Origin: Hydrogenobacter hydrogenophilus
GTDB lineage: Bacteria > Aquificota > Aquificia > Aquificales > Aquificaceae
Reading direction: 5' to 3'
DNA: 64,000 nucleotides
Assembly (NCBI RefSeq): GCF_900215655.1
Contig: NZ_OBEN01000008.1
Location: 1-64,000, forward strand
The notes under the pieces are model-generated. The model made no database searches. It worked only from the letters and a program-made list of their open reading frames with translations, and was not told where the DNA came from. Every line of letters starts with the position of its first letter. The first letter of the stretch is position 1. This document shows, one piece after another, positions 1 to 64,000 of the stretch. Position numbers and translations under genes: made by a program.

Positions 1-95
1 TGGTGCTTTGGGGGATTTACTTATTTTTTGAGCTTTTGAGGGCTGTTTTTAGAAATCAAGTTTTGTCAATGCTCTGGGATTTTTCAAACAGCCTC
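1..95. mobile_element. Insertion-sequence-like terminus interrupting actP
   Basis: Positions 31-95 match 59515-59580 over about 65 nt at roughly 80 percent identity with a 1-nt indel, ending in the identical run TTTTTCAAACAGCCTC. In both places the similarity stops sharply at that run; here the next base to the right is inside the actP coding sequence. Read on the minus strand the element would begin GAGGCTGTTTGAAAAAT. A sequence shared by two unrelated sites with a sharp common border is what an insertion-sequence end looks like. No transposase is visible because the window starts here, so the IS family is not assigned. Confidence 0.6.
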
Positions 96-1039
96 GCTGC
101 CATGTTTCCACCTTTGTCTATTTTAGATATAATCTCATGACCCACTATGGCTGATGCACCAAAGCCTATCACAAAAGTCAGTATGTAAAAGTAGCCTATA
201 AATCCCGTAGCGTAAAAAACGGACTTTCTGGCTTCTTTTGCATCAGGAACTGTATAGAATCTCATGAGTATGTGAGGAAGCCCAGCGGTGCCAAACATGA
301 GAGCCAAACCTAAGGATACCGCATCCCAAGGATTAGCAACTAGTCCTCCAGGCATGAGTACTTTGTCTCCGTACTTCTGCGCAACGCTTGAAAACAGTGC
401 GTTGGGACTAAAGCCAAACTGCGCAAGAGCCAAAAGAGCCAAAAAGGTAGCACCACCCAAAAGAAGAATCGCTTTAATGATCTGTACCCATGTGGTAGCG
501 ATCATTCCGCCAAAAAGCACATAAGCTATCATAATGGCACCTACTATAACCACCGCTAACTCGTAGGGTAGCCCAAACATTAGCTTTATTAGACTACCAG
601 AGCCCACCATCTGAGCTATTAGGTAGAGTATTACAGTAGATAAGGCACCCAGAGATGCGGATATCCTTACGGGTTTTTGGGAAAGCCTGTAAGCCACTAC
701 ATCTGCAAAAGTGTACTTACCAAGATTTCTCAGCTGTTCCGCTATCAAAAACATCACTATAGGCCAGCCTACCAGAAAACCTATGGAATAAATAAGTCCA
801 TCATAACCTTTCAGAGCAACAAGACCTGCTATGCCTAAGAAAGATGCAGCACTCATGTAATCGCCTGCTATAGCCAATCCGTTCTGAAAACCCGATATAC
901 TCCGACCAGCTGCGTAAAACTCTGTGGTAGTCCTTGTTCTCTTTGCAGCCCAGTAGGTTATTCCAAGAGTTATAGCTACAAAGAGGAAAAAGAAAAATAT
1001 GGCTACTGCATTGGGTTGTCCAAGGGTTGTTTGTGGCAT
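56..1039 (-). pseudogene. actP: Truncated ActP-like sodium:solute (acetate) symporter
   Basis: The frame encodes 327 residues of a sodium:solute symporter family protein closest in pattern to acetate permease ActP (motifs [20 protein letters not shown] near residue 45 and [15 protein letters not shown] near 250, with about eight membrane segments). The family is normally about 550 residues. After the conserved GGNMAA the protein switches to about 13 foreign residues and stops; that switch coincides with the insertion-sequence-like border at 95. The C-terminal half is therefore missing from this frame. The start has a good ribosome binding site (GAGGAGGTAAGCC before ATG) and lies 3 nt beyond the stop of the DUF485 gene, the usual yjcH-actP order. 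Probably non-functional, unless the remainder resumes beyond the window. Confidence 0.8.
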
Positions 1040-1042
1040 GGC

Positions 1043-1333
1043 TTACCTCCTCACCTTATTTTTTATTTCCTCTACTGCCTTATCATAAAAGGCATTTGCC
1101 CAAAACACATAAACTCCCGTTAATAACCAAGAAAGTACTATTATGGCAATACCAATGGGTATACCTACTGTTAAACCTTCAGTTATTTTTTGACTAAGCA
1201 GTTCCTTTTTAAAAGCTAAAACGAATATAAATCCAAAATACATAATTAATTCAATCGCAGTCAAAAGCATAGCTATTCTGTTCTTTTTTGATGCGAGCTC
1301 CTTAAACTCTTTTGTTTCAAGTATTTCTTTCAT
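1043..1333 (-). CDS. DUF485 family inner-membrane protein (YjcH-like)
   Basis: A 96-residue protein with two hydrophobic segments (about residues 20-42 and 53-78) and a basic C-terminus. Size, topology and position immediately upstream of an ActP-like symporter match the DUF485/YjcH family, which is regularly co-transcribed with actP. The function of YjcH is not established; membership is inferred from pattern and context. The start ATG follows AGAGGAGGTTTGCC. A sigma70-type promoter lies upstream at 1364-1391. Because the partner symporter is broken, this gene may now be an orphan. Confidence 0.8.
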   Translation of the reverse strand: MKEILETKEFKELASKKNRIAMLLTAIELIMYFGFIFVLAFKKELLSQKITEGLTVGIPIGIAIIVLSWLLTGVYVFWANAFYDKAVEEIKNKVRR

Positions 1334-1363
1334 GGCAAACCTCCTCTTTAAATTGTATGATTT

Positions 1364-1391
1364 ATTTTACAAATTTTTTGAATTTTGTCAA
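1364..1391 (-). promoter_or_regulatory. Sigma70-type promoter for the DUF485-actP operon
   Basis: On the minus strand TTGACA (1391-1386) is followed after 16 nt by TAAAAT (1369-1364), about 30 nt before the start at 1333. This is the most canonical two-box promoter noticed in the window. Confidence 0.55.
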
Positions 1392-1501
1392 GAATATAAG
1401 ATTTTTTGCATATAAAAATGGATTATTTTTGTTTTTCAGTGGATAATACTTATCAATACAAACAAAAATGATTGATAAATGTCATAACTTTTTTATAGAA
1501 C

Positions 1502-2110
1502 TTACTTCCTGTTTTCTAAGGACTTTTCAAGGGAAATCTCGTCTGCAAACTCAATGAAACTGCCAAACTGCAGTCCATAGGATATCCTCGTTATCTTCAG
1601 ATGGTGGAATTGTTTTCTTAGTAATTTTATAATGTAATTGGCTGTTGCCTCACCTTCCACGTTTGGGTTAGTTGCTATTATAACTTCCTTAGGTTTGTAT
1701 TTCTCTATTCTTTCAAGAAGTTTATCTATGCTAAGGTCCTGTGCAGATATGCCTTCCAGCGGTGCTATCCTGCCACCTAAGATGTGATAAACACCTGTGT
1801 ATCTTTCAAGCTTTTCTATGGCATAAGCATCCTGAGACTCCTCAACTACGCATATGAACTTTTTACTGCGTTTACTGTCAGAACATATGGCGCACACATC
1901 TCTATCTGTTAGTATCCCACATTCAGAACAATTTTTAATACTTTTTACCAAGTTTTGAAGCGTATCCACTATAAGGGTCCTATCCTCAGATGGAACTTTA
2001 AGAAGGTTATAAACAAACCTGCTTGCACCTCTTTCGCCGTAAGTGGGTATTTTGGTTATACTCTCTATGGCTTCTTTGATGGGCTTTGGGAAGACATCTT
2101 CAAAAGCCAA
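1502..2110 (-). CDS. recR: Recombination mediator protein RecR
   Basis: A 202-residue RecR. RecR acts with RecO/RecF to load RecA at gaps. Visible are the helix-hairpin-helix region (about 10-55), a zinc finger with Cys61, Cys64, Cys73 and Cys76, and a Toprim domain (VVEES near 88-92, TNPNVEGEATANYI near 146-159). The start is a TTG at 2110: GGAGG lies 6 nt upstream of it, whereas the nearby ATG at 2114 is out of frame and only 2 nt from that site. The gene lies 18 nt downstream of the inositol-phosphate synthase gene on the same strand, so the two are probably co-transcribed. Confidence 0.93.
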   Translation of the reverse strand: MAFEDVFPKPIKEAIESITKIPTYGERGASRFVYNLLKVPSEDRTLIVDTLQNLVKSIKNCSECGILTDRDVCAICSDSKRSKKFICVVEESQDAYAIEKLERYTGVYHILGGRIAPLEGISAQDLSIDKLLERIEKYKPKEVIIATNPNVEGEATANYIIKLLRKQFHHLKITRISYGLQFGSFIEFADEISLEKSLENRK

Positions 2111-2128
2111 GCATATCCTCCGTATCTT

Positions 2129-3235
2129 TCATCTTTCCCTCTCACCCCTTATGAACTCTTCTACCATCTTTCTTGCTTGAAAGTCTGGATACTGCACGGG
2201 AGGATGTTTCATGGTGTAAGCACTGATGGAATACAATGGTCCACCTATTCCTCTGTCTCTTGCGAGCTTACAGCATCTGATGGCATCCATCATGGAACCA
2301 GCGCTATTAGGAGAATCTTCTACATCAAGCTTTAGCTCTACATACATGGGAACATCACCAAACTGCCTGCCTTCTATTCTTATGTAAGCTATCTTTCTGT
2401 CCTTTAGCCAAGGTACCCAATCAGAAGGTCCTATGTGTATGTCATACTCACTTATAGGATAAGGGATCAGAGAGGAAACAGCCTCCGTTTTGGATTGTTT
2501 CTTCGTTTTGAGCCTTTCTCTCTCCAACATATTAAGGAAGTCTGTGTTGCCACCAAAGTTAAGTTGGTAAGTTCTCTCTATCTTTACACCTCTGTCTACA
2601 AAAAGTTGAACAAGAGACCTGTGAAGTATGGTAGCCCCTACTTGAGACTTTATATCATCTCCTACTACTGGAATACCTTCTTTTTCAAACTTTTCAGCCC
2701 ATTCTGGATCAGAGACTATAAAGGTAGGCATACCGTTGATAAAAGACACACCCGCTTTTAAACAAGCTTCCGCATAAAACCTTGCAGCTTGCTCAGAACC
2801 TACTGGAACATAGTTAATCAGTATCTCAGCTCCAGTTTCTTTCAAAACGCTTACCACATCTTCAAGTTCATCCTCTTTTTCTTCCGCAAGCACAAAACTT
2901 CTCTCTGGTGGATAGTGTTTCATGTGCTCCGCAAAGCCATCAAGAATTTTCCCCATCCTGACTTTTACGCCTGTTTTAGGAATGTCCCTTTCAAAAACAG
3001 CGGTGCAGTTAGGCGGTGAGAATATAGCTTCTGATAAATCTCTTCCTACCTTACGAGCATCAATGTCCCAAGCAGCAACTATCTCAATATCATAGGGTTT
3101 GTACCCCCCCACATCTTCAAACATAAGACCGTTCACATTAGCATTTTGATTTTTTTTATAATAGTAGATACCTTGAACAAGGGAGCTTGCACAATTGCCT
3201 ACTCCTGCTATGGCAACCCTTATTTTCTTAGACAT
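2129..3235 (-). CDS. ino1: Inositol-3-phosphate synthase
   Basis: Converts glucose 6-phosphate to 1L-myo-inositol 1-phosphate with NAD. At 368 residues it is the short archaeal/actinobacterial form. Evidence: N-terminal Rossmann motif AIAGVGNCASSLVQGI, AAWDIDARKVG, NYVPVGSEQA, GDDIKSQVGATI and LNFGGNTDFLNM. I chose the ATG at 3235 because GGAGG sits 5 nt before it; an upstream in-frame start at 3253 would place that site inside the gene. The product could feed inositol lipids or the compatible solute di-myo-inositol phosphate known in Aquificales; no DIP synthase is visible here. It diverges from the gene at 3278 through a shared palindromic -10 element. Confidence 0.93.
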   Translation of the reverse strand: MSKKIRVAIAGVGNCASSLVQGIYYYKKNQNANVNGLMFEDVGGYKPYDIEIVAAWDIDARKVGRDLSEAIFSPPNCTAVFERDIPKTGVKVRMGKILDGFAEHMKHYPPERSFVLAEEKEDELEDVVSVLKETGAEILINYVPVGSEQAARFYAEACLKAGVSFINGMPTFIVSDPEWAEKFEKEGIPVVGDDIKSQVGATILHRSLVQLFVDRGVKIERTYQLNFGGNTDFLNMLERERLKTKKQSKTEAVSSLIPYPISEYDIHIGPSDWVPWLKDRKIAYIRIEGRQFGDVPMYVELKLDVEDSPNSAGSMMDAIRCCKLARDRGIGGPLYSISAYTMKHPPVQYPDFQARKMVEEFIRGERER

Positions 3236-3261
3236 TTCTACCTCCAAAAGCAAGCAAACCT

Positions 3262-3273
3262 TATAATATTATA
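3262..3273. promoter_or_regulatory. Palindromic -10 element shared by divergent genes
   Basis: TATAATATTATA is a perfect 12-bp palindrome offering TATAAT on both strands between ino1 (start 3235, minus) and the gene starting at 3278 (plus). On the plus strand the -10 ends 10 nt before the ATG and no Shine-Dalgarno follows it. Confidence 0.5.
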
Positions 3274-3277
3274 ACTG

Positions 3278-3769
3278 ATGATAAAGGTTCTTATAGTCTT
3301 GTACGCAAAGCTCGTGGAAGACAACGGATTGGTAAGTAAACTGGAAAAAGAATTAAACCTTCTGAAGAGGTTTGTAGGTCCAGATAGCCTTTACGCAGTC
3401 ATAACATCAGAGATGAAGCACCTATTTGACAAGTTTCCAGAACTGGTTTTTTTGAGAAACGATAAGGGAACACTTCTTTACGGAATATACAAGGGTTTGA
3501 GAAAACTCAGAGGACACGATGTGCTTGTGCTTGATGGCAAAGAATTTATCACCAAAGAAAAAATACTAAATTTCATAAGCCAAAGACGAAAGAATCTATT
3601 AACAGCAGAGAAGTGTTGGAAAGGCATAGCTCTACTGAGGCTTATAGACTTGGACTATATAATTAGAACTATGGAAAAGTTTATAAATGAAGAGATGGAC
3701 TTTCTGGATGTAATGAGGTTGGTAAAAGAAGAATACGGTATAGATTATGAGGTTTTACAGGAGGTTTGA
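3278..3769 (+). CDS. Hypothetical protein, degenerate MobA-like nucleotidyltransferase fold
   Basis: A 163-residue protein I cannot assign to a named family. Its middle (DKGTLLYGIYKGL near 63-75, then HDVLVLDGKEFITKEKIL near 80-97) lines up by pattern with the MobA fusion at 10310 (DQGALIGIYTAL, DRVLIVSADMPLIKPSVI). It lacks the N-terminal GGxSxRxGxDK nucleotide loop, so a nucleotidyltransferase-like fold without normal catalysis is possible. That reading is inference. The ATG has no Shine-Dalgarno and a TATAAT ends 10 nt upstream. The stop codon at 3769 is 1 nt before the gcvH start, so it leads the gcvH-gcvPA operon. Confidence 0.6.
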   Translation: MIKVLIVLYAKLVEDNGLVSKLEKELNLLKRFVGPDSLYAVITSEMKHLFDKFPELVFLRNDKGTLLYGIYKGLRKLRGHDVLVLDGKEFITKEKILNFISQRRKNLLTAEKCWKGIALLRLIDLDYIIRTMEKFINEEMDFLDVMRLVKEEYGIDYEVLQEV

Positions 3770-3770
3770 C

Positions 3771-4295
3771 ATGGACGAGATAACTGTTGGAAAGTATACG
3801 GTAAGAACAGACAGGTATTACACTAAGGACCACGAATGGGCTCTTATCAAAGGGAACAAAGCGTGGATAGGTATAACAGACTATGCTCAGAAAGAACTTG
3901 GGGACATAGTTTATGTTGATCTACCTTCTGTGGGGCAAAGCTTTGAAAGCGCAGACACCATTGCCAACATAGAATCCGTTAAAAACGTGGCACCCGTATA
4001 TGCACCTTTGTCTGGAACGGTTGTGGAAGTTAACGAACAGCTCTTAGATGAGCCACACCTTATAAACGAATCACCATACGACGATGGATGGATAGTGGTG
4101 CTTGAACTTTCTGACCCCATGGAGGTAGAAGACCTTATGCCTGCACAGGATTATGCTGAATTGCTTGTTGAGATAGTAAAAGAGGAAAAGGGAGAAGATG
4201 TATCCCTTGAGATACCAGAAGAGGAGATCACCCCAACCATGGAAGAATCCCTTGAAGCACTTCCCGAAGAGGAACACCCTTATGAGGAAAGGTAA
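3771..4295 (+). CDS. gcvH: Glycine cleavage system H protein (lipoyl carrier) with acidic tail
   Basis: Carries the aminomethyl group between P, T and L proteins on a lipoyl-lysine. The lipoylation motif ANIESVKNVAPV places the lipoyl lysine at residue 71; the hammerhead fold ends near 130. The protein is 174 residues, against about 125-130 for the common form, because of a Glu-rich tail (about 136-174) with four EEE-type clusters. The start ATG at 3771 follows ACAGGAGGTTTGAC. The stop overlaps the gcvPA start (TAATG), so translation is coupled. Aquificales also have lipoate-binding paralogues tied to the sHdr sulfur pathway; direct linkage to gcvPA argues for true GcvH here. Confidence 0.92.
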   Translation: MDEITVGKYTVRTDRYYTKDHEWALIKGNKAWIGITDYAQKELGDIVYVDLPSVGQSFESADTIANIESVKNVAPVYAPLSGTVVEVNEQLLDEPHLINESPYDDGWIVVLELSDPMEVEDLMPAQDYAELLVEIVKEEKGEDVSLEIPEEEITPTMEESLEALPEEEHPYEER

Positions 4296-5614
4296 TGTAT
4301 ATACCCCACTCAAAGGATGATGTGCAGAAAGCCTTAGAACAACTTGGGCTTTCATCTTTAGATGACCTCTTTTCCCACATAGACCTTCATCTTTTAGAAC
4401 CTCCCAGCTTAGGACCCCCTATGACTGAGGAGGATGTAAGGAGGTATTTTAAAGAAATATCAAAAAGAAACAGGGAACTTGTGTGTTTTGCGGGGTTTGG
4501 AGCTTACGACAGGATCATACCATCTGCCATATGGCAGATACTTAGCAGGGGAGAGTTTTTAACCGCATACACACCCTATCAGGCAGAAGCGTCCCAAGGT
4601 ACACTTCAGGCTATTTTTGAATATCAAACCCTAATATGCGAGCTTACGGGTATGGATGTGGCTAATGCAAGTATGTACGATGGTGCCTCAGCCTTGGCAT
4701 CTGCCATCCTTATGGCAAGAGCTATAAAGAGTAAAGGAAGTAGGGTCCTACTTTCAGAAGGTATAAACCCTCTCTACAGGGAAGTTGTAAAGACTTACCT
4801 TTTGGGCTATCAGGATGAGATTAACATAGTACCTCTTCAAGAGGGAGGATATACGGACATAGATGTGCTGGAGGACCTTCTTAAAAAGGGTGAAGTTCAT
4901 GCGGTAGCGGTGCAGTATCCTAACTTCTTGGGTTTTATAGAACCTTTGGAAGAAATAGGAAAAATAGTAAAGGGCTATCAGGTACCCTTTGTGGTAGTTG
5001 CGGATCCTATAGCTCTTTCTGTACTTAGACCTCCGGGAGATTATGGAGCGGACATAGTGGTTGGTGAAGGACAACAGATGGGACTGCCTCTAAACTTTGG
5101 TGGTCCATATGTGGGTTTTTTCGCGGTAAAGACAGAGCACTTAAGGAAAATGCCGGGAAGACTGGTAGGACTTGCAGAAGATGTGGATGGAAAGAGGGCT
5201 TTTACCCTTGTGCTTCAGACAAGGGAACAGCACATAAGAAGGGAGAGAGCCACATCAAACATATGCACAAACCAGAACCTTATGGCTCTTGCTAACCTCA
5301 TATATATGGTCCTTTTGGGAAAAGAAGGTATGAGAGAAGTTGCAAGGCAAAGCATTTCAAAGGCTATGTACCTAAAGGGCAAGCTTGTCTCCTTGGGATT
5401 TGAGGAATTATACAAAGGAAAACATCTGTGGGAGTTTCCCCTAAGGAAAGAAAAGGTTTTGGATCTTCACAAAAGACTTCTTGAAAAAGGCTATATGTTT
5501 GGAGTACCTTTGGAGAAGTTTGGCTACAGAGACACTCTTCTTTTGGCAATTACAGAGAAAAGAACAAAAAGAGAGATGGACGAGCTTGTTCATCTCGTTA
5601 AGGAAGAGTTATAA
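4295..5614 (+). CDS. gcvPA: Glycine dehydrogenase (decarboxylating) subunit 1
   Basis: The 439-residue alpha subunit of split P protein, which decarboxylates glycine and passes the aminomethyl group to GcvH. Family patterns: FAGFGAYDRIIPSAI, TAYTPYQAEASQGTLQAIFE, MANASMYDGASALA-like segment, GEGQQMGLPLNFGGP and TREQHIRRERATSNICTNQ. The PLP lysine is on the partner subunit GcvPB, which is not in this window. The ATG overlaps the gcvH stop. A TATAAT at 5610-5615 overlaps the stop codon and probably drives the following tRNA. Confidence 0.95.
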   Translation: MYIPHSKDDVQKALEQLGLSSLDDLFSHIDLHLLEPPSLGPPMTEEDVRRYFKEISKRNRELVCFAGFGAYDRIIPSAIWQILSRGEFLTAYTPYQAEASQGTLQAIFEYQTLICELTGMDVANASMYDGASALASAILMARAIKSKGSRVLLSEGINPLYREVVKTYLLGYQDEINIVPLQEGGYTDIDVLEDLLKKGEVHAVAVQYPNFLGFIEPLEEIGKIVKGYQVPFVVVADPIALSVLRPPGDYGADIVVGEGQQMGLPLNFGGPYVGFFAVKTEHLRKMPGRLVGLAEDVDGKRAFTLVLQTREQHIRRERATSNICTNQNLMALANLIYMVLLGKEGMREVARQSISKAMYLKGKLVSLGFEELYKGKHLWEFPLRKEKVLDLHKRLLEKGYMFGVPLEKFGYRDTLLLAITEKRTKREMDELVHLVKEEL

Positions 5615-5623
5615 TAATATATA

Positions 5624-5697
5624 GGCGGTGTAGCTCAGCTGGTTAGAGCGGAGATCTCATAAGTCTCAGGTCGGAGGTTCGAGTCCTCCCACCGCCA
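5624..5697 (+). tRNA. tRNA with CAT anticodon (elongator Met, or Ile2)
   Basis: A 74-nt cloverleaf: acceptor stem GGCGGTG pairs with CACCGCC, D-arm GCTC...GAGC, anticodon stem GAGAT/GTCTC (one T-G pair) around loop CTCATAA with CAT at 5658-5660, and T-arm GGAGG TTCGAGT CCTCC, with discriminator A. The 3' CCA is not encoded. The anticodon stem lacks the GGG/CCC run of an initiator, so it is elongator Met or a lysidine-modified Ile2; I favour Met. TATAAT at 5610-5615 is 8 nt upstream. Its last base abuts the stop codon of the convergent ligase gene. Confidence 0.92.
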
Positions 5698-7416
5698 TTA
5701 ATCTACACTTATCTTCTTTTGCATACGGTACATGTTTATGATTTCTTCTACTGTATTAGCATCTTCTGGTTTTTTGTCCGTTCTTATAAAACCCACCGCT
5801 CTTGGAAACCTTAGAGCAAAGCCGGGTTCTTCCATAGTCCTTCCTGCAGTGTGCAATGGAGACCTTGTTATTTCATCAGCAGTCAAAGTTATCACATATT
5901 TGGGCTCTACCCAAACATCTGCATCAAGCAAAGAGTCAACCCTCGCATGTCTGTGTGGCAGTTTTATCTGGTCCAGCATGTTTTTTAGTCTTATCCACTC
6001 GTCCTCTGTAAAACCTGAACCCACTTTACTTATGGTTTTGAAGGTATCTGTCTTAGGGTCATATACCGCAGTTAGCAACGCACCTATGCCGAGCTTTGCC
6101 CTTGCCCCTTTCCCATAAAAGTAGCCCACTATCACCACATCTATGGTATCTGCCAAAGAGCCTCTGTAGCTTCGCTTTAGCTTTATCCAATTGAAGTTCC
6201 TTGAACCCGCAGTGTAAGGTGCATCAAGCCTTTTTGCTATTATTCCTTCTAAGCCTCTTGCCACAACATCTTCAAAGAACTTCTCTATCTCTTTGGCACT
6301 GTCCGTTATAAACATCTCAGACTTAAGAAGGACAGAATTTTCGGGTAGTATCTCTTCTAACTTTTTTCTGCGCTCTATGAAAGGCTTCTGTGTGTAGTCT
6401 TCACCCTCTATGTAAAGCAGGTCAAAAACAAATAGCTTTAGGGGATACTCCTTGGCATACTCATAAACGCCGTACTTCCTTTTTCTCTGTATAGTGATCT
6501 GAAAAGGATAGAACTCACCGGTCTCTTCGTTATAAGTTATGGCTTCTCCTTCTATTATCACCTCATCCTGCTTTATGTTTTCCCATATAGCCTGCTTGAG
6601 GTCTGGGAACATTTCCGTCATTCTTTCTAAGTTCCTTGAGTATATCTCTATGTCTTTACCTTTTTTATGCACCTGAAGTCTAAAACCATCGTATTTAGCT
6701 TCCACCGCACACCTACCCATACGCTTTATAATTTCCTCTGCGCTTGCAACTCTTTCTGCTAAAGCCATCCTGATGGGATAACCTACCTGCACCTTGAAGT
6801 TTCTAACACCTTCTATGCCTTTTTGCACAAGCACCTTTGCAACAAGCCCAAGGTCAGAGCAGAGGTTATAAGCTCTCTCTATGTCTCCTTTGTAGTCCTT
6901 ACTTCCAGCAAGACTCGTCAAAGCCTCTATGATAGTAGCATCTCCTACACCCAGCCTTAGCCTTCCCATAATGATCCTCGCAACATACTTGGCTTCAAGG
7001 TTTGAAAGGCCCTTGAGAAGGCTCATTATTCTAAGAACCTTATCTTTTGTACCTCTGGTTGTTGCTATGTCCAAAAGTTCGTCGTAAACCTGTTTAACGC
7101 TTAGCCCTTTACCTTCCCAATTTACAAGTTCAAAAGCAGTCTCTCCCATATCCCCTTTTGATTTGTAGAGGCTCTCCACTTGAGATGCCCTCACACCGCA
7201 CGCCTTAGACAGAGCTTCTATCATCAACTTTTCTGAAACTCCCATCTCTATACCTTTGAAGGGTGGGAGTATCTCACCAAGCGTAAGATAAACCATCTTG
7301 TCTATGTCTTCGTTGGTGGCTTTGCTGAACATCTGCATCAGTATGCTGGACATCTCTAACCTGCTTGTGGTACTCTCAAGCATCTGAAAGTATTGAGAAA
7401 GCTCTAAGAACTTCAT
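5698..7416 (-). CDS. lig: ATP-dependent DNA ligase (archaeal type)
   Basis: Seals nicks using ATP. The 572-residue protein has an N-terminal DNA-binding domain (about 1-215), adenylation domain with motif I EAKYDGFRL (nucleophilic Lys about 241), YSRNLERMTEMFPD, EGEAI, EGIIAKRLDAPYTAGSR (motif IV) and WIKLKRSY (motif V), and an OB domain with FALRFPR. This archaeal-like ligase is known in Aquificae next to their NAD-dependent LigA, probably by ancient transfer. I chose the ATG at 7416; an in-frame TTG lies just before. There is no Shine-Dalgarno, and a TATAAT ends 8 nt upstream. It runs convergent to the tRNA and divergent from obgE. Confidence 0.93.
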   Translation of the reverse strand: MKFLELSQYFQMLESTTSRLEMSSILMQMFSKATNEDIDKMVYLTLGEILPPFKGIEMGVSEKLMIEALSKACGVRASQVESLYKSKGDMGETAFELVNWEGKGLSVKQVYDELLDIATTRGTKDKVLRIMSLLKGLSNLEAKYVARIIMGRLRLGVGDATIIEALTSLAGSKDYKGDIERAYNLCSDLGLVAKVLVQKGIEGVRNFKVQVGYPIRMALAERVASAEEIIKRMGRCAVEAKYDGFRLQVHKKGKDIEIYSRNLERMTEMFPDLKQAIWENIKQDEVIIEGEAITYNEETGEFYPFQITIQRKRKYGVYEYAKEYPLKLFVFDLLYIEGEDYTQKPFIERRKKLEEILPENSVLLKSEMFITDSAKEIEKFFEDVVARGLEGIIAKRLDAPYTAGSRNFNWIKLKRSYRGSLADTIDVVIVGYFYGKGARAKLGIGALLTAVYDPKTDTFKTISKVGSGFTEDEWIRLKNMLDQIKLPHRHARVDSLLDADVWVEPKYVITLTADEITRSPLHTAGRTMEEPGFALRFPRAVGFIRTDKKPEDANTVEEIINMYRMQKKISVD

Positions 7417-7424
7417 CAAAAAAC

Positions 7425-7432
7425 ATTATAAT
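7425..7432. promoter_or_regulatory. Palindromic -10 element between lig and obgE
   Basis: ATTATAAT reads TATAAT on both strands (7427-7432 plus, 7430-7425 minus). It lies 8 nt before the lig ATG and 14 nt before the obgE ATG. Confidence 0.5.
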
Positions 7433-7446
7433 TAAATTCTCGTAGT

Positions 7447-8469
7447 ATGTTTGTGGATAAGGTCAAGATATATGTCAAGGCGGGAGATGGGGGTGATGGT
7501 GCGGTAGCTTTTTTGAGGGAAAAATACAAGCCTTATGGAGGACCAGCAGGAGGTGATGGCGGAAAAGGCGGTGATGTGATCTTAATAGCTACCTCAAAGA
7601 AACTAACACTGTATGACTTTAAATACAAAAGGCACTTTAGAGCTCCCAATGGGGAAAGGGGAAGAGGGAAAAACCAGCACGGAAAAGATGCTGAGGATCT
7701 TATACTGGAAGTTCCCATAGGTACTGTGGTGATGGATGCCCAAACGGGCCAAGTCATCTGTGATCTTACAGAGGAAGGACAAAGGTGCATAGTTGCAAAA
7801 GGAGGTAAAGGTGGCAGAGGCAACGCGCGTTTTGCCACACCCACAAACCAAGCACCCAAATACGCAGAAAAAGGTCAAAAGGGTGAAGAAAGATGGTTGT
7901 TGCTGGAACTCAAGCTCATAGCGGATGTAGGTATAATAGGACTTCCCAATGCGGGAAAGTCCACACTCATATCCAAGTTAACCAAAGCAAGACCCAAGAT
8001 AGCAGACTACCCATTCACCACCCTATCTCCCGTACTGGGAGTTATGGAGCTTGAAGATGCAAGCAGAATAGTGTTGGCAGATATACCAGGTCTTATAGAA
8101 GGTGCTTCTCAAGGAAAAGGATTGGGACTTGAGTTTCTAAGGCACATAGAAAGAACAAAGCTTTTGCTACACCTTGTAGATGTATCAGACCAAAGACAAA
8201 TGGAACCTTTGGAAGCCTTTAAGATAGTCAATTCAGAAATGGAAAAGTACAATCCTGAACTTTTAAAGAAAAAACAGATAGTAGTTGGCACCAAGATAGA
8301 CATTCTTTCTGATAGAGAAATACTCAATGACCTCAAAAGAGAGTTTGAAAAGATGGGTTATATGTTTATCCCTGTATCCTCCATCACAGGTGAAGGTATG
8401 GACACCTTAAGAAAAGTTATAATAGAACAAATCAAAGGAGGGAAAGATGAACCCTTGGGAAATGCTTGA
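7447..8469 (+). CDS. obgE: GTPase Obg/CgtA
   Basis: Ribosome-associated GTPase required for late 50S assembly. The 340-residue protein has the glycine-rich Obg domain (1-158; GDGGDGAVAF, GGPAGGDGGKGGDV), then a G domain with P-loop GLPNAGKST (165-173), switch II DIPGLIEGA, and TKID for guanine specificity. It ends soon after the G domain, so the C-terminal OCT domain of longer homologues is absent. The last 23 nt overlap the start of the isomerase gene, indicating translational coupling. Confidence 0.96.
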   Translation: MFVDKVKIYVKAGDGGDGAVAFLREKYKPYGGPAGGDGGKGGDVILIATSKKLTLYDFKYKRHFRAPNGERGRGKNQHGKDAEDLILEVPIGTVVMDAQTGQVICDLTEEGQRCIVAKGGKGGRGNARFATPTNQAPKYAEKGQKGEERWLLLELKLIADVGIIGLPNAGKSTLISKLTKARPKIADYPFTTLSPVLGVMELEDASRIVLADIPGLIEGASQGKGLGLEFLRHIERTKLLLHLVDVSDQRQMEPLEAFKIVNSEMEKYNPELLKKKQIVVGTKIDILSDREILNDLKREFEKMGYMFIPVSSITGEGMDTLRKVIIEQIKGGKDEPLGNA

Positions 8470-9400
8470 AGAGTTCCCTTTGCAGATAAGAAGTGCAAAG
8501 GTTGAGAGCTTAAACATGGAAGGTTATAGAGGCATAGTCTTTAGCGGTATGGGTGGCTCTGGCATAGTGGGAGACTTGGCAAAGACCTTGCTTGAAAAGC
8601 ATGACACACCTATACCAGCATTGTCCCTTAGAGGTTATACCCTTCCACCTTATGTGAAGGAAGGCTGGTTGGTTTTTTGTATTAGCTACAGTGGAAACAC
8701 AGAAGAGACCCTAAGTATAGCTCAATCGGCTTTAGAAAGAAGTATAAAACCCATATGCATAAGCTCAGGTGGAAAGCTTATGGAACTTGCTTTAAAGGAA
8801 AACCTACCTCACTTTTCTTTACCTGAAGGCTACCCCCCTCGCTATGCCTTGGGCTACATGCTGTCAATAGTACTTTCCCTTTTGGGTGTAAAGGATCCTC
8901 TTGAGAGCTGTAGTTCCTTCTTGAAAGAAAAGAAAGAAGCTATAAAGGAGGAAGCAAAGAAGATAGCACAGTCCTTTGAAGGGTATGTGCCCGTAGTTTA
9001 TGCCACACAAACGCTTGAATCAGTAGCTTTTAGGTGGAAAACTCAGATCAATGAAAATGCAAAGACCCTCTGCTATACCGCGGTCCTTCCAGAGCTACAT
9101 CACAATGAGGTGGTAGGACTTGATAATCCCATAACCAGAAATGTGTGCAGTTTTCTCTTAATGTTTGACCCAGAAGAACACCCAAGAGTTATAAAGAGGG
9201 TTCAGATAACAGAAGAGATTCTAAGAGATTTTGGAGTTGTTCCAAAAGTCATAAAAGGAGAAGGTGAGAGCTTCCTGCACAGGATTTTATACCTTGTACA
9301 TCTTGGAGACTGGGTAAGTTTGTACCTTTCGGAACTTTATAAGTACGACCCACTGCCCGTAAAAACTATAGACCTTATTAAAAGCAAACTAAGTGTATAA
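8447..9400 (+). CDS. Bifunctional phosphoglucose/phosphomannose isomerase
   Basis: Interconverts glucose 6-phosphate or mannose 6-phosphate with fructose 6-phosphate. The 317-residue length and SIS-domain motifs (FSGMGGSGIVGDL near 32-44, ISYSGNTEETLS near 78-89, PELHHNEVVGL near 218-228) identify the archaeal-type PGI/PMI family rather than classical Pgi. The ATG is preceded by AAAGGAGGGAAAG and overlaps the end of obgE by 23 nt. The stop codon overlaps TATAAT at 9396-9401, which probably drives terC. Confidence 0.88.
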   Translation: MNPWEMLEEFPLQIRSAKVESLNMEGYRGIVFSGMGGSGIVGDLAKTLLEKHDTPIPALSLRGYTLPPYVKEGWLVFCISYSGNTEETLSIAQSALERSIKPICISSGGKLMELALKENLPHFSLPEGYPPRYALGYMLSIVLSLLGVKDPLESCSSFLKEKKEAIKEEAKKIAQSFEGYVPVVYATQTLESVAFRWKTQINENAKTLCYTAVLPELHHNEVVGLDNPITRNVCSFLLMFDPEEHPRVIKRVQITEEILRDFGVVPKVIKGEGESFLHRILYLVHLGDWVSLYLSELYKYDPLPVKTIDLIKSKLSV

Positions 9401-9411
9401 TTCTTTTCGCC

Positions 9412-10317
9412 ATGGAAATCCAATGGTTGATTTTCGGTGGCTTAGTTTTTCTTGCCCTTTTCCTTGATCTTTTTGTGTTTCACAGAAAGCCTCATAAGGT
9501 TTCTGTAAAGGAGTCTTTACTCTTTTCTGCCTTTTGGGTGCTTATAGGCTTAAGCTTTGGTGTTTATGTGTGGCACGCAAAGGGAGAGCAAGCATTTGTG
9601 GAATACATTACAGGCTACCTTTTAGAAAAAGCCCTCAGTTTGGATAACATCTTTGTTTTTATTCTGATCTTTTCCTACTTTCAGATACCAGAAGAATACA
9701 GACATAAAGTGCTTTTTTGGGGAGTTTTTGGAGCTATAGTTATGCGAGCCATATTTATATTTGCGGGAATAAGTTTGATAGAGCGCTTTGATTGGATCAA
9801 TTACATCTTTGGACTTATTCTTATAATATCTGCAGTAAAACTTCTATCTACGGAAGATAAAGCATTCAACCCAGAGGATACCCTCGTTTACAAAATAGCC
9901 AAAAGGCTTCTGCCCATGCGACCAGACCTTCAAAGGGGAAAATTTTTTGTCAAAGAAGGTAGAAAAATATACGCCACACCCATGTTTTTGACCTTGATCT
10001 TTGTGGAAAGTTCGGATTTAATGTTTGCTATTGACTCTGTGCCAGCCATACTCTCCGTCTCCAAAGACCCTTTTGTGGTTTATACTTCCAACATCTTTGC
10101 CATATTGGGCCTTAGGTCTTTGTACTTTGCTGCATCTGCAGTCTTAAGTCTCTTTCACTATCTACATTACGGACTTGCCTTTATACTTGGATTTATCGGT
10201 GTAAAGATGTTAATATCGGACTTTTACCACATACCCGTTTTTGTATCCCTCCTACTTATAGTAAGTTCCATACTCCTTTCCATACTGGCATCTCTTGTTA
10301 AGAAAAAGCATGATTGA
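9412..10317 (+). CDS. TerC/Alx family integral membrane protein
   Basis: A 301-residue protein with about eight membrane segments and the TerC signatures EKALSLDNIFVF and VESSDLMFAIDSVPAILSV, whose acidic residues in the membrane are characteristic. TerC/Alx proteins export Mn2+ and are linked to tellurite resistance and metalation of secreted proteins. Its substrate here is not shown by sequence. The start lacks a Shine-Dalgarno and a TATAAT ends 10 nt upstream. It overlaps the MobA-HMA gene by 8 nt, so the two are probably co-expressed. Confidence 0.9.
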   Translation: MEIQWLIFGGLVFLALFLDLFVFHRKPHKVSVKESLLFSAFWVLIGLSFGVYVWHAKGEQAFVEYITGYLLEKALSLDNIFVFILIFSYFQIPEEYRHKVLFWGVFGAIVMRAIFIFAGISLIERFDWINYIFGLILIISAVKLLSTEDKAFNPEDTLVYKIAKRLLPMRPDLQRGKFFVKEGRKIYATPMFLTLIFVESSDLMFAIDSVPAILSVSKDPFVVYTSNIFAILGLRSLYFAASAVLSLFHYLHYGLAFILGFIGVKMLISDFYHIPVFVSLLLIVSSILLSILASLVKKKHD

Positions 10318-11092
10318 GTGTTTCGTGTTGGTTGGTGGTGAAAGCAGGAGGTTTGGTGGGGACAAAATCCTGTTTCCCATAAAAGGAAAAAGGTGCGTAG
10401 AGTACATCATTGACGCACTAAAGTGTGTGTGCGATGAGGTGCTTTTGGTAGGAAAAGACCCTTCAAAGTACTCTTCGTTGGAATTGAAGTTTATTAAAGA
10501 TATTCTTGTAGATCAGGGCGCTCTGATCGGCATATATACCGCTCTGAGGAGCGCCAAGACTGACAGGGTTCTCATAGTAAGCGCTGATATGCCCCTTATA
10601 AAGCCATCTGTTATAAGGCATCTCCTTGATAACTACAGAGAACCCATCACCATATACTGCGTAAAAGGAAAACTCTACCCCCTTCTTGGCATATATGCTC
10701 GCAGTGTTTTGAAAGACCTTGAAACATACATTCAAAGAGGAAACAAAAAAGTGATAGAATTCATTAAAAAAGTAGGCTATCACTGTATAACAGAAGAAGA
10801 AGTTTTGCAGTTTGACCCTGAGCTTCACTCCTTTATAAACATGAACACAAAGGAAGACCTGCAAGCTATATTAAAGATCATGAGCACGATAAAGTTGAAA
10901 GTGAGCGGGATGACTTGTGAGCACTGTGCCAGCATGGTGAGAAAAGCCCTGCTCTCAGTTGAAGGCGTAGAGGACGCTAAGGTTAGCCTTGAAAAAGGTG
11001 AAGCTGAAGTGATCACCTACAAAGATGTACCCATTGAAAACCTAAAAAAGGCAGTAGAAGAGTGGGGATACAAGGTCGTAGGTGAGGTTTGA
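10310..11092 (+). CDS. MobA-like molybdenum cofactor guanylyltransferase fused to an HMA copper-chaperone domain
   Basis: A 260-residue two-domain protein. Residues 1-185 are MobA-like: LVGGESRRFGGDK (7-19) is the GTP loop, DQGALIGIYTAL (68-79), SADMP (91-95) with the metal-binding Asp, and NMNTKEDL (177-184). MobA attaches GMP to molybdopterin. Residues 191-260 form a heavy-metal-associated domain with the copper-binding motif GMTCEHC (200-206). There is no stop and no convincing ribosome binding site before the internal Met191, so I read a single fusion. I chose ATG 10310 (8-nt overlap with terC) over an upstream TTG. Mo enzymes occur nearby (sulfite dehydrogenase at 47.7 kb). Confidence 0.85.
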   Translation: MIECFVLVGGESRRFGGDKILFPIKGKRCVEYIIDALKCVCDEVLLVGKDPSKYSSLELKFIKDILVDQGALIGIYTALRSAKTDRVLIVSADMPLIKPSVIRHLLDNYREPITIYCVKGKLYPLLGIYARSVLKDLETYIQRGNKKVIEFIKKVGYHCITEEEVLQFDPELHSFINMNTKEDLQAILKIMSTIKLKVSGMTCEHCASMVRKALLSVEGVEDAKVSLEKGEAEVITYKDVPIENLKKAVEEWGYKVVGEV

Positions 11093-11684
11093 AGAGTTAA
11101 AAAAGCATCTTGAAGGTCTGGAGCTTATTGGCAGAGGATGGAGAAGTTATGTCTATAGAGCCATTTATAACGATAAAGAGGTTGCTATAAAGGTAGCAAA
11201 AGATAGACATCTAGAAAAGGCTATAAGGAAAGAGGCAGACATCTTAGAGAGATTAAAGGGTATAAAGAGCTTTCCTCAGATACTTGTGAGAGGAGAAGAT
11301 TTTTTTATGTACGAGTTTATAAAGGGTGTGCCCTTTGAAAAATGCACCTTGGAAGAAACAAAAAAGATAGAGATATTCTTAAAAACTCTTGAACTTGCTT
11401 ATCTTCTTGACAGTATGTGTATATCAAAGGACGAATTTCAAAAACTTGATAAAAACCTGCTTGTAGGTGAAGACGGGGATGTTTATCTTATTGACTTTGA
11501 AAGGGGCAAAGTTTCGTGTAAAAGAAAAACAAACTTACCTCAACTGATACAACTCTTTGTCAGAGAAGGCTATTTACCTTTAGAGAGAGCCATAGACCTT
11601 GGAAAGTCTTACAAAGAAAGACCAGAAGATGTGTTCCATGAGTTACAAAAAATCCTTACTGAGCGTCTATCAAACCCTTCTTGA
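11082..11684 (+). CDS. Small serine/threonine protein kinase-like protein (COG2112 type)
   Basis: A 200-residue minimal kinase fold. Visible are a glycine-rich loop (GRGWRSYVYRA, about 18-28), the ATP lysine in VAIKVAK, and a catalytic/metal segment LDKNLLVGEDGDVYLIDFERG (about 125-145) in which DFE replaces DFG. Substrate is unknown; COG2112-like kinases are uncharacterised. The GTG start overlaps the MobA-HMA gene by 11 nt, and its end overlaps the glycosylase gene by 47 nt, so it is inside a tight operon. Confidence 0.7.
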   Translation: MRFEELKKHLEGLELIGRGWRSYVYRAIYNDKEVAIKVAKDRHLEKAIRKEADILERLKGIKSFPQILVRGEDFFMYEFIKGVPFEKCTLEETKKIEIFLKTLELAYLLDSMCISKDEFQKLDKNLLVGEDGDVYLIDFERGKVSCKRKTNLPQLIQLFVREGYLPLERAIDLGKSYKERPEDVFHELQKILTERLSNPS

Positions 11685-12300
11685 TCTTTACGGATACCAA
11701 AATTGGTGGCCCATTGATGCTGAGTATCACAGGCTCATAGGTACAGACCCAAGGGAAGAGATAGTTATATCTGCAGTGCTTACCCAAAACACAAGTTGGA
11801 AAAATGTGGAAAAAGCCCTTGAGAATATAAAAAGGTATGGTATCTTATCCCTTGAGTTTATAAGAAGTTCCGATGAAAAGACTATACAGGAGCTTATAAG
11901 GCCTGCAGGTTTTTACAGGCTCAAGGCACAAAGACTAAAAGAGGTGGCAGTCTTCTTGAATCCTGTAGATAAAGTAAAACACGTAAAACGCCAAGATCTA
12001 TTAAAAGTAAAAGGTATAGGCAGAGAAACCGCAGATGTAATTTTACTCTACGCCGGAGAAAGGCTACACTTTGTGGTGGACAAATACACTCAGCGCTTTA
12101 TGGAAAGGTTTTATGGGATTAAGGGTAATTATGAGAGCCTCAAGCATTTCTTTGAAGAACATCTACCTAAAGACATAAAAATCTATAAAGAATTTCACGC
12201 TTTAATAGACGAGCATGCAAAAAAATACTGTAGGAGCAGTCCTATCTGTAAGGACTGCCCCCTAAAAGATGTTTGTATTAGTGCAAGCCCATCCTTTTGA
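11638..12300 (+). CDS. MagIII-like HhH-GPD DNA glycosylase (3-methyladenine type)
   Basis: A 220-residue base-excision repair glycosylase. The helix-hairpin-helix reads VKGIGRETADVILLYA followed by VVDKYTQRF with the catalytic Asp. The position of the catalytic Lys of endonuclease III (GRK) is Glu (GRE), and E-x-A-D-x-I-L-x-Y with VDKY is the pattern of Helicobacter MagIII, so it should be a monofunctional alkyl-purine glycosylase without lyase activity. A C-terminal Cys set (C-x5-C-x2-C-x5-C) suggests a [4Fe-4S] cluster. Start ATG 11638 is chosen by family length. The 3' end overlaps convergent petC by 23 nt. Confidence 0.82.
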   Translation: MSYKKSLLSVYQTLLDLYGYQNWWPIDAEYHRLIGTDPREEIVISAVLTQNTSWKNVEKALENIKRYGILSLEFIRSSDEKTIQELIRPAGFYRLKAQRLKEVAVFLNPVDKVKHVKRQDLLKVKGIGRETADVILLYAGERLHFVVDKYTQRFMERFYGIKGNYESLKHFFEEHLPKDIKIYKEFHALIDEHAKKYCRSSPICKDCPLKDVCISASPSF

Positions 12301-12907
12301 GTATCTTTGCTCTCCATACCCATATGAGCACACCCATAACCACAAGATACGCTATTGTGGCTATTCCCATAAGGGTTCTCTTTGCCTTTTCGGAAGGTGG
12401 TGGTTCTGACACAGACCTTAGGTAAGAGATGATCTTGGCTGTCTCTTCTGGCCTTCCTGTCATAACTGCAGGCATGGATGTGCCAGGTAGAACTTTTTGA
12501 GGTTCAAGGATAAAGTTAAACAGGTACTCTTTACCTCTTGCAATGTACATAGTAGAAAGGTCTGGAGGCACCTTACCAAAGGATTCTTTTAGTTGAGAGA
12601 GCTCTGTATAGAAGGCGCTTTCATACACATCCTTAGGTAGCACTTTCCCGTACTGCTCTTGAAGGGCTTTTAGATTAGGGTTTGCTTGTACTGCAGAAGG
12701 GTAAACTGCGTCATACCTAACAGAATGGCACGCCTGACAGTTTTGCTCAAATAACTGTTTACCTTCTTTTGCATATCTCTCATCTTCCGCTATCTTTTGG
12801 TACTGCACTGGCATCTCGTAGGTTTCGTGAGGTGCAAACACATTATTTATCCATATTATGTAAAAGAAGGCAAGAGTCAGAAGTGTAAAAAATGCAATCT
12901 TTATCAT
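12278..12907 (-). CDS. petC: Cytochrome bc1 complex, cytochrome c1 subunit
   Basis: Passes electrons from the Rieske protein to soluble cytochrome c. The 209-residue protein has an N-terminal signal/anchor (about 4-20), haem motif CQACH (57-61), an axial-Met candidate in LPGTSMPAVM, and a C-terminal membrane anchor (about 178-198). It is shorter than classical cytochrome c1, as in epsilonproteobacterial and Aquificales complexes. Third gene of petA-petB-petC; it starts 4 nt inside petB. The 3' end overlaps the glycosylase gene. Confidence 0.88.
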   Translation of the reverse strand: MIKIAFFTLLTLAFFYIIWINNVFAPHETYEMPVQYQKIAEDERYAKEGKQLFEQNCQACHSVRYDAVYPSAVQANPNLKALQEQYGKVLPKDVYESAFYTELSQLKESFGKVPPDLSTMYIARGKEYLFNFILEPQKVLPGTSMPAVMTGRPEETAKIISYLRSVSEPPPSEKAKRTLMGIATIAYLVVMGVLIWVWRAKILKRMGLH

Positions 12908-14094
12908 GTTTTATCACCTCCTCTGGCTTTGTACCAGCCCCACTCTATGATGGATATTATTGGTAGTGATAAGAAGAAGGAGAAGAGCCCAGCAGTGAAA
13001 GCCAAACCTAACATGGCGTTGGTAGGTGTAGGAGGCATGGTACCCAAAATAGTCAGAGCCATTGCGGATATAACTAAAACTATGTACATAACGAAAAATA
13101 GGGGTCTTCTCCTTGCGCTTTTATACGGGGAGAAGTCAAGAAAGGGAAGTAGCAGTAGTAATAGCAGAATTAGGTTAAAGGCTATAAAACCGAGAAACTT
13201 GCTGGGAATAGACCTAAATACCGTATAGAAAGCTAAAAGATACCATTCAGGAGCTATATGAGGAGGAGTTTTAAAAGGGTTTGCAGGTTCAAAGTTATCA
13301 GGTGGCAAGAAGTGATGCATGTAGAAAAACACGAAGAAGAAAAATACTGCCAAGTATCCCATTACATAAGCACCCTCTTTCAGAGTCATGTAAGGATGGA
13401 AAGGAACGCCTTCCTTCTTTTTGTCTATCTCTATACCTTCTGGATTGGATATGCCTGCAGCTCTAACAAGGTAAAGGTGAAGGCTTACCAAACCTAAGAG
13501 TATAAGAGGTAAAAGCCATATGTGAAGCCCGAAAAACCTTCCGAGGGTTATCTGTCCAAGTTCGTATCCACCTTTCATCCAAACGGATATGGTTTCACCC
13601 AAAGCTCCTGGAATGGCTGTTGGTATTTCTGTAGTGACCACCATACCCCAGTAAGATAGCTGTCCCCAAGGTAGTAGGTAGCCAGAAAGAGCGGTCATCA
13701 GGAGGACGAAGAAGATAAACCAGCCCACTATCCAGGTGAGTTCTCTCGGCTTTTTGTAAGCGTTATAATAGATACCCGTAAACATATGCAAGTAAACGAG
13801 AGCTAAAAAGAAGTTTGCTCCTGCTGCATGAACATGCCTTATTAACCACATAAAGGGTACTTCTTTCATGATGGTGTAGTTGGCACTGTCAAAGGCAGTG
13901 TGAACATTAGGCTGGTAGTACATAGTGAGAAATATGCCAGAGATGATCTGTATGGCAAAGGCTATAAGGGCCATAACTCCAAAGGCGTAAGGGAAGGTTA
14001 AGTTTTTGGGCACTTTGTAATCAACCATCTGGGACTGCCAAAGCTCACTTATGTGTGTTCTTTCATCTATCCACTTTCCTATTCTTCCCAGCAT
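12904..14094 (-). CDS. petB: Cytochrome bc1 complex, cytochrome b subunit
   Basis: Quinol-oxidising membrane core of complex III. The 396-residue full-length cytochrome b has histidine ligands in helices B and D (RHVHAAGANFF and GLHIWLLPLILLGLVSLHL), the Qo motif PEWY, and C-terminal helices to residue 390. It lies 12 nt after petA and overlaps petC by 4 nt. Confidence 0.95.
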   Translation of the reverse strand: MLGRIGKWIDERTHISELWQSQMVDYKVPKNLTFPYAFGVMALIAFAIQIISGIFLTMYYQPNVHTAFDSANYTIMKEVPFMWLIRHVHAAGANFFLALVYLHMFTGIYYNAYKKPRELTWIVGWFIFFVLLMTALSGYLLPWGQLSYWGMVVTTEIPTAIPGALGETISVWMKGGYELGQITLGRFFGLHIWLLPLILLGLVSLHLYLVRAAGISNPEGIEIDKKKEGVPFHPYMTLKEGAYVMGYLAVFFFFVFFYMHHFLPPDNFEPANPFKTPPHIAPEWYLLAFYTVFRSIPSKFLGFIAFNLILLLLLLLPFLDFSPYKSARRRPLFFVMYIVLVISAMALTILGTMPPTPTNAMLGLAFTAGLFSFFLSLPIISIIEWGWYKARGGDKT

Positions 14095-14106
14095 TCCTCA
14101 ACCTCC

Positions 14107-14625
14107 TTAAGTTTGTTCTTTGATAAAACCTGGCTCACCTATCACGAGTTTGTTTCCTTGGAGGTTTTGAGGGGGAATGTGTAATGGCCTGGGTGGAGGA
14201 CCAGCTATGTTATCACCCCAAGGCGAGTAGAACCCTCCATGACAAGGACAGTGGAAGACAGGGTATTTATACTCCGCTTCTCCCTGTGGCTTCCAGAGGG
14301 GTATACAGCCAAGGTGCGTACAGACTGCTATGAGAGCGTAAGCATTATGTCCCTCAAGAAGCTTCCTGTTATTATCCTCTTTGGTAGTGCCGTTCCACTG
14401 AAAGTTTGCCGGCAGATGCACCACAAAGACAGGTTTACCCTTCCAAGATACTACCCTTACATTACCTTCTGGTATCTGGGATATGTCCACTTCCACCTTT
14501 GCACCCGCTAAGGATGCAGCGCTTGGAGCGAGGGTCTTTATTATGGGATAAAGCACTCCTACAACCCCAACGACCCCCAGTCCACCTATGGCAAAACCGA
14601 TTAGATCTCTCCTTGAGGCTTCCAT
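14107..14625 (-). CDS. petA: Cytochrome bc1 complex, Rieske iron-sulfur subunit
   Basis: The 172-residue Rieske protein has an N-terminal twin-arginine-like RRDLIGFAIGG anchor and cluster-binding CTHLGC (102-107) and CPCHGG (126-131): ligands Cys102, His104, Cys126, His129 and disulfide Cys107-Cys128. Start ATG follows CAGGAGGTAATACT. First gene of petABC, divergent from sqr across about 150 nt, a pairing that fits sulfide-derived quinol feeding bc1. Confidence 0.96.
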   Translation of the reverse strand: MEASRRDLIGFAIGGLGVVGVVGVLYPIIKTLAPSAASLAGAKVEVDISQIPEGNVRVVSWKGKPVFVVHLPANFQWNGTTKEDNNRKLLEGHNAYALIAVCTHLGCIPLWKPQGEAEYKYPVFHCPCHGGFYSPWGDNIAGPPPRPLHIPPQNLQGNKLVIGEPGFIKEQT

Positions 14626-14776
14626 AGTATTACCTCCTGAGCGTATTCATAACAGATTAATTATATCACTAAAGAACAAAAGAGATAAAAGGAGTTTTTA
14701 ATACTTTTTATTTCAGATAGAAATTCTTATATAATTATAAGAGCTGTCCTTATTAAAGTTCTTAGGAGGTTGAGTT

Positions 14777-16069
14777 ATGAGCAAGCATGTAGTAGTACTA
14801 GGTGGTGGAATAGGAGGTATAGCTACAGCTTATAACCTTAGGAAACTGGATAAGAATCTGCGGATCACTGTAGTGTCTGGGAGACCTTACTTTGGTTTTA
14901 CACCTGCCTATCCTCACTTGGCACTCGGTTGGAGGAAATTTGAAGATATTACCGTACCCTTAGCTAATATCCTTCCAAAGCACGGTATAGAGTTTATCAA
15001 TGAGAATGGTGAAAGCATAGACCCTGATGCAAACAAGCTGAAAACTACAGGTGGCAAGGAAATACACTACGACTACTTGGTGATAGCTACAGGTCCCAAG
15101 CTTGTTTTTGGTGCGGAAGGTCAAGAGCAGTACTCCACTTCTGTATGTACTGCGGAGCACGCCATGGAACTCAACAAAAAGCTTGAAGATTTTTACAAAA
15201 ACCCAGGACCTGTAGTAGTTGGTGCTATACCCGGAGTTAGCTGTTTTGGTCCTGCATACGAGTTTGCCTTTATGCTTCATTACGAACTAAAGAAAAGGGG
15301 GTTAAGGCACAAAGTACCCATAACATACATTACTTCTGAGCCTTATGTGGGACACATGGGTTTAGGTGGTGTAGGACCTTCCCGTAGGCTAATGGAAGAC
15401 ACCATGGCAGAGAGAAGCATAAGTTATGTAGCCAATGTCAAGATAACCAAGGTAGAGCCTGATAAAGTAATCTACGAAGACCTTGAAGGAAAGACTTACG
15501 AAGTCCCTTGCAAGCTTTCCATGATCATGCCAAGGTTTATGGGACCAGAGGTAGTTGCATCCGCAGGAGATAAAGTGGCAAATCCTGTCAACAAGATGGT
15601 TATAGTAAATAGGTGTTTCCAGAATCCTACATACAAAAACATATTCGGTGTAGGTGTAGTAACAGCCATACCACCAGTGGAGCAAACACCTATACCTACA
15701 GGAGTACCAAAGACAGGTATGATGATAGAACAGATGGCTTTAGCGGTTGCCCATAACATAGTAAGTGATATAAGAAATTCAGCAGACAGGTATGCACCAG
15801 AGCTTTCTGCCATATGCATAGCGGATATGGGTAGTGATGCTATGGGGTTCTATGCATCTCCCGTTATTCCGCCGAGGTCTGTTGTGAAGTATAAAAAAGC
15901 TCTATGGATGCACTGGATCAAATCCGCTTTTGAAAAGTACTTTATGTGGAAGGTAAAGACAGGAGATGTGGCACCTTTCTTTGAGGAAAAGATGCTTAGC
16001 TTAATTTTTGGCACCCATCCCATACATGTCTGTAAGGACTGTGCGGGTTCTCCTGGTTCTGCTTGCTAA
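14777..16069 (+). CDS. sqr: Sulfide:quinone oxidoreductase, type I
   Basis: A peripheral-membrane flavoenzyme oxidising sulfide to polysulfur and reducing quinone. The 430-residue protein has FAD motif VVLGGGIGGIATAYN, IATGPKL, and cysteines 124, 156 and 347, the positions of the FAD-linked and polysulfide-bridging cysteines of the Aquifex aeolicus enzyme. The C-terminus carries an amphipathic membrane-binding region and two extra CxxC-like cysteines (419, 422). Start ATG follows CTTAGGAGGTTGAGTT. A TATAAT-like box is at 14730-14735. It is divergent from petABC, and its stop overlaps convergent mutS2. Confidence 0.96.
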   Translation: MSKHVVVLGGGIGGIATAYNLRKLDKNLRITVVSGRPYFGFTPAYPHLALGWRKFEDITVPLANILPKHGIEFINENGESIDPDANKLKTTGGKEIHYDYLVIATGPKLVFGAEGQEQYSTSVCTAEHAMELNKKLEDFYKNPGPVVVGAIPGVSCFGPAYEFAFMLHYELKKRGLRHKVPITYITSEPYVGHMGLGGVGPSRRLMEDTMAERSISYVANVKITKVEPDKVIYEDLEGKTYEVPCKLSMIMPRFMGPEVVASAGDKVANPVNKMVIVNRCFQNPTYKNIFGVGVVTAIPPVEQTPIPTGVPKTGMMIEQMALAVAHNIVSDIRNSADRYAPELSAICIADMGSDAMGFYASPVIPPRSVVKYKKALWMHWIKSAFEKYFMWKVKTGDVAPFFEEKMLSLIFGTHPIHVCKDCAGSPGSAC

Positions 16070-18333
16070 TCTTTGCTGAGATAAACCACGGAGGTGCCCG
16101 CGCCTCCCTCTTTTGGATAACCTTCTCTGTGGAAAACTACAAGATCAGAAGACGAAAGAAACTCCTCAACAGTCCTTTTCAGTACTCCGTGCCCGTGTAT
16201 AACTTTTACGCTTTTTATACCCATCTTGTGCGCTTCTTCCAAAAATAGCTCTAACTTCCGAAGTGCTTCATCTACAGACATACCTATAAGGTTTATCTCT
16301 GAAGGAAGGCCCCTCCTTATTTCAAATCCTGCCAAACTTTCTTCTTCCTTTTTGGGTGGTGGTTCTGACTTCTTGAGGTCTTTTAGACTAACCCAAGCTC
16401 TCACACCACCAAAAGATACACCCGCTTTATCTTCTTTTATCTCCAAAACCCTTCCCCTTGAACCCATAAGCTCTACCCAGTCTCCCACTTTTATCTCTTC
16501 CTTTTTTAGCCTTCTTTCTATGTCTTTTCTCTTTTCCTTTACAAAATCCCTGAGCTTTTGCCTTTCCTTTGCGCTCCTTAGGAACTCTTCGCCCTCTTTC
16601 ATAAGCCCCTTGAGATACTCCTGTGCTTCTTTTAAAACGCTTTCCCACCCTTGCTCCTTCTGTCTTTCAAGCTCATAAAGAAGTAGTTCCTGCTGTTTTT
16701 TGAGCTTTTCTAACTCTAACCTATCCTGTTCAAGCTCTTTAAGCTTTTCCTGATACTCCCTTATATAGTTCTCTAAGTTTTCCCTTGCGGTGATGTATTC
16801 CCTAGAACCTTCAGGAAGGTTTTCCTGTGCTATCCTTAGTATCTCATCTGGTATTCCACAGCGCTTGGCTATTTCAAGAGCCATGCTTTCACCTATGGTG
16901 TTGTAGACTATAGTATAGGTAGGTTCCAAGCTTTCCTTATTAAAGGACACACTGGCTGGTGTGTAGTAGTCCGAATTTATAGCATAGAGCTTTATGGGCG
17001 TGTGATGGGTGGTAGCAAACACGTAAGCTCCTTTTTTACGCAGATACTCCAAAAGCCCTATACCTAAGGCTGAACCTTCCAAAGGATCCGTGCCTGCTCC
17101 CAGCTCGTCAAGGAGCACCAAAGATTTGTCATTCACCATGGGTAAAAAGTCCACTATGTTGGATATGTGGGCAGAAAATGTAGAGAGATTTTGTTCTACG
17201 CTTTGCTCGTCTCCTATGTCAGTGAATATATTTTCAAAGATGGGCAGTTGGCTATTTTCTTCTGCTGGCACTGGTAGGGCACACTGAAACATAAGGGCAC
17301 AGAGTCCAAGAGTTTTAAGGGCTACAGTTTTACCCCCTGTGTTGGGACCCGTCAAAAGTAAGCCTCTTCTCTCGGAAAGCACTATGTCTATTGGAACCAC
17401 GCTCTCTTTTAAGAACACAAGTATTGGATGCTTGACGGACTTGAGTTCTATGTTGTCACCTAACTTTATTAGCTTACCACCTGACAATTGGGCGAACTTA
17501 GCAACTGCCTTCAGAAAATCCACCTTTAAAAGAGTTAAAAAAGCATCGTGTAATCTGCTGGAATGCTCCCCTATGTAGGAGGTGATCCTTCTTAGTATTC
17601 TCTTTACTTCATCTTCCTCTTCGCTCCTTAAAGTTATGAGCTGATTGTTTAACTCTACTACATTGTGAGGCTCTATGTATGTAGTAAAACCTGATGAAGA
17701 TGTTCCGTGAACTATGCCTATGATCTTCTTAGCTTCTGTTGTTTTTACAGGCAGGACATACCTGTTGTTCTTGAAAGCTACAAATCTATCAGAAAATATA
17801 CTGTTTGCATCTGGTCTCAAAAGCAAGCTTTCAAGCCTTTTCATGATCTCCTTTTCTACACTTCTGATCCTTTGTCTTATTCTACTTAGCTCTTCGCTTG
17901 CTGAATCCTTTACAAATCCCCTTGGATCTATTGAAGACTCTATAACACTTTCTAAGCTTGAGAAGAGATGCAGATTTTTAACTAAGGCTTGAAGGTTAGG
18001 ATACTCACCTACATGACTTCCCAAAGCTTTTCTTACCTCTCTTATAAGCTTCATAACCTTTAAAAGAGAGAGCACCTCCTCCACACTCAAGAGGGCATCT
18101 TTTATAGAGGATCTCTTTATGAGCTCCTCTACATCATCAAAAGGATAGATGGGCACGCTTTCCTCTACCTTCATAAAGTCCCGAGTGATGTTTATCTCAC
18201 TTCTTAGGTGTTCTGGGTCTTTTATGGGTCTTATCTTGTCTACAAACCTTTCTGTAGCCTTTGAATGGACAAACTCTTTTATTTTCTCTAATATCTTAAA
18301 AAAATCTAACCTTTCTAAGTCCCTTTCCCTCAT
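16066..18333 (-). CDS. mutS2: Endonuclease MutS2
   Basis: A 755-residue MutS2: it lacks the mismatch-recognition domain and has the MutS ATPase core with Walker A GPNTGGKTVALKT, Walker B LVLLDELGAGTDPLEG, a long coiled coil (about 510-620), a KOW-like segment near 640, and a C-terminal Smr nuclease domain with HGHG (VKVIHGHGVLKRTVEEF). MutS2 suppresses recombination and/or rescues collided ribosomes in other bacteria. It lies 18 nt downstream of rpsU. No Shine-Dalgarno is evident. Confidence 0.95.
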   Translation of the reverse strand: MRERDLERLDFFKILEKIKEFVHSKATERFVDKIRPIKDPEHLRSEINITRDFMKVEESVPIYPFDDVEELIKRSSIKDALLSVEEVLSLLKVMKLIREVRKALGSHVGEYPNLQALVKNLHLFSSLESVIESSIDPRGFVKDSASEELSRIRQRIRSVEKEIMKRLESLLLRPDANSIFSDRFVAFKNNRYVLPVKTTEAKKIIGIVHGTSSSGFTTYIEPHNVVELNNQLITLRSEEEDEVKRILRRITSYIGEHSSRLHDAFLTLLKVDFLKAVAKFAQLSGGKLIKLGDNIELKSVKHPILVFLKESVVPIDIVLSERRGLLLTGPNTGGKTVALKTLGLCALMFQCALPVPAEENSQLPIFENIFTDIGDEQSVEQNLSTFSAHISNIVDFLPMVNDKSLVLLDELGAGTDPLEGSALGIGLLEYLRKKGAYVFATTHHTPIKLYAINSDYYTPASVSFNKESLEPTYTIVYNTIGESMALEIAKRCGIPDEILRIAQENLPEGSREYITARENLENYIREYQEKLKELEQDRLELEKLKKQQELLLYELERQKEQGWESVLKEAQEYLKGLMKEGEEFLRSAKERQKLRDFVKEKRKDIERRLKKEEIKVGDWVELMGSRGRVLEIKEDKAGVSFGGVRAWVSLKDLKKSEPPPKKEEESLAGFEIRRGLPSEINLIGMSVDEALRKLELFLEEAHKMGIKSVKVIHGHGVLKRTVEEFLSSSDLVVFHREGYPKEGGAGTSVVYLSKD

Positions 18334-18351
18334 TCAGAAAAGAATGATCAA

Positions 18352-18552
18352 TTACAAAAGGTTCTTCTTCTTTAGAGCTTTGAGCAGTCTTTTCCTTGCC
18401 GCTCTTTCCTTTCTCTTCTTCTTTTCACTGGGCTTTTCATAGAACTGCCTTCTTTTTACCTCTGTGAGTATGCCTTCCTTCTCTACGATCCTTTTGAACT
18501 TTTTTAGCACTTTCTCGAAAGATTCGTTTTCACCAACTTCCACTATAGCCAA
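18352..18552 (-). CDS. rpsU: 30S ribosomal protein bS21
   Basis: A 66-residue basic protein with the bS21 pattern: [18 protein letters not shown], then [15 protein letters not shown] and a Lys/Arg-rich tail. It sits at the 3' end of 16S rRNA and assists initiation. The start is TTG at 18552, with GGAGGTGATTTA before it. Its own promoter (TATAAT 18578-18573) overlaps the lon stop codon. Confidence 0.93.
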
Positions 18553-18572
18553 CTAAATCACCTCCACAAATT

Positions 18573-18578
18573 ATTATA
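18573..18578 (-). promoter_or_regulatory. -10 box of rpsU overlapping the lon stop codon
   Basis: TATAAT on the minus strand, 21 nt before the rpsU TTG, with its TAA being the lon stop codon. Two other cases of a -10 laid over the stop codon of the preceding gene are gcvPA/tRNA and isomerase/terC. Confidence 0.45.
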
Positions 18579-20952
18579 CCACACTTTGTTTTGCAAGCAA
18601 GGCAAGGTCAAACACCTCATCAAGATTGCTCACAAAGTGGAGAGTCATTTTGTCCCTTACATACTCAGGTAGATCTTCAAGCACCTCATCTTTGTTCTTT
18701 TCTGGGAGTATCACCTCGTATATACCCGCCCTTTTTGCTGCGAGTATCTTTTCCTTTAGCCCCCCTACGGGAAGGACCCTACCCCGCAGAGTCACTTCCC
18801 CCGTCATAGCCACATCCATTCTAACAGGCCTTTCGGTAAACAGAGACACAAGTGCTGTAGCTATGGTTATGCCGGCAGAAGGACCATCCTTTGGGACCGC
18901 ACCTTCCGGTACATGTATGTGTACATCAAAGTTAGAAAAAACTTCAGGGTCTATACCGTAATCTTCCGCTTTGGATTTTATATAAGATAATGCCGCTTGA
19001 GCGGATTCCTTCATAATATCACCCAAAGAGCCTGTAAGTATCAGATTCCCTTTGCCCTTAAATTTGGTAGCCTCTATGAGCATAATCTCGCCACCCACTT
19101 CCGTCCAAGCAAGCCCCACCGCTATTCCTATCATGGGATGTTCTTCTTTTTCTATGTATCTTTTTGGCACGCCAAGGTAAGCTTTTACGTCCTGAGCGCT
19201 TACTTCAAAAGGTGGCTTTTCCCCCTTGAGCTTTTTGAGAGCCAACTTTCTGAGAATGCTTCCCAAATACCTCTGTAGGTTTCTAACTCCTGATTCTCTT
19301 GTGTAGCCTCTTATGACCTCAAGTATAGCACCCTCTTGGAATATCACTTCCCCTTCTTTGAAACCGTGAGGTGGTAAAAGCTTAGGTAATAAATGCTGTT
19401 TTGCTATAAATACTTTCTCTTCTTCCGAGTATCCCGAGAGGCTTATAACTTCCATTCTGTCCAGTAGAGGTCTTGGAATAGTGTCTATCCTGTTAGCTGT
19501 GCATATGAAAAAAACATCAGAAAGATCAAAGGGCACACCTATGTAGAGATCCACAAAGCTCTTGTTCTGTTCTGGATCAAGAACTTCCAAAAGTGCCGCT
19601 GCAGGATCCCCCTGAAAAGATATGGATATCTTATCCACCTCGTCCAACACTATCAGAGGATTTTTTGTACCTACCTGCTTTATTGCCTGTATAATTCTGC
19701 CGGGCATAGCACCCACATAGGTCCTCCTGTGCCCCCTTATCTCCGCTTCATCTCTTATACCTCCTAAGGAGATCCTGACGAATTTTCTACCTAAGGATTC
19801 TGCTATGGACTTTCCCAGGGATGTTTTGCCCACACCCGGAGGACCTACAAAACACAAAATCTGAACCGCTGACTGCTTGCCTTTTGTAAGTTTTTTAACC
19901 GCTAAGTATTCAATGATCCTCTCCTTGACCTTCTCAAGGTTATAGTGATCCCTGTCTAATATAAGCTTTGCTTTTTCAAGATCATACCTGTCCTTTGTCT
20001 TTTTGTTCCAAGGTAAATCTAATACCCAATCAAGCCATGTCCTTAAAACTCCTGCTTCTGCAGAATCAGGATGAAGTTTTTCTAACCTATTTATCTGCTT
20101 TTCTATCTCTGCCCTCACAGACTTTTCAAGCTTTAATCCGGAGAGTTTTTTCCTGTACTCTTCTATCTCTGCCTTCCTCTCATCACCTTCTCCTAACTCT
20201 TCTTGTATGGCTTTGAGTTGTTGTCTCAGGAAGTACTCCCTTTGCTCTTTTTCCATCCTCTCCCTTGCTATGTTTCTTATCTTGCTTTGTACTTCAAGTA
20301 GTCCCACTTCGTTAAGGGCATACTGATGCACCATTTTTAGTCTTTCTCTTGGATCTATGGTTTCAAGTATTGCCTGTGCTTCTTTGGACTTTATGTCAAG
20401 TATGGACGCTGTCAGGTCTGCAAGTTTTCCAGGGTCCTCTATGTCCCTTATAAGCATAAGAAGGTCAGGAATTACTTGCTTTCCCAAAGATACCGCTCTA
20501 TCCAAAAGCTCTTTAAGTGAACTCATATAACCTTTATCCTCTTTTGTGAGCTCTTCTGGGGGAATGTGTTGGTCCTCTATAGGTTCAACTAAGGACAGGT
20601 AGTAGCCTTCATCTTTTTTATAGCTTTTAAGTCTTGCTCTTTTTATACCTTGTACTAATACTTTTAGTCTCCCTTCTTCTATGGGTGCAGTTCTGATAAT
20701 GTGGGCTATGGTTCCTATTTGGTAAAGGTCTTTCTCTTCTGGCTCTTCTACATCTCTGTCTTTCTGAAGCACAAGGAATATGAGTCTGTCTCTCCTTAGT
20801 GCCTCTTCTATTGCTCTTATGGAAAAACTCCTACCTACAAACAGAGGCATCACCATGGTGGGAAACACCACAAGATCCCTCAAAGGCATGGTGGGAATCT
20901 CAAAGCTTCCCTCTGGAATCTGCGGTATCTTTATAAGCTCTTCTCCTATCAT
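18574..20952 (-). CDS. lon: ATP-dependent protease Lon
   Basis: A 792-residue cytosolic protease. Domains in order: N-terminal LON substrate domain (about 15-210), AAA+ with Walker [14 protein letters not shown] and Walker [10 protein letters not shown], and a C-terminal protease domain with catalytic Ser in [10 protein letters not shown] and Lys in [15 protein letters not shown]. Start ATG overlaps the gmk stop by 4 nt. Confidence 0.96.
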
Positions 20953-21605
20953 CTGATCTCCTCTAAGAAGATATCACACTTACCTTTGAGCATGATCTCT
21001 TTTATATTAGCATCTTTTACGAGATTTTCTATGTTCCTGAAGAAGGTTATTCTTGTATGTCTGTGAGCGTTTATTATGTTTTTTATGGCTTCTACTGCCT
21101 TATCAAGAAAGTCATTTACTACTATATAATCAAAGTGTCTCGCACAAGCTATCTCCATCTTCACCTTTTGTTCTCTCTCCAGTAAGTTTTTATCCCTATA
21201 ACCTCTTGTAATGAGCCTTCTTTTTAGCTCTTCAAGAGACGGAGGAAGCAGAAATATAAGGATGCTTTCTGGAAGTTTTTCCCTTATACTTTTTGCACCC
21301 TGAACATCTATCACCAAAAGGGCATCTTTGCCTTGTTTTAGTATTTTCTCTACCTGCTCTTTAGGAGTGCCGTAGTAGTTGCCGTACACAAGAGCGTACT
21401 CAAGGAAAATACCTCTCTTTATACCCTCTTCAAACTCTTCTTTTGTCATAAATATGTAATCCACACCTTCTACCTCACCCTCCCTCTTCTGCCTTGTGGT
21501 GGCGGTTATGACCTTTTTTACATTATGAACTTCACTCACGAGCTTTTCCGCAACAGTAGTTTTACCTGTCCCTGAAGGTGCAGAAAGCACAAACAGATGG
21601 CCCAT
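20949..21605 (-). CDS. gmk: Guanylate kinase
   Basis: Phosphorylates GMP to GDP. The 218-residue protein has P-loop [10 protein letters not shown] at the N-terminus, [17 protein letters not shown] (GMP site) and [13 protein letters not shown]. The last about 25 residues extend past the usual end. Located between hoxX and lon, 41 nt after the hoxX stop, overlapping lon by 4 nt. No Shine-Dalgarno is obvious. Confidence 0.94.
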
Positions 21606-21646
21606 ATAAGAGATTTTAACAAAAGAATAGAAATCCTATGTTCCCT

Positions 21647-23338
21647 TCAAGACTTAAAGTTCAGTCTTCTGTGTATGGCAAGATAAGGAGGCGTTCTGAA
21701 AGGGAGCATTCTCTTCACAAAGTAGTAGCGTGCTATGTGATAGCTGGTGTCAAAGCCGTAAAAGTTAAGCTTCATCTTCTCAAGTTCCTCCTCTCTGTAA
21801 GCAGAAAGAGGTTTTCTCATTTCATCTATTACTCTTTCCTCTTTCTTTCTTTTTATAAATACTTCGTAATCGCCACAGGACAAAAAGTTATAAAGCCACT
21901 TTTTGAGCTTACTTTTAAACTCTTCAGGCGTCTTTCCAAACACACCGTCTATGAGTCCTATTTGGTAAGCTTTCTTTGAGCTTATAGGCATTCTGTTTTC
22001 CATAATTTCCTTTCCCCTTTCCCAACCTACTCTTTTGGGAAGGGTGTAAGTCCAAAACTCTGAACCGTAAAGGTTTCCTATGTTCTTATAATGAGGATTT
22101 AAAGCTACCCCTTCCCTTGCAAAAACCAAATCACAGGTAAGAGCCAAGAAAACACCACCTGCACCTGCGTTTCCTTGCATACCGGCTACCGTAAGCTTAT
22201 CGGTGGTTCTGAGTATCTCCTCGCAAAGGTCATCCATAGCGTTTATGTTCCTCCAAGATTCATCTGCAGGACTTTCTGAGGCTTCTATGGTGTTAAGGTT
22301 CATACCGTTTGAGAAAAAGTCCTCTTGCCCAAGAAGTACTATAGCCTTTACAGGTCTCTTTTTGGCGTACCTTACAGCTTCTAAGAGTCTTTCACACTGC
22401 TCTGTGGACATGGCTCCGTTGTAGAAATTAAAGGTTATGTAAGCAACATGATCCTCTTCCTGATACACCACTTCTCTATAAGTTTCAAAATCTACACTCT
22501 CCCAAGGCTTTAGAGATTCTTCTTTTACTCCCTTTAGAAGCTCAAAAGGTAGCACCCTTACCGCAGGTAGCTTTATAGAACCCTTTTCCCTCTTTCTCAT
22601 ATGGGTGATCCAGACAGCACCGTCCAGAGTGGCTATACATATTGCTTCATCTCTTACGGCTAATATTCTTCCCGGTGAACCTTTTAATTCAGCTTCCGGA
22701 TAGGCATTGAAAAGGTAGTATTCATCATCACCCAAAAGTGTTAATGCACCTGGTTGAGTATCTGAGGCATAAACCTTTTTAAGCACATCTTGGGTTCTAT
22801 CCCTTTGCCAATCTATCCTCCTGTAGGTTTGTTCCATGTAAGGGTTCCACTCGTGCTGTATCTGTGGCTTTTTGTGGATTTTTCCATTATTAAAACCTTC
22901 CAAAGCCTCCAACACGCACTCAACCGCTCCCTCTGTTATTTCATTCCTGTAAATGCTTGACTTTCTTGCCCTTCTCATAGGGAAAATTCTCCAAGCCCAA
23001 ACATCTCCTGCGTCATACTCCGGACTCGCCTCAAGAAGGGTCACTCCCCATTGGCTAATACCTTTGAGTATAGCCCAGTCAATAGCGGATGGACCTCTGT
23101 CTCCTGGGGGTCCTGGATGGATTATAAGCGTCAAGTACCTTTTCCAAACTTCCTCAGGTATCATTCTCTTCAGGAAGGGTGCTATCACAACATCAGGTTT
23201 ATAAAGTTCTACCGCCTCTATCATGAGATCTGGGTGAACATCTAACTCAACGGAAACTTCATGCCCTCTTTCTGTAAGCTCGCAGTAGAGCCTTTGGGAA
23301 AGAGAGTTAAACCTATGACACAAGAAGAGTATACGCAT
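21647..23338 (-). CDS. hoxX: HoxX/HypX, CO-ligand synthesis enzyme for [NiFe] hydrogenase
   Basis: A 563-residue two-domain maturase. The N-terminal half (1-275) is formyltransferase-like (LIIHPGPPGDRGPSAIDWAIL), the C-terminal half crotonase-like (LLGQEDFFSNGMNLN, GMQGNAGAGGVFLALTCDL). Work on A. aeolicus HypX showed CO production from formyl-tetrahydrofolate via formyl-CoA, supplying the active-site CO under oxic conditions. It lies directly downstream of hypC-hypD, as expected. The start is 4 nt after the hypD stop with a weak ribosome binding site. No hydrogenase structural genes are in the window. Confidence 0.93.
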   Translation of the reverse strand: MRILFLCHRFNSLSQRLYCELTERGHEVSVELDVHPDLMIEAVELYKPDVVIAPFLKRMIPEEVWKRYLTLIIHPGPPGDRGPSAIDWAILKGISQWGVTLLEASPEYDAGDVWAWRIFPMRRARKSSIYRNEITEGAVECVLEALEGFNNGKIHKKPQIQHEWNPYMEQTYRRIDWQRDRTQDVLKKVYASDTQPGALTLLGDDEYYLFNAYPEAELKGSPGRILAVRDEAICIATLDGAVWITHMRKREKGSIKLPAVRVLPFELLKGVKEESLKPWESVDFETYREVVYQEEDHVAYITFNFYNGAMSTEQCERLLEAVRYAKKRPVKAIVLLGQEDFFSNGMNLNTIEASESPADESWRNINAMDDLCEEILRTTDKLTVAGMQGNAGAGGVFLALTCDLVFAREGVALNPHYKNIGNLYGSEFWTYTLPKRVGWERGKEIMENRMPISSKKAYQIGLIDGVFGKTPEEFKSKLKKWLYNFLSCGDYEVFIKRKKEERVIDEMRKPLSAYREEELEKMKLNFYGFDTSYHIARYYFVKRMLPFRTPPYLAIHRRLNFKS

Positions 23339-23341
23339 AGC

Positions 23342-24475
23342 TCACATCCTTTTATACTTAAAGTACGCCGCACAAGCTCCCTCTGAAGACACCATACAAG
23401 AACCTAAGGGATTGGAAGGTGTACATACAGTTCCAAAAAGCTTGCAGTCCGTTGGAAGTGCTACACCTCTTATAACCTTGCCACATATACAGGCAGGATG
23501 CTCCTTGGGTTTAGGCAATTCAACGATAAACCTTCTTTCTGCGTCAAAATCCTCGTATGACCTTCTTATTTTTAGAGCGCTGTAGGGTACTATTCCTAAG
23601 CCTCTCCATTCAAACTCCTTCCTGAGTTCAAAAACTTCTGACACTAGTTTTTGAGCCTTTGAGTTCCCTTCGTAAGACACAAACCTGGTGTACTGGTTTT
23701 CTACCACTGCTCTCCCTTCTTTTATCTGTCTTACTATCATGTAAACGGATTGCATCACATCAACGGGCTCAAATCCAGATATGACTACTGGCTTTTGAAA
23801 CTCTTCTGCAAAGTAATGATAAGGTTTAGTACCTATTATGACGCTCACATGTCCTGGTCCTATAAAGGCGTCTATCCTTACCTTTCCTATCTCTCTTATT
23901 TCTGGAGAGTTGAGTATGTACTGGATGGCAGCAGGAGTTATCACATGGTTGCAGACTACGGAAAGGTTCTTAAGACCCATGTCCTTTGCCTTCTGAATAA
24001 GTACGGCGGTTTGCGGTGTTGTGGTCTCAAAGCCTATGGCAAAGAATATAACTTCCTTTTGGGGATTTTCCTGAGCTATCTTAAGAGTATCAAGACAAGA
24101 GTAGACCATTCTTACATCGTATCCTTCTGACCTAAGGTTTAGTAAACTTTTTCTGTTAGAACCTGGGACTCTCAGTAAGTCTCCGTAAGTACAAAGCACA
24201 GTGTTTGGAATTTTTGCCAACTCAATAGCAAGGTCTATCCTTTGCATAGGCATGACACACACAGGACATCCCGGACCGTGAACGAACCTAACATATCCCT
24301 TTAAAAGCTCGTCTATGCCGTACTTCATAATGGAATGGGTGTGTCCACCGCAAAACTCCATTATGTAAACTTCTCTTCCGAGTTTTTCTATATCCTCCTT
24401 TATCCTTCTTTCAAGAGCTTTAACCTTAGCTTCGTCTTTGAACTCACTCCTTATATTAATCTGTACCGTGCTCAT
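23342..24475 (-). CDS. hypD: Hydrogenase maturation factor HypD
   Basis: A 377-residue [4Fe-4S] scaffold on which the Fe(CN)2CO unit is built with HypC. Motifs: FCGGHTHSI, HGPGCPVC, GFETTTPQTA, and C-terminal cysteines CICGK, CKLFGTVC and GSCMVSSEGAC. Start ATG at 24475 has GGAGGAAAGCT before it; an in-frame ATG 30 nt upstream would lie deeper in hypC. It overlaps hypC by 20 nt. Confidence 0.95.
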   Translation of the reverse strand: MSTVQINIRSEFKDEAKVKALERRIKEDIEKLGREVYIMEFCGGHTHSIMKYGIDELLKGYVRFVHGPGCPVCVMPMQRIDLAIELAKIPNTVLCTYGDLLRVPGSNRKSLLNLRSEGYDVRMVYSCLDTLKIAQENPQKEVIFFAIGFETTTPQTAVLIQKAKDMGLKNLSVVCNHVITPAAIQYILNSPEIREIGKVRIDAFIGPGHVSVIIGTKPYHYFAEEFQKPVVISGFEPVDVMQSVYMIVRQIKEGRAVVENQYTRFVSYEGNSKAQKLVSEVFELRKEFEWRGLGIVPYSALKIRRSYEDFDAERRFIVELPKPKEHPACICGKVIRGVALPTDCKLFGTVCTPSNPLGSCMVSSEGACAAYFKYKRM

Positions 24476-24704
24476 AGCTTTCCTCCATGCTAAGTATCTC
24501 CTCAAACAGTTCTAAGCTTTTGAGCGCAGACTCCTCATCAAGCTTCTGTATGGCAAAACCCACATGTATTAAAACCCAATCGTTTTCTTTGACAGGTTCT
24601 TGCATGAGCTCAAGGGATACAACCCTTTTAACACCCATTGTGTCAACTAAGGCTGTTCCGTCATCTCTTACCTCAACCACCTTTGACGGTATAGAAAGGC
24701 ACAT
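24456..24704 (-). CDS. hypC: Hydrogenase maturation chaperone HypC
   Basis: The 82-residue chaperone starts MCLSIPSKVV, with the essential Cys2 that binds the Fe centre, and contains ENDWVLIHVGFAIQKLDEE. The start follows AAGGAGGTGTGGC. First gene of a probable hypC-hypD-hoxX-gmk-lon run. A promoter-like TATTAT is about 30 nt upstream. Confidence 0.96.
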   Translation of the reverse strand: MCLSIPSKVVEVRDDGTALVDTMGVKRVVSLELMQEPVKENDWVLIHVGFAIQKLDEESALKSLELFEEILSMEESYEHGTD

Positions 24705-24794
24705 GCCACACCTCCTTAAACGAACACTTATTCATAATATAGTGCTTCCCTCTTTCTTTGACAAGTTAGAAATTGACGAGCATCTTTATACTTT

Positions 24795-26648
24795 ATGAGG
24801 GAAAAGTGGAAGACTATAAGCAGTCTTTTAGAGAACGAGTTTGACCTGATAGTTCAAGCGAGCTACGAAGGATGGGGAGCAGGATATGATCCTAAGTTTC
24901 TACCCTTGGTGGAAATGTGGGCAAGGGGGGAGTTGGACGAAGTGCCTCCAAATGTTAAAAGGCCTGTGGGTGTTGTGTTTGGCATACCTGACTTGGTACG
25001 AAAAAGCGAAGATTACATCATTAACGCCATAAGGCACGAGATAAGCTACCTGCTAAGTACGGAGCTCTCCCTTTGGAGGTTAGGCCAGAGGGAATTTTTC
25101 AGGTTTGGTTATCAACCAACCGCTTTCTTAGTACTTTATTCGGTGCTTGAATCTGTCAAAACAGATGAGCGTATTCTAAAAGAGCATCCTGAAAGCATTC
25201 ATGTGCTAAGGCGTAGATACCAAGAAATACTTTCCGAACTTAAAGGCTTCTATCCTTACCACGAGTTTGCCCTGGGCTTTTTGAGGCTTTGGCTTTCCAA
25301 ACACGAAGAAATAGATCAAAGTGTGCGCAAGCAGGTTATTTCTCTTGAGGATTTTCTAAAAGAGTACATCACAGTAAACGGCGTGCAAGCTTATTCTATG
25401 CTTATGGAAATCGCTTTTGGTAAATACAGGGTCCTTATAGAAGAATCCGCAGAGCTCAATTACATAGACATGCTTATTGACGAAGCACAAGGTAAAAAGA
25501 AGGAAGGGCATAAAGGTAGGATCATGACAGACATACTCAAAAAACTGCCAGAGGAGGACCAAAAGGTTATAAGCACTTATCAGAGTGCAGGTGATATGCC
25601 TCAAGACCTAAAGAAGAACATACTCAAAAAACTAAGAAGCCTGCCTGATTGGATGAGGGATTACATAAAACAGATGTCCTATATAAGCCTTCTTGAAAAG
25701 GACTTGGAATTTCTCGGACATTTCCTGCCCAAAACCCTTCAAACGGAAGTAGAGCACAGAGGCTTTGTTTCTTTTATTCTAAAAGGCTGGGAAGATAGTT
25801 CTTCTGAAGGTCCAGGCTTTAGCCAAAAAGATACACAAGAGTCCGAAAAAGATAAAAAGTACAAGAAAGAGTACGGTCTTAACCAAGAAGAGTTTAAAAA
25901 GTACCAAAGCCTCATGAGGAGTATAGCACCCTTTGTGGAATCCATGAAGAGAAAGTTCAGTGCACTCATACCTCAGACAGAAGAAGGATGGTATTGGGGA
26001 TATCTTCATGGAAGGCGCATAGACTATAAAAAGATGCATGTAGAGATACCCACGGGAAGAGGTCGCATATACCAAAGAAGAATCATTCCGGAGAAAAAAC
26101 AGCTTGCCTTTAAGCTTCTATTAGACATTTCTTCTTCCATGAGGAAAGAAGACAAAATAGAAAGTGCGATAAGATCTCTTCTGCTTTTCAGCGAAACGCT
26201 CCACGATATGAATATGCCTTTTTCCATAACAGCTTTTAGCGATAGAGTACTTAGTATAAAGTCCTTTGAGGAAGACTACAAAACAGCACGGGCTAAGATA
26301 GTAGAGCTCAAAAACATGTTAGGTGGTGGCACAAACATAGAGAAGGCTCTGCTTGTATCTTCTGAGGATTTAGAGATTTTTTGTAAAAAACACAGAATGA
26401 AAGGTGTAATGATCGTTTTCTCTGATGGTGAGCCTACAAAAGGATTAAAGGGTGATGCTCTAAAAGACCTGATAAGACAGCTAAAGAGTAGATTCCCTCT
26501 GATCGGTGTTGGAGCTGGTGAGCTAAGAAATTTTGTAGAAGAGTACTTTGAAAAGACGGGTATAAGAGTAAAAGATGTTTCCATGCTACCTTCAGCTTTT
26601 CTTTTTGTGATGGAAAACCAGTTTAGGAGGCTCTTGTCTGCATCTTAG
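24795..26648 (+). CDS. VWA-domain protein (CoxE/ViaA-like), function unknown
   Basis: A 617-residue protein. Residues 1-360 are helical and unassigned; residues about 435-610 form a von Willebrand factor A domain with MIDAS motif LLLDISSSMRK, GGGTNIEKAL and FSDGEPTKG. VWA proteins of this layout usually partner a MoxR/RavA-type AAA+ ATPase for metal insertion or complex assembly. None is in this window, so the role is open. Divergent from hypC. The 3' end overlaps nth by 26 nt. Confidence 0.75.
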   Translation: MREKWKTISSLLENEFDLIVQASYEGWGAGYDPKFLPLVEMWARGELDEVPPNVKRPVGVVFGIPDLVRKSEDYIINAIRHEISYLLSTELSLWRLGQREFFRFGYQPTAFLVLYSVLESVKTDERILKEHPESIHVLRRRYQEILSELKGFYPYHEFALGFLRLWLSKHEEIDQSVRKQVISLEDFLKEYITVNGVQAYSMLMEIAFGKYRVLIEESAELNYIDMLIDEAQGKKKEGHKGRIMTDILKKLPEEDQKVISTYQSAGDMPQDLKKNILKKLRSLPDWMRDYIKQMSYISLLEKDLEFLGHFLPKTLQTEVEHRGFVSFILKGWEDSSSEGPGFSQKDTQESEKDKKYKKEYGLNQEEFKKYQSLMRSIAPFVESMKRKFSALIPQTEEGWYWGYLHGRRIDYKKMHVEIPTGRGRIYQRRIIPEKKQLAFKLLLDISSSMRKEDKIESAIRSLLLFSETLHDMNMPFSITAFSDRVLSIKSFEEDYKTARAKIVELKNMLGGGTNIEKALLVSSEDLEIFCKKHRMKGVMIVFSDGEPTKGLKGDALKDLIRQLKSRFPLIGVGAGELRNFVEEYFEKTGIRVKDVSMLPSAFLFVMENQFRRLLSAS

Positions 26649-27288
26649 CCTCTGGGTACTCACAGTATTCCCTTATTGGACATATATGACACAAGGGTTT
26701 TACAGGTTTGCAAATTGTTTGACCAAAGGCTACAAGGAGCTTGTTAAACTCTATCCAATACTTCTTAGGAAGTATTTTGGTAAGCTGACGTTCGGTCTCT
26801 TCAGGCTTTTTGGTCTTCACAAGACACCACCTGTTGGTGATCCTGTGCACATGGGTGTCTACGCATATAGCGGGTATACCATAGCCTTCAGCAAGAACAA
26901 GATTGGCAACCTTTCTGCCTACACCCTTGAGTTTTAAGAGTTCTTCCAACTTATCTGGAACCTTTGAGTTATACTTTTCCTTCAGCTCCTTAGCTATTTC
27001 TTTTAGGAAAAGCGCCTTGTTCTTGTAAAATCCCACAGGATAAAGAAGTTCTGAGAGCTCATCCTTATCTATTAGGTAAAGGTCTTCTACACTTTTTATC
27101 CTCTCAAAGAGCCTTTTACAGACCATCGCTGTTGTCTCATCTTTTGTCCTTGTTGATATGAGAGCACAAACAAGCACCCTAAAGGGATCTCCTGTCTTTT
27201 GAGCTATGAGGCTCACCACTGGCGCGTTCCACTTGGGAAACTCTTCCCTCAGAATGCCTATCACCTTATCCAAGTCTTCTTTTCTCAT
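26623..27288 (-). CDS. nth: Endonuclease III (thymine glycol DNA glycosylase/AP lyase)
   Basis: A 221-residue bifunctional glycosylase. LKGVGRKVANLVLAE carries the catalytic Lys, VDTHVHR the catalytic Asp, and a C-terminal cysteine set (C-x6-C-x2-C-x5-C type) binds [4Fe-4S]. It contrasts with the Lys-less MagIII-like enzyme at 11638. It starts 4 nt after cysM. Confidence 0.95.
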   Translation of the reverse strand: MRKEDLDKVIGILREEFPKWNAPVVSLIAQKTGDPFRVLVCALISTRTKDETTAMVCKRLFERIKSVEDLYLIDKDELSELLYPVGFYKNKALFLKEIAKELKEKYNSKVPDKLEELLKLKGVGRKVANLVLAEGYGIPAICVDTHVHRITNRWCLVKTKKPEETERQLTKILPKKYWIEFNKLLVAFGQTICKPVKPLCHICPIREYCEYPEAKMQTRAS

Positions 27289-27291
27289 GGT

Positions 27292-28233
27292 TTAGTCTTT
27301 AAAGGGCGCTGTGGTAAGGTACTTTTCTCCACCATCGGGAAATACAACTACTATAACACCCTCTTCAAGCTCCTTTGCCAAAAGGAAGGCAGCATAAAGA
27401 GCTGCACCAGAAGACTGACCTACAAAGATGGCTTCCTCAAGGGCTAACCTTTTGGTCATCTCGTAAGCGTGCTCCGTCTCTACAAAGATGGTTCTGTCCA
27501 AAAAGGTTTCGTCAAATATGCCAGGCTTTATGGAACTTTCTATGTGCTTTAGCCCTTCTATGCCGTGAAAGGGATAAGCAGGTTGTACACCCACTATCTG
27601 TACTTGGGGATTGTACACCTTTAACCTTCTTCCTGTGCCCATTATAGTACCGCCAGTACCTATACCTGCAACCAAATGAGTAATGCGCCCGTTTGTCTGA
27701 TGCCATATCTCTATGCCTGTAGAATAAAAGTGAGCTTTCCAGTTTGCTGGGTTATTATATTGGTCAAGATACAGATACTTTTCTGGCTCTTTTGCTACTT
27801 TTTCTCTAACAAAAAGGATGGCTCCGTCCGTACCTTCCAATGGGTCAGTTAGATACACTTTAGCCCCGTAAGCTTTTATAATCTTTTTCCTTTCCTCGCT
27901 GACGTTAGCAGGCATGGCAAGTTCTACAGGCACATTAAGAGCTGCACCCACCATAGCAAGAGCTATTCCCGTATTACCAGAAGTTGCGTCTATGACTGTT
28001 TTTCCCTCCAATATACCTTCTTTCATAGCAGAAAGGAACATGCTAAGAGCAGGTCTGTCCTTTACAGACCCTCCGGGATTAAAACTTTCAAGCTTTGCGT
28101 ATATTTCCACCTTGGGAGAGATATCTTTTGGGATTATCTTCTTGATCCTAACCAAGGGCGTGTTTCCTACAAGGTTTAGTATGGAGTTTCTTAGTTTTCT
28201 GTACGGTTCGTCGTGCTCACCCAAAACCCACAT
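27292..28233 (-). CDS. cysM: Cysteine synthase (O-acetylserine sulfhydrylase, CysK/CysM family)
   Basis: A 313-residue PLP enzyme making cysteine from O-acetylserine and sulfide. PLP lysine in NPGGSVKDRPA, ATSGNTGIALAMV, GIGTGGTIMGTGR and FVGQSSGAAL. The start ATG has no Shine-Dalgarno and a TATAAT (28249-28244) ends 10 nt upstream, overlapping the stop of the upstream gene. CysK versus CysM is not decided by sequence. Confidence 0.92.
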   Translation of the reverse strand: MWVLGEHDEPYRKLRNSILNLVGNTPLVRIKKIIPKDISPKVEIYAKLESFNPGGSVKDRPALSMFLSAMKEGILEGKTVIDATSGNTGIALAMVGAALNVPVELAMPANVSEERKKIIKAYGAKVYLTDPLEGTDGAILFVREKVAKEPEKYLYLDQYNNPANWKAHFYSTGIEIWHQTNGRITHLVAGIGTGGTIMGTGRRLKVYNPQVQIVGVQPAYPFHGIEGLKHIESSIKPGIFDETFLDRTIFVETEHAYEMTKRLALEEAIFVGQSSGAALYAAFLLAKELEEGVIVVVFPDGGEKYLTTAPFKD

Positions 28234-28244
28234 TTAAAAGAAGA

Positions 28245-28802
28245 TTATAAATTAAGAAACCTTTTAGAAAGCTTAACCATCAACTCTTGCCTCTTTTTAC
28301 CTTTAGGTAAACTACTCCTTATGTTTTCCAATTTCTCCTCTATCTTTTCCAGATCCTCAGGCAGGACCCTTTGCACATACTCTCTTAGACTGCGTGAAAG
28401 AGCAGGAACTTTACCTGAAGTGGATATGCCTATGACCACATCCCCCCTAAGGACTAAGGCGGGAAATATAAAGGTGCAAAAATCTGGACTGTCAACCGCA
28501 TTGCACAGTATATTTCTTTTTTTACAATACATATAGACTCTTTTCTGTAGTTTTATGTTATTAACAGCAACTATGACTAAAAAAGCTCTCTCTATGTCCT
28601 TTAGAATAAATCTCCTTCTTACTATACTGAGTTTTCCTTCCTTTTCTAAACTTTCAATAAGTGGTGTTATCTTTGGTGCAATTACCTTTATACGTGGTTT
28701 AAAGAGCAAGAGTTTTTCTATCTTCCTTTCTGCGACTTTACCTCCTCCTATTACTACTACCTCCTTATTTTCAATGTTCAAAAACGCTGGAAAATAAGGC
28801 AT
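28245..28802 (-). CDS. Precorrin-2 dehydrogenase / sirohydrochlorin ferrochelatase
   Basis: The 185-residue protein has the MET8/CysG-N Rossmann motif VVVIGGGKVAERKIEKLL, AVDSPDFCTFIFPALV and GISTSGKVPALSRSLRE. It makes sirohaem for sulfite or nitrite reduction, or for haem d1. Adjacent cysM fits sulfur assimilation. It starts 1 nt after the dtd stop. Confidence 0.9.
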   Translation of the reverse strand: MPYFPAFLNIENKEVVVIGGGKVAERKIEKLLLFKPRIKVIAPKITPLIESLEKEGKLSIVRRRFILKDIERAFLVIVAVNNIKLQKRVYMYCKKRNILCNAVDSPDFCTFIFPALVLRGDVVIGISTSGKVPALSRSLREYVQRVLPEDLEKIEEKLENIRSSLPKGKKRQELMVKLSKRFLNL

Positions 28803-28803
28803 G

Positions 28804-29247
28804 TCAAAGCTCCTTACTGTCTAAGAAGAAGGTTGCAGGTCCCCAGTTTACTATGTGCACTTCCATACTTGCACCGAACCTTCCTGTGCTTACAGGAACG
28901 CTCTTAGACATAACCTCTACAAAGTAGTTGTAAAGCTCCTGAGCTTTTTTTGGATCTTCTGCTTCTTCAAAGCTTGGCCTTCTACCTTTTCTTAAATTAG
29001 CGTAAAGGGTGAACTGAGACACTACTAAAACGGAACCTTTTACATCAAGAACAGAATAGTTAAACTTACCCTTCTCGTCTTCAAAGACCCGCAGGTTTAG
29101 GATCTTATCAGCTAACTTATCCGCATCTTCTTGAGTATCACCTCTGCCTACCCCAAGAAGCACATTTAATCCCGTCCCTATTCTGCCTACTTCTTCTCCA
29201 TCTACTAAAACCCACGATGCCTTTACCCTTTGTACAATAGCCCTCAC
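28804..29247 (-). CDS. dtd: D-aminoacyl-tRNA deacylase
   Basis: A 147-residue enzyme removing D-amino acids from tRNA. Motifs: RAIVQRVKASWV at the N-terminus, VVSQFTLYA and VSTGRFGASMEV (the Gly-cisPro-type region reads G-A-S here as KSVPVSTGRFGASM). Starts with GTG at 29247, 12 nt after a TATAAT, without a Shine-Dalgarno. First gene of dtd-sirohaem-cysM-nth. Confidence 0.93.
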   Translation of the reverse strand: MRAIVQRVKASWVLVDGEEVGRIGTGLNVLLGVGRGDTQEDADKLADKILNLRVFEDEKGKFNYSVLDVKGSVLVVSQFTLYANLRKGRRPSFEEAEDPKKAQELYNYFVEVMSKSVPVSTGRFGASMEVHIVNWGPATFFLDSKEL

Positions 29248-29259
29248 GGTTTAAATTAC

Positions 29260-29267
29260 ATTATAAT
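29260..29267. promoter_or_regulatory. Palindromic -10 element between dtd and the OmpA-like gene
   Basis: ATTATAAT gives TATAAT on both strands, 12 nt before the dtd GTG and about 23 nt before the ompA-like ATG. Third divergent gene pair with this arrangement in the window. Confidence 0.45.
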
Positions 29268-29290
29268 GAGAACATAAAAGGAGGAGGAAG

Positions 29291-30298
29291 ATGAAAAAAA
29301 CTCTTATATCTTACCTATTTATCGTTTGTATGGCACAAGCTCAAGAATACAATTTCAATGTCTTGGATGGCATAAACGAGTCCCTAAGGATCGTTGAAGT
29401 TGCCTACAAGTCTGGTGCGGAGGAAAAAGACAGGTATCACTTTGAGAAGGCAAGAGCTTACAGCGATATCTCCATGTATTTAGCATCAGAACAAGATGGG
29501 ATAGGATCAAAGATCTTCGCAATAAGGAGTATGAATTCAGCATCTAAAGCTTTGGGTGGACTAAAAGGCATAGACCCTATGGAATTTATCAGTGATGAGA
29601 AGTTTGAAAAGCTAACGGGACTGAGCCTAAAGGAAGTGAACGAAAGGCTCCAATACATTAGAGAGAACAAAGGTGAAAACTGTGCACCTGATGAGCTTGC
29701 AAAAACTGAGGCATATTATGAGGCGCTCTTTTACGAGATAAACAAGGAAAAAGTTAATCGTGTTGTGCTTATGAAGTTATATAACGATGTAGTCAATAAC
29801 AGCTTCTCCGCACAGGAAAAGCTAAGGTCTGCCATAGACAACAAGCTTGAATGCTATACAGGAAAAACACAAATAGTGCAGGCACAGGTACAAGAAGAGA
29901 AACCAAAGGAAGAGGAAAAACCAAAGGAAGAAAGTATCAAGGAAGAACCCCTTATGGTCACTGCAAGGATACACTTTGACTTTGACAGATACAATATAAA
30001 GAAAGAGTACATTCCACTTCTCAATCAAGTGGTTAAAACTCTCAAAGAAAATCCCAGTGTGAAGGTGAGAATAGAAGGCTACACAGATAATATAGGAAGC
30101 AAGGCATACAACGACAGACTTGCTTTAAGAAGGGCACAAGCTGTGAGAGACTATCTTGTAAAGCACGGTATAGAGGAAAGTAGAATAGAAACAGTAGGTT
30201 TCGGAAAAGAAAAATACATAGCAGACAATAAAACCTCCATAGGTAGGTTTACTAACAGGAGGGCAGATTTTATCATTTTAAGACTTTCTTCTCAGTAA
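29291..30298 (+). CDS. OmpA-family peptidoglycan-associated outer-membrane protein
   Basis: A 335-residue exported protein: signal peptide about 1-17, an alpha-helical N-terminal region (about 18-190), a Glu/Lys/Pro linker (about 198-218, PKEEEKPKEE repeats), and a C-terminal OmpA domain (about 222-335) with HFDFDRYNIK and peptidoglycan-binding GYTDNIGSKAYNDRLALRRA. There is no beta-barrel, so it is an anchoring protein rather than a porin. The start follows AAAGGAGGAGGAAG. Confidence 0.85.
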   Translation: MKKTLISYLFIVCMAQAQEYNFNVLDGINESLRIVEVAYKSGAEEKDRYHFEKARAYSDISMYLASEQDGIGSKIFAIRSMNSASKALGGLKGIDPMEFISDEKFEKLTGLSLKEVNERLQYIRENKGENCAPDELAKTEAYYEALFYEINKEKVNRVVLMKLYNDVVNNSFSAQEKLRSAIDNKLECYTGKTQIVQAQVQEEKPKEEEKPKEESIKEEPLMVTARIHFDFDRYNIKKEYIPLLNQVVKTLKENPSVKVRIEGYTDNIGSKAYNDRLALRRAQAVRDYLVKHGIEESRIETVGFGKEKYIADNKTSIGRFTNRRADFIILRLSSQ

Positions 30299-30396
30299 AT
30301 GTCATAAGTAAAGCTTATAAATATAGTAAGTATTTTTAATTGCTAAGGAAAGCAAGTAGTGATATACTTCAAAAAAATCAGTGGAGGTAAAAACTC

Positions 30397-31173
30397 ATGG
30401 CACAACACGAGGTGCACCATCACCTTGGACAGCATGAAACGAGTATCTGGCCTCTACCGGTAGGTTTAGGTATCCTTCTTCTACCCATAGCAATAACTGC
30501 CTATGTAGCGTGGCACCAGCAGGTAATGGGGTTAGTGTTAGGTGGAGTGTCCCTCTTGCTTATGATCTTTGGACTTATAGGTTGGGCAGATGAGTTTTTC
30601 AAAAGAGGTCATGAAGAGGGGCTTGGTGGTCTTGCTATTACGCTTTTCATAGCCACTGAAGTCATCATATTTGGTACTATGTTTGCAGCCTTTTGGACTG
30701 CAAGGGTAACTCACGCAGACGTGTGGCACAGTTGGGTACCCAAAATGAACTTTGTCATACCGATTATCCTGACCCTCATACTTTGGGCTTCAAGCTTTAC
30801 TATTCTCATCTCAGAAAAATCAGCAGAGGCAGGTAAAAGAGGTGCATCTATACTGTGGCTTGTTGCTACGCTCCTACTGGGAACTTCCTTCGTAATCATT
30901 CACTTTAATGAATGGCAACATCTATGGCACGAAGGTTTTACTCTTAGCTCTAACATGTACGGCACCGGTTTTTACGCCCTTACGGGGATACACACTTCTC
31001 ACGTGCTTGTAGGTTTAATATCCCAACTGTATGTACTTTGGCTGCTCATGTCTGGTAGGATGTCTCCTCACAAGACCACCATGTTCAAAGCGGTTAGCAT
31101 ATACTGGCACTTTGTAGACCTCATGTGGCTCTTAGTTGCAAGCAGTGCCTATATCATAGGAGGTTTAGTGTGA
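30397..31173 (+). CDS. coxC: Cytochrome c oxidase subunit III
   Basis: A 258-residue membrane protein of the haem-copper oxidase subunit III family (FIATEVIIFGTMFAAFW, GFYALTGIHTSHVLVGLI, SIYWHFVDLMWL), about seven helices. It is first in coxC-sco-coxB-coxA, whereas subunit III usually follows subunit I. Start ATG after TGGAGGTAAAAACTC. The stop overlaps the sco GTG. Confidence 0.93.
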   Translation: MAQHEVHHHLGQHETSIWPLPVGLGILLLPIAITAYVAWHQQVMGLVLGGVSLLLMIFGLIGWADEFFKRGHEEGLGGLAITLFIATEVIIFGTMFAAFWTARVTHADVWHSWVPKMNFVIPIILTLILWASSFTILISEKSAEAGKRGASILWLVATLLLGTSFVIIHFNEWQHLWHEGFTLSSNMYGTGFYALTGIHTSHVLVGLISQLYVLWLLMSGRMSPHKTTMFKAVSIYWHFVDLMWLLVASSAYIIGGLV

Positions 31174-31934
31174 GGAAGGTTTTCCTCATGCTTTTTCTTG
31201 TATCTTTAACTCATGCTTACAGTAATCTTCCAAAGGATTCCTACTTTAACCCTGAGGTGTTAAGGATAAACCAAGAGCTATACTTGGGCAAAAAACTCAG
31301 AAACTACACTATACTTACAGACAAAGGTTGGACTGATCTGTATAGTGTTATCAACAAAAAACCTACTATCCTTCAACTTGCTTATTATACATGCGATGCG
31401 AGCTGTCCCATACTAACGGAAAACCTTCTAAAAGCGGTAAAAGACTTAAACAAAAAAGAGTTTAATGTGCTCATTCTTTCCTTTGATAGGAGGGACAGTA
31501 TAGAAACCCTAAAAACCTTTAAAACAAAACTTGGCAGTGTACCTGACAACTGGACCTTTGGTGTTCTTCAAGAGGAAGACATAAAAGACCTTACACAGAG
31601 TGTAGGATTCAAATTTTTCTTTTCGGAAAGGGATAAGACCTTTGTGCATCCCAACACTCTTATATTTCTTTCTCCAGATGGCAAGGTTATGAGGTATTTA
31701 TTCGGAACCTTTCCGCGCACCAAGGACATCAACTTGGCGCTCATTGACGCTCAAAGAGAAAAGCCTACTATAAACAACATAGTGGACCTTGCTCTACTTG
31801 CGTGCTACAGATACGATCCTCACAGAAGCAGGTATGTTGTAGATCCTGTCGTGATCTTTGCATTAATGGGTTTTGGACTTATCGGTATTACAGGCTTACT
31901 TACATTAACTTTTAAAAAAGTTCAGGAGGTGTAA
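31170..31934 (+). CDS. SCO1/SenC copper chaperone for CuA assembly
   Basis: The 254-residue membrane-anchored thioredoxin-like chaperone has an N-terminal signal (VFLMLFLVSLTHA), copper ligands in YTCDASCP and FVHPNTL, and an unusual C-terminal membrane segment (about 225-245). It delivers Cu to subunit II. The GTG start at 31170 follows AGGAGGTTTAGT and overlaps the coxC stop. Confidence 0.92.
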   Translation: MRKVFLMLFLVSLTHAYSNLPKDSYFNPEVLRINQELYLGKKLRNYTILTDKGWTDLYSVINKKPTILQLAYYTCDASCPILTENLLKAVKDLNKKEFNVLILSFDRRDSIETLKTFKTKLGSVPDNWTFGVLQEEDIKDLTQSVGFKFFFSERDKTFVHPNTLIFLSPDGKVMRYLFGTFPRTKDINLALIDAQREKPTINNIVDLALLACYRYDPHRSRYVVDPVVIFALMGFGLIGITGLLTLTFKKVQEV

Positions 31935-31936
31935 AG

Positions 31937-32641
31937 ATGGATACTCTGCCCCTTGCCTATCCTGCTCATCTGTGGGATAGGATCTATGACATATGGTTAT
32001 TTATAGCTGTGGTTATCTATCTTGTGGTTGCCATCCCTATGCTCTACTTTATGATAAAGTATAGGTATAGACCTGGAAAGAATGAAAACGGTGCACACAT
32101 TGAAGGAAACAATGCCCTTGAGGTCACCTGGACAGTCATACCTCTACTTATAGTCATATACTTGGCAACGCAGAGTTTTGTCTTTTATAGACAGCAGAGA
32201 AACGCACCTAAAGACGCTATGGAAATAAAGGTTACTGGTTTTATGTGGGGTTGGGAAGTAGATTATCCTACAGGAAAGAAGGTTTTTGCCTTCTTCAGTC
32301 CAGACTACAAGATACCAGAAGAACAAAAAATAGTCATCCCTGTAGGAAAGCCCATCAAGGTGCTTTTGACCTCAAGGGATGTAATACACTCCTTTTATGT
32401 ACGTCCAGCCAAGGTGATGGAAGACGCTGTTCCGGGTAGAATAACCCACCTTTGGTTCCAAATAAACAAACCAGGAGAGTACTGGGCTTTCTGTAGGGAG
32501 TACTGTGGCACCCAGCATTCACATATGGTAGCTATAATAAAAGCGGTGCCTCAAGACGAATTTGATAAATGGGTGAAGGCTGGTACAAACCAGTCTACCA
32601 GTAATATTGAGTTAGCAAGTAAATCAAAGGAGGTGCAGTGA
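31937..32641 (+). CDS. coxB: Cytochrome c oxidase subunit II (CuA)
   Basis: The 234-residue protein has two membrane helices (about 17-40 and 65-82) and a periplasmic cupredoxin domain with aromatic patch GFMWGWEVDYP and CuA ligands in CREYCGTQHSHM. No fused cytochrome c domain. Start after AGGAGGTGTAAAG; the stop overlaps coxA by 4 nt. Confidence 0.95.
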   Translation: MDTLPLAYPAHLWDRIYDIWLFIAVVIYLVVAIPMLYFMIKYRYRPGKNENGAHIEGNNALEVTWTVIPLLIVIYLATQSFVFYRQQRNAPKDAMEIKVTGFMWGWEVDYPTGKKVFAFFSPDYKIPEEQKIVIPVGKPIKVLLTSRDVIHSFYVRPAKVMEDAVPGRITHLWFQINKPGEYWAFCREYCGTQHSHMVAIIKAVPQDEFDKWVKAGTNQSTSNIELASKSKEVQ

Positions 32642-34257
32642 TGGCAGCAGTAGGCATTTACAAGCCTTGGTATAGTGCAGGTATTAAGGAGTGGCTCTTT
32701 ACAACAGACCACAAGAAGATAGCAGTCTTTTACGGTGTAACCACTTTGCTCTTCTTTCTGATAGCAGGACTTATGGCTTTGGGCATTAGGTTAGAGCTAT
32801 GGCAACCTGGCCTTCAGTTCGTATCCCCCGAAACTTACAACTACCTTCTTACTGGACACGGTGTTGTAATGCTCCTGTGGTGGGCTATAGGTGTGTGGAG
32901 TGCTTTTGCCAACTTTTTGATCCCTCTCATGATAGGTGCAAGAGATGTAGCCTTTCCGAGACTAAATGCCTTAAGCTGGTGGACTTTCTTTGCAGCAAGC
33001 GTACTTGTTCTTCTCACCCTTATACCTTCTAACCACGTAAAGATGATGTGGACAGGATACCCTCCATATTCTCTGAACGATGATGCGGGAATTACGGCTT
33101 TATATGTATTCATAATTCACCTTACAGGTGCAGCTTCTATAATGGGTGCGGTCAACTTTATAGTCACCACCCTTAGGATGAGAGCGCCAGGGGTTTCTCT
33201 TAAGAACATGAACCTTCTTCTACACGGTATAATGGCTGCTAATGTTATACAGCTTCTTGGTGTTCCTTCCTTTGCGGGTGCAGTCACCATGCTATTCCTT
33301 GACAAGTACCTTGGGACCAACTTTTTCAACCCTAACCTTGGTGGAGACCCGCTTATATACGAAAATGTGTTCTGGTTTTACTCCCATCCGGCGGTTTATG
33401 TTATGATTCTACCAGCTTTTGGTGTATTTTCAGAAGTTATTGCCACCTTTGCGAGAAAACCCATCTTTGGACAGATCACCATGGTCTTTGCCATATGGGC
33501 GATAGCTCTGCTTGGTTTTATGGTTTGGGTACACCACCTGTTTACTTCCGGCATACCCGATTGGGTAAGGATAGTGTTCTCTTATACCACAGTTCTGATA
33601 GGTGTTCCTACAGGAATAAAGATCTTTAACTGGGTAGCAACCTTATACAAAGGTTCTATAAGATACACAACCCCCATGCTTTTTACCCTCGGTGGGATAT
33701 TTATGTTCCTCATAGGTGGTCTTACAGGTATACCTCTTGCACTCCCGTCCTTTGACATAAACGCTCAAGATTCTCAATTTGTAGTGGCACACTTCCACTA
33801 TGTTCTTGGTATGGCTACTACTCTTGGAGCCTTTAGCGGTATATACTACTGGTTCCCAAAACTCACTGGAAAGATGTATAACGAAAAACTTGGAAAGCTG
33901 AGCTTTTGGATCATCATGATAGGCTCAAATCTCTTCTACTTCTTCCAATTCATTATAGGTCTTGAAGGTATGCCAAGAAGGTATGCGGATTATCCACCTA
34001 TACCTGAATTCATAGAACTTCAACACATACAAACCATAGGTGCCTTTATACTGGCTTTTGGTATACTCCTTAGCCTCATAAACTGGGTTGTATCCGCTCT
34101 AAAAGGTAAAGAAGCAGGGGCTAATCCTTGGGGTTCTAACTCCTTAGAGTGGCAGATACCCTCTCCACCACCACCCCATAACTTTGACCGCATACCTGAA
34201 CTGCCCGAAGGTTGGGATCCTTACGATTATGGTCGCCACAAACCTCAACACGCCTAA
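32638..34257 (+). CDS. coxA: Haem-copper oxidase subunit I, A2 (YSHP) type
   Basis: The 539-residue catalytic subunit reduces O2. Haem a/CuB ligands: TGHGVVMLLWW, FWFYSHPAVYVMILPAFG, VWVHHLF and AHFHYVLG. The helix VI motif is YSHPAVY rather than GHPEVY, which defines the A2 subfamily in which a Tyr-Ser pair replaces the Glu of the D channel. The TIGR-type C-terminus ends in a Pro/His-rich tail. Last main gene of the cox operon. Confidence 0.95.
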   Translation: MMAAVGIYKPWYSAGIKEWLFTTDHKKIAVFYGVTTLLFFLIAGLMALGIRLELWQPGLQFVSPETYNYLLTGHGVVMLLWWAIGVWSAFANFLIPLMIGARDVAFPRLNALSWWTFFAASVLVLLTLIPSNHVKMMWTGYPPYSLNDDAGITALYVFIIHLTGAASIMGAVNFIVTTLRMRAPGVSLKNMNLLLHGIMAANVIQLLGVPSFAGAVTMLFLDKYLGTNFFNPNLGGDPLIYENVFWFYSHPAVYVMILPAFGVFSEVIATFARKPIFGQITMVFAIWAIALLGFMVWVHHLFTSGIPDWVRIVFSYTTVLIGVPTGIKIFNWVATLYKGSIRYTTPMLFTLGGIFMFLIGGLTGIPLALPSFDINAQDSQFVVAHFHYVLGMATTLGAFSGIYYWFPKLTGKMYNEKLGKLSFWIIMIGSNLFYFFQFIIGLEGMPRRYADYPPIPEFIELQHIQTIGAFILAFGILLSLINWVVSALKGKEAGANPWGSNSLEWQIPSPPPPHNFDRIPELPEGWDPYDYGRHKPQHA

Positions 34258-34263
34258 AATGTG

Positions 34264-34284
34264 AGGGGGGGTTACCCTCCCCCT
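34264..34284 (+). other. G/C-rich stem-loop after coxA
   Basis: An 8-bp stem (AGGGGGGG against CCTCCCCCT with one G-T pair) and 5-nt loop directly after the coxA stop. There is no T-run, so it is more likely an mRNA-stability or partial-attenuation element than a full terminator; the next small gene is 18 nt beyond. Confidence 0.45.
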
Positions 34285-34302
34285 TAAGAAAAGGAGATAA
34301 GC

Positions 34303-34446
34303 ATGAGCAAAAATTCTTTTCTTTTAATTCTTTTACTTATTATCATCTTTGTATCTTACATCTTAGGTGTGCTTGCCTTTTCCTCTCCAGAAGCCAGAAA
34401 GAAAAAGTGGGAGGAATTCAGGAAAGAGTATCACTTAAGGAGATAA
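34303..34446 (+). CDS. 47-residue single-span membrane peptide after coxA
   Basis: An open frame of 47 codons with an ideal site (AAGGAGATAAGC before ATG). It encodes a short polar start, a hydrophobic segment (about 6-27) and a charged tail (ARKKKWEEFRKEYHLRR). Position after the cox operon suggests a small oxidase subunit or assembly peptide, comparable in layout to small CcoQ/CtaF-type subunits. I do not recognise a family. Confidence 0.6.
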   Translation: MSKNSFLLILLLIIIFVSYILGVLAFSSPEARKKKWEEFRKEYHLRR

Positions 34447-34466
34447 AGCTTTATATTTATTAAGTT

Positions 34467-35831
34467 ATGATAGACACTCATTGCCACTTAGACCTTCTTA
34501 AGAAAGAAGACCTTGAGGATACCCTCAAAGATTCTTCCCTTGAGCATCTCATAACGGTAGGTTATGATAGAAAAACCATAAAGAACGCTTTAAAACTCGC
34601 ACAGGAAAATGAGCGTATTTTCTGCGCTATAGGTTTTCATCCCCACGAAGCGGATAGTGTCAGCGATGATGACCTTTTGTGGCTAAAAGAACTCGCAGAA
34701 AAGAACCATAAGGTAAAAGCTATTGGTGAGATGGGTCTTGACTTTTACAAAGACTACTCGGATAGGAAAAAGCAGGAGGATGTGTTTAGGAAGCAAATTA
34801 ACATAGCAAGAGAGCTGGGTCTTCCCATAGTAGTTCATAGCAGAGATGCGGAAGAAAAAACCATAGAAATACTCAGAGAGGAGAGAGCTTACGAAGTGGG
34901 TGGAGTTATTCACTGTTTTACCGGAAGCTACACATTTATGAAAAAGTGTGTGGACCTTGGTTTTTACATATCCTACTCTGGAATAATAACTTACAAGAAT
35001 GCAGACACTCTCAGAGAAGTATTAAGAAAGACACCCACCGCAAGGATGCTTATAGAGACGGACAGTCCTTTTTTGGCACCACAGCCTGTTAGAGGAAAGC
35101 CTAACAAACCTTCCTACATATGGTATACAGCGGAAGTTATGGCAAAGCTTATTCCTAACTCTTCCGTTGAGGATATAGACCGCATGACCTCCGAAAACGC
35201 CAAACTACTCTTCAACATAGGAAATAACGGAAGGAAAGATACCATAACCTATGTTATAAACAACAAGCTTTACATAAATTTAACTAATAAGTGCAACTTG
35301 CACTGTGCTTTCTGTCAGAGGGAAAGAGAGAGAAACTTTATGGTAAAGGGCTATTGGGTTTGGACATCAAGAGATCCGAGCGTTGAGGAGGTTATCAAAG
35401 AGATAGGAGATCCCACAAAGTACGATGAAATAGTTTTTTGCGGATACGGCGAGCCTACATTGAGGTTTTCAGCGCTCAAAGATATAGCCAAGTATGTTAA
35501 GTTAAAAGGTGGTAAGGTGCGCGTTGATACGAACGGTCTTATGTTTACCTACCTTCCAGAAGAAAAGTTATCAGAGCTTAAGGGTTTAGTTGATGTTTGG
35601 TCTGTTAGTTTGAACGCTCACGATGAAGAAACGTATAACAAGGTGTGTAGGCCAGCGCAAGGTGATGCTTTCAGTAAGGTTATAAAGTTTATTAAAAGAG
35701 CTTTGGAAGAAGGTTTTGAGGTAATTGCTACCGCTGTTGATTACGAAGGTGTTGACATAGAAAGGACAAGAAAACTTGCAGAATCTCTTGGAGCTAAATG
35801 GAGGTACAGACCTTACGAGGTGGTAGGCTAA
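34467..35831 (+). CDS. TatD-family hydrolase fused to a radical SAM domain
   Basis: A 454-residue fusion. Residues 1-255 are a TatD metal-dependent nuclease (DTHCHLD, GFHPHEA, GEMGLDFY, VVHSRDAEE, GVIHCFTGS, ETDSPFLAP). Residues about 265-454 are a radical SAM enzyme with CNLHCAFC binding [4Fe-4S], GYGEPTLRF and VDTNGL. A TatD-associated radical SAM family exists in other bacteria; its substrate is unknown. No Shine-Dalgarno; a TATATT box lies 9 nt before the ATG. Confidence 0.9.
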   Translation: MIDTHCHLDLLKKEDLEDTLKDSSLEHLITVGYDRKTIKNALKLAQENERIFCAIGFHPHEADSVSDDDLLWLKELAEKNHKVKAIGEMGLDFYKDYSDRKKQEDVFRKQINIARELGLPIVVHSRDAEEKTIEILREERAYEVGGVIHCFTGSYTFMKKCVDLGFYISYSGIITYKNADTLREVLRKTPTARMLIETDSPFLAPQPVRGKPNKPSYIWYTAEVMAKLIPNSSVEDIDRMTSENAKLLFNIGNNGRKDTITYVINNKLYINLTNKCNLHCAFCQRERERNFMVKGYWVWTSRDPSVEEVIKEIGDPTKYDEIVFCGYGEPTLRFSALKDIAKYVKLKGGKVRVDTNGLMFTYLPEEKLSELKGLVDVWSVSLNAHDEETYNKVCRPAQGDAFSKVIKFIKRALEEGFEVIATAVDYEGVDIERTRKLAESLGAKWRYRPYEVVG

Positions 35832-35891
35832 TAAAATACACTTATCTAACCATAAGTAATTTTTATGTATTATACACAGTAAGGTGGTAAA

Positions 35892-36334
35892 ATGGGAAAA
35901 CAGGGGTATCATATGGTAGATCCAGATATACTTTTGCTTGCTATAGTTAACATGGCGGAAGGAGTAAAGAACCTAATAGGAGACAAAGGAGCAAAAGCAG
36001 TGCTCAGAGACGCAGGAAGACAGGCAGGTCCCAAACTTCTGGAAAGCTTAATAGGGCATTTTCCTGAAACTTTAACAAAAGAAGAAGCCTTAAGGAGAGC
36101 CTGTATAATACTTGAGGACTTGGGCTTTGCCAAGAAGATAGAAAAGGTGGATGGAGAGGTGAAGATAGAAGAAGACATATTCACGGACGCCATAATAGGT
36201 GATAATTTGTCCGAATCCCCAGTCATATACTTCTTTGCTGGTCTTATAGAAGGTTTTGTATCCTTTATGAGTAATGAGAGAATAACTCTCGTACCAGAAA
36301 GCGTGGAGAGGGGTAGGATAGTCTACAAATACTG

Positions 36335-36335
<1 letters not shown>
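35892..36335 (+). CDS. V4R-like (4-vinyl-reductase fold) hypothetical protein
   Basis: A 147-residue protein I cannot name. The layout (helical N-terminus with LRDAGRQAGPKLLE, a middle LEDLGFAKKIEKVDGEVKI, then SPVIYFFAGLIEGFVSF and a terminal beta strand) resembles V4R small-molecule-binding domains, but their usual cysteines are missing (there is one Cys, near residue 73). Weak assignment. Start after AAGGTGGTAAA; the stop is followed by the PAP2 ATG in a 1-nt overlap. Confidence 0.6.
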
Positions 36336-37979
<1,644 letters not shown>

Positions 37980-37989
37980 AATTTATCCC

Positions 37990-38694
37990 ATGTTTGTGTA
38001 CGAGAAGATAAGTTCCGAAAGGCTCATCCTACATCTTCACGGCTTTGCATCAAACACAAAGAACTCAAAAGTGAGCATGCTAACGGATTACATCTACAAG
38101 AGTGGAAAGTTTTCTCTGTTTTGTATGGATATGGATTACCACACAACCACTACCAGCAAGGTATTAGAAGTTCTTGATACGCTTCTTAAAGGTTTTAAAG
38201 AAAGCTACAAGAAGATCCTTCTTTCAGGTAGCTCTCACGGAGCATATATAATTTTAAACTACATTAGGTTCTACGGAGGAGAGCTTATAAGCTCTGCACT
38301 GCTTTTTGCTCCATCTTACTCAACTTTGCAGTTAACACTTGCGCAAGAAGGTATAGAAAAGTGCCAAAGGTGGCTAAAAGGAGAAGAAGAACTGGTAATA
38401 AACGAATGCGAAACTGGTCTGCATCTCACCATACACAGAGATTTTGCCAAAGACATACTGGAGAAGGGCTACGAGATCATATCAGATGGGTGCGTGCATT
38501 TCCCTCAAGAACCTCCTATCCCTATACTAATAGTTCATGGTACTCAGGATAAGGTGGTGCCTGTAGAACACTCAAGGACCTTTGTAGAAAAGGTAAAAGT
38601 AAAAAAGTATATAGAGGTAGAGGATGATCACAGACTTAGCAAAAGCTTTGTTAAACTATTATACGAAGATAGGGTCTTTGAAATTTTTGATTGA
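37990..38694 (+). CDS. Alpha/beta hydrolase (YqiA-like esterase)
   Basis: A 234-residue hydrolase: oxyanion segment LILHLHGFASN, nucleophile elbow SGSSHGAYI, acid in VHGTQDKVVP and His in DDHRLSK near the end. The substrate is not predicted. Start ATG 37990 lies 10 nt after the tgt stop, without a clear Shine-Dalgarno; an in-frame extension inside tgt is less likely. Confidence 0.8.
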   Translation: MFVYEKISSERLILHLHGFASNTKNSKVSMLTDYIYKSGKFSLFCMDMDYHTTTTSKVLEVLDTLLKGFKESYKKILLSGSSHGAYIILNYIRFYGGELISSALLFAPSYSTLQLTLAQEGIEKCQRWLKGEEELVINECETGLHLTIHRDFAKDILEKGYEIISDGCVHFPQEPPIPILIVHGTQDKVVPVEHSRTFVEKVKVKKYIEVEDDHRLSKSFVKLLYEDRVFEIFD

Positions 38695-38769
38695 TGATTA
38701 TCATAACACGGTAAGTTCAAAGGCATATAGTTATAAATTGTATTAAGAACGAAAAAGGAGGTGTTAGTT

Positions 38770-39231
38770 ATGTTTGAATACAGTGAAAAGGTGCTTGATC
38801 ACTTTTTGAACCCAAGAAATGTGGGTGTGCTTGAGGATGCCAACGCTATAGGTCAGTGTGGTAATCCTGCTTGCGGAGATGCTATGCTGTTTACTCTTAA
38901 GATAAATCCAGAAAACGATGTGATAGAAGATGTTAGGTTCAAAACCTTTGGGTGTGGTTCAGCTATAGCGGTCTCTTCACAGCTGACCGAAATGATAAAG
39001 GGAAAACCCATAAGCTACGCTTTGAATCTTACCTACAAGGACATATTTGATGAATTAGGAGGATTACCACCCCAAAAGATACACTGCACTAACTTGGGAT
39101 TGGAAACCCTTCATGTAGCTATAAAGGATTATCTCCTCAAACAGGGAAGGATAGAAGAAGCGGAAAAAATACCCGGTTGCTACGAAGAGGAAGAAGAAGA
39201 AAGTGGAGAGTTTGAGTTTCTATCTACATGA
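38770..39231 (+). CDS. iscU: Fe-S cluster assembly scaffold IscU/NifU
   Basis: A 153-residue scaffold with ligands Cys35 (NPACGD, with the Asp37 that modulates lability), Cys62 (FGCGSA) and Cys106 (IHCTNLG), and a C-terminal acidic extension. Start ATG after AAGGAGGTGTTAGTT. First gene of a sulfur/Fe-S operon; overlaps the next gene by 4 nt. A symmetric ATGATTATCAT lies upstream at 38694-38704. Confidence 0.94.
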   Translation: MFEYSEKVLDHFLNPRNVGVLEDANAIGQCGNPACGDAMLFTLKINPENDVIEDVRFKTFGCGSAIAVSSQLTEMIKGKPISYALNLTYKDIFDELGGLPPQKIHCTNLGLETLHVAIKDYLLKQGRIEEAEKIPGCYEEEEEESGEFEFLST

Positions 39232-40268
39232 GTAAAAGGGCTGTTGCTCTTCTTTCTGGAGGGCTTGATAGTAGCTTAGCTGTCCGCCTTCTTAAGGATC
39301 AAGGCGTTGAAATTAAGGCTTTGTACTTTTACACAGGTTTTTGTATCACGGAACACAAAAGACGCCTTGGTCTTAAGAAGGAAGATGGACAGCAGTATGT
39401 CAATCCTGCCATCAGAGCAGCAGCCCAGCTTCAGGTACCCATAGAAGTTGTGGACATTTCCCAAGAGTACTTTAATGTAATCCTAAACCCCAAGTACGGA
39501 TACGGTAAAAATGTAAATCCGTGTGTGGACTGTAGAATTTTGATGCTAAAGAAAGCTAAAGAAATTATGGAAAGACAAGGCTACTCCTTTGTTATCACAG
39601 GTGAGGTACTGGGACAGAGACCCATGAGTCAGACGAGAGAGAAGCTAAAGCTCATAGAAAGAGATGCAGGGCTTGAGGGTTATGTGGTAAGACCCCTCTC
39701 TGCAAAACTTCTTCCTACGACAGTGCCAGAAAAACTCGGTTGGATAAACAGAGAAAAACTCTTAAGCATAAAGGGAAGGGGTAGAAACATACAGATACAG
39801 CTGGCAAAGAAGTACGGTCTTGAATACGAGCAACCTGCGGGTGGTTGTTGTTATCTTACTGACGAGAATTATGCCATCAAATTCAAAGAGTCCCTCGCAG
39901 TAGATGGTTTTATTACGCGCGAAGATCTTGTGCTGTTCTCTGTTGGCAGACACCTAAGACTTCCATCTAAAACAAAGCTAATAGTAGCAAGAAACGAAGG
40001 AGAGGCAAAGTTCTTAATGACCTTCAAAAATCGCTATGATCATGCCTACAGGAAAGATGGCAAAGGTACTTTTGTTCTGATAAAGGGAGAAATACCAGAA
40101 GGGGAACACCAGCTTGTGGCGGATATAGTGTCCAGATACTCAAAAAGAGAGCCGTGTTATGTTATCCTTAGTATAAAGGGAGAGCAGAAGGAAATATGGG
40201 CTCAGCCTATTGACGATGCTCTGCTAGATAGTTTTAAAATATACACTAAGAAAGGGGCTATGAGATGA
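39228..40268 (+). CDS. PP-loop ATPase, tRNA thiouridylase/MnmA-ThiI-like
   Basis: A 346-residue protein with the N-type PP-loop SGGLDSSLA, followed by paired cysteines NPCVDCR (about 102-106), TGEVLGQRPMSQT and GGCCYLTDE. The layout fits the tRNA-sulfurating MnmA/ThiI-related family with a C-terminal beta domain. The exact position and tRNA are not predictable. Flanked by IscU and TusA, so it probably receives sulfur from TusA or needs an Fe-S cluster. Confidence 0.75.
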   Translation: MSKRAVALLSGGLDSSLAVRLLKDQGVEIKALYFYTGFCITEHKRRLGLKKEDGQQYVNPAIRAAAQLQVPIEVVDISQEYFNVILNPKYGYGKNVNPCVDCRILMLKKAKEIMERQGYSFVITGEVLGQRPMSQTREKLKLIERDAGLEGYVVRPLSAKLLPTTVPEKLGWINREKLLSIKGRGRNIQIQLAKKYGLEYEQPAGGCCYLTDENYAIKFKESLAVDGFITREDLVLFSVGRHLRLPSKTKLIVARNEGEAKFLMTFKNRYDHAYRKDGKGTFVLIKGEIPEGEHQLVADIVSRYSKREPCYVILSIKGEQKEIWAQPIDDALLDSFKIYTKKGAMR

Positions 40269-40516
40269 ATTTGGAAGACATAAAACCCGATGTGGTTCAC
40301 GATGTAGTGGGCACTTTTTGTCCAGTACCCATAGCGGAGACTTCTAAGGTTATGAAAAGTATGAAGATAGGTGAGATCCTTGAGCTTATAGCTGATGATC
40401 CCGGTGTAGTTGAAGACATTCCCGCATGGTGTAATGCTACAGGGCAGGAATTTCTCGGCATGTACGAAGAGGACGGAGAGTACCATCTATTTGTGAGAAA
40501 AGTAAAGGAACTATGA
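40265..40516 (+). CDS. tusA: TusA-family sulfur carrier protein
   Basis: An 83-residue carrier with the hallmark CPVPIAET (CPxP) near residue 19. Moves persulfide sulfur to tRNA-modifying enzymes or to dissimilatory sulfur oxidation. ATGA overlap with the upstream PP-loop gene and 4-nt overlap with the next gene; this tight coupling favours the tRNA-thiolation role. Confidence 0.9.
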   Translation: MNLEDIKPDVVHDVVGTFCPVPIAETSKVMKSMKIGEILELIADDPGVVEDIPAWCNATGQEFLGMYEEDGEYHLFVRKVKEL

Positions 40517-40755
40517 GGGAGAGAATAACCTTTGACGCTAATCTCAAACAACTTATTGAAGAACAGCCTAAGATAAAGGAACTTCTGTATGACTACGGAC
40601 TTAAAAAGCTTGAGGAAGAAGACATAGCAGATGTGGTGCTTGACAAGCTTACTTTGAAAGGATTTTTCCGTATGATGGATTTAGATGACGAAACTCAGGG
40701 ACTTATATGGGAAAAGATACAACATTTATACAAAGAGATGGAGGATAAAAAATGA
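40513..40755 (+). CDS. Small helical DUF1858-like protein
   Basis: An 80-residue protein whose first half (FDANLKQLIEEQPKIKELLYDYGL) follows the DUF1858 pattern, without that family's CxxC. Unknown function; by position it may help cluster delivery between TusA and Nfu. Overlaps both neighbours by 4 nt. Confidence 0.6.
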   Translation: MRERITFDANLKQLIEEQPKIKELLYDYGLKKLEEEDIADVVLDKLTLKGFFRMMDLDDETQGLIWEKIQHLYKEMEDKK

Positions 40756-41003
40756 CACAAGAAGAGTTTCAGCAGGTAGAGGATGTTTTGAAAAAGATAA
40801 GGCCTGCTCTTAAGGAGCATCACGGAGACCTAAAGATTGTTGATATTAAAGAAGGGAATGTTTACCTCCAGTTTGAAGGTGGTTGTACCGAATGCCCTAT
40901 AGTTGATGCAAGCGTAAAAGATGTGGTGGACATGGCTATACGGGGAAATCTCTCTTGGGTCAAAAAGGTGGAGATACTACAGCCCAGACTCCACATTGGA
41001 TGA
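40752..41003 (+). CDS. NifU C-terminal-like (Nfu) Fe-S carrier
   Basis: An 83-residue Nfu domain with EGGCTECPIVDASVKD (CxxC) and the preceding DIKEGNVYLQF strand. Transfers [4Fe-4S] clusters to targets. The stop overlaps the aroE start (ATGA). Confidence 0.92.
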   Translation: MTQEEFQQVEDVLKKIRPALKEHHGDLKIVDIKEGNVYLQFEGGCTECPIVDASVKDVVDMAIRGNLSWVKKVEILQPRLHIG

Positions 41004-41800
41004 AGATATCTGGAAAGACGCAAGTCTACGGTATAGTAGGCTACCCTGTTAGGCACTCTCTGTCCCCTGTGTTCCAGAATGCTTCCTTTGAGTACTTTTC
41101 TGTAGATGCCATCTACGTAGCTTTTGAAGTAAAGCCGGAGGACTTCACTACTGCTTTTTTGGGATTGAGAGCCTTAGGAGTAAAAGGTGTAAACATTACT
41201 TTACCTTTTAAGGAAAGAGCACTTGAACTTTGCGACTTTTTAGATGAACATGCAAGAGAAATAGGTGCTGTAAACACTATAAAGTTTGCAAACCGGATAG
41301 AGGGATACAACACTGACTGGATAGGCTTTCTAAGAGCACTAAAGGACTTGGAGGGAGACATAAAAAACAAGAAGGTTTTGGTTTTGGGGGCAGGTGGTAC
41401 TTCAAAAGCTGTAATTTATGCACTCAGCAAGGAAGGTTGTTATGTTTACGTGTGGAACAGGACCATTCAAAAAGCGCTTGAGTTAGCAGAAAGATTTTCT
41501 ATACATGTGGTAAGCCATCCTGAGGATGTGCTTGATGATGTGGATATAATTGTAAACACAACCTCTGTAGGTTTATCAGAAAGGGACCCTCACCTTTTTG
41601 ATTATGAAAAGATAAAAGAGAGCCACACGGTTTTTGATGTTATATACAAAAGGACGCCTCTTTTGGAAAAGGCTATAGAAAAAGGAGCAAAAGCACAAGA
41701 TGGACTTGTTATGCTTCTTTATCAAGGAATAGAGAGCTTCAGGATATGGACTGGTATGGAAGTACCTTTAAACGTTGTAAAAGATAGTTTATCTCTTTAG
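41000..41800 (+). CDS. aroE: Shikimate dehydrogenase
   Basis: A 266-residue NADPH-dependent enzyme of aromatic amino acid synthesis. Shikimate site YPVRHSLSPVFQNA, NITLPFKE (Lys-Asp), GAVNT, NADP loop LGAGGTSKAV and TTSVGLS. ATG 41000 overlaps nfu by 4 nt. The 3' end overlaps convergent argB. Confidence 0.95.
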   Translation: MKISGKTQVYGIVGYPVRHSLSPVFQNASFEYFSVDAIYVAFEVKPEDFTTAFLGLRALGVKGVNITLPFKERALELCDFLDEHAREIGAVNTIKFANRIEGYNTDWIGFLRALKDLEGDIKNKKVLVLGAGGTSKAVIYALSKEGCYVYVWNRTIQKALELAERFSIHVVSHPEDVLDDVDIIVNTTSVGLSERDPHLFDYEKIKESHTVFDVIYKRTPLLEKAIEKGAKAQDGLVMLLYQGIESFRIWTGMEVPLNVVKDSLSL

Positions 41801-42696
41801 CTCACTATCTCCGTACCTATACCTTCTTCCGTAAAAACCTCTAAAAGTATGGAGTGTGGACATCTACCGTCTATAATGTGAACTTTTTTAACACCCGCTT
41901 GTAGTGCTTTGATGGCGCTTTTTACTTTTGGTATCATCCCACCCTTTATAGTACCATTTTTTATAAGCTGATAGATCTCCTCTTTGCTTATTGAGGATAT
42001 AACCTCTCCGTGTTGGTCTTTTATACCCTCTGTATCTGTCAGGAATATGAGCTTTTCTGCCTTCATGTACCTTGCAACTTCGCTGGCAACCACATCGGCG
42101 TTTATGTTATATGCTTCTCCATGCGAGCCTACACCGATGGGTGCTATAACGGGTATGTAATTGTTGTCCATTAGGGTGGAAAGTAAGTGTGTGTTGATGC
42201 TCTCTACCTGTCCTACAAAACCTATGTCCTCTTCTGGTACTTCAAGCCCCAACTCTTTAAAGTACTCTTCTTTGTCCAATTTCTTAGCCTTTATGAGGTT
42301 TCCGTCCCTACCTGAGAGTCCCACCGCGTATACCTGCTCACCACTGTGTTTGTTTATAAGTGCTACTATGTCTTTGTTTATATCTCCTGCGAGTACCATC
42401 TCCACTACATGCATAGTCTCTTCATCCGTTTTTCTCATACCTCCTACAAATTTGGCCTCTATTCCAAAACTCTCTAAGGTCTTGTTTATCTGTGGTCCTC
42501 CACCGTGCACTACTATTACCTTTATTCCCACATACCTAAGCAATAGAACATCTTTTGCAAAGCTCTCTCGTAGAGACTCTTCGATCATGGCAGAGCCTCC
42601 GTACTTGATCACAAAGGTCCTGCCATAAAACTGCCTTATGTAAGGGAGTGTGGATTGGAGCATTTTAGCCTTGTATATAAGCTCTTTTATAGACAT
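41797..42696 (-). CDS. argB: Acetylglutamate kinase
   Basis: The 299-residue kinase has FVIKYGGSAM, VHGGGPQIN, AVGLSGRDGNLI, NINADVVASEVA and TDTEGI. Second step of arginine synthesis. The N-terminal helix suggests the arginine-inhibited hexameric type. Last gene of argF-valS-hldD-argB; starts 10 nt inside hldD. Confidence 0.95.
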   Translation of the reverse strand: MSIKELIYKAKMLQSTLPYIRQFYGRTFVIKYGGSAMIEESLRESFAKDVLLLRYVGIKVIVVHGGGPQINKTLESFGIEAKFVGGMRKTDEETMHVVEMVLAGDINKDIVALINKHSGEQVYAVGLSGRDGNLIKAKKLDKEEYFKELGLEVPEEDIGFVGQVESINTHLLSTLMDNNYIPVIAPIGVGSHGEAYNINADVVASEVARYMKAEKLIFLTDTEGIKDQHGEVISSISKEEIYQLIKNGTIKGGMIPKVKSAIKALQAGVKKVHIIDGRCPHSILLEVFTEEGIGTEIVS

Positions 42697-43613
42697 GAGG
42701 ATAGCTCCTTTAGGTAGTCCTTTATGCCTTCTTCAAGGGTGTAGTCTGGTGTGTATCCAAGGTATTCCTTTATTCTGGTTATATCTGCCTGCGTGTACTT
42801 CTGATAGAAGTCATAAGGGCAGTCAAAGTACTCTACCTCTGTCTTTATACTTAGCTCTCTACTTAGTATTTCCACTATCTCATTAAAACTTCTTGCAGTG
42901 CCTGTGCCTACATTGAATATACCAGACACATCTTTTTCTAAAGCCAACATGTTAGCCTTTACCACATCCTTTATGTAAACAAAATCCCTTTTTTGCTCTC
43001 CCCACTTGAAAAGTCTGGGTCTTTCCCCTAAGACGAGCTTTTTGTATATTTGGTATATCATACTTGCTGACTTGCCTTTGTAGGCTTCTCCTTGTCCATA
43101 AACATTAAAGTATCTAAAGCCTACTACCTTTATGTGAGGATACTTTTCCATAAAGTTTGTTGCTATTCTGTCCATTACAAGTTTGGAAAAGCCGTATATG
43201 TTTTCGGGTTTTAATTCTCCTTCTTCTCTCATGGGTGGTGGTACATTTCCGTACACACCGGCAGAAGATGCGTATATGAGTTTAGCTTTCCATGAAAGAA
43301 CCGCTCTGAGCACATGCCTAAAGCTCTCAGCGTTAACCTCCATCATAAGCCTTTGGTCTGTTATAGTGGTGTCCGTAATGGCAGCTTTATGAAACACCAC
43401 ATCAAACTCATACTCCTTTGTGATCCAGTCCCATAACTCTGCGTCCCTTATATCGCCCGTTATTACTTCTCCTTTGAAGCCAAGTAGGTTTTTAAAATGA
43501 CCAGAAGAGAAGTCATCAAGTACATACACTTTTGAGCTTGGATACCTTTCTTGCAAACTCTTGGCTATGTTGGAACCTATAAAACCCGCTCCTCCTGTTA
43601 TAAGTACTCTCAT
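42687..43613 (-). CDS. hldD: ADP-L-glycero-D-manno-heptose 6-epimerase
   Basis: A 308-residue extended SDR enzyme for LPS core heptose. NAD motif ITGGAGFIGSNIA, catalytic YGFSK (Tyr-x3-Lys), FRYFNVYGQGE and KWGEQKRDFVYIKD. Implies a lipopolysaccharide-bearing envelope. Overlaps valS by 4 nt. Confidence 0.93.
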   Translation of the reverse strand: MRVLITGGAGFIGSNIAKSLQERYPSSKVYVLDDFSSGHFKNLLGFKGEVITGDIRDAELWDWITKEYEFDVVFHKAAITDTTITDQRLMMEVNAESFRHVLRAVLSWKAKLIYASSAGVYGNVPPPMREEGELKPENIYGFSKLVMDRIATNFMEKYPHIKVVGFRYFNVYGQGEAYKGKSASMIYQIYKKLVLGERPRLFKWGEQKRDFVYIKDVVKANMLALEKDVSGIFNVGTGTARSFNEIVEILSRELSIKTEVEYFDCPYDFYQKYTQADITRIKEYLGYTPDYTLEEGIKDYLKELSSCL

Positions 43614-46600
43614 GGAGAAACCTCTGTAGTACTTACTTCTTTAAGGGACTTTATTAGGCTTTCTAACTTGGCTTTTTCTGTATTTAGCTCCTCCTCTAAT
43701 GACCTTGCCTTTTGTACTTCTTCCTGTGGTGCTTTCTTTAGGAAGTTTTCGTTGCTCAGCTTCTTCTGAATGTTTTCAAGGGTTTTTAGGACTTCTTGAT
43801 ACCTTTTAGTGTAAGAAGCTAAGAGCTCATTAACCTTTATGCCCTCTTCCACAGGTATGAAAAACTCAAAGTCTTTATAAAAGCCCGCTACGGAGTTTGC
43901 AGGTTTTTGTTCTACCTTGATAAGATCCTCAAGTCTTGCCAAGCTGAGTATATGTTCTCTGAACTCTTCATACTCGTCAGCGTCTGCCTTGTAATAAAGC
44001 TTTATCTTCTTTGAAGGCTCTATCCTCAGATCACTCCTGAGAGACCTTATGGCGGATATGATGCCTTTTATTTTTTCCACTTTTTCTTCTGCCTCTGGAA
44101 AAACTTCCTGCGGGTTAAATGTGGGAAATTCTGTCAGAGATATATCCTCTTTGTAAGCTGTGGGTAGCTTAGAGTAGAGCTCTTGGGTTATGTAAGGCAT
44201 AAAGGGATGCAAAAGTTTGAGAATTTTGTCAAACACACTAAGGAGTACCGTTTGTACAGTTATCCTTTCTGCCTTTATTTTTGCTTCTTGTAGCTGTTTT
44301 TCTTCCTCAGATAAGCCATCTTTGGGTTTTGCATAAAGTCTGAGCTTGGACATTTCCAAGTACCAATCACAAAACTCTCCCCAGACAAACTCGTAAAGGG
44401 TTTGGCTTGCTGTAGAAAACTCATACTCAGATAGAGCTAAGTTGACCTTTTGAATGACTCTGTTTAGTTTTGTGAGTATCCAAAGGTCTTCGCTCCTTGG
44501 AGGTGATGCGTAGGGCATGTTTTGAAGAAGATGGTCGTCTAGGTTCATTAGGATAAACCTTCCCGCATTCCATAGCTTGTTGGCAAAGTGCTTGTATCCC
44601 TCAAACCTCTTTTCAGATAGTTTTATATCTCTGCCTTGCACGGTAAGCACCGCAAGTGTGAATCTCAAGGCATCCGCACCGTAGCGTTCTATTATGTCCA
44701 ATGGGTCTATTACATTGCCTTTAGTTTTTGACATTTTTTGCCCCTTTTCGTCTCTTACGAGTGCATGTATGTAGACATCTCTAAAGGGAACATCTTCCAT
44801 AAAGTAAGTGCCCATCATTATCATGCGCGCAACCCAGAAGAAGATGATGTCAAAGCCTGTCACTAAGAGATCTGTAGGATAAAGGTTCTCAAGGTCCTTG
44901 GTCCTCTCTGGCCATCCGAAAACACCAAAAGGCCAAAGGGCAGAAGAAAACCATGTGTCTAAAACATCCTCTTCTTGCGATAAGTTTTCAGAACCGCAGT
45001 GCTTACACCTCAAAATAAACACGTACCTTTTAGATTTAGGGTCATACTTGTACCTGTTTCTTTTTTCTGTAAGCAATGCCATAGGATTTAGGTCTTGAGA
45101 TAAAAAGAGTCTAAGAGAGTGAGCGTCCAGCTTTGTAGAGTGGTATTTGTGGAAAGCAAACTTTTTGTAAAAGTCAAGCACTGTCAGTTCAGGGTGAGCA
45201 AAGGAAGGTGAGTTTAGAACTTTCTCCACCTCTTCTGGGGTAAAAGCGTAGTTTATCTTACCGTCCGCTATAAGGTTAAAGATAATCTTGTCATAGACCC
45301 TATCAAAATCATCATCTGTGAATACATTCTCCTTACCACAGTCCCTACAGTACCATACGGGTATGCGATGCCCCCACCATATCTGCCTTGATATGCACCA
45401 ATCTCTTAGGTTTTCCATCCACTGCAGGTATATCTTTTTCCAACCCTCTGGTATGAATCTTATCTTTCCTTCTTCAACAACCTTTATGGCTCTGTCCCTT
45501 ATCTTTGGGTCTGAAACTTTAACAAACCACTGCTCCGAAACCATAGGTTCTATAGTGGTCTTACATCTGTAGCACTTACCTACAGCGTGCCTATGATGCT
45601 CTACCTTTTCCAAAAGCCCCATCTGGGAAAGCTTTTCCACTATTTTCTCCCTTGCGGTGTATCTGTCAAGACCACTGAAATCACCTGCATTTTCGTTCAT
45701 ACGAGCGTGCTGGTCCATGACCTTTACAAAAGGTAGATTATGCCTTTTACCTATTTCAAAGTCCTTTGGGTCGTGAGCTGGTGTGATTTTGACCGCTCCT
45801 GTGCCAAAGTCTGAGAGCACCGATTCATCCGCTATGATGGGTATCTCTGGTGCTACCTCTTGTCCTGACATGGACTTTCTTTTCCAATTTACTAAAGGGA
45901 GTCTCACTTTTTTACCTATAAGGCGTTTGTATCTCTCATCTGCAGGATGGACCGCTACCGCAGTGTCTCCCAACATGGTTTCTGGCCTTGTTGTTGCAAC
46001 AGTTATGTATCCAGACCCATCTACTAAGGGATACTTTATGTAGTAAAGCTTTCCATCTTCTTCCTCGTGCTCCACCTCAAGGTCAGAAAGAGCGGTCAGG
46101 TCTCTTGGACACCAGTTTATTATGTACTCACCCCTATATATGAGCCCATCTTCGTAGAGCTTTCTAAAAGCGTATCTAACAGCCCTTGAAAAACCCTCAT
46201 CAAGAGTAAATCTCTCCCTTTCCCAATCAACACTGACACCGAGCTTTTCAAGTTGTTCCTTTATAGAGTTTCTGGAAATGGGAACCCACTCCCAAACTTT
46301 TTTGATAAACTCCTCCCTACCAAGGTCTAACCTGTTTTTACCCTCATCTTGCAGTTTCTTATCCACCACATACTGAGTGGCAATACCTGCGTGATCAAAA
46401 CCCGGCACCCACACTACGCTTTTTCCTAACATTCTCTGCCATCTGCATATGATGTCCTGGAGAGTGGCGTTCAGAGCATGACCCATATGAAGAGATCCTG
46501 TTACATTAGGAGGAGGTATAACTACAGAAAACTTGTTTTCCTTATTAGCTTCTGATACATGATAGAGGGCTTTTTCCACCCAACTTTTTGAATGCTTGTC

Positions 46601-46639
46601 TTCTACAGCTTTGTGGTTGTACTCACCTATGTCTTTCAT
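43610..46639 (-). CDS. valS: Valine-tRNA ligase
   Basis: The 1009-residue class I synthetase has PPPNVTGSLHMGHALN (HIGH), editing domain TTRPETMLGDTAVAV, KMSKTKGNVIDP (KMSKS), an anticodon-binding domain and a C-terminal coiled coil (about 950-1005). A large insert near 480-530 contains CKHCGS-type cysteines with an earlier CRDCG, likely a zinc site. Overlaps argF and hldD by 4 nt each. Confidence 0.96.
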   Translation of the reverse strand: MKDIGEYNHKAVEDKHSKSWVEKALYHVSEANKENKFSVVIPPPNVTGSLHMGHALNATLQDIICRWQRMLGKSVVWVPGFDHAGIATQYVVDKKLQDEGKNRLDLGREEFIKKVWEWVPISRNSIKEQLEKLGVSVDWERERFTLDEGFSRAVRYAFRKLYEDGLIYRGEYIINWCPRDLTALSDLEVEHEEEDGKLYYIKYPLVDGSGYITVATTRPETMLGDTAVAVHPADERYKRLIGKKVRLPLVNWKRKSMSGQEVAPEIPIIADESVLSDFGTGAVKITPAHDPKDFEIGKRHNLPFVKVMDQHARMNENAGDFSGLDRYTAREKIVEKLSQMGLLEKVEHHRHAVGKCYRCKTTIEPMVSEQWFVKVSDPKIRDRAIKVVEEGKIRFIPEGWKKIYLQWMENLRDWCISRQIWWGHRIPVWYCRDCGKENVFTDDDFDRVYDKIIFNLIADGKINYAFTPEEVEKVLNSPSFAHPELTVLDFYKKFAFHKYHSTKLDAHSLRLFLSQDLNPMALLTEKRNRYKYDPKSKRYVFILRCKHCGSENLSQEEDVLDTWFSSALWPFGVFGWPERTKDLENLYPTDLLVTGFDIIFFWVARMIMMGTYFMEDVPFRDVYIHALVRDEKGQKMSKTKGNVIDPLDIIERYGADALRFTLAVLTVQGRDIKLSEKRFEGYKHFANKLWNAGRFILMNLDDHLLQNMPYASPPRSEDLWILTKLNRVIQKVNLALSEYEFSTASQTLYEFVWGEFCDWYLEMSKLRLYAKPKDGLSEEEKQLQEAKIKAERITVQTVLLSVFDKILKLLHPFMPYITQELYSKLPTAYKEDISLTEFPTFNPQEVFPEAEEKVEKIKGIISAIRSLRSDLRIEPSKKIKLYYKADADEYEEFREHILSLARLEDLIKVEQKPANSVAGFYKDFEFFIPVEEGIKVNELLASYTKRYQEVLKTLENIQKKLSNENFLKKAPQEEVQKARSLEEELNTEKAKLESLIKSLKEVSTTEVSP

Positions 46640-47553
46640 AGGTTATTTATTATAAACTTGAGTAGTGCCTTTTGGGTGTATAGTCTATTTTCTGCTTGCG
46701 TAAATATGAAATCCGCAAACCTTTCAAAAACATCTTCTGTTATTTCCTCGCCTTTGTTAGCAGGCAGACAGTGCATCACCTTAACACTTTCTTTTGCGTG
46801 TGATAAGAGCTCCGCATTTACCTGATAAGGCATAAAAGCCTTTAGTTTTTCTTCGCTTCTTTCTTGGTTCATACTTACCCACACATCTGTGTAAACTACA
46901 TGCGCATCTCTTACTGCTTCCACAGGGTTTGTCGTTATGTATATACTACCACCGGTGATCCTACAAAGGTCCTCACCTGCCTGATAGTAAAAACTGCTTG
47001 GCTCGTAGCCTTCTGGTACCGCAACAAAGAGGTTAAGACCAAAAAGACCGGCAGCCACAAGCCAAGTATTGCACACGTTGTTGCCATCACCTACGTAAGC
47101 TATCTTTATGTTCTTTAGATCTTCCTCAAAAGTCTCGTAAAGAGTAAATACATCGCTGAGCACCTGGCAGGGATGAGACATGTCTGTGAGCGCGTTTATC
47201 ACAGGAATAGTGGAGTGTTTGGCAAACTCCTCAAGCTTTCTGTGAGAATCTGTCCTTATGACTATGCAGTCCAAGTATCTGGATAAAGTTCTTGCGGTGT
47301 CTTTTAGGTCTTCGCCCCTTGATATCTGAAGGTTCTGCTCCGCAAGGTATATGGCATTCCCACCCAATTGGTTTACAGCCACTTCAAAAGATACCCTTGT
47401 CCTTGTGGAGGGTTTTGTGAAAAACAAACCCACATTTCTTCCCAGAAGATACTTTTGAGCATCTTTACCTTTTTTTATGTCTTGCGTGTCTAAAAGTATG
47501 CGCCATCCCTCATCAGGAGTTATGTCCCAAAGGTCTATAAAGTTCCTTACCAT
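46636..47553 (-). CDS. argF: Ornithine carbamoyltransferase
   Basis: The 305-residue enzyme has carbamoyl-phosphate site KPSTRTRVSFE, ornithine loop HCLPANKGEE, and DMSHPCQVLSD. Produces citrulline. Start ATG lacks a Shine-Dalgarno; TATAAT (47566-47561) ends 7 nt before it, a strong leaderless candidate. First gene of argF-valS-hldD-argB. Confidence 0.96.
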   Translation of the reverse strand: MVRNFIDLWDITPDEGWRILLDTQDIKKGKDAQKYLLGRNVGLFFTKPSTRTRVSFEVAVNQLGGNAIYLAEQNLQISRGEDLKDTARTLSRYLDCIVIRTDSHRKLEEFAKHSTIPVINALTDMSHPCQVLSDVFTLYETFEEDLKNIKIAYVGDGNNVCNTWLVAAGLFGLNLFVAVPEGYEPSSFYYQAGEDLCRITGGSIYITTNPVEAVRDAHVVYTDVWVSMNQERSEEKLKAFMPYQVNAELLSHAKESVKVMHCLPANKGEEITEDVFERFADFIFTQAENRLYTQKALLKFIINNL

Positions 47554-47676
47554 TTAAAATATTATACCCTAGTTGCACAAAGTTTTATGATATTCATAAA
47601 AACTTCTTATTGAAATACCTTTTAAGTGTGATTAAATATTACATATTAGACAAATTTTAAAAAGGAGGTATAAAAT

Positions 47677-48915
47677 ATGCTGAGCAGGCGAAAGTTCCTA
47701 AAAGGTGGCCTTGTGGCTACCGCAGGTGGGCTTTTGGTGCCTAAGTATGTTTTGGCAGCAGTAGACCCTTCGCTACTGAGCACTGCAGTAAAGGAGCTTC
47801 CAGAAGGTGTTCTTGAAGAACAAGTGCTTGAGGCTCTTCCGGGCAAAAAACCCCTTATAAAGAAAACTTACAGGCCACCAAACTATGAAACACCCGTCAA
47901 GTATTTTAACGAGATATTCACTCCTAACGATGTGTTCTTTGTGAGGTATCACCTTGCTAACATACCTGAGGTAGATGCAAAAACTTGGAAACTCACTGTA
48001 GGAGGTGATGCGGTAGAAAGGCCTTTGGAACTCACCCTTGACGATCTTAAGACCAAGTTTGAACAAGTGGAGTTGGTAGCCCTTTGTCAGTGTTCAGGAA
48101 ACAGAAGAGGACTCTTTAAGCCTCATGTTGCTGGTGTAGAATGGGGATACGGAGCTATGGGTAATGCCAAGTGGAAGGGAGTTAGACTGAAAGACATTTT
48201 GGAAAAGGCAGGATTGAAAGGTAATGCTCTTGAAGTGGTGGTTGACGGTGCGGACTCTGGAGTAGCTGCAGGAACTCCTGACTTTATCAAAAGCATACCC
48301 GTGTGGAAAGCTCTTGATGAGAATACTATAATAGCCTACGAGATGAACGGAGAGCCTCTTCCCCACTGGAATGGCTTCCCTGCAAGGTTAGTAGTCCCAG
48401 GTTGGACCGCCACCTACTGGATAAAGCACGTAGTTTCTATAAATGTTGTTTCCAAGCCTTTTGATGGCTTTTGGATGAAGAATGCATACAGAATACCCTT
48501 AGGGAAGTTCCCAATAAGAGACAGATTTATATCCCAAGAGACAGCTGTTAACACACCCATAACGGAGATAGTAGTAAACTCTCTCATAACCAACATAAAC
48601 GACGGACAGATTTTCAGGCACGGTCAGGTGGTTGAAGTCAAAGGTATTGCATGGGATGGGGGATACGGTATAAACATGGTGGAGATTTCCACTGACGGTG
48701 GAAAGACATGGCAACAAGCAGAACTTGGAAAAGACTACGGGCGTTTCTCTTGGAGACAGTTTACTTACAGGTTTAGACCAACCAAAAAGGGTACATACAC
48801 TATAATGGCAAAGGCAAGCAACAGGATAGGACAAACACAGACCTTTGAGCTCATATGGAACCCTGCAGGATATCATCACAATGTGGTTCAAAAGATAAAC
48901 ATCAAGGTAGTATAA
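47677..48915 (+). CDS. Sulfite dehydrogenase, molybdopterin subunit (SorA/SoxC-like)
   Basis: A 412-residue periplasmic sulfite-oxidase-family enzyme. Tat signal LSRRKFLKGGLVATAGGLL, Mo domain with cysteine ligand in VALCQCSGNRRGLF, GVEWGYGAMGNAKWKGV and HVVSINVVSKPFDGFWM, and a C-terminal Mo-co dimerisation domain (about 290-412). Oxidises sulfite to sulfate with electrons to the adjacent cytochrome c. Start after AAGGAGGTATAAAAT. SorA and SoxC cannot be told apart by motif; no sox genes are visible. Confidence 0.88.
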   Translation: MLSRRKFLKGGLVATAGGLLVPKYVLAAVDPSLLSTAVKELPEGVLEEQVLEALPGKKPLIKKTYRPPNYETPVKYFNEIFTPNDVFFVRYHLANIPEVDAKTWKLTVGGDAVERPLELTLDDLKTKFEQVELVALCQCSGNRRGLFKPHVAGVEWGYGAMGNAKWKGVRLKDILEKAGLKGNALEVVVDGADSGVAAGTPDFIKSIPVWKALDENTIIAYEMNGEPLPHWNGFPARLVVPGWTATYWIKHVVSINVVSKPFDGFWMKNAYRIPLGKFPIRDRFISQETAVNTPITEIVVNSLITNINDGQIFRHGQVVEVKGIAWDGGYGINMVEISTDGGKTWQQAELGKDYGRFSWRQFTYRFRPTKKGTYTIMAKASNRIGQTQTFELIWNPAGYHHNVVQKINIKVV

Positions 48916-48927
48916 GGAGGTGAAAAA

Positions 48928-49209
48928 ATGAAAAGGTTATTTGTGTTTATGGGAGTTCTTTCAGCACTTTCCTTCGCAGGGGAGGAGAACGTAAAGCTAA
49001 AGAGTGGTGAAGGTAAGGCTTTAGTGGAAGCTAACTGCTCCGTTTGCCATAGCCTTGACTACATACAGATGAACTCTCCCTTTTTGGACAGAAAGGGATG
49101 GGAAATGGAAGTAAACAAGATGATAAAAGCCTTTGGCGCTCCGGTAAAACAGGAAGATGTACCCAAGATCGTGGAATACCTTACTAAGTACTACGGCAAG
49201 AAGGAGTAA
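48928..49209 (+). CDS. Small periplasmic c-type cytochrome (SorB-like)
   Basis: A 93-residue cytochrome with signal peptide (about 1-18) and one haem motif CSVCH. Position 12 nt after the sulfite dehydrogenase gene marks it as that enzyme's electron acceptor. Start after AAGGAGGTGAAAAA. Confidence 0.88.
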   Translation: MKRLFVFMGVLSALSFAGEENVKLKSGEGKALVEANCSVCHSLDYIQMNSPFLDRKGWEMEVNKMIKAFGAPVKQEDVPKIVEYLTKYYGKKE

Positions 49210-49225
49210 AGAGTAAAATATCTTT

Positions 49226-50329
49226 ATGAACTTTTATGACTTAGTCGTAGTAGGTGGAGGGCCAGCAGGCTCCTCCACCGCTTACTGCGCTTCCCAAAAA
49301 GGTCTCAAGGTCCTTGTTCTTGAAAAGAAAAAGGTGCCACGCTTTAAACTCTGCGCGGGGTGTATTTCCAAAAGAATTTCTTCTTACCTTCCTGCGGGTT
49401 GGGAAAAATTGGTGCTCAACAGGATAAGCTCAGGTGTGCTGGGATATGCAGGGAATGAAAGCCTTGAAATTCCAGCAGAAGAAGACATCGCTTACATCAT
49501 AGATAGGTCTGAATTTGATGCTTTTCTTTTGGATAAGGCACAGGAGACAGGTGCGCATCTTTTACAGGAGTGTGAGTTTCTTCATCTGGAGAAAGAAGGT
49601 GAAAGGTATAGGATAAGCACCTCAAAAGGAGTATTTTATGCGGATTACTTAGTGGGGGCGGACGGATTTTACTCAAAGGTTGCCACCAGCTTGGGCTATA
49701 GAAAAAACAAGTTCTTTAAAGCCTTAGAGTTTTTTACTGATGGTGAGCTTTCCCATAAAGTTTTAATAGACATAGGTATAGTAAAAAGAGGGTACGCTTG
49801 GATATTCCCCAAGGGTAGTAAGATCAGCGTAGGGATAGCTTGCACAGGTAATTACGACCTTACTAAAGCTTTGAAAGATTACGCGGAAAAGAGAGGATTT
49901 AAAAACATAACAAAGGTGTATGGTTGGTACATACCCTATGCAGAAAGCAGTAGAGATGTATTTTATGGAAAGGAGCGCATTCTTTTAACTGGAGATGCAG
50001 GAAATCTTACAGATCCTTTATTAGGAGAAGGTATATACTATGCGGTTTGGAGCGGTAAAGTTGCGGTGGATGCCATAACCTCTTCTCCCTCCAACCCAGC
50101 GGAAAACTACAAAACACTATTGAAGGATTTAGTTTCAGAGCTTGTTTATGCAGGAAAGATAGCACGCCTTGGCTACAGATTTCAAAAGGTAGCTTACAGA
50201 ATGGCTAAAAAAGGAGCACTTAAAACTTATTACAGACTACTTACAGGTGATGTTAGCTACAGAGAACTCTACAGAGGTGGCTTGCTGGACTTTTTTAAGG
50301 GGCTCATTTATAATTATTTGTGGAGGTAA
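49226..50329 (+). CDS. Geranylgeranyl-reductase-family FAD oxidoreductase
   Basis: A 367-residue flavoprotein: N-terminal FAD motif VVVGGGPAGSSTAYCAS, LEKKKVPRFKLCAGCIS (conserved Cys pair), GADGFYSKVA and GDAGNLTDPLLGEGIYYAV. The family reduces isoprenoid double bonds or acts in quinone modification; the substrate is unknown. It ends 4 nt before the encapsulin gene, with the encapsulin ribosome binding site within its last codons, so the two are an operon. Confidence 0.82.
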   Translation: MNFYDLVVVGGGPAGSSTAYCASQKGLKVLVLEKKKVPRFKLCAGCISKRISSYLPAGWEKLVLNRISSGVLGYAGNESLEIPAEEDIAYIIDRSEFDAFLLDKAQETGAHLLQECEFLHLEKEGERYRISTSKGVFYADYLVGADGFYSKVATSLGYRKNKFFKALEFFTDGELSHKVLIDIGIVKRGYAWIFPKGSKISVGIACTGNYDLTKALKDYAEKRGFKNITKVYGWYIPYAESSRDVFYGKERILLTGDAGNLTDPLLGEGIYYAVWSGKVAVDAITSSPSNPAENYKTLLKDLVSELVYAGKIARLGYRFQKVAYRMAKKGALKTYYRLLTGDVSYRELYRGGLLDFFKGLIYNYLWR

Positions 50330-50333
50330 AAAT

Positions 50334-51179
50334 ATGGACTTCTTCGGAAGGAATGTATCACCTCTCACAGAGGAGGAGTGGAATACTTTAGAAAGTGCAA
50401 TAATAGATGTAGCTAAAAGATCTTTAGTGTGCAGAAGGTTTATGAGCGTTGTAGGACCATTGGGTGTAGGGCATCAGGTAATATCCTACGATGTGTTCTT
50501 AGGCGTGGAGCCAGGTAGCTGTGAGGTAAGACCAGGAGAGGAAAGCGAAGTATGTCAGCCTGTCAGAACTGGCACAAGAAAACACATAGTGCTTCCTACC
50601 ATATACAAACCTTTTAACATAAGCTGGCGCGACCTTGAGTATTGGAGACAGTTTAACCTTCCTATAGATACATCTTCAGCGTCGGCTGCAGCCTTTGCCA
50701 CTGCGGTAGCAGAAGACACTCTTATCCTTCACGGAAACAAAAAGCTCGGTATAGAAGGACTTTTAACAGTGGAAGGCAGACAAACCATGTCCATGAGTGA
50801 TTGGGAAGTGGTGGGTAATGCCTTTAACGATGTGTCCTTGGGCATAGCTAAGCTTTCTGAAATGGGATTTTTTGGACCTTACTACATGATCTTAAATCCT
50901 AAGCAGTACTTTCAACTCAACAGGGTTTACCACAACACGGGACTTTTGGAGCTTGAACAGATTAAAAAGGTGGTATCGGACATCTTCTACACACCCATAG
51001 TGCCAGAAGGAAAGGCTATCCTTGTTTCTGCCGGTCCTCAAAACATGGACATAGTGATAGGACTGGATATAAGCCTAGTTTATGTGGAAAGTAGCAATAT
51101 GGTGCACCAATTCAGGGTTATGGAAGTGCTGGTTCCAAGGATAAAGCGTCCCGGTGCAGTGTTAGTTATTGGGAAGTAA
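50334..51179 (+). CDS. Encapsulin (HK97-fold nanocompartment shell protein, family 1)
   Basis: A 281-residue protein following the family 1 encapsulin pattern: N-terminal helix SPLTEEEWNTLESAIIDVA, RRFMSVVGPLGVG, E-loop region with VLPTIYKPFNISWRDLEYW, ATAVAEDTLILHGN followed by GIEGLL, and a C-terminal domain ending MEVLVPRIKRPGAVLVI. Shells of 60 or more copies enclose a cargo enzyme. The ATG at 50334 has TGGAGGTAAAAAT before it. No ferritin-like, peroxidase or hemerythrin cargo gene is adjacent, and none of the neighbours ends in an obvious targeting peptide. Confidence 0.88.
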   Translation: MDFFGRNVSPLTEEEWNTLESAIIDVAKRSLVCRRFMSVVGPLGVGHQVISYDVFLGVEPGSCEVRPGEESEVCQPVRTGTRKHIVLPTIYKPFNISWRDLEYWRQFNLPIDTSSASAAAFATAVAEDTLILHGNKKLGIEGLLTVEGRQTMSMSDWEVVGNAFNDVSLGIAKLSEMGFFGPYYMILNPKQYFQLNRVYHNTGLLELEQIKKVVSDIFYTPIVPEGKAILVSAGPQNMDIVIGLDISLVYVESSNMVHQFRVMEVLVPRIKRPGAVLVIGK

Positions 51180-51723
51180 GAGCCTTCCACAGAAGGTCAG
51201 CAACTTCCTTCTTTATGCTTTCCTTTCTTTCAATGACACCTGCCTGAGTAAGCAAAAAGACTCTCTCAAGAGTGCCTACAAACATTGCAAGCGCAAGCTC
51301 AGGCCTAACCTTTATAATTCCCTTTCCTTCTTCTAAGAGTTTCATTATGGCATCTTTTGGTAGTTTCACAAACTCCTTTACTTCTTCAGCCCTAAGGTAA
51401 TGAAAGAGGTCAAGGTATTTGAAAGCCTCAGGATTCTCAAAGCAAAAGTTAAGGAATTCCTCAACCATCCTATAAAACTTATCCTTGTAAGTTTTTTCCT
51501 CAAAAGCAGACATGAGCCTGTTGTAAAACTCTTCCGAATACATGCCGAAAAGTCCTTTAACTATCTCGTCCTTGCTCACAAAATGTCTGTATATGGCTCC
51601 TTCCGTTATACCTACATCCTTAGCTATATCCTTTATGGTGGTCTCCCTTATACCCTTCTCGGAAAAGAGCTTAAGCGCAGATTCCAGAATTCTCTTTTTT
51701 GTATCCTTCCTCTTTACCCTCAT
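51166..51723 (-). CDS. TetR-family transcriptional regulator
   Basis: A 185-residue regulator with N-terminal helix-turn-helix (TTIKDIAKDVGITEGAIYRHFVSKDE-type segment, about residues 30-55) and a helical ligand domain. Convergent to the encapsulin gene, overlapping it by 14 nt. Start ATG 51723 is chosen because TATAAT (51735-51730) ends 6 nt upstream; no Shine-Dalgarno. Possible regulator of the sulfite dehydrogenase/encapsulin operon; this is only inferred from location. Confidence 0.88.
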   Translation of the reverse strand: MRVKRKDTKKRILESALKLFSEKGIRETTIKDIAKDVGITEGAIYRHFVSKDEIVKGLFGMYSEEFYNRLMSAFEEKTYKDKFYRMVEEFLNFCFENPEAFKYLDLFHYLRAEEVKEFVKLPKDAIMKLLEEGKGIIKVRPELALAMFVGTLERVFLLTQAGVIERKESIKKEVADLLWKALTSQ

Positions 51724-51838
51724 GCTTTTATTATAATACAAGAAGTAATTGCTCACTTTTGTAAAAAACGCTCTCTAAAACCTCGTATCTATGATGCGGG
51801 TTTGCAGCGAGTCTGCTTAAGTAGTTTAAAATAGAGGT

Positions 51839-52436
51839 ATGAGATGTTTAACAATATCTTTAAACAATATTCCTGAAGAATACAAAATTGTTTTAGGCTA
51901 TCTTACTTATCACTCTGGAAAGCTTTACAATCAAGCTCTATACCTAATTGATGGCAAAGGACTAAAGAGTTTGCAGAGCTTCAGAGAAGATTAGACGGGG
52001 CTAAGAAGATATATATAGGTGATGCCGTGAAGAATGAAAACAAAGTAGACCAAGTATGGAGCTTAAGGAGTGTTTAGAATACAAAGCTCAGGGAGTTGGG
52101 ATAAAGGTAGAATATATCTCAGAGTTTTACACTTCAGGTGTGGACAGTTCAGTATATGGGACTGTTTGCAAAGAAGCTTACACACCTGAAGCAAGAGTAA
52201 AAGTAAAGAGAGGACTTTACAGGACAAAGCTTTTAGGCTTTTTAAACGCAGACATTAACGTATGCAGGAACTTTCTCAAAAAGCTTGGAAAGTTTGACCT
52301 AATAAGTGGAGTAGGAAAGCCTATAAAATTGAGGATTTTTCACAAGCTAAAAAGTGGCTCCGCTATTCCACTATATAGTGGGATAGGTAGGAGTAGAGAC
52401 AGTGTGAACCTGCCTTGGGAAAAATCAAAAAATTGA
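51839..52436 (+). pseudogene. tnpB: Decayed IS200/IS605-type TnpB
   Basis: Three collinear fragments in different frames. From 51839 a 51-codon piece has the TnpB N-terminal pattern YHSGKLYNQALYLI and ends at a stop. A short middle piece reads AKKIYIGD. From 52056 a 126-codon piece contains YKAQGVGIKVEYISEFYTSG, RVKVKRGLYRTKLLGFLNAD and INVCRNFLKK, the RuvC-III end of TnpB (Asp in NADIN retained). Most of the centre is deleted. The zinc-finger cysteines are absent, as in some thermophile TnpB variants. Confidence 0.7.
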
Positions 52437-52487
52437 AAAATTGAAGATAATGGGAGATTGTATAATAGACAAGGAAGGAAGTAAGGC

Positions 52488-52976
52488 ATGATAGGGATAG
52501 ACATAGGGTTTGGTTTTACGAAGGTAGCAAAAGATAGGGCAGAAGTAGGGAAGTTTCCCACTTGGATTGCTTATTATGACAGTAGTATGGAGAGTGTAGA
52601 ACCTATTGAGTTTGAGGGCAGCAGGTCTTATGTGGTAGGGGAGTATGCTAGTTATAGCAAGCAGAGGATAGATCTTGCGGATGTTAATTTGCTTATTACC
52701 TTCATGCCTTTGATAGTGGAGTATGCCAAGAGAGGGTATAGTTTTGATGGTGAGGTGGTAAGTGGATTATCTCCCAAGCATTACGCCTTATACAAGGAGA
52801 ATGCCAAGTTTAGGGAGAGGCTTTCCTTTTTGAAGAGGGTGGTTCTTGTTATAGACAGATGGACTTATGCTTGTTCTGAGGCTAAGAGAAGGTTTAAGAC
52901 CGGAGCTAAACCTAAAGGAGTTTTTGCATGCGCTTCTTGGGGCACTTATGCAAAGACAGGGAATAGTTTTGAGTGA
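52488..52976 (+). pseudogene. Truncated ParM-like actin (copy of the gene at 62557)
   Basis: The first about 120 residues are plainly homologous to the intact gene at 62557: MIGIDIGFGFTKVAKD, VGKFPTWIAYY, MESVEP, LSPKHYALYKE and RLSFLK. After position about 52850 the similarity ends and the frame continues for about 40 unrelated residues. The second phosphate loop and the adenosine loop are therefore missing and it cannot be a working actin. Promoter TATAAT and AAGGAAGGAAGTAAGGC precede the ATG. The iteron array that precedes the intact copy is absent. Confidence 0.75.
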
Positions 52977-53337
52977 GAAAGCCATGAAAGGTTTTAAGAG
53001 GTTTTACGAGAATGAGGAGGACTTAGAACAGGCTCTTGATAAATTTGGTTGCATCTTAGCAGAGCTTCCTGCACCTGAAAAGATAGACCCTCTTGATGAG
53101 ATAGCAATTGATCTCATCACCAAAAATTACCAAAAGTTAAACATAGTCTTTCCTGTGCCTATAGATAGAGAGCTCCTTGATGAATACAAAGAGCTTGTAT
53201 CCGAAGAAGAAGCAATAGCTCTATCTTGGGAACTAAAAAGCACAGTAGAGAAAGTCATCAAAAGAGCCATAAGCAAGGCGAAAAAAAAGAAGCTAAGGGC
53301 TAAGTTAAGGGCAGGATCATGGGTTTGTTTCTTATAG
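52867..53337 (+). CDS. Hypothetical protein, probably N-terminally truncated
   Basis: A frame of 156 residues of unknown family, helical and charged, ending in a Lys/Arg-rich tail (KAKKKKLRAKLRAG). It starts within the truncated ParM-like gene just after the break in homology, so its 5' part was probably lost in the same deletion; translation may instead start at ATG 52984. It overlaps the DUF488 gene by 19 nt, which suggests a former operon. Confidence 0.45.
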   Translation: MLVLRLREGLRPELNLKEFLHALLGALMQRQGIVLSEKAMKGFKRFYENEEDLEQALDKFGCILAELPAPEKIDPLDEIAIDLITKNYQKLNIVFPVPIDRELLDEYKELVSEEEAIALSWELKSTVEKVIKRAISKAKKKKLRAKLRAGSWVCFL

Positions 53338-53759
53338 GTTATGAAAAGTTGAAAATAGAGGAGTTTGTAAAGCTCCTGAAAGAAGCAGGAGTAGATTTGC
53401 TCGTAGATGTAAGGCAAAACCCTTGGAGCAGGCGACCTGAATTTAGAAGCTCAAGCTTAAGTAAAGCTTTGAAAACACACGGGATAGACTACATGCACAT
53501 TCCAGAGTTGGGAAGTCCAAAAGAGATAAGAAAGAAAGACACAGCTACCATGCTACAGCTATACAGAGATCACTTGAGAAATCAAAACACAGCTTTAGAA
53601 ACTCTCAAGAGCTTGCTATCCACAAGGCGTGTTGCTCTTATGTGCTACGAAAGAGATCCACTCACATGTCATAGGATAGTGATAGCTCGGGAACTGCTTT
53701 TAAGAGGAGTAATAGAGGAGTTTGAGGACCTCAGAGCTAAAAATCTTGACTTAATGTAG
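53319..53759 (+). CDS. DUF488 family protein
   Basis: A 146-residue protein with family marks: GYEKLKIEEFVKLL, VDVRQNPWSRRPEF, and C-terminal ALMCYERDPLTCHR. DUF488 proteins are small and uncharacterised; the paired Cys in C-x-E-x5-CHR is conserved. Appears intact. Confidence 0.82.
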   Translation: MGLFLIGYEKLKIEEFVKLLKEAGVDLLVDVRQNPWSRRPEFRSSSLSKALKTHGIDYMHIPELGSPKEIRKKDTATMLQLYRDHLRNQNTALETLKSLLSTRRVALMCYERDPLTCHRIVIARELLLRGVIEEFEDLRAKNLDLM

Positions 53760-53822
53760 TCCAGTAGCTATTTTAAAAGAAGACAGCCTCCTTTCCCACC
53801 TGCAAGGCAGGGTTAGGGGAGC

Positions 53823-54087
53823 TTAGCGCTCCCTCCCCTTGAACCTCGCTAAAAAGGAATTACTGGCTTCTTTAGGGATTATGTATTCCTCACTACGAAG
53901 AACTATCCTTGCCTGAATGCTTCTGTCTCTTGTGGCACTAAGAGTATCAAGGCTTAGATATTTACTGAGGTTAAAGTTAGGAAGGTCTTGCCCAAGCCGT
54001 TAGGAGACATGTTTTTGCCATAGTATTTCTTGCTAAGTAGTTTCTCTAAAAGGTGGCACTTAAAGCTAAAATGAAAACATGCGGATT
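53823..54087 (-). pseudogene. Frameshifted gene remnant
   Basis: On the minus strand two overlapping frames read like one protein split by a frameshift near 53985: first KCHLLEKLLSKKYYGKNMSP then NLSKYLSLDTLSAT followed by RSIQARIVLRSEEYIIPKEA, ending at TAA 53825-53823. No family recognised. A GC-rich hairpin (GGGGAG...CTCCC) lies at its end, about 53815-53838. The stretch 53760-53822 holds nothing else. Confidence 0.35.
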
Positions 54088-54417
54088 TTAGGAAATTTCA
54101 CAAATATCCTTAAATAGTTCTTTTCCGTCTACCCAATAGCTCCTATACTTCTTGCCCACTTGCTCTGGATTACCAAAAAGCTTAAGCCTGACTTCCACCT
54201 TATAAGTTCCGTAGTTAAACACTTTAGGCACTCCGTTGTCCGTGAATACTCTCTCGTAGCCATCTACCTTTAGCTCATAATCCGTGTAAGCATTGCCCTT
54301 TGGGTCTACAATGTAAGGAATATATATTCCCTTATCTTTAATCTCATCAAGCTTGCTAAAAAACCAGTATTCACATTTTTGAGAAAGGCATTCCTTTCTG
54401 TCATCTAAGGCATTCAA
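54088..54417 (-). CDS. Hypothetical protein
   Basis: A 109-residue protein, no family recognised. Beta-rich by appearance (YIVDPKGNAYTDYELKVDG, YGTYKVEVRLKLFG), starting at TTG 54417 about 9 nt after a GAGG and 5 nt after the end of the frameshifted gene upstream. Part of a minus-strand run (54705 to 53823) that looks like a decaying operon. Confidence 0.45.
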   Translation of the reverse strand: MNALDDRKECLSQKCEYWFFSKLDEIKDKGIYIPYIVDPKGNAYTDYELKVDGYERVFTDNGVPKVFNYGTYKVEVRLKLFGNPEQVGKKYRSYWVDGKELFKDICEIS

Positions 54418-54422
54418 GAAAT

Positions 54423-54705
54423 TTACCTCGCTATCTTGCCATCAAACCTAATCTCTATAGGAGATGTCATGCTATCTATCTTTATGTCCTTGGTGGAGAG
54501 CAACTCACGAAGCACACTGCTTTCTTCATGAGTAAGAGAGCTTTGACTTACCATCTTTGTCTAACACCCTTGTCTCTTTTGGGTATTCCTCTACCAGAAA
54601 ACCCTTCTCGTCTGTGTAGGAAACCTTCTCAAGCCTTCTTGGACTAAAGCCCATCTCCTTCAAAACGCTAAGCCAAAGTTCTTCAAAACCTGTTCTAATC
54701 ATCAT
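54423..54705 (-). pseudogene. Frameshifted hypothetical gene
   Basis: From ATG 54705 (after AAGGAGGAGGC) the frame runs MMIRTGFEELWLSVLKEM to GKSKLSYS and stops. A +1 shift near 54535 continues LTHEESSVLRELLSTKDI to FDGKIAR with a stop at 54423, directly before the next gene. The continuous protein would be about 93 residues. Family not recognised. Confidence 0.45.
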
Positions 54706-54856
54706 GCCTCCTCCTTGCTTATCATAAGAACTCATCTATGCTTTTGTTTCCTTTAAAGGTAAGAGACCACTCTCTACTACTATAGAAGACCTGTATGATC
54801 TTGCAGAGAAAGGCTTTCTTGAGTTTTGGAGAAAAAGGAAAAGTAAAATAACAATC

Positions 54857-55378
54857 ATGCGGTTGACCCCTAAGCAAGATGTTATGAGTGTAAGGTTTTT
54901 TAATGCAAACCTTACTGCAGAAGCACGAGCGTTTTTACTTGTGATGTATAGAATAGTAAAGAGTAAGCAAGAAGGTATATACTTTTATAAAATCTACAAT
55001 CAAGTCTTCTCAAATACACATCGCCGTCCAAAAACTCTCATAAGGGAACTTGAGAGAAACGCTTTTGTTGTGGGAAGGTATAGAGGAGGCGCTTATATTT
55101 ATGAGTTTAAGTTTATTTACAAGTTTCCTTTTAACTACAAAGATGTACCCACACCGGAGGAGCTTAAGCTTGAAGATAGTCCAAGTTTATACGGAACATA
55201 TACAAGTATGTTTTTAGTGGCTAATGCAGATAGAACTACGCTTTATCCTGTGAACATACCCAATAGGCATAGATTGATTAAAGAACTTATACAAAGGGGG
55301 TATTTGGAAAGATTGGGTCGGCAGGTCTATTTACTTAAAGTAGTGCCAGAGGAATACAAAGGGCTTTTTATGAGATAA
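54857..55378 (+). CDS. Hypothetical protein, possible winged-helix DNA-binding
   Basis: A 173-residue protein. HRRPKTLIRELERNAFVVGRYRGG resembles a recognition helix and wing, and a second such segment is IKELIQRGYLERLGRQVY; this is a guess from pattern. The frame stays open upstream to 54728 with protein-like residues (TTIEDLYDLAEKGFLEFW), but without a usable start, so the 5' end may have been lost. No Shine-Dalgarno before ATG 54857. Confidence 0.45.
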   Translation: MRLTPKQDVMSVRFFNANLTAEARAFLLVMYRIVKSKQEGIYFYKIYNQVFSNTHRRPKTLIRELERNAFVVGRYRGGAYIYEFKFIYKFPFNYKDVPTPEELKLEDSPSLYGTYTSMFLVANADRTTLYPVNIPNRHRLIKELIQRGYLERLGRQVYLLKVVPEEYKGLFMR

Positions 55379-55395
55379 AAACTATTTATCTTAAA

Positions 55396-55702
55396 GTCAG
55401 AGGCTCTGACAAAGCTCCATAAATACGAGCGTAGGCTAAGGTTTGAGCCTTTCCTTTGGCTCATGCAAAAGGAAAAGGGAGTGGATATCCCAGAAGAGAA
55501 CTTTAGGTTTGCACTTGCAGTAGCTACCTATGTTTTAGAAAATGCTTTTCACTTCACTGAAGAAGACAAAGAGTTTTACGAGTTTTTAAGGCAGGTGGTA
55601 GAAAAGCATGGCAGAGAAGACTATTGGCAATGGATAGAAAAATCTCCACTTCCTTTTCCTGATTACCTTAAGGCAAACTACGATTTTAGGAATTGCTCGT
55701 GA
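55396..55702 (+). pseudogene. 5'-truncated copy of the nucleotidyltransferase partner gene
   Basis: From about 55396 the sequence matches the intact gene at 58279 at roughly 90 percent DNA identity (for example NFRFALAVATYVLENAFHFT and REDYWQWIEKSPLP), but the first about 10 codons and the start are gone, and the cognate nucleotidyltransferase is absent upstream. Translation could only begin at the internal ATG 55463. Confidence 0.65.
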
Positions 55703-55910
55703 AAAGCTTAGAGAAGGCTCTTCCTGAGAGGATATCCTCTGCGGGTGGTGTGATGTTTAAAAGAAACTTGACTAACTCTCTTTTCTTGAACTTTTCCCTT
55801 GGTCTTGTGCGTTTGAATTTTAGAGGATAACCTTTTTGTAATCTTTCCAGTTTAGCTTGTGTGTATGCAGGTTTTATCTCTTTGAGGCTCAGGACTATCT
55901 TTTGGCTCAT
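55686..55910 (-). CDS. Small basic protein, copy A (paralogue at 58646)
   Basis: A 74-residue protein nearly identical to the 72-residue protein at 58646 (MSQKIVLSLKEIKPAYTQAK start; ITPPAEDILSGRAFSKLF end). Lys/Arg-rich centre. Family unknown; antitoxin-like by size and its link to nucleotidyltransferases. It converges on the partner remnant with a 17-nt overlap and diverges from the AbiEii-like gene over 31 nt. Confidence 0.65.
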   Translation of the reverse strand: MSQKIVLSLKEIKPAYTQAKLERLQKGYPLKFKRTRPREKFKKRELVKFLLNITPPAEDILSGRAFSKLFTSNS

Positions 55911-55941
55911 CTCCTACCTCTTAAAATATATATTTAACTCT

Positions 55942-56769
55942 ATGCCTGCGCTACCTTTTAGAGTAGCAAACCAAGAAGAACTAAGAAAATACAAAGAAGA
56001 GATTGTGCCATTCCAAAACATGCTGTTTTCTGCTCTTGCTCCCTTAGAAGATAACATTTATCTCACAGGCGGGACTGCCCTTGCAAGGTTTTACTACGAG
56101 CATAGAATTTCAGAAGACCTTGATTTTTTCACTACTCATGCCACTCTAAAAGACATTCTTCCTTCTGTGCTTTCTATTCTTGAAAAGGAAGGCTTTAATG
56201 TTGAAGTAGAACATGTCTCTGTGTCCTTTGCAAGGTTATTCGTGAATGGCTACAAACTGGAACTTATTGTTGAACCAAATCACTACGGAGAGCTTATCAA
56301 AACAGATTATGGCATATATGTAAATAACCTTGAAGACATAGGAGCAAACAAGATAAGTGCATGGGAAGACAGAGCGGAGTGGAAAGACCTTATAGACCTT
56401 TACTACATTACCAAGGACATTCCCTTAACAAAGTTATTTGAAATAGCAGACATGAAAAGAGTTCCTGTAGCCTATGAGATGTTTCTTGGCGTAAATGTTC
56501 ATGGAATTAGAGGTTCTGCCTTGCTTATTAAGGAAGTTTCCGAAAAAGAGATACTGAATTTTGTAGAGGATCTCAAAACCGCAGTAGAAGACAACCTCAA
56601 AAAAAAAGAGGAGGAAATACTCCAGAACCTTGATGAGTGGATAAAAAGACTCTTGTGGGACTTCCCGCCAGAACAAAGGAAGATAGATGAAAACTCTATA
56701 AGGGTGCTTTTAAGAAGAGTAGAGAAAGCCTCACTGCCACTAAGAAGAGTCATCTTGAGTGTGCTTTAA
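55942..56769 (+). CDS. AbiEii-like nucleotidyltransferase (type IV toxin-antitoxin toxin family)
   Basis: A 275-residue protein with the family motif YLTGGTALARFYYEHRISED followed by LDFF, i.e. the GG and D-x-D-like acidic pair of the AbiEii/AbiGii nucleotidyltransferase domain, and a helical C-terminus. AbiEii-type toxins transfer nucleotides to tRNA or other targets and can abort phage infection. No AbiEi antitoxin gene precedes it; the divergent 74-residue gene is the nearest small partner. A bidirectional terminator follows. Confidence 0.8.
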   Translation: MPALPFRVANQEELRKYKEEIVPFQNMLFSALAPLEDNIYLTGGTALARFYYEHRISEDLDFFTTHATLKDILPSVLSILEKEGFNVEVEHVSVSFARLFVNGYKLELIVEPNHYGELIKTDYGIYVNNLEDIGANKISAWEDRAEWKDLIDLYYITKDIPLTKLFEIADMKRVPVAYEMFLGVNVHGIRGSALLIKEVSEKEILNFVEDLKTAVEDNLKKKEEEILQNLDEWIKRLLWDFPPEQRKIDENSIRVLLRRVEKASLPLRRVILSVL

Positions 56770-56814
56770 CTCCCTTTAAAACAAAAATGATCAAAAGGAG
56801 TTAAAGCCTTTTTT
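56763..56814 (+). terminator. Rho-independent terminator, bidirectional
   Basis: An 11-bp perfect stem (GCTTTAACTCC at 56763-56773, GGAGTTAAAGC at 56797-56807) followed by a run of six T. The stop codons of both convergent genes lie in the stem. A related inverted repeat occurs at 57718-57756. Confidence 0.7.
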
Positions 56815-57346
56815 CAGGACCTTGGTTCCTTTCTATAAGTTTTTCAGAAAGAATTTGTCTGAAGTGTTTGTATATTAACTTAAAGTTGAAAAGTGCTGTA
56901 TCTTTGATAGATGTGCTTATGGCATTCTCAAAATATTTATCCAACTCTTCCATGGATAAATTGTTTGCCAAAGCTACGCTCAAACAGTCCTCTATGTCCT
57001 GCTCTGTGCCTCTTCTTAACTTCATTATGATAAAGTCGTAAGGATTAAGCACGCTAATCTTAAGCTTTTCATCTTGGTAGATTGTTATGGTTCTATCCCT
57101 ATAGCCCTCAGGTAAGGAGATTACGCTCCATCTACTAACATTTTCAGAAAGGTCGCTTTCAAAACCTCTCTTTTTCAACTCAAGGTAAATCTCCTCTAAG
57201 TCTCCTTTCACAACCTCTGCATCTATGTCCATGGTAGTCCTTAGCTCAACTCCGTAGTAAGGTAAAGCTTGCGCTCCTACTATGATAACTTCTATTGGTT
57301 TTCCAGTTTGCTCTGCTATCTCCTTGAAAAGACTGATAATGTCCAT
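56801..57346 (-). CDS. Nucleotidyltransferase-fold protein (MNT/DUF6036-like)
   Basis: A 181-residue protein with IIVGAQALPYYGVELR then TTMDIDAEV: the GG/GA-x-A and D-x-D of a minimal nucleotidyltransferase, and LNPYDFIIMKLRRGTEQDIEDC typical of this group. Start ATG overlaps the stop of the upstream 97-residue gene by 1 nt (TGATG), the coupled layout of a two-gene toxin-antitoxin unit. Second of four such enzymes in 3.6 kb. Confidence 0.75.
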   Translation of the reverse strand: MDIISLFKEIAEQTGKPIEVIIVGAQALPYYGVELRTTMDIDAEVVKGDLEEIYLELKKRGFESDLSENVSRWSVISLPEGYRDRTITIYQDEKLKISVLNPYDFIIMKLRRGTEQDIEDCLSVALANNLSMEELDKYFENAISTSIKDTALFNFKLIYKHFRQILSEKLIERNQGPEKRL

Positions 57347-57639
57347 CAATTGATCGCCCTTAAAACTTCAAAAAATCTTCTCAAATCCCTGTCTGAGATC
57401 TTTTCCTTAACTAAAGGCAGGGGAGTTTTTCTCTTTACAAGATACCTGAAGTTTGAGTAAATAACGCAAGCTTTGTGGTAATAGTCCTTAATCTGGTCCA
57501 TAAACTCCTCCCACTTTACCTCGTCGTTAAAAACTATCTCGTAAGGCAGTAGGTTGCGTCCTGCTCTGCTCTGCAAGAGTTCTTCTATACTTGCCCTATC
57601 CTTTCCATAAAGTTTTTTCAACTTTAGCTTTACTTCCAC
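57346..57639 (-). CDS. Small partner protein of the nucleotidyltransferase
   Basis: A 97-residue protein (GTG start) with a basic C-terminal half (FRYLVKRKTPLPLVKEKISD). No family recognised. Directly upstream of and coupled to the nucleotidyltransferase at 56801, so it is the likely partner or antitoxin. The frame stays open a little upstream, so the start is not certain. Confidence 0.55.
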   Translation of the reverse strand: MEVKLKLKKLYGKDRASIEELLQSRAGRNLLPYEIVFNDEVKWEEFMDQIKDYYHKACVIYSNFRYLVKRKTPLPLVKEKISDRDLRRFFEVLRAIN

Positions 57640-57704
57640 ATCCAGAAAAATAGCACCTGAGACTTTCTATGTCAAGCACTAAAGAATATAAGGAGGATAG
57701 CAAA

Positions 57705-57770
57705 ATGGAGTGTGCTCTTAACTCCCTTCACGGCAAAATTAACCAAAGGGAGTTAAAAACTTGGAATTAA
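57705..57770 (+). other. 21-codon leader ORF over an inverted repeat, before a nucleotidyltransferase
   Basis: AGGAGG (57691-57696) precedes ATG 57705 by 8 nt; the frame has 21 codons and stops at 57770, 9 nt before the next gene, which itself has no Shine-Dalgarno. It contains the inverted repeat TTAACTCCCTT (57718-57728) / AAGGGAGTTAA (57746-57756), related to the terminator stem at 56763. Could be a leader peptide with attenuator, or merely a copied 3' end. Confidence 0.35.
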
Positions 57771-57779
57771 AATTTTCTT

Positions 57780-58343
57780 ATGAATAGGAAGGAAGTAGAA
57801 GCTAAACTAAAAGCGATAACAGAAGAGATCAACGAAGAACTCAGAAAACGCAACTTGGATCTGAAAATCTTTCTTATATTAGTAGGTAGTGCTTCTTTGA
57901 TAGTCAAGTATCACTTAAAGAGAGGAACGAAGGATATAGATGTAATACTAAGACCTTATTTAGGAGGAATAGGGGATTTGCTTACAAGAAGAGGCTTTCA
58001 AGTAGTATCTGAAGCATTAGTTAATCTTCATCCCGATTACGAAGATAGATTAGAGTTAGTCTTAGCAGAAGGACAAGTTTTTGTTTTGACTTTATCTCCT
58101 TATGATTTAGCAATTTCTAAGATAAGTAGAGGGTTTGATAAAGATATAAATGATGTTCTTGAGTCAGATTTGATAAAACAGATAGACTTTAACAAGTTAA
58201 AGGAACTTTACTTTGAGGCAATGTCCTACTGGATAGGAAACGAAAAAAGATATAGATTTTCATGGGAGGTGTTTGAAGATGCTTACCTCAGAAAGTTTGG
58301 ACAAACTTTTGATGAAGGCAGAGGCTTTGACAAATCTCCATGA
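57780..58343 (+). CDS. Nucleotidyltransferase-fold protein (DUF6036-like)
   Basis: A 187-residue protein with LILVGSASLIVKYHLK then RGTKDIDVILRP (G-S and D-x-D acidic pair) and LSPYDLAISKISRGFDKDIND. Overlaps the downstream partner gene by 65 nt, so the two are coupled. Third nucleotidyltransferase of the island. Confidence 0.75.
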   Translation: MNRKEVEAKLKAITEEINEELRKRNLDLKIFLILVGSASLIVKYHLKRGTKDIDVILRPYLGGIGDLLTRRGFQVVSEALVNLHPDYEDRLELVLAEGQVFVLTLSPYDLAISKISRGFDKDINDVLESDLIKQIDFNKLKELYFEAMSYWIGNEKRYRFSWEVFEDAYLRKFGQTFDEGRGFDKSP

Positions 58344-58656
58344 ACACGAGCGTAAGCTAAGGTTTGAACCTTTCCTTTGGCTCATGCAAAAGGAAAAAGG
58401 AATAGAGGTTCCAGAAGAGAACTTTAGGTTTGCACTTGCGGTAGCTACATATGTTTTGGAAAATGCTTTTCACTTCACTGAAGAGGACATGGAGTTTTAC
58501 GAATTTTTAAGGCATGTGGTAGAAAAACACGGCAGAGAAGACTACTGGCAATGGATAGAAAAATCTCCACTTCCCTTGCCAGATTACCTTAAGGCAAACT
58601 ACGATTTTAGAGATGAAAACAGTTATGTCCTTAACCTTAACGCCTCTAATCCTTAA
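58279..58656 (+). CDS. Partner protein of the nucleotidyltransferase at 57780
   Basis: A 125-residue, acidic, helical protein (LHEHERKLRFEPFLWLMQK, YVLENAFHFTEEDMEFYEF, GREDYWQWIEKSPLPLPDYL). Family unknown. ATG 58279 has GGAGG 9 nt upstream inside the preceding gene. A 5'-truncated duplicate lies at 55396. Likely antitoxin or regulator of its coupled enzyme. Confidence 0.65.
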   Translation: MLTSESLDKLLMKAEALTNLHEHERKLRFEPFLWLMQKEKGIEVPEENFRFALAVATYVLENAFHFTEEDMEFYEFLRHVVEKHGREDYWQWIEKSPLPLPDYLKANYDFRDENSYVLNLNASNP

Positions 58657-58864
58657 AAAGCTTAGAAAAAGCTCTACCTGAGAGAATATCCTCTGCGGGT
58701 GGTGTGATGTTCAAAAGAAACTTGATTAACTCTCTTTCCTTGAACTTTTCCCTTGGTCTTGTGCGTTTGAACTTTAAAGGATAACCTTTTTGTAATCTTT
58801 CCAATTTGGCTTGTGTGTATGCAGGTTTTATCTCCTTAAGGCTCAGGACTATCTTTTGGCTCAT
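58646..58864 (-). CDS. Small basic protein, copy B (paralogue at 55686)
   Basis: A 72-residue near-twin of the protein at 55686. Here it overlaps the upstream nucleotidyltransferase gene by 29 nt, which suggests coupling to it, and converges on the partner gene at 58279. Confidence 0.65.
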   Translation of the reverse strand: MSQKIVLSLKEIKPAYTQAKLERLQKGYPLKFKRTRPREKFKERELIKFLLNITPPAEDILSGRAFSKLFKD

Positions 58865-59429
58865 CTCCTATCTCTCCTTTCAAAAATTCTACCTTATCCA
58901 AAGGCACCTGCTCCTCTTTTAGTCTTTGAATTAAATAACTTAAATCTATATGCTCTTTATACTTTTCATACAAGTAGGTCGCTATTTCACAGTCCCCCTG
59001 ACTTTTCCAAAACACGCATGCATTAAGTCTATCTACGATTAAATCCTCTACACCTATAACTACTATGCTTTCTGAAAGTTCAGGAATTTCAATTGTTCTT
59101 ATCTTCTCATAACTACCAGCAAGGATAGTATCTGGTATATCCACGAAAAGTCCAAGCTCTTCCGAAACCATAATCCTACCTTCAGACCTGAAAAGGCCTG
59201 TGGATAGAAGAATACTTTTTATCTCCTCAGGCTTAGGAAATACCAAGTCTATATCCCCAGAAACGTAATAACCAAAAGTATAGAGTTCTACTGCACTACC
59301 ACCTACTAAAATAGGAAACTTTTTTATTCCTTTCTCTTTTAGCTTTCTGTTGAGCCAAGCCATAAATAAGAGTATTTTCTTTAGTTCATTTTCTTCATAT
59401 TTTATCTTTTCAAGAATTTCCTCTGTCAT
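58836..59429 (-). CDS. Nucleotidyltransferase-fold protein (DUF6036-like)
   Basis: A 197-residue protein with FPILVGGSAVELYTFGYYVS then GDIDLVFP (GGS and D-x-D) and a helical C-terminal half beginning VIGVEDLIVDRLNAC. Fourth nucleotidyltransferase of the island. No Shine-Dalgarno; a TATATT box is 7 nt before the ATG. Confidence 0.75.
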   Translation of the reverse strand: MTEEILEKIKYEENELKKILLFMAWLNRKLKEKGIKKFPILVGGSAVELYTFGYYVSGDIDLVFPKPEEIKSILLSTGLFRSEGRIMVSEELGLFVDIPDTILAGSYEKIRTIEIPELSESIVVIGVEDLIVDRLNACVFWKSQGDCEIATYLYEKYKEHIDLSYLIQRLKEEQVPLDKVEFLKGEIGDEPKDSPEP

Positions 59430-59514
59430 TGGGTTTAATATAGTTCTTTTCTATATCCGTCCCATGTGAAAGAAAGCTACTGAGAGAGATTTTATTAAGG
59501 GATACGCCTTTCAG

Positions 59515-59580
59515 AGCTTTTGAAGGCTATGTTAAGAAATCACCTTTATATCAATGTTCTAAGATTTTTCAAACAGCCTC
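59515..59580. mobile_element. Solitary insertion-sequence-like end upstream of the CRISPR leader
   Basis: Matches 31-95 over 66 nt, same orientation, ending in the same TTTTTCAAACAGCCTC border. No transposase remains to the left (59430-59514 holds only a promoter region), so this is a remnant. It ends 97 nt before the first CRISPR repeat. Confidence 0.55.
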
Positions 59581-59677
59581 TTTTCCACTTGACACACACA
59601 TGAGTTTTGTGTATATTATTAACATAGCCATATGGCTGTAGAACTTGACAACTGAATATGTTTTGCGATCCTTTGGG
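59581..59677 (+). promoter_or_regulatory. Probable CRISPR leader of array 1
   Basis: A 97-nt A/T-rich stretch between the insertion-sequence remnant and the first repeat, with no open frame. Repeat degeneration at the opposite end of the array places the leader here. It contains an ACATAGCCATATGGCTG-type symmetric segment and a TTGACA at about 59645. Confidence 0.55.
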
Positions 59678-60309
59678 ATTTATTAAGTACCTATAAGGAG
59701 TTGAAACTAAACCACTGAAAAGTTGGGATCAGTCATTCTACTAAATTTATTAAGTACCTATAAGGAGTTGAAACAACCAGAGGTCTCCTTTGATGTTGTA
59801 CTTTGTAGCAATTTATTAAGTACCTATAAGGAGTTGAAACGAGGAAGAGTATGACAAGTTTTTAAGGTCCGCAAGGATTTATTAAGTACCTATAAGGAGT
59901 TGAAACTGAAGAAGGAAGGAAAAGATGGAAGTATCTTGGTCCTATTTATTAAGTACCTATAAGGAGTTGAAACACCGTTGCATTTGTCCCTTGTCTAAGC
60001 TTCTCATAATGTTTATTAAGTACTTATAAGGAGTTGAAACCACATATAGAAAATTCCTTGAAGCGTTTGAAAAAAGCCGTTTATTAAGTACCTATAAGGA
60101 GTTGAAACGCTTTCTCGTTCCAAAAAGTGAGATACCCCCTCTTTTTGTTTATTAAGTACCTATAAGGAGTTGAAACCCTCATCTTTCTGTAGTCCTGCCC
60201 TGAATTCTCTCAGTTTATTAAGTGCCTATAAGGAGTTGAAACACCCACTCCTTCATGCCTACCCAGTAGAGAGGACTGAGTTTATTAAGTACCTATAAGG
60301 AGTTGAAAT
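59678..60309 (+). CRISPR. CRISPR array 1, 10 repeats and 9 spacers
   Basis: Ten 30-nt repeats beginning GTTTATTAAG (or ATTTATTAAG) and ending GGAGTTGAAAC, at 59678, 59745, 59811, 59877, 59944, 60011, 60079, 60147, 60213 and 60280; spacers are 36-38 nt. The first five repeats start with A, the later ones with G. Repeats 6 and 9 each have one internal change, and the last ends GAAAT. The GAAAC end is typical of type I-B/III repeats of thermophiles. No cas genes are in the window. Confidence 0.98.
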
Positions 60310-60528
60310 TGCGTTATTATGTATGATGCCTTAGAGTGTTTAAACTTACTAAAAGCCTCGTATCTGTATTGCCATGCCAGAAGAGATAAAGAAAGTTCCC
60401 TTGAGGTAGACATTGAGATAAGAAGAAAGAGACAAGTTTGTAAAAACTGAATAGCCATAAGTAAAGCACAAACTTACCTACTTCCAAGGTATGTTAACTA
60501 ACATCTTTCATACTTCTTATTGTATTGG
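60310..60528. other. Intergenic region after array 1
   Basis: No convincing gene. A 43-codon frame at 60319-60450 lacks a ribosome binding site. GTTAACTAAC at 60493-60502 recurs at 60915-60924 on the other side of the following gene. Confidence 0.4.
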
Positions 60529-60849
60529 TTAAAACTCAAAAAGTCTAAGAACCTCTTCCAGTTTTCTGGCTACCTCTTCCTTTAAGTGTTCTATCTTAGT
60601 AAGCTCTTCAAGAATAGGGGATACATCATGTAAGGCTTTTGTGTTTATTCGTTCCACTCTTCCTAAGCACTTCCACTTGGTTTTTCCTTGTTCCCTCCAC
60701 CATGTATAGACATAGCTATAGCCTTTTATATGCTTTATCGTGTAGCCTTTACGATGGAGTATTCGGTTTAGCTTTCTTTCTCTTTTCTCTAACTCCTTCA
60801 GAGCGGAGTTCAACAAAGAAATAAGGTAAGCTAAATAATCCGTGGACAT
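60529..60849 (-). CDS. Hypothetical coiled-coil protein
   Basis: A 106-residue protein: helical N-terminus (LNSALKELEKRERKLNRIL), a central beta segment (GYSYVYTWWREQGKTKWKCLG) of the kind seen in DUF6788-like DNA-associated proteins, and a C-terminal helix. Divergent from the recombinase gene, with palindromes in the shared intergenic region, so it may regulate it; this is inference. Confidence 0.55.
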   Translation of the reverse strand: MSTDYLAYLISLLNSALKELEKRERKLNRILHRKGYTIKHIKGYSYVYTWWREQGKTKWKCLGRVERINTKALHDVSPILEELTKIEHLKEEVARKLEEVLRLFEF

Positions 60850-60910
60850 AACTTACATTATACGTAGCTTTGGTCAGTTTTTAACCAAGATCATACAAAA
60901 AAGCTTTATA

Positions 60911-60952
60911 GTTAGTTAACTAACCTCTTCCAATTTGGAAACCCCAAACTGG
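60911..60952. repeat. Palindromes upstream of the recombinase gene
   Basis: A perfect 14-bp palindrome GTTAGTTAACTAAC (60911-60924) is followed by an imperfect inverted repeat CCAATTTGG (60930-60938) / CCAAACTGG (60944-60952). They sit just before the TATAAT (60964-60969) of the recombinase gene, an operator position. The segment GTTAACTAAC plus TCTT downstream also occurs at 60493. Confidence 0.5.
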
Positions 60953-60975
60953 AAAAATTTTTGTATAATGAGACT

Positions 60976-61857
60976 ATGAGTTATCAACCGTTCTTAGATA
61001 GCTATCTTCAGAGTCTTGTCAGGAACGAAAAAACCATAAGGACTAAAAAGTTTTTAATGAAACATCTTGAAACCTTTGGCTGGCGGAGTATATGGGATTT
61101 TCAGACAGTAAAAGAGTTCTACGAATACTTGGAGAGCAAAGGACTAAAACCTTCTACAATCAAAGAAACCATAAGGGAAGTAAAGGCTTTTCTTAGGTTC
61201 CTAAAGGATAGCGGAGTGCAGGTGATGTTAGATGAGAGGGCGTTTAAAAAGCTCTGGGACTATAAAAAGCTAAAGGCTAAAAAGAGAAAAGAGATCTTTT
61301 CTGACCAAGAGCTTGACAGGTTTTTTGCTTACTGCGATAAAAAGCCTCCCATATACAAAGTCTTTTTTCTGCTTTTGCTTCATTCTGGGCTAAGAGTAAA
61401 TGAAGCTTTGTCGCTGTTGCCAGAAGACCTAAAAGTCAAAAAGCTTGGAGACAAAGAGGTTCTATTTCTAAGTGTGAGAGAGGGTAAGTTTTCAAAGCAG
61501 AGGGAGGTACCTATGGTAATGCTTTCTGAAGATGAGAAGAATTTCTTCAAAAGGTTCTTTTTAGGCAGGAAAGGTAAGCCTCTTTGGAGCTATTTGCTAA
61601 AATATCCCAAAAGCGTAAAAGAGAAAATCTTAAACTACTGGGCGGTGGTAAAGTTCTGTCAGATGGCAGAAAAAGAACTTGGTTTTAGCGTGTATCCTCA
61701 CAAGTTTAGATATACGTGGATTTCAAAGATGCTTGCCATGGGCTTTTCTCCACACGCAGTAGCTCAATGGGCAGGGCATGAAAAAGTTCAGACCACCTTA
61801 GAAACCTATGCGGTAGTCCTAACGGAACAAGAAATTCTGAAGTTATGGAACCTATAG
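60976..61857 (+). CDS. Tyrosine recombinase (XerC/XerD-like)
   Basis: A 293-residue integrase with N-terminal SAM-like core-binding domain (1-100) and catalytic domain. Catalytic residues: Arg in LHSGLRVNEAL, Lys in REGKFSKQREVP, H-x-x-R in YPHKFRYTW, His in WAGHEKVQTT, and the nucleophilic Tyr in TLETYAVV. Length fits Xer recombinases, which resolve dimers. TATAAT ends 6 nt before the ATG, with no Shine-Dalgarno. The last 13 nt overlap the ScpA-like gene. Alternatively it is an element integrase. Confidence 0.88.
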   Translation: MSYQPFLDSYLQSLVRNEKTIRTKKFLMKHLETFGWRSIWDFQTVKEFYEYLESKGLKPSTIKETIREVKAFLRFLKDSGVQVMLDERAFKKLWDYKKLKAKKRKEIFSDQELDRFFAYCDKKPPIYKVFFLLLLHSGLRVNEALSLLPEDLKVKKLGDKEVLFLSVREGKFSKQREVPMVMLSEDEKNFFKRFFLGRKGKPLWSYLLKYPKSVKEKILNYWAVVKFCQMAEKELGFSVYPHKFRYTWISKMLAMGFSPHAVAQWAGHEKVQTTLETYAVVLTEQEILKLWNL

Positions 61858-62363
61858 AAGTTCTTCTTAAGAAGGTAGAGCGTGGAGAAATAGACCCTTA
61901 TGATGTGGATCTAAAGGCTTTAATAGAGGACTTCAGGCAAAGGCTTGGAGAGGTATCTCTTCCATATGTGGGCCTGTTTTTGGAGGCGGTAGTTAGATTA
62001 CTTAAGCTTGAACTTGAATACTTCTTTCCAAGCGTAGAGATCAAAAGTCGTGAAAGGAAAATCACGCTCAAAGAGGTAAAAGAAGCTTTAGAAGACCTAC
62101 ACTTAGAAGATCTCTTACCTGTCTATCAAGTTTCAGTAGGAAGACCTAAAGGAAGCATAGGAACGCCAAGAAGCATAACTACAGAGAAGGAAAGCTTAGA
62201 TCCCCCATTACACAAAACCTTTTCACCAAAAGAGTACATAAGAAGACTTAAAGAGTACGGCTTAGAAGATTGGCAGGATGTGGAGCGCTTTTTACTTAGC
62301 CTAACAGATAGAGTAGAAAGGGTGAGGTTCCTTATGGCATGGTTAATCTACCAACAAGATTGA
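61845..62363 (+). CDS. ScpA-like kleisin (segregation and condensation protein A)
   Basis: A 172-residue protein. The N-terminus, PIEVLLKKVERGEIDPYDVDLKA-like (residues 3-25), matches ScpA (L-L-x-L-x-x-x-E-I-D-x-x-D-I), and VGLFLEAVVRLLKLELEYF corresponds to its second helical block; the C-terminal FSPKEYIRRLKEYGLEDW is unlike core ScpA. ScpA is the kleisin of SMC condensin; xerD-scpA pairs occur in other bacteria. Coupled to the recombinase gene. Shorter than usual ScpA (220-260), so a specialised or divergent form. No smc or scpB is in the window. Confidence 0.62.
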   Translation: MEPIEVLLKKVERGEIDPYDVDLKALIEDFRQRLGEVSLPYVGLFLEAVVRLLKLELEYFFPSVEIKSRERKITLKEVKEALEDLHLEDLLPVYQVSVGRPKGSIGTPRSITTEKESLDPPLHKTFSPKEYIRRLKEYGLEDWQDVERFLLSLTDRVERVRFLMAWLIYQQD

Positions 62364-62532
62364 CTAATTGGCTTTTTGACTAATTGACTGTTTGACTAAA
62401 AGACTTTTTGACCACTTATAAACTACAAGCAAAGCGTTGTGACGCTTAAACTTGTTTAGAATAGGGACTTTTTGACTATTTAGCATATTGACCATTTGAC
62501 TTTTTAGCTTGCAGACATTTTGACTTTTTGCT
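62357..62532 (+). repeat. Centromere-like array of 8-bp-phased TGAC iterons
   Basis: TGAC (or AGAC/GGAC) recurs at 62361, 62377, 62385, 62393, 62401, 62409, 62465, 62473, 62489, 62497, 62513 and 62521: every interval is a multiple of 8. The unit is 8 bp, approximately T-N-T-T-T-G-A-C. Two clusters (62357-62412 and 62461-62532) are separated by 48 bp, keeping phase. A short inverted repeat AAGCG/CGCTT lies in the gap. The array begins at the stop of the ScpA-like gene and runs up to the TATAAT of the ParM-like gene. parC sites of ParM/ParR systems have this position. Confidence 0.75.
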
Positions 62533-62556
62533 ATAATAGGTTTACAGGAGGTAATT

Positions 62557-63423
62557 ATGATAGGTATAGATGTGGGGTTTGGTTGGACTAAGGTAGCAAA
62601 GGACGGAGTGGAAGTAGGTAAGTTTCCTACTTGGATCGCTTACTATGAGAGCGGTATGGAAAGCGTAGAGCCCGTAGAATTTGAAGGGAGAGCCTACGTG
62701 GTAGGGGAGGATGCACGCTATAGTAGGAGAAGGATAGAACTGGCAGATGCAGAACTTCTTTTTAGGTTCTTTCCCGTCATAGTAGAATATGCAAAGCGCA
62801 GGTTTCAGCTCAACGATGATGTAGTAAGCGGACTTGCTCCTAAGCATTATGCTCTATACAAGGAAAGTCCCAAGCTTAAAGACCGACTATCCTTCTTAAA
62901 AGCGGTCTTAGTGCAAGGTGTAGGTGTCCTTCTTGACATAGCGGAGGATGTGAGAGATGGAGAAGTGGTATTTGTTATAGATATTGGCTTCAACACGATA
63001 GACTATGTACTTGCCAAAAGAGAAGGGACTACTTGGAGACGCTATGCTATAGGTTCTATAGAAGGATTGGGGGTTCTTCGTGCTATTGAGATTTTCAAAG
63101 AGAAACTACCAAGCTCTCTTTCTATCCTTCAGGGATTTTCTCAATCAAGACTAATAGAGGCTTTTGAAAAAGGTTATGCTACCATAGAAAGCGAAAGAGT
63201 AGAGTTGAAACCTTACATAGACCTTGCTTGTGAGGAGTATGTGGACATTCTTTTAAGTAGGCTCAAATCAGAACTTTCAGGTAGAGTAGAGGAGAGAGAT
63301 AAGCTTGTATTAGCAGGTGGTGGAGCTAACCTGATAGAAGCCAGTCTGTTTGGAAAAGATGCCCTTATTCCTAATAAACCTGAATACTCCAATGCAAGAG
63401 GCTATTCAAGGTTTGAACCATGA
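62557..63423 (+). CDS. ParM-like bacterial actin
   Basis: A 288-residue actin-fold ATPase: phosphate 1 IGIDVGFGWTKVA, phosphate 2 FVIDIGFNTIDYVLA, and adenosine loop LVLAGGGANLI. ParM-type filaments push plasmid copies apart. ATG follows ACAGGAGGTAATT, and TATAAT is at about 62531-62537. It overlaps the downstream gene by 4 nt. A truncated copy lies at 52488. The homology is to the ParM/Alp/archaeal-actin group; the subtype is not resolved. Confidence 0.85.
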   Translation: MIGIDVGFGWTKVAKDGVEVGKFPTWIAYYESGMESVEPVEFEGRAYVVGEDARYSRRRIELADAELLFRFFPVIVEYAKRRFQLNDDVVSGLAPKHYALYKESPKLKDRLSFLKAVLVQGVGVLLDIAEDVRDGEVVFVIDIGFNTIDYVLAKREGTTWRRYAIGSIEGLGVLRAIEIFKEKLPSSLSILQGFSQSRLIEAFEKGYATIESERVELKPYIDLACEEYVDILLSRLKSELSGRVEERDKLVLAGGGANLIEASLFGKDALIPNKPEYSNARGYSRFEP

Positions 63424-63749
63424 AGGTACTTCTCAGGCACTTAATAGATCTACAAGAGCCTGCTCTTGAAAGGTTTTCAGTCTTGACTCCTCGCATGAAA
63501 GGAAAACTATTAGAGTTCTTACTGCAGGACTTTTTAGGTAGCATCAGTGAAGAAGAGTGGAAGGAACTATATAAATGTGTCATAGCAAGAGACTACAAAG
63601 GTTTTACAGAGAAGGTAGAGGAAATCTGGGAAAAGAGGGCAGTTAAAAGAGAATACCAAGATAAAAAGCGGATTAACCAAGAAGAGAGAAGTAATCAAAG
63701 TAGCGGTGGATTAAGGAGCTTGGAAAGTATTAAGGAGTTTTTGGAGTAA
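63420..63749 (+). CDS. Small ParR-like partner of the ParM-like actin
   Basis: A 109-residue protein coupled to the ParM gene by ATGA. A strand-helix-helix segment (RFSVLTPRMKGKLLEFLLQD, about 18-37) could be a ribbon-helix-helix DNA-binding fold, and the C-terminal tail is charged and Gln/Ser-rich (KRINQEERSNQSSGG), as in ParR, whose tail binds ParM. Assignment rests on position and size more than on sequence. Confidence 0.55.
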   Translation: MKVLLRHLIDLQEPALERFSVLTPRMKGKLLEFLLQDFLGSISEEEWKELYKCVIARDYKGFTEKVEEIWEKRAVKREYQDKKRINQEERSNQSSGGLRSLESIKEFLE

Positions 63750-63784
63750 AATGTTGAAAACCCTTCTTTTGACTATGCTCAAGA

Positions 63785-64000
63785 GGTTCAACTCCTTATA
63801 GGTACTTAATAAACTACAACCATTTTCTCCATTCCTGAGCAGGAAGAACGAGTTTCAACTCCTTATAGGTACTTAATAAACTGGAAAGGTGTCCTCAACG
63901 GTTTCTCTTGTGGGAAGCAGTTTCAACTCCTTATAGGTACTTAATAAACCATACACGCTCAATGTCTTTCACAGTGGTGTGGTAGCGTTTCAACTCCTTA
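63785..64000 (-). CRISPR. CRISPR array 2, inverted, continues past the window
   Basis: Same 30-nt repeat as array 1 but on the minus strand: repeats at 63785-63814 (one mismatch near its 3' end as read on the minus strand), 63852-63881, 63920-63949, and a partial one from 63987. Spacers are 37, 38 and 37 nt. The degenerate repeat is at the left, so the leader lies to the right outside the window. Its trailer end faces that of array 1. Confidence 0.97.

Follow-up and report, generated by a model that had tools for sequence, protein, structure and literature searches.

A co-oriented run of genes in the genome of the heat-loving Hydrogenobacter hydrogenophilus (60976-63749, + strand), consisting of a xer gene, a ScpA-like gene, two arrays of 8-bp iterons, a parM gene, and a small coupled gene, is fairly likely to represent the maintenance module of a low-copy plasmid lineage of the Aquificales. 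This module would combine a ParMRC system with a Xer recombinase and an SMC-binding relative of ScpA (ScpA-P), and would now persist as chromosomal accessory DNA. The evidence comprises the homologies of the encoded proteins, the coupling of the genes, the iterons, recurrence on plasmids, a separate ScpA-P clade, and the co-occurrence of ScpA-P with ParM. The window, by which we mean the whole stretch of DNA analyzed, spans positions 1-64000 of a 78.5-kb contig (C8) in a nearly complete genome of 1.6 Mb, and was compared with 136 Aquificota genomes, absence calls being drawn partly from fragmented assemblies.

A sequence-only reading of the window had described five co-oriented, overlapping parts, all of which are present on the + strand under their correct names. 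Cassette genes also co-occur in related genomes, as that reading had anticipated. The conserved neighborhood it expected was found for the Xer-ScpA pair and, separately, for a parC-parM-parR unit on the same replicon, but not for the contiguous four-gene order, which is so far unique to the H. hydrogenophilus genome.

A Xer-Type Recombinase of a Plasmid Lineage

The first gene (60976-61857, + strand) encodes a Xer-type tyrosine recombinase of a plasmid lineage (Xer-P) that matches the Phage_integrase family (PF00589, 2e-16). The catalytic R-K-H-R-H-Y set is complete, as proposed from the sequence, and residues R140, K171, K174, H242, R245, H268, and Y278 are invariant across 11 homologs. Xer-P shares this full catalytic set and its Xer-like profile matches with XerC/XerD and with plasmid tyrosine recombinases, but the XerC and XerD profiles score the window protein at 56 and 47 bits, far below their equivalog cut-offs of 335 and 330. 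Orthology to XerC/XerD was rejected on these scores, and the XerA/XerC-like profiles gave the same result. The protein is only 25% identical to the chromosomal Xer of its own genome. With a Xer-P profile, members of the plasmid lineage score above 370 bits over their full length, and chromosomal Xer proteins score at most 125 bits; the exceptions are a divergent pair at 150-160 bits (G065/G067) and one protein at 221 bits (G110).

Just 5' of xer lies an inverted repeat (TTCCAATTTGG-AAACC-CCAAACTGGAA, 60928-60954) with 11-bp arms, one mismatch, and a 5-bp spacer, one of nine such repeats in the 78.5-kb contig. No conserved dif-like site was found 5' of xer orthologs, where this repeat does not occur at the same position, and its role as a candidate recombination core site or operator is speculative.

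A Plasmid-Type Relative of ScpA

The second gene (61845-62363, + strand) overlaps xer by 13 nt and encodes ScpA-P, a plasmid-type ScpA homolog and kleisin relative recognized by hhalign, a PDB profile match, and phylogeny. Searched directly, Pfam, NCBIfam, and PHROG gave no significant match to the window protein, and curated PF02616, which did not match it either, matched two of 12 family members (best 0.006). A profile built from 12 ScpA-P relatives matches the ScpA of PDB 6ivh (E 6.6e-9), and hhalign aligns ScpA-P with chromosomal ScpA at 98.7% probability (E 2e-16, 180 columns). The ScpA-P profile also recovers chromosomal ScpA in approximately 95 Aquificota genomes (3e-14 to 5e-6) with a bimodal score distribution, in which plasmid-type copies, fragments included, mostly fall at 65-262 bits and chromosomal ScpA proteins at 26-53 bits. 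A maximum-likelihood tree sets the ScpA-P clade apart from chromosomal ScpA with a support of 100/100.

By these sequence comparisons, ScpA-P is homologous to ScpA but is not a ScpA ortholog. The ScpA-like identity in the sequence-only reading is thus borne out as homology, through the profile of relatives, but not as orthology, since the protein belongs to a separate plasmid-type lineage, has no direct match to a curated Pfam model, and lacks a C-terminal wing. Like the ScpA of Smc-ScpAB (PF02616), ScpA-P is homologous over most of its length, and its most conserved part is the N-terminal, SMC-facing domain, which in ScpA binds the SMC neck. The G-x-I-D-P-x-D-V-D-L and LLKLK region is conserved in ScpA-P and aligns to chromosomal ScpA, and Aquificaceae members carry a GRPKG-like motif mid-protein. 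Unlike ScpA, ScpA-P is coupled to a recombinase gene, and its clade is missing the C-terminal wing, which follows the last helix of ScpA and contains the region of the chromosomal invariant Q188; the ScpA-P proteins stop after the last helix or carry an unrelated tail. Without this wing, ScpA-P may not close the SMC ring. A structure model from a 4-row alignment was too weak to use (pLDDT 61), and a Foldseek search with it gave no match.

Among the genes of the H. hydrogenophilus genome are those for a full SMC (a frame of 1182 aa) and a chromosomal ScpA. ScpB (PF04079) is absent from this genome and from nearly all Aquificales (four sub-threshold matches), so the lack of a ScpB partner is uninformative for ScpA-P. 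ScpB is found in 22/22 genomes of family f5, where ScpA-P was not found; ScpA-P is confined to the Aquificales, in which ScpB is nearly undetectable, and this restriction to a group without detectable ScpB is suggestive.

Coupling of ScpA-P to Xer and Recurrence on Plasmids

ScpA-P was found in 20 of the 136 Aquificota genomes, all from two families (f1, f2) of one order. Two copies lie on bona fide plasmids, one on the Aquifex aeolicus plasmid ece1 (NC_001880, 7395-7979) and the other on the 53.7-kb plasmid of Persephonella marina (NC_012439, 3787-4362), where it is annotated "hypothetical protein." The NCBI annotation already labels the ece1 protein "ScpA family protein." Both plasmids encode the orthologous recombinase and ScpA-type protein, but their genes are dispersed, in contrast to the contiguous run in the window. 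The Persephonella plasmid additionally has 8-bp iterons and an intact ParM to which a ParR-like gene is coupled; on ece1, only a 50-aa fragment of parM is left. Among other plasmids only a weak Natronorubrum match was found, no ScpA-P was detected in IMG/VR viral contigs or phage records, and a genome-wide DNA-pattern scan (GTDB 220) returned only four Aquificaceae contigs.

Xer-P is encoded directly 5' of scpA-P, with an overlap of 4-13 nt, at six intact loci from both families (the window, G065, two loci in G067, G082, and G104); a third G067 locus is cut by a contig end, and G060 has a truncated overlapping copy. Xer-P abuts scpA-P in G004, lies 0.3-3.6 kb 5' of it in G064, ece1, G095, P. 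marina, G053, G021, G013, and G002, and, in G036, is separated from it by 36 kb of chromosome. Because Xer-P is also found without an adjoining ScpA-P (G080, G074, and second copies in G070 [C121] and G065 [C139]), the pairing is frequent rather than obligatory. Distances among Xer-P and among ScpA-P proteins correlate (Mantel r = 0.82, 0/5000 permutations).

The tight gene coupling and matched divergence would also fit a role for ScpA-P in assisting the co-expressed Xer, as an accessory protein or directionality factor that no longer does SMC work and whose SMC-binding fold is mere ancestry. The loss of the C-terminal wing and the lack of an annotated SMC or ScpB gene on the ece1 and Persephonella plasmids point the same way. 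We nevertheless consider this explanation unlikely, as the most conserved part of the protein is the N-terminal ScpA domain, for which a partner of the recombinase alone would have no use, and some Xer-P have no ScpA-P.

Retention of the SMC-facing domain with loss of the head-side wing is also what a dominant-negative kleisin would look like, and ScpA-P could act as an inhibitor or decoy, imitating a kleisin and tying up the SMC of the host, or an SMC complex used in defense, to shield the plasmid. SMC-type systems that act against plasmids are known elsewhere (PMC10586767), but the host would pay for the poisoning of its sole SMC, and Wadjet JetD is absent from 136/136 Aquificota genomes. 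The absence of JetD makes a Wadjet-decoy role unlikely within the Aquificota, other defensive SMC systems (e.g., MksB-type) standing apart from this search, and overall we judge the chance of a decoy to be slim.

A Probable ParMRC Unit With 8-bp Iterons

ParM (62557-63423, + strand) is an actin-like ATPase, and its earlier naming as a ParM-like actin is confirmed by matches to MreB-like_C (7e-12), ALP_N (1.4e-11), and the phrog_691 "partition protein" (1e-26); the ParM of PDB 6izr is a weak match (0.016). The following gene (63420-63749, + strand) overlaps parM by 4 nt and encodes a 109-aa ParR-like partner whose position is conserved, a small ORF adjoining parM in most orthologous loci. The ParR family match to which the sequence-only reading had looked for this protein did not appear. 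It has no profile or PDB match, and direct Pfam, NCBIfam, and PHROG scans gave nothing useful. Its relatives have a strand-helix-helix (RHH-like) N-terminus and often an aromatic or acidic motif at the end, with RHH_1 matching a single member at only 0.13. A single-sequence AF2 model of the window protein is all-helical but too weak to interpret (pLDDT 69).

Two iteron arrays, taken as parC, precede parM. Array 1 (62360-62415, + strand) contains seven 8-bp iterons with the consensus TTGACTNN, and array 2 (62464-62527, + strand) contains eight, in phase with array 1 across a 48-bp spacer (6 x 8). The period-8 autocorrelation gives z = 4.7, and the phase score is attained by 0/2000 dinucleotide shuffles and by no other stretch of the 78.5-kb contig, which establishes the 8-bp iterons noted earlier as real. 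The spacer holds a stem-loop (AAGCGT-TGTG-ACGCTT, 62432-62447, + strand) with a terminator-like pattern, possibly the terminator of xer-scpA-P, although such patterns occur near chance (2 found vs 1.4 expected). Directly 3' of the iterons, a TATAAT (62532-62537, + strand) may be read as the -10 element of a parMR promoter; no good match to a -35 element was found for it.

Iterons are likewise present 5' of several parM orthologs, as had been expected. They have a period of 8 on the P. marina plasmid (z 6.0), in G070 (z 8.2), and, with a weaker signal, in G048, a period of 9 in G002, G123, and more weakly in G125, and a period of 11 in G082; none were found 5' of parM in G068, G053, or one G004 copy. 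The unit resembles the ParMRC system of plasmid R1 (ParM/ParR/parC) in having an actin-like ATPase gene followed by a small overlapping gene, with two iteron arrays and a candidate promoter 5'. It differs in its iterons, which are 8 bp long (9 or 11 bp elsewhere) and unrelated in sequence, in an actin nearest to ALP/MreB-like proteins and phrog_691, and in being tied to a Xer-kleisin pair.

ParM homologs were found in 19 genomes of the Aquificota search, 12 of the 20 with ScpA-P vs 7 of the 116 others (Fisher 8e-8, phylogeny ignored), and the association within the order is similarly strong (Fisher 2e-9, again ignoring phylogeny). Genomes with both often carry them on the same contig: Xer-P, ScpA-P, and ParM share one contig in G053 and G095, and ScpA-P and ParM do so in G070, G082, and G067.

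Genomic Context and Origin of the Cassette

Four congeners share DNA synteny with the contig up to 51,760, just past a TetR-like gene (named by eye), and their genes beyond this breakpoint all differ from one another. Since every congener has a different downstream neighbor, this is a variable site at which a clean insertion with defined ends is not demonstrable, and an empty-site comparison with the four congeners gave no clean junction. The 27 kb past the breakpoint contain, besides the cassette and AbiEii/nucleotidyltransferase genes, a TnpB-like remnant (a broken ORF) and the remnant of a truncated second parM (52488-52976, + strand), 71% identical across its first 119 aa. Also in this stretch, the genes at 64717-71154 look like type I-B cas genes on visual inspection of their translations. 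CRISPR arrays with a common repeat and leader flank the cassette on opposite strands and converge upon it, the left one having 10 repeats (59679-60309, + strand) and the right one 7 repeats (63785-64000, - strand) and running past the window. Their spacers showed no non-self match to the fetched plasmid loci among the matches listed.

In our reading, the cassette derives from a plasmid and now lies on a chromosomal contig; it could exist as a free replicon too. Of the two origins entertained in the sequence-only reading, the maintenance set of an integrated plasmid is well supported, its parts recurring on bona fide plasmids, and an origin as the lineage's own chromosomal segregation module is strongly disfavored and, in our estimation, very improbable. 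The left part of the contig is syntenic with the congeners up to 51.76 kb, and chromosome-encoded ParMs (cParM) have been described from Desulfitobacterium and Clostridium (PMC12270681), with which the cassette shares a ParM/ParR unit on a chromosomal contig. However, no ParM or ScpA-P was found in the four congeners searched, their occurrence elsewhere is sporadic, both have orthologs on plasmids, and the host already has its own ScpA and Xer. Unlike cParM, the cassette is accessory and apparently plasmid-derived, with plasmid orthologs in the same phylum.

Several features of the segment would suit a decaying plasmid remnant without present function, namely the truncated parM and broken TnpB-like ORF nearby, the shrunken parM of ece1, and the lack of a Rep gene, the earlier statement that no replication gene is visible holding for those ORFs that the analysis compared or profiled. 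Against such decay, all four genes are undamaged, as are the parC arrays, and catalytic residues and overlaps have been kept, which makes this explanation rather improbable.

Proposed Function

Plasmids carry partition systems and resolvases. In ParMRC systems, the parC-binding protein ParR caps ParM filaments and also acts as a repressor of the promoter, and plasmid Xer systems serve multimer resolution or integration. Within the plasmid maintenance module that we favor, we infer the molecular activities of all cassette proteins, and above all SMC binding, as three layers. The first would be a type II ParMRC system, in which the ParR-like protein would bind both 8-bp iteron arrays and feed growing ParM filaments from parC, pushing plasmid copies apart, and would repress the parMR promoter when bound over array 2. 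In the second, the plasmid Xer would resolve multimers, or integrate and excise the element. In the third, ScpA-P, co-expressed with Xer, would use its conserved N-terminal domain to bind the neck of the host SMC, and in this way it probably recruits host SMC to the plasmid or modulates it there; sister copies might thereby be drawn together at the Xer site or be compacted in readiness for partition. We hypothesize more tentatively, with somewhat less than even confidence, that the plasmid kleisin loads host SMC onto the plasmid with no detectable ScpB and thereby couples SMC to Xer recombination and ParM partition.

Much of this module is already known: the ParMRC unit is ordinary here, and chromosomal ParMs and plasmid recombinases are familiar. 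The novel part of the plasmid maintenance set is the Xer-kleisin pair. No open-access description of plasmid-borne ScpA relatives or kleisins, or of their pairing with Xer, was found in a search that left the subscription literature mostly aside.

SMC complexes are folders of chromosomes and also weapons against plasmids. If plasmids encode a ScpA relative of their own and, in two families, keep it evolving in parallel with a recombinase, they would be enlisting or manipulating the host condensin, and the recurrence of this kit on plasmids of the group suggests that they carry their own part for the chromosome-folding machine of the host. ScpA-P also offers a natural experiment on the capabilities of a kleisin that has no detectable ScpB and no C-terminal wing. 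If the proposed role is correct, the cassette would represent a mobile element with its own adaptor for host condensin.

Surroundings of the Segregation Cassette

The cassette is flanked by two CRISPR arrays, one at 59590-60309 and the other at 63785-64000, the latter running on to 64217 of contig C8 with its leader beyond the window. Repeat and leader are identical in the two arrays, which are oriented oppositely so that each faces the cassette, and type I-B-like cas genes come next to the right of the right-hand array. The 15 spacers gave, among the matches listed, no hit to the plasmid loci retrieved for comparison. A 106-aa ORF divergent from xer (60529-60849, minus strand) may be part of the module; a family search with it returned no informative match.

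Related Gene Copies

A second, truncated parM (52488-52976) shares 71% identity with the intact gene over 119 aa and is preceded by a few AAAAATTG units at 8-bp spacing. It is a remnant of another, related plasmid. Elsewhere in the accessory region, gene segments at 55390-55700 and 58290-58650, adjoining AbiEii/nucleotidyltransferase-type genes, are closely similar, which suggests a duplication within this region. Beyond the window, a 91-aa ORF (contig C8 76094-76369; locus L056 16095-16370, minus strand) resembles the ParR-like proteins encoded next to parM in Aquificota: its N-terminus is RHH-like and its C-terminus carries NNWW. Its neighbourhood showed no detectable ParM. In another Aquificota genome, a frame for the plasmid-type ScpA homologue (ScpA-P) is interrupted by three in-frame stops, all TAG, which may reflect decay or recoding (G021:C168:4911-5456; locus L073), and an intact xer lies 2.8 kb away.

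Distribution of ScpB

In a phylum-wide search with the PF04079 profile, ScpB was present in 22/22 genomes of family f5 and was not detectable in nearly all Aquificales genomes searched. Despite this near-absence of matches, chromosomal ScpA is common across Aquificales; ScpB has there either been lost or diverged too far for the profile.
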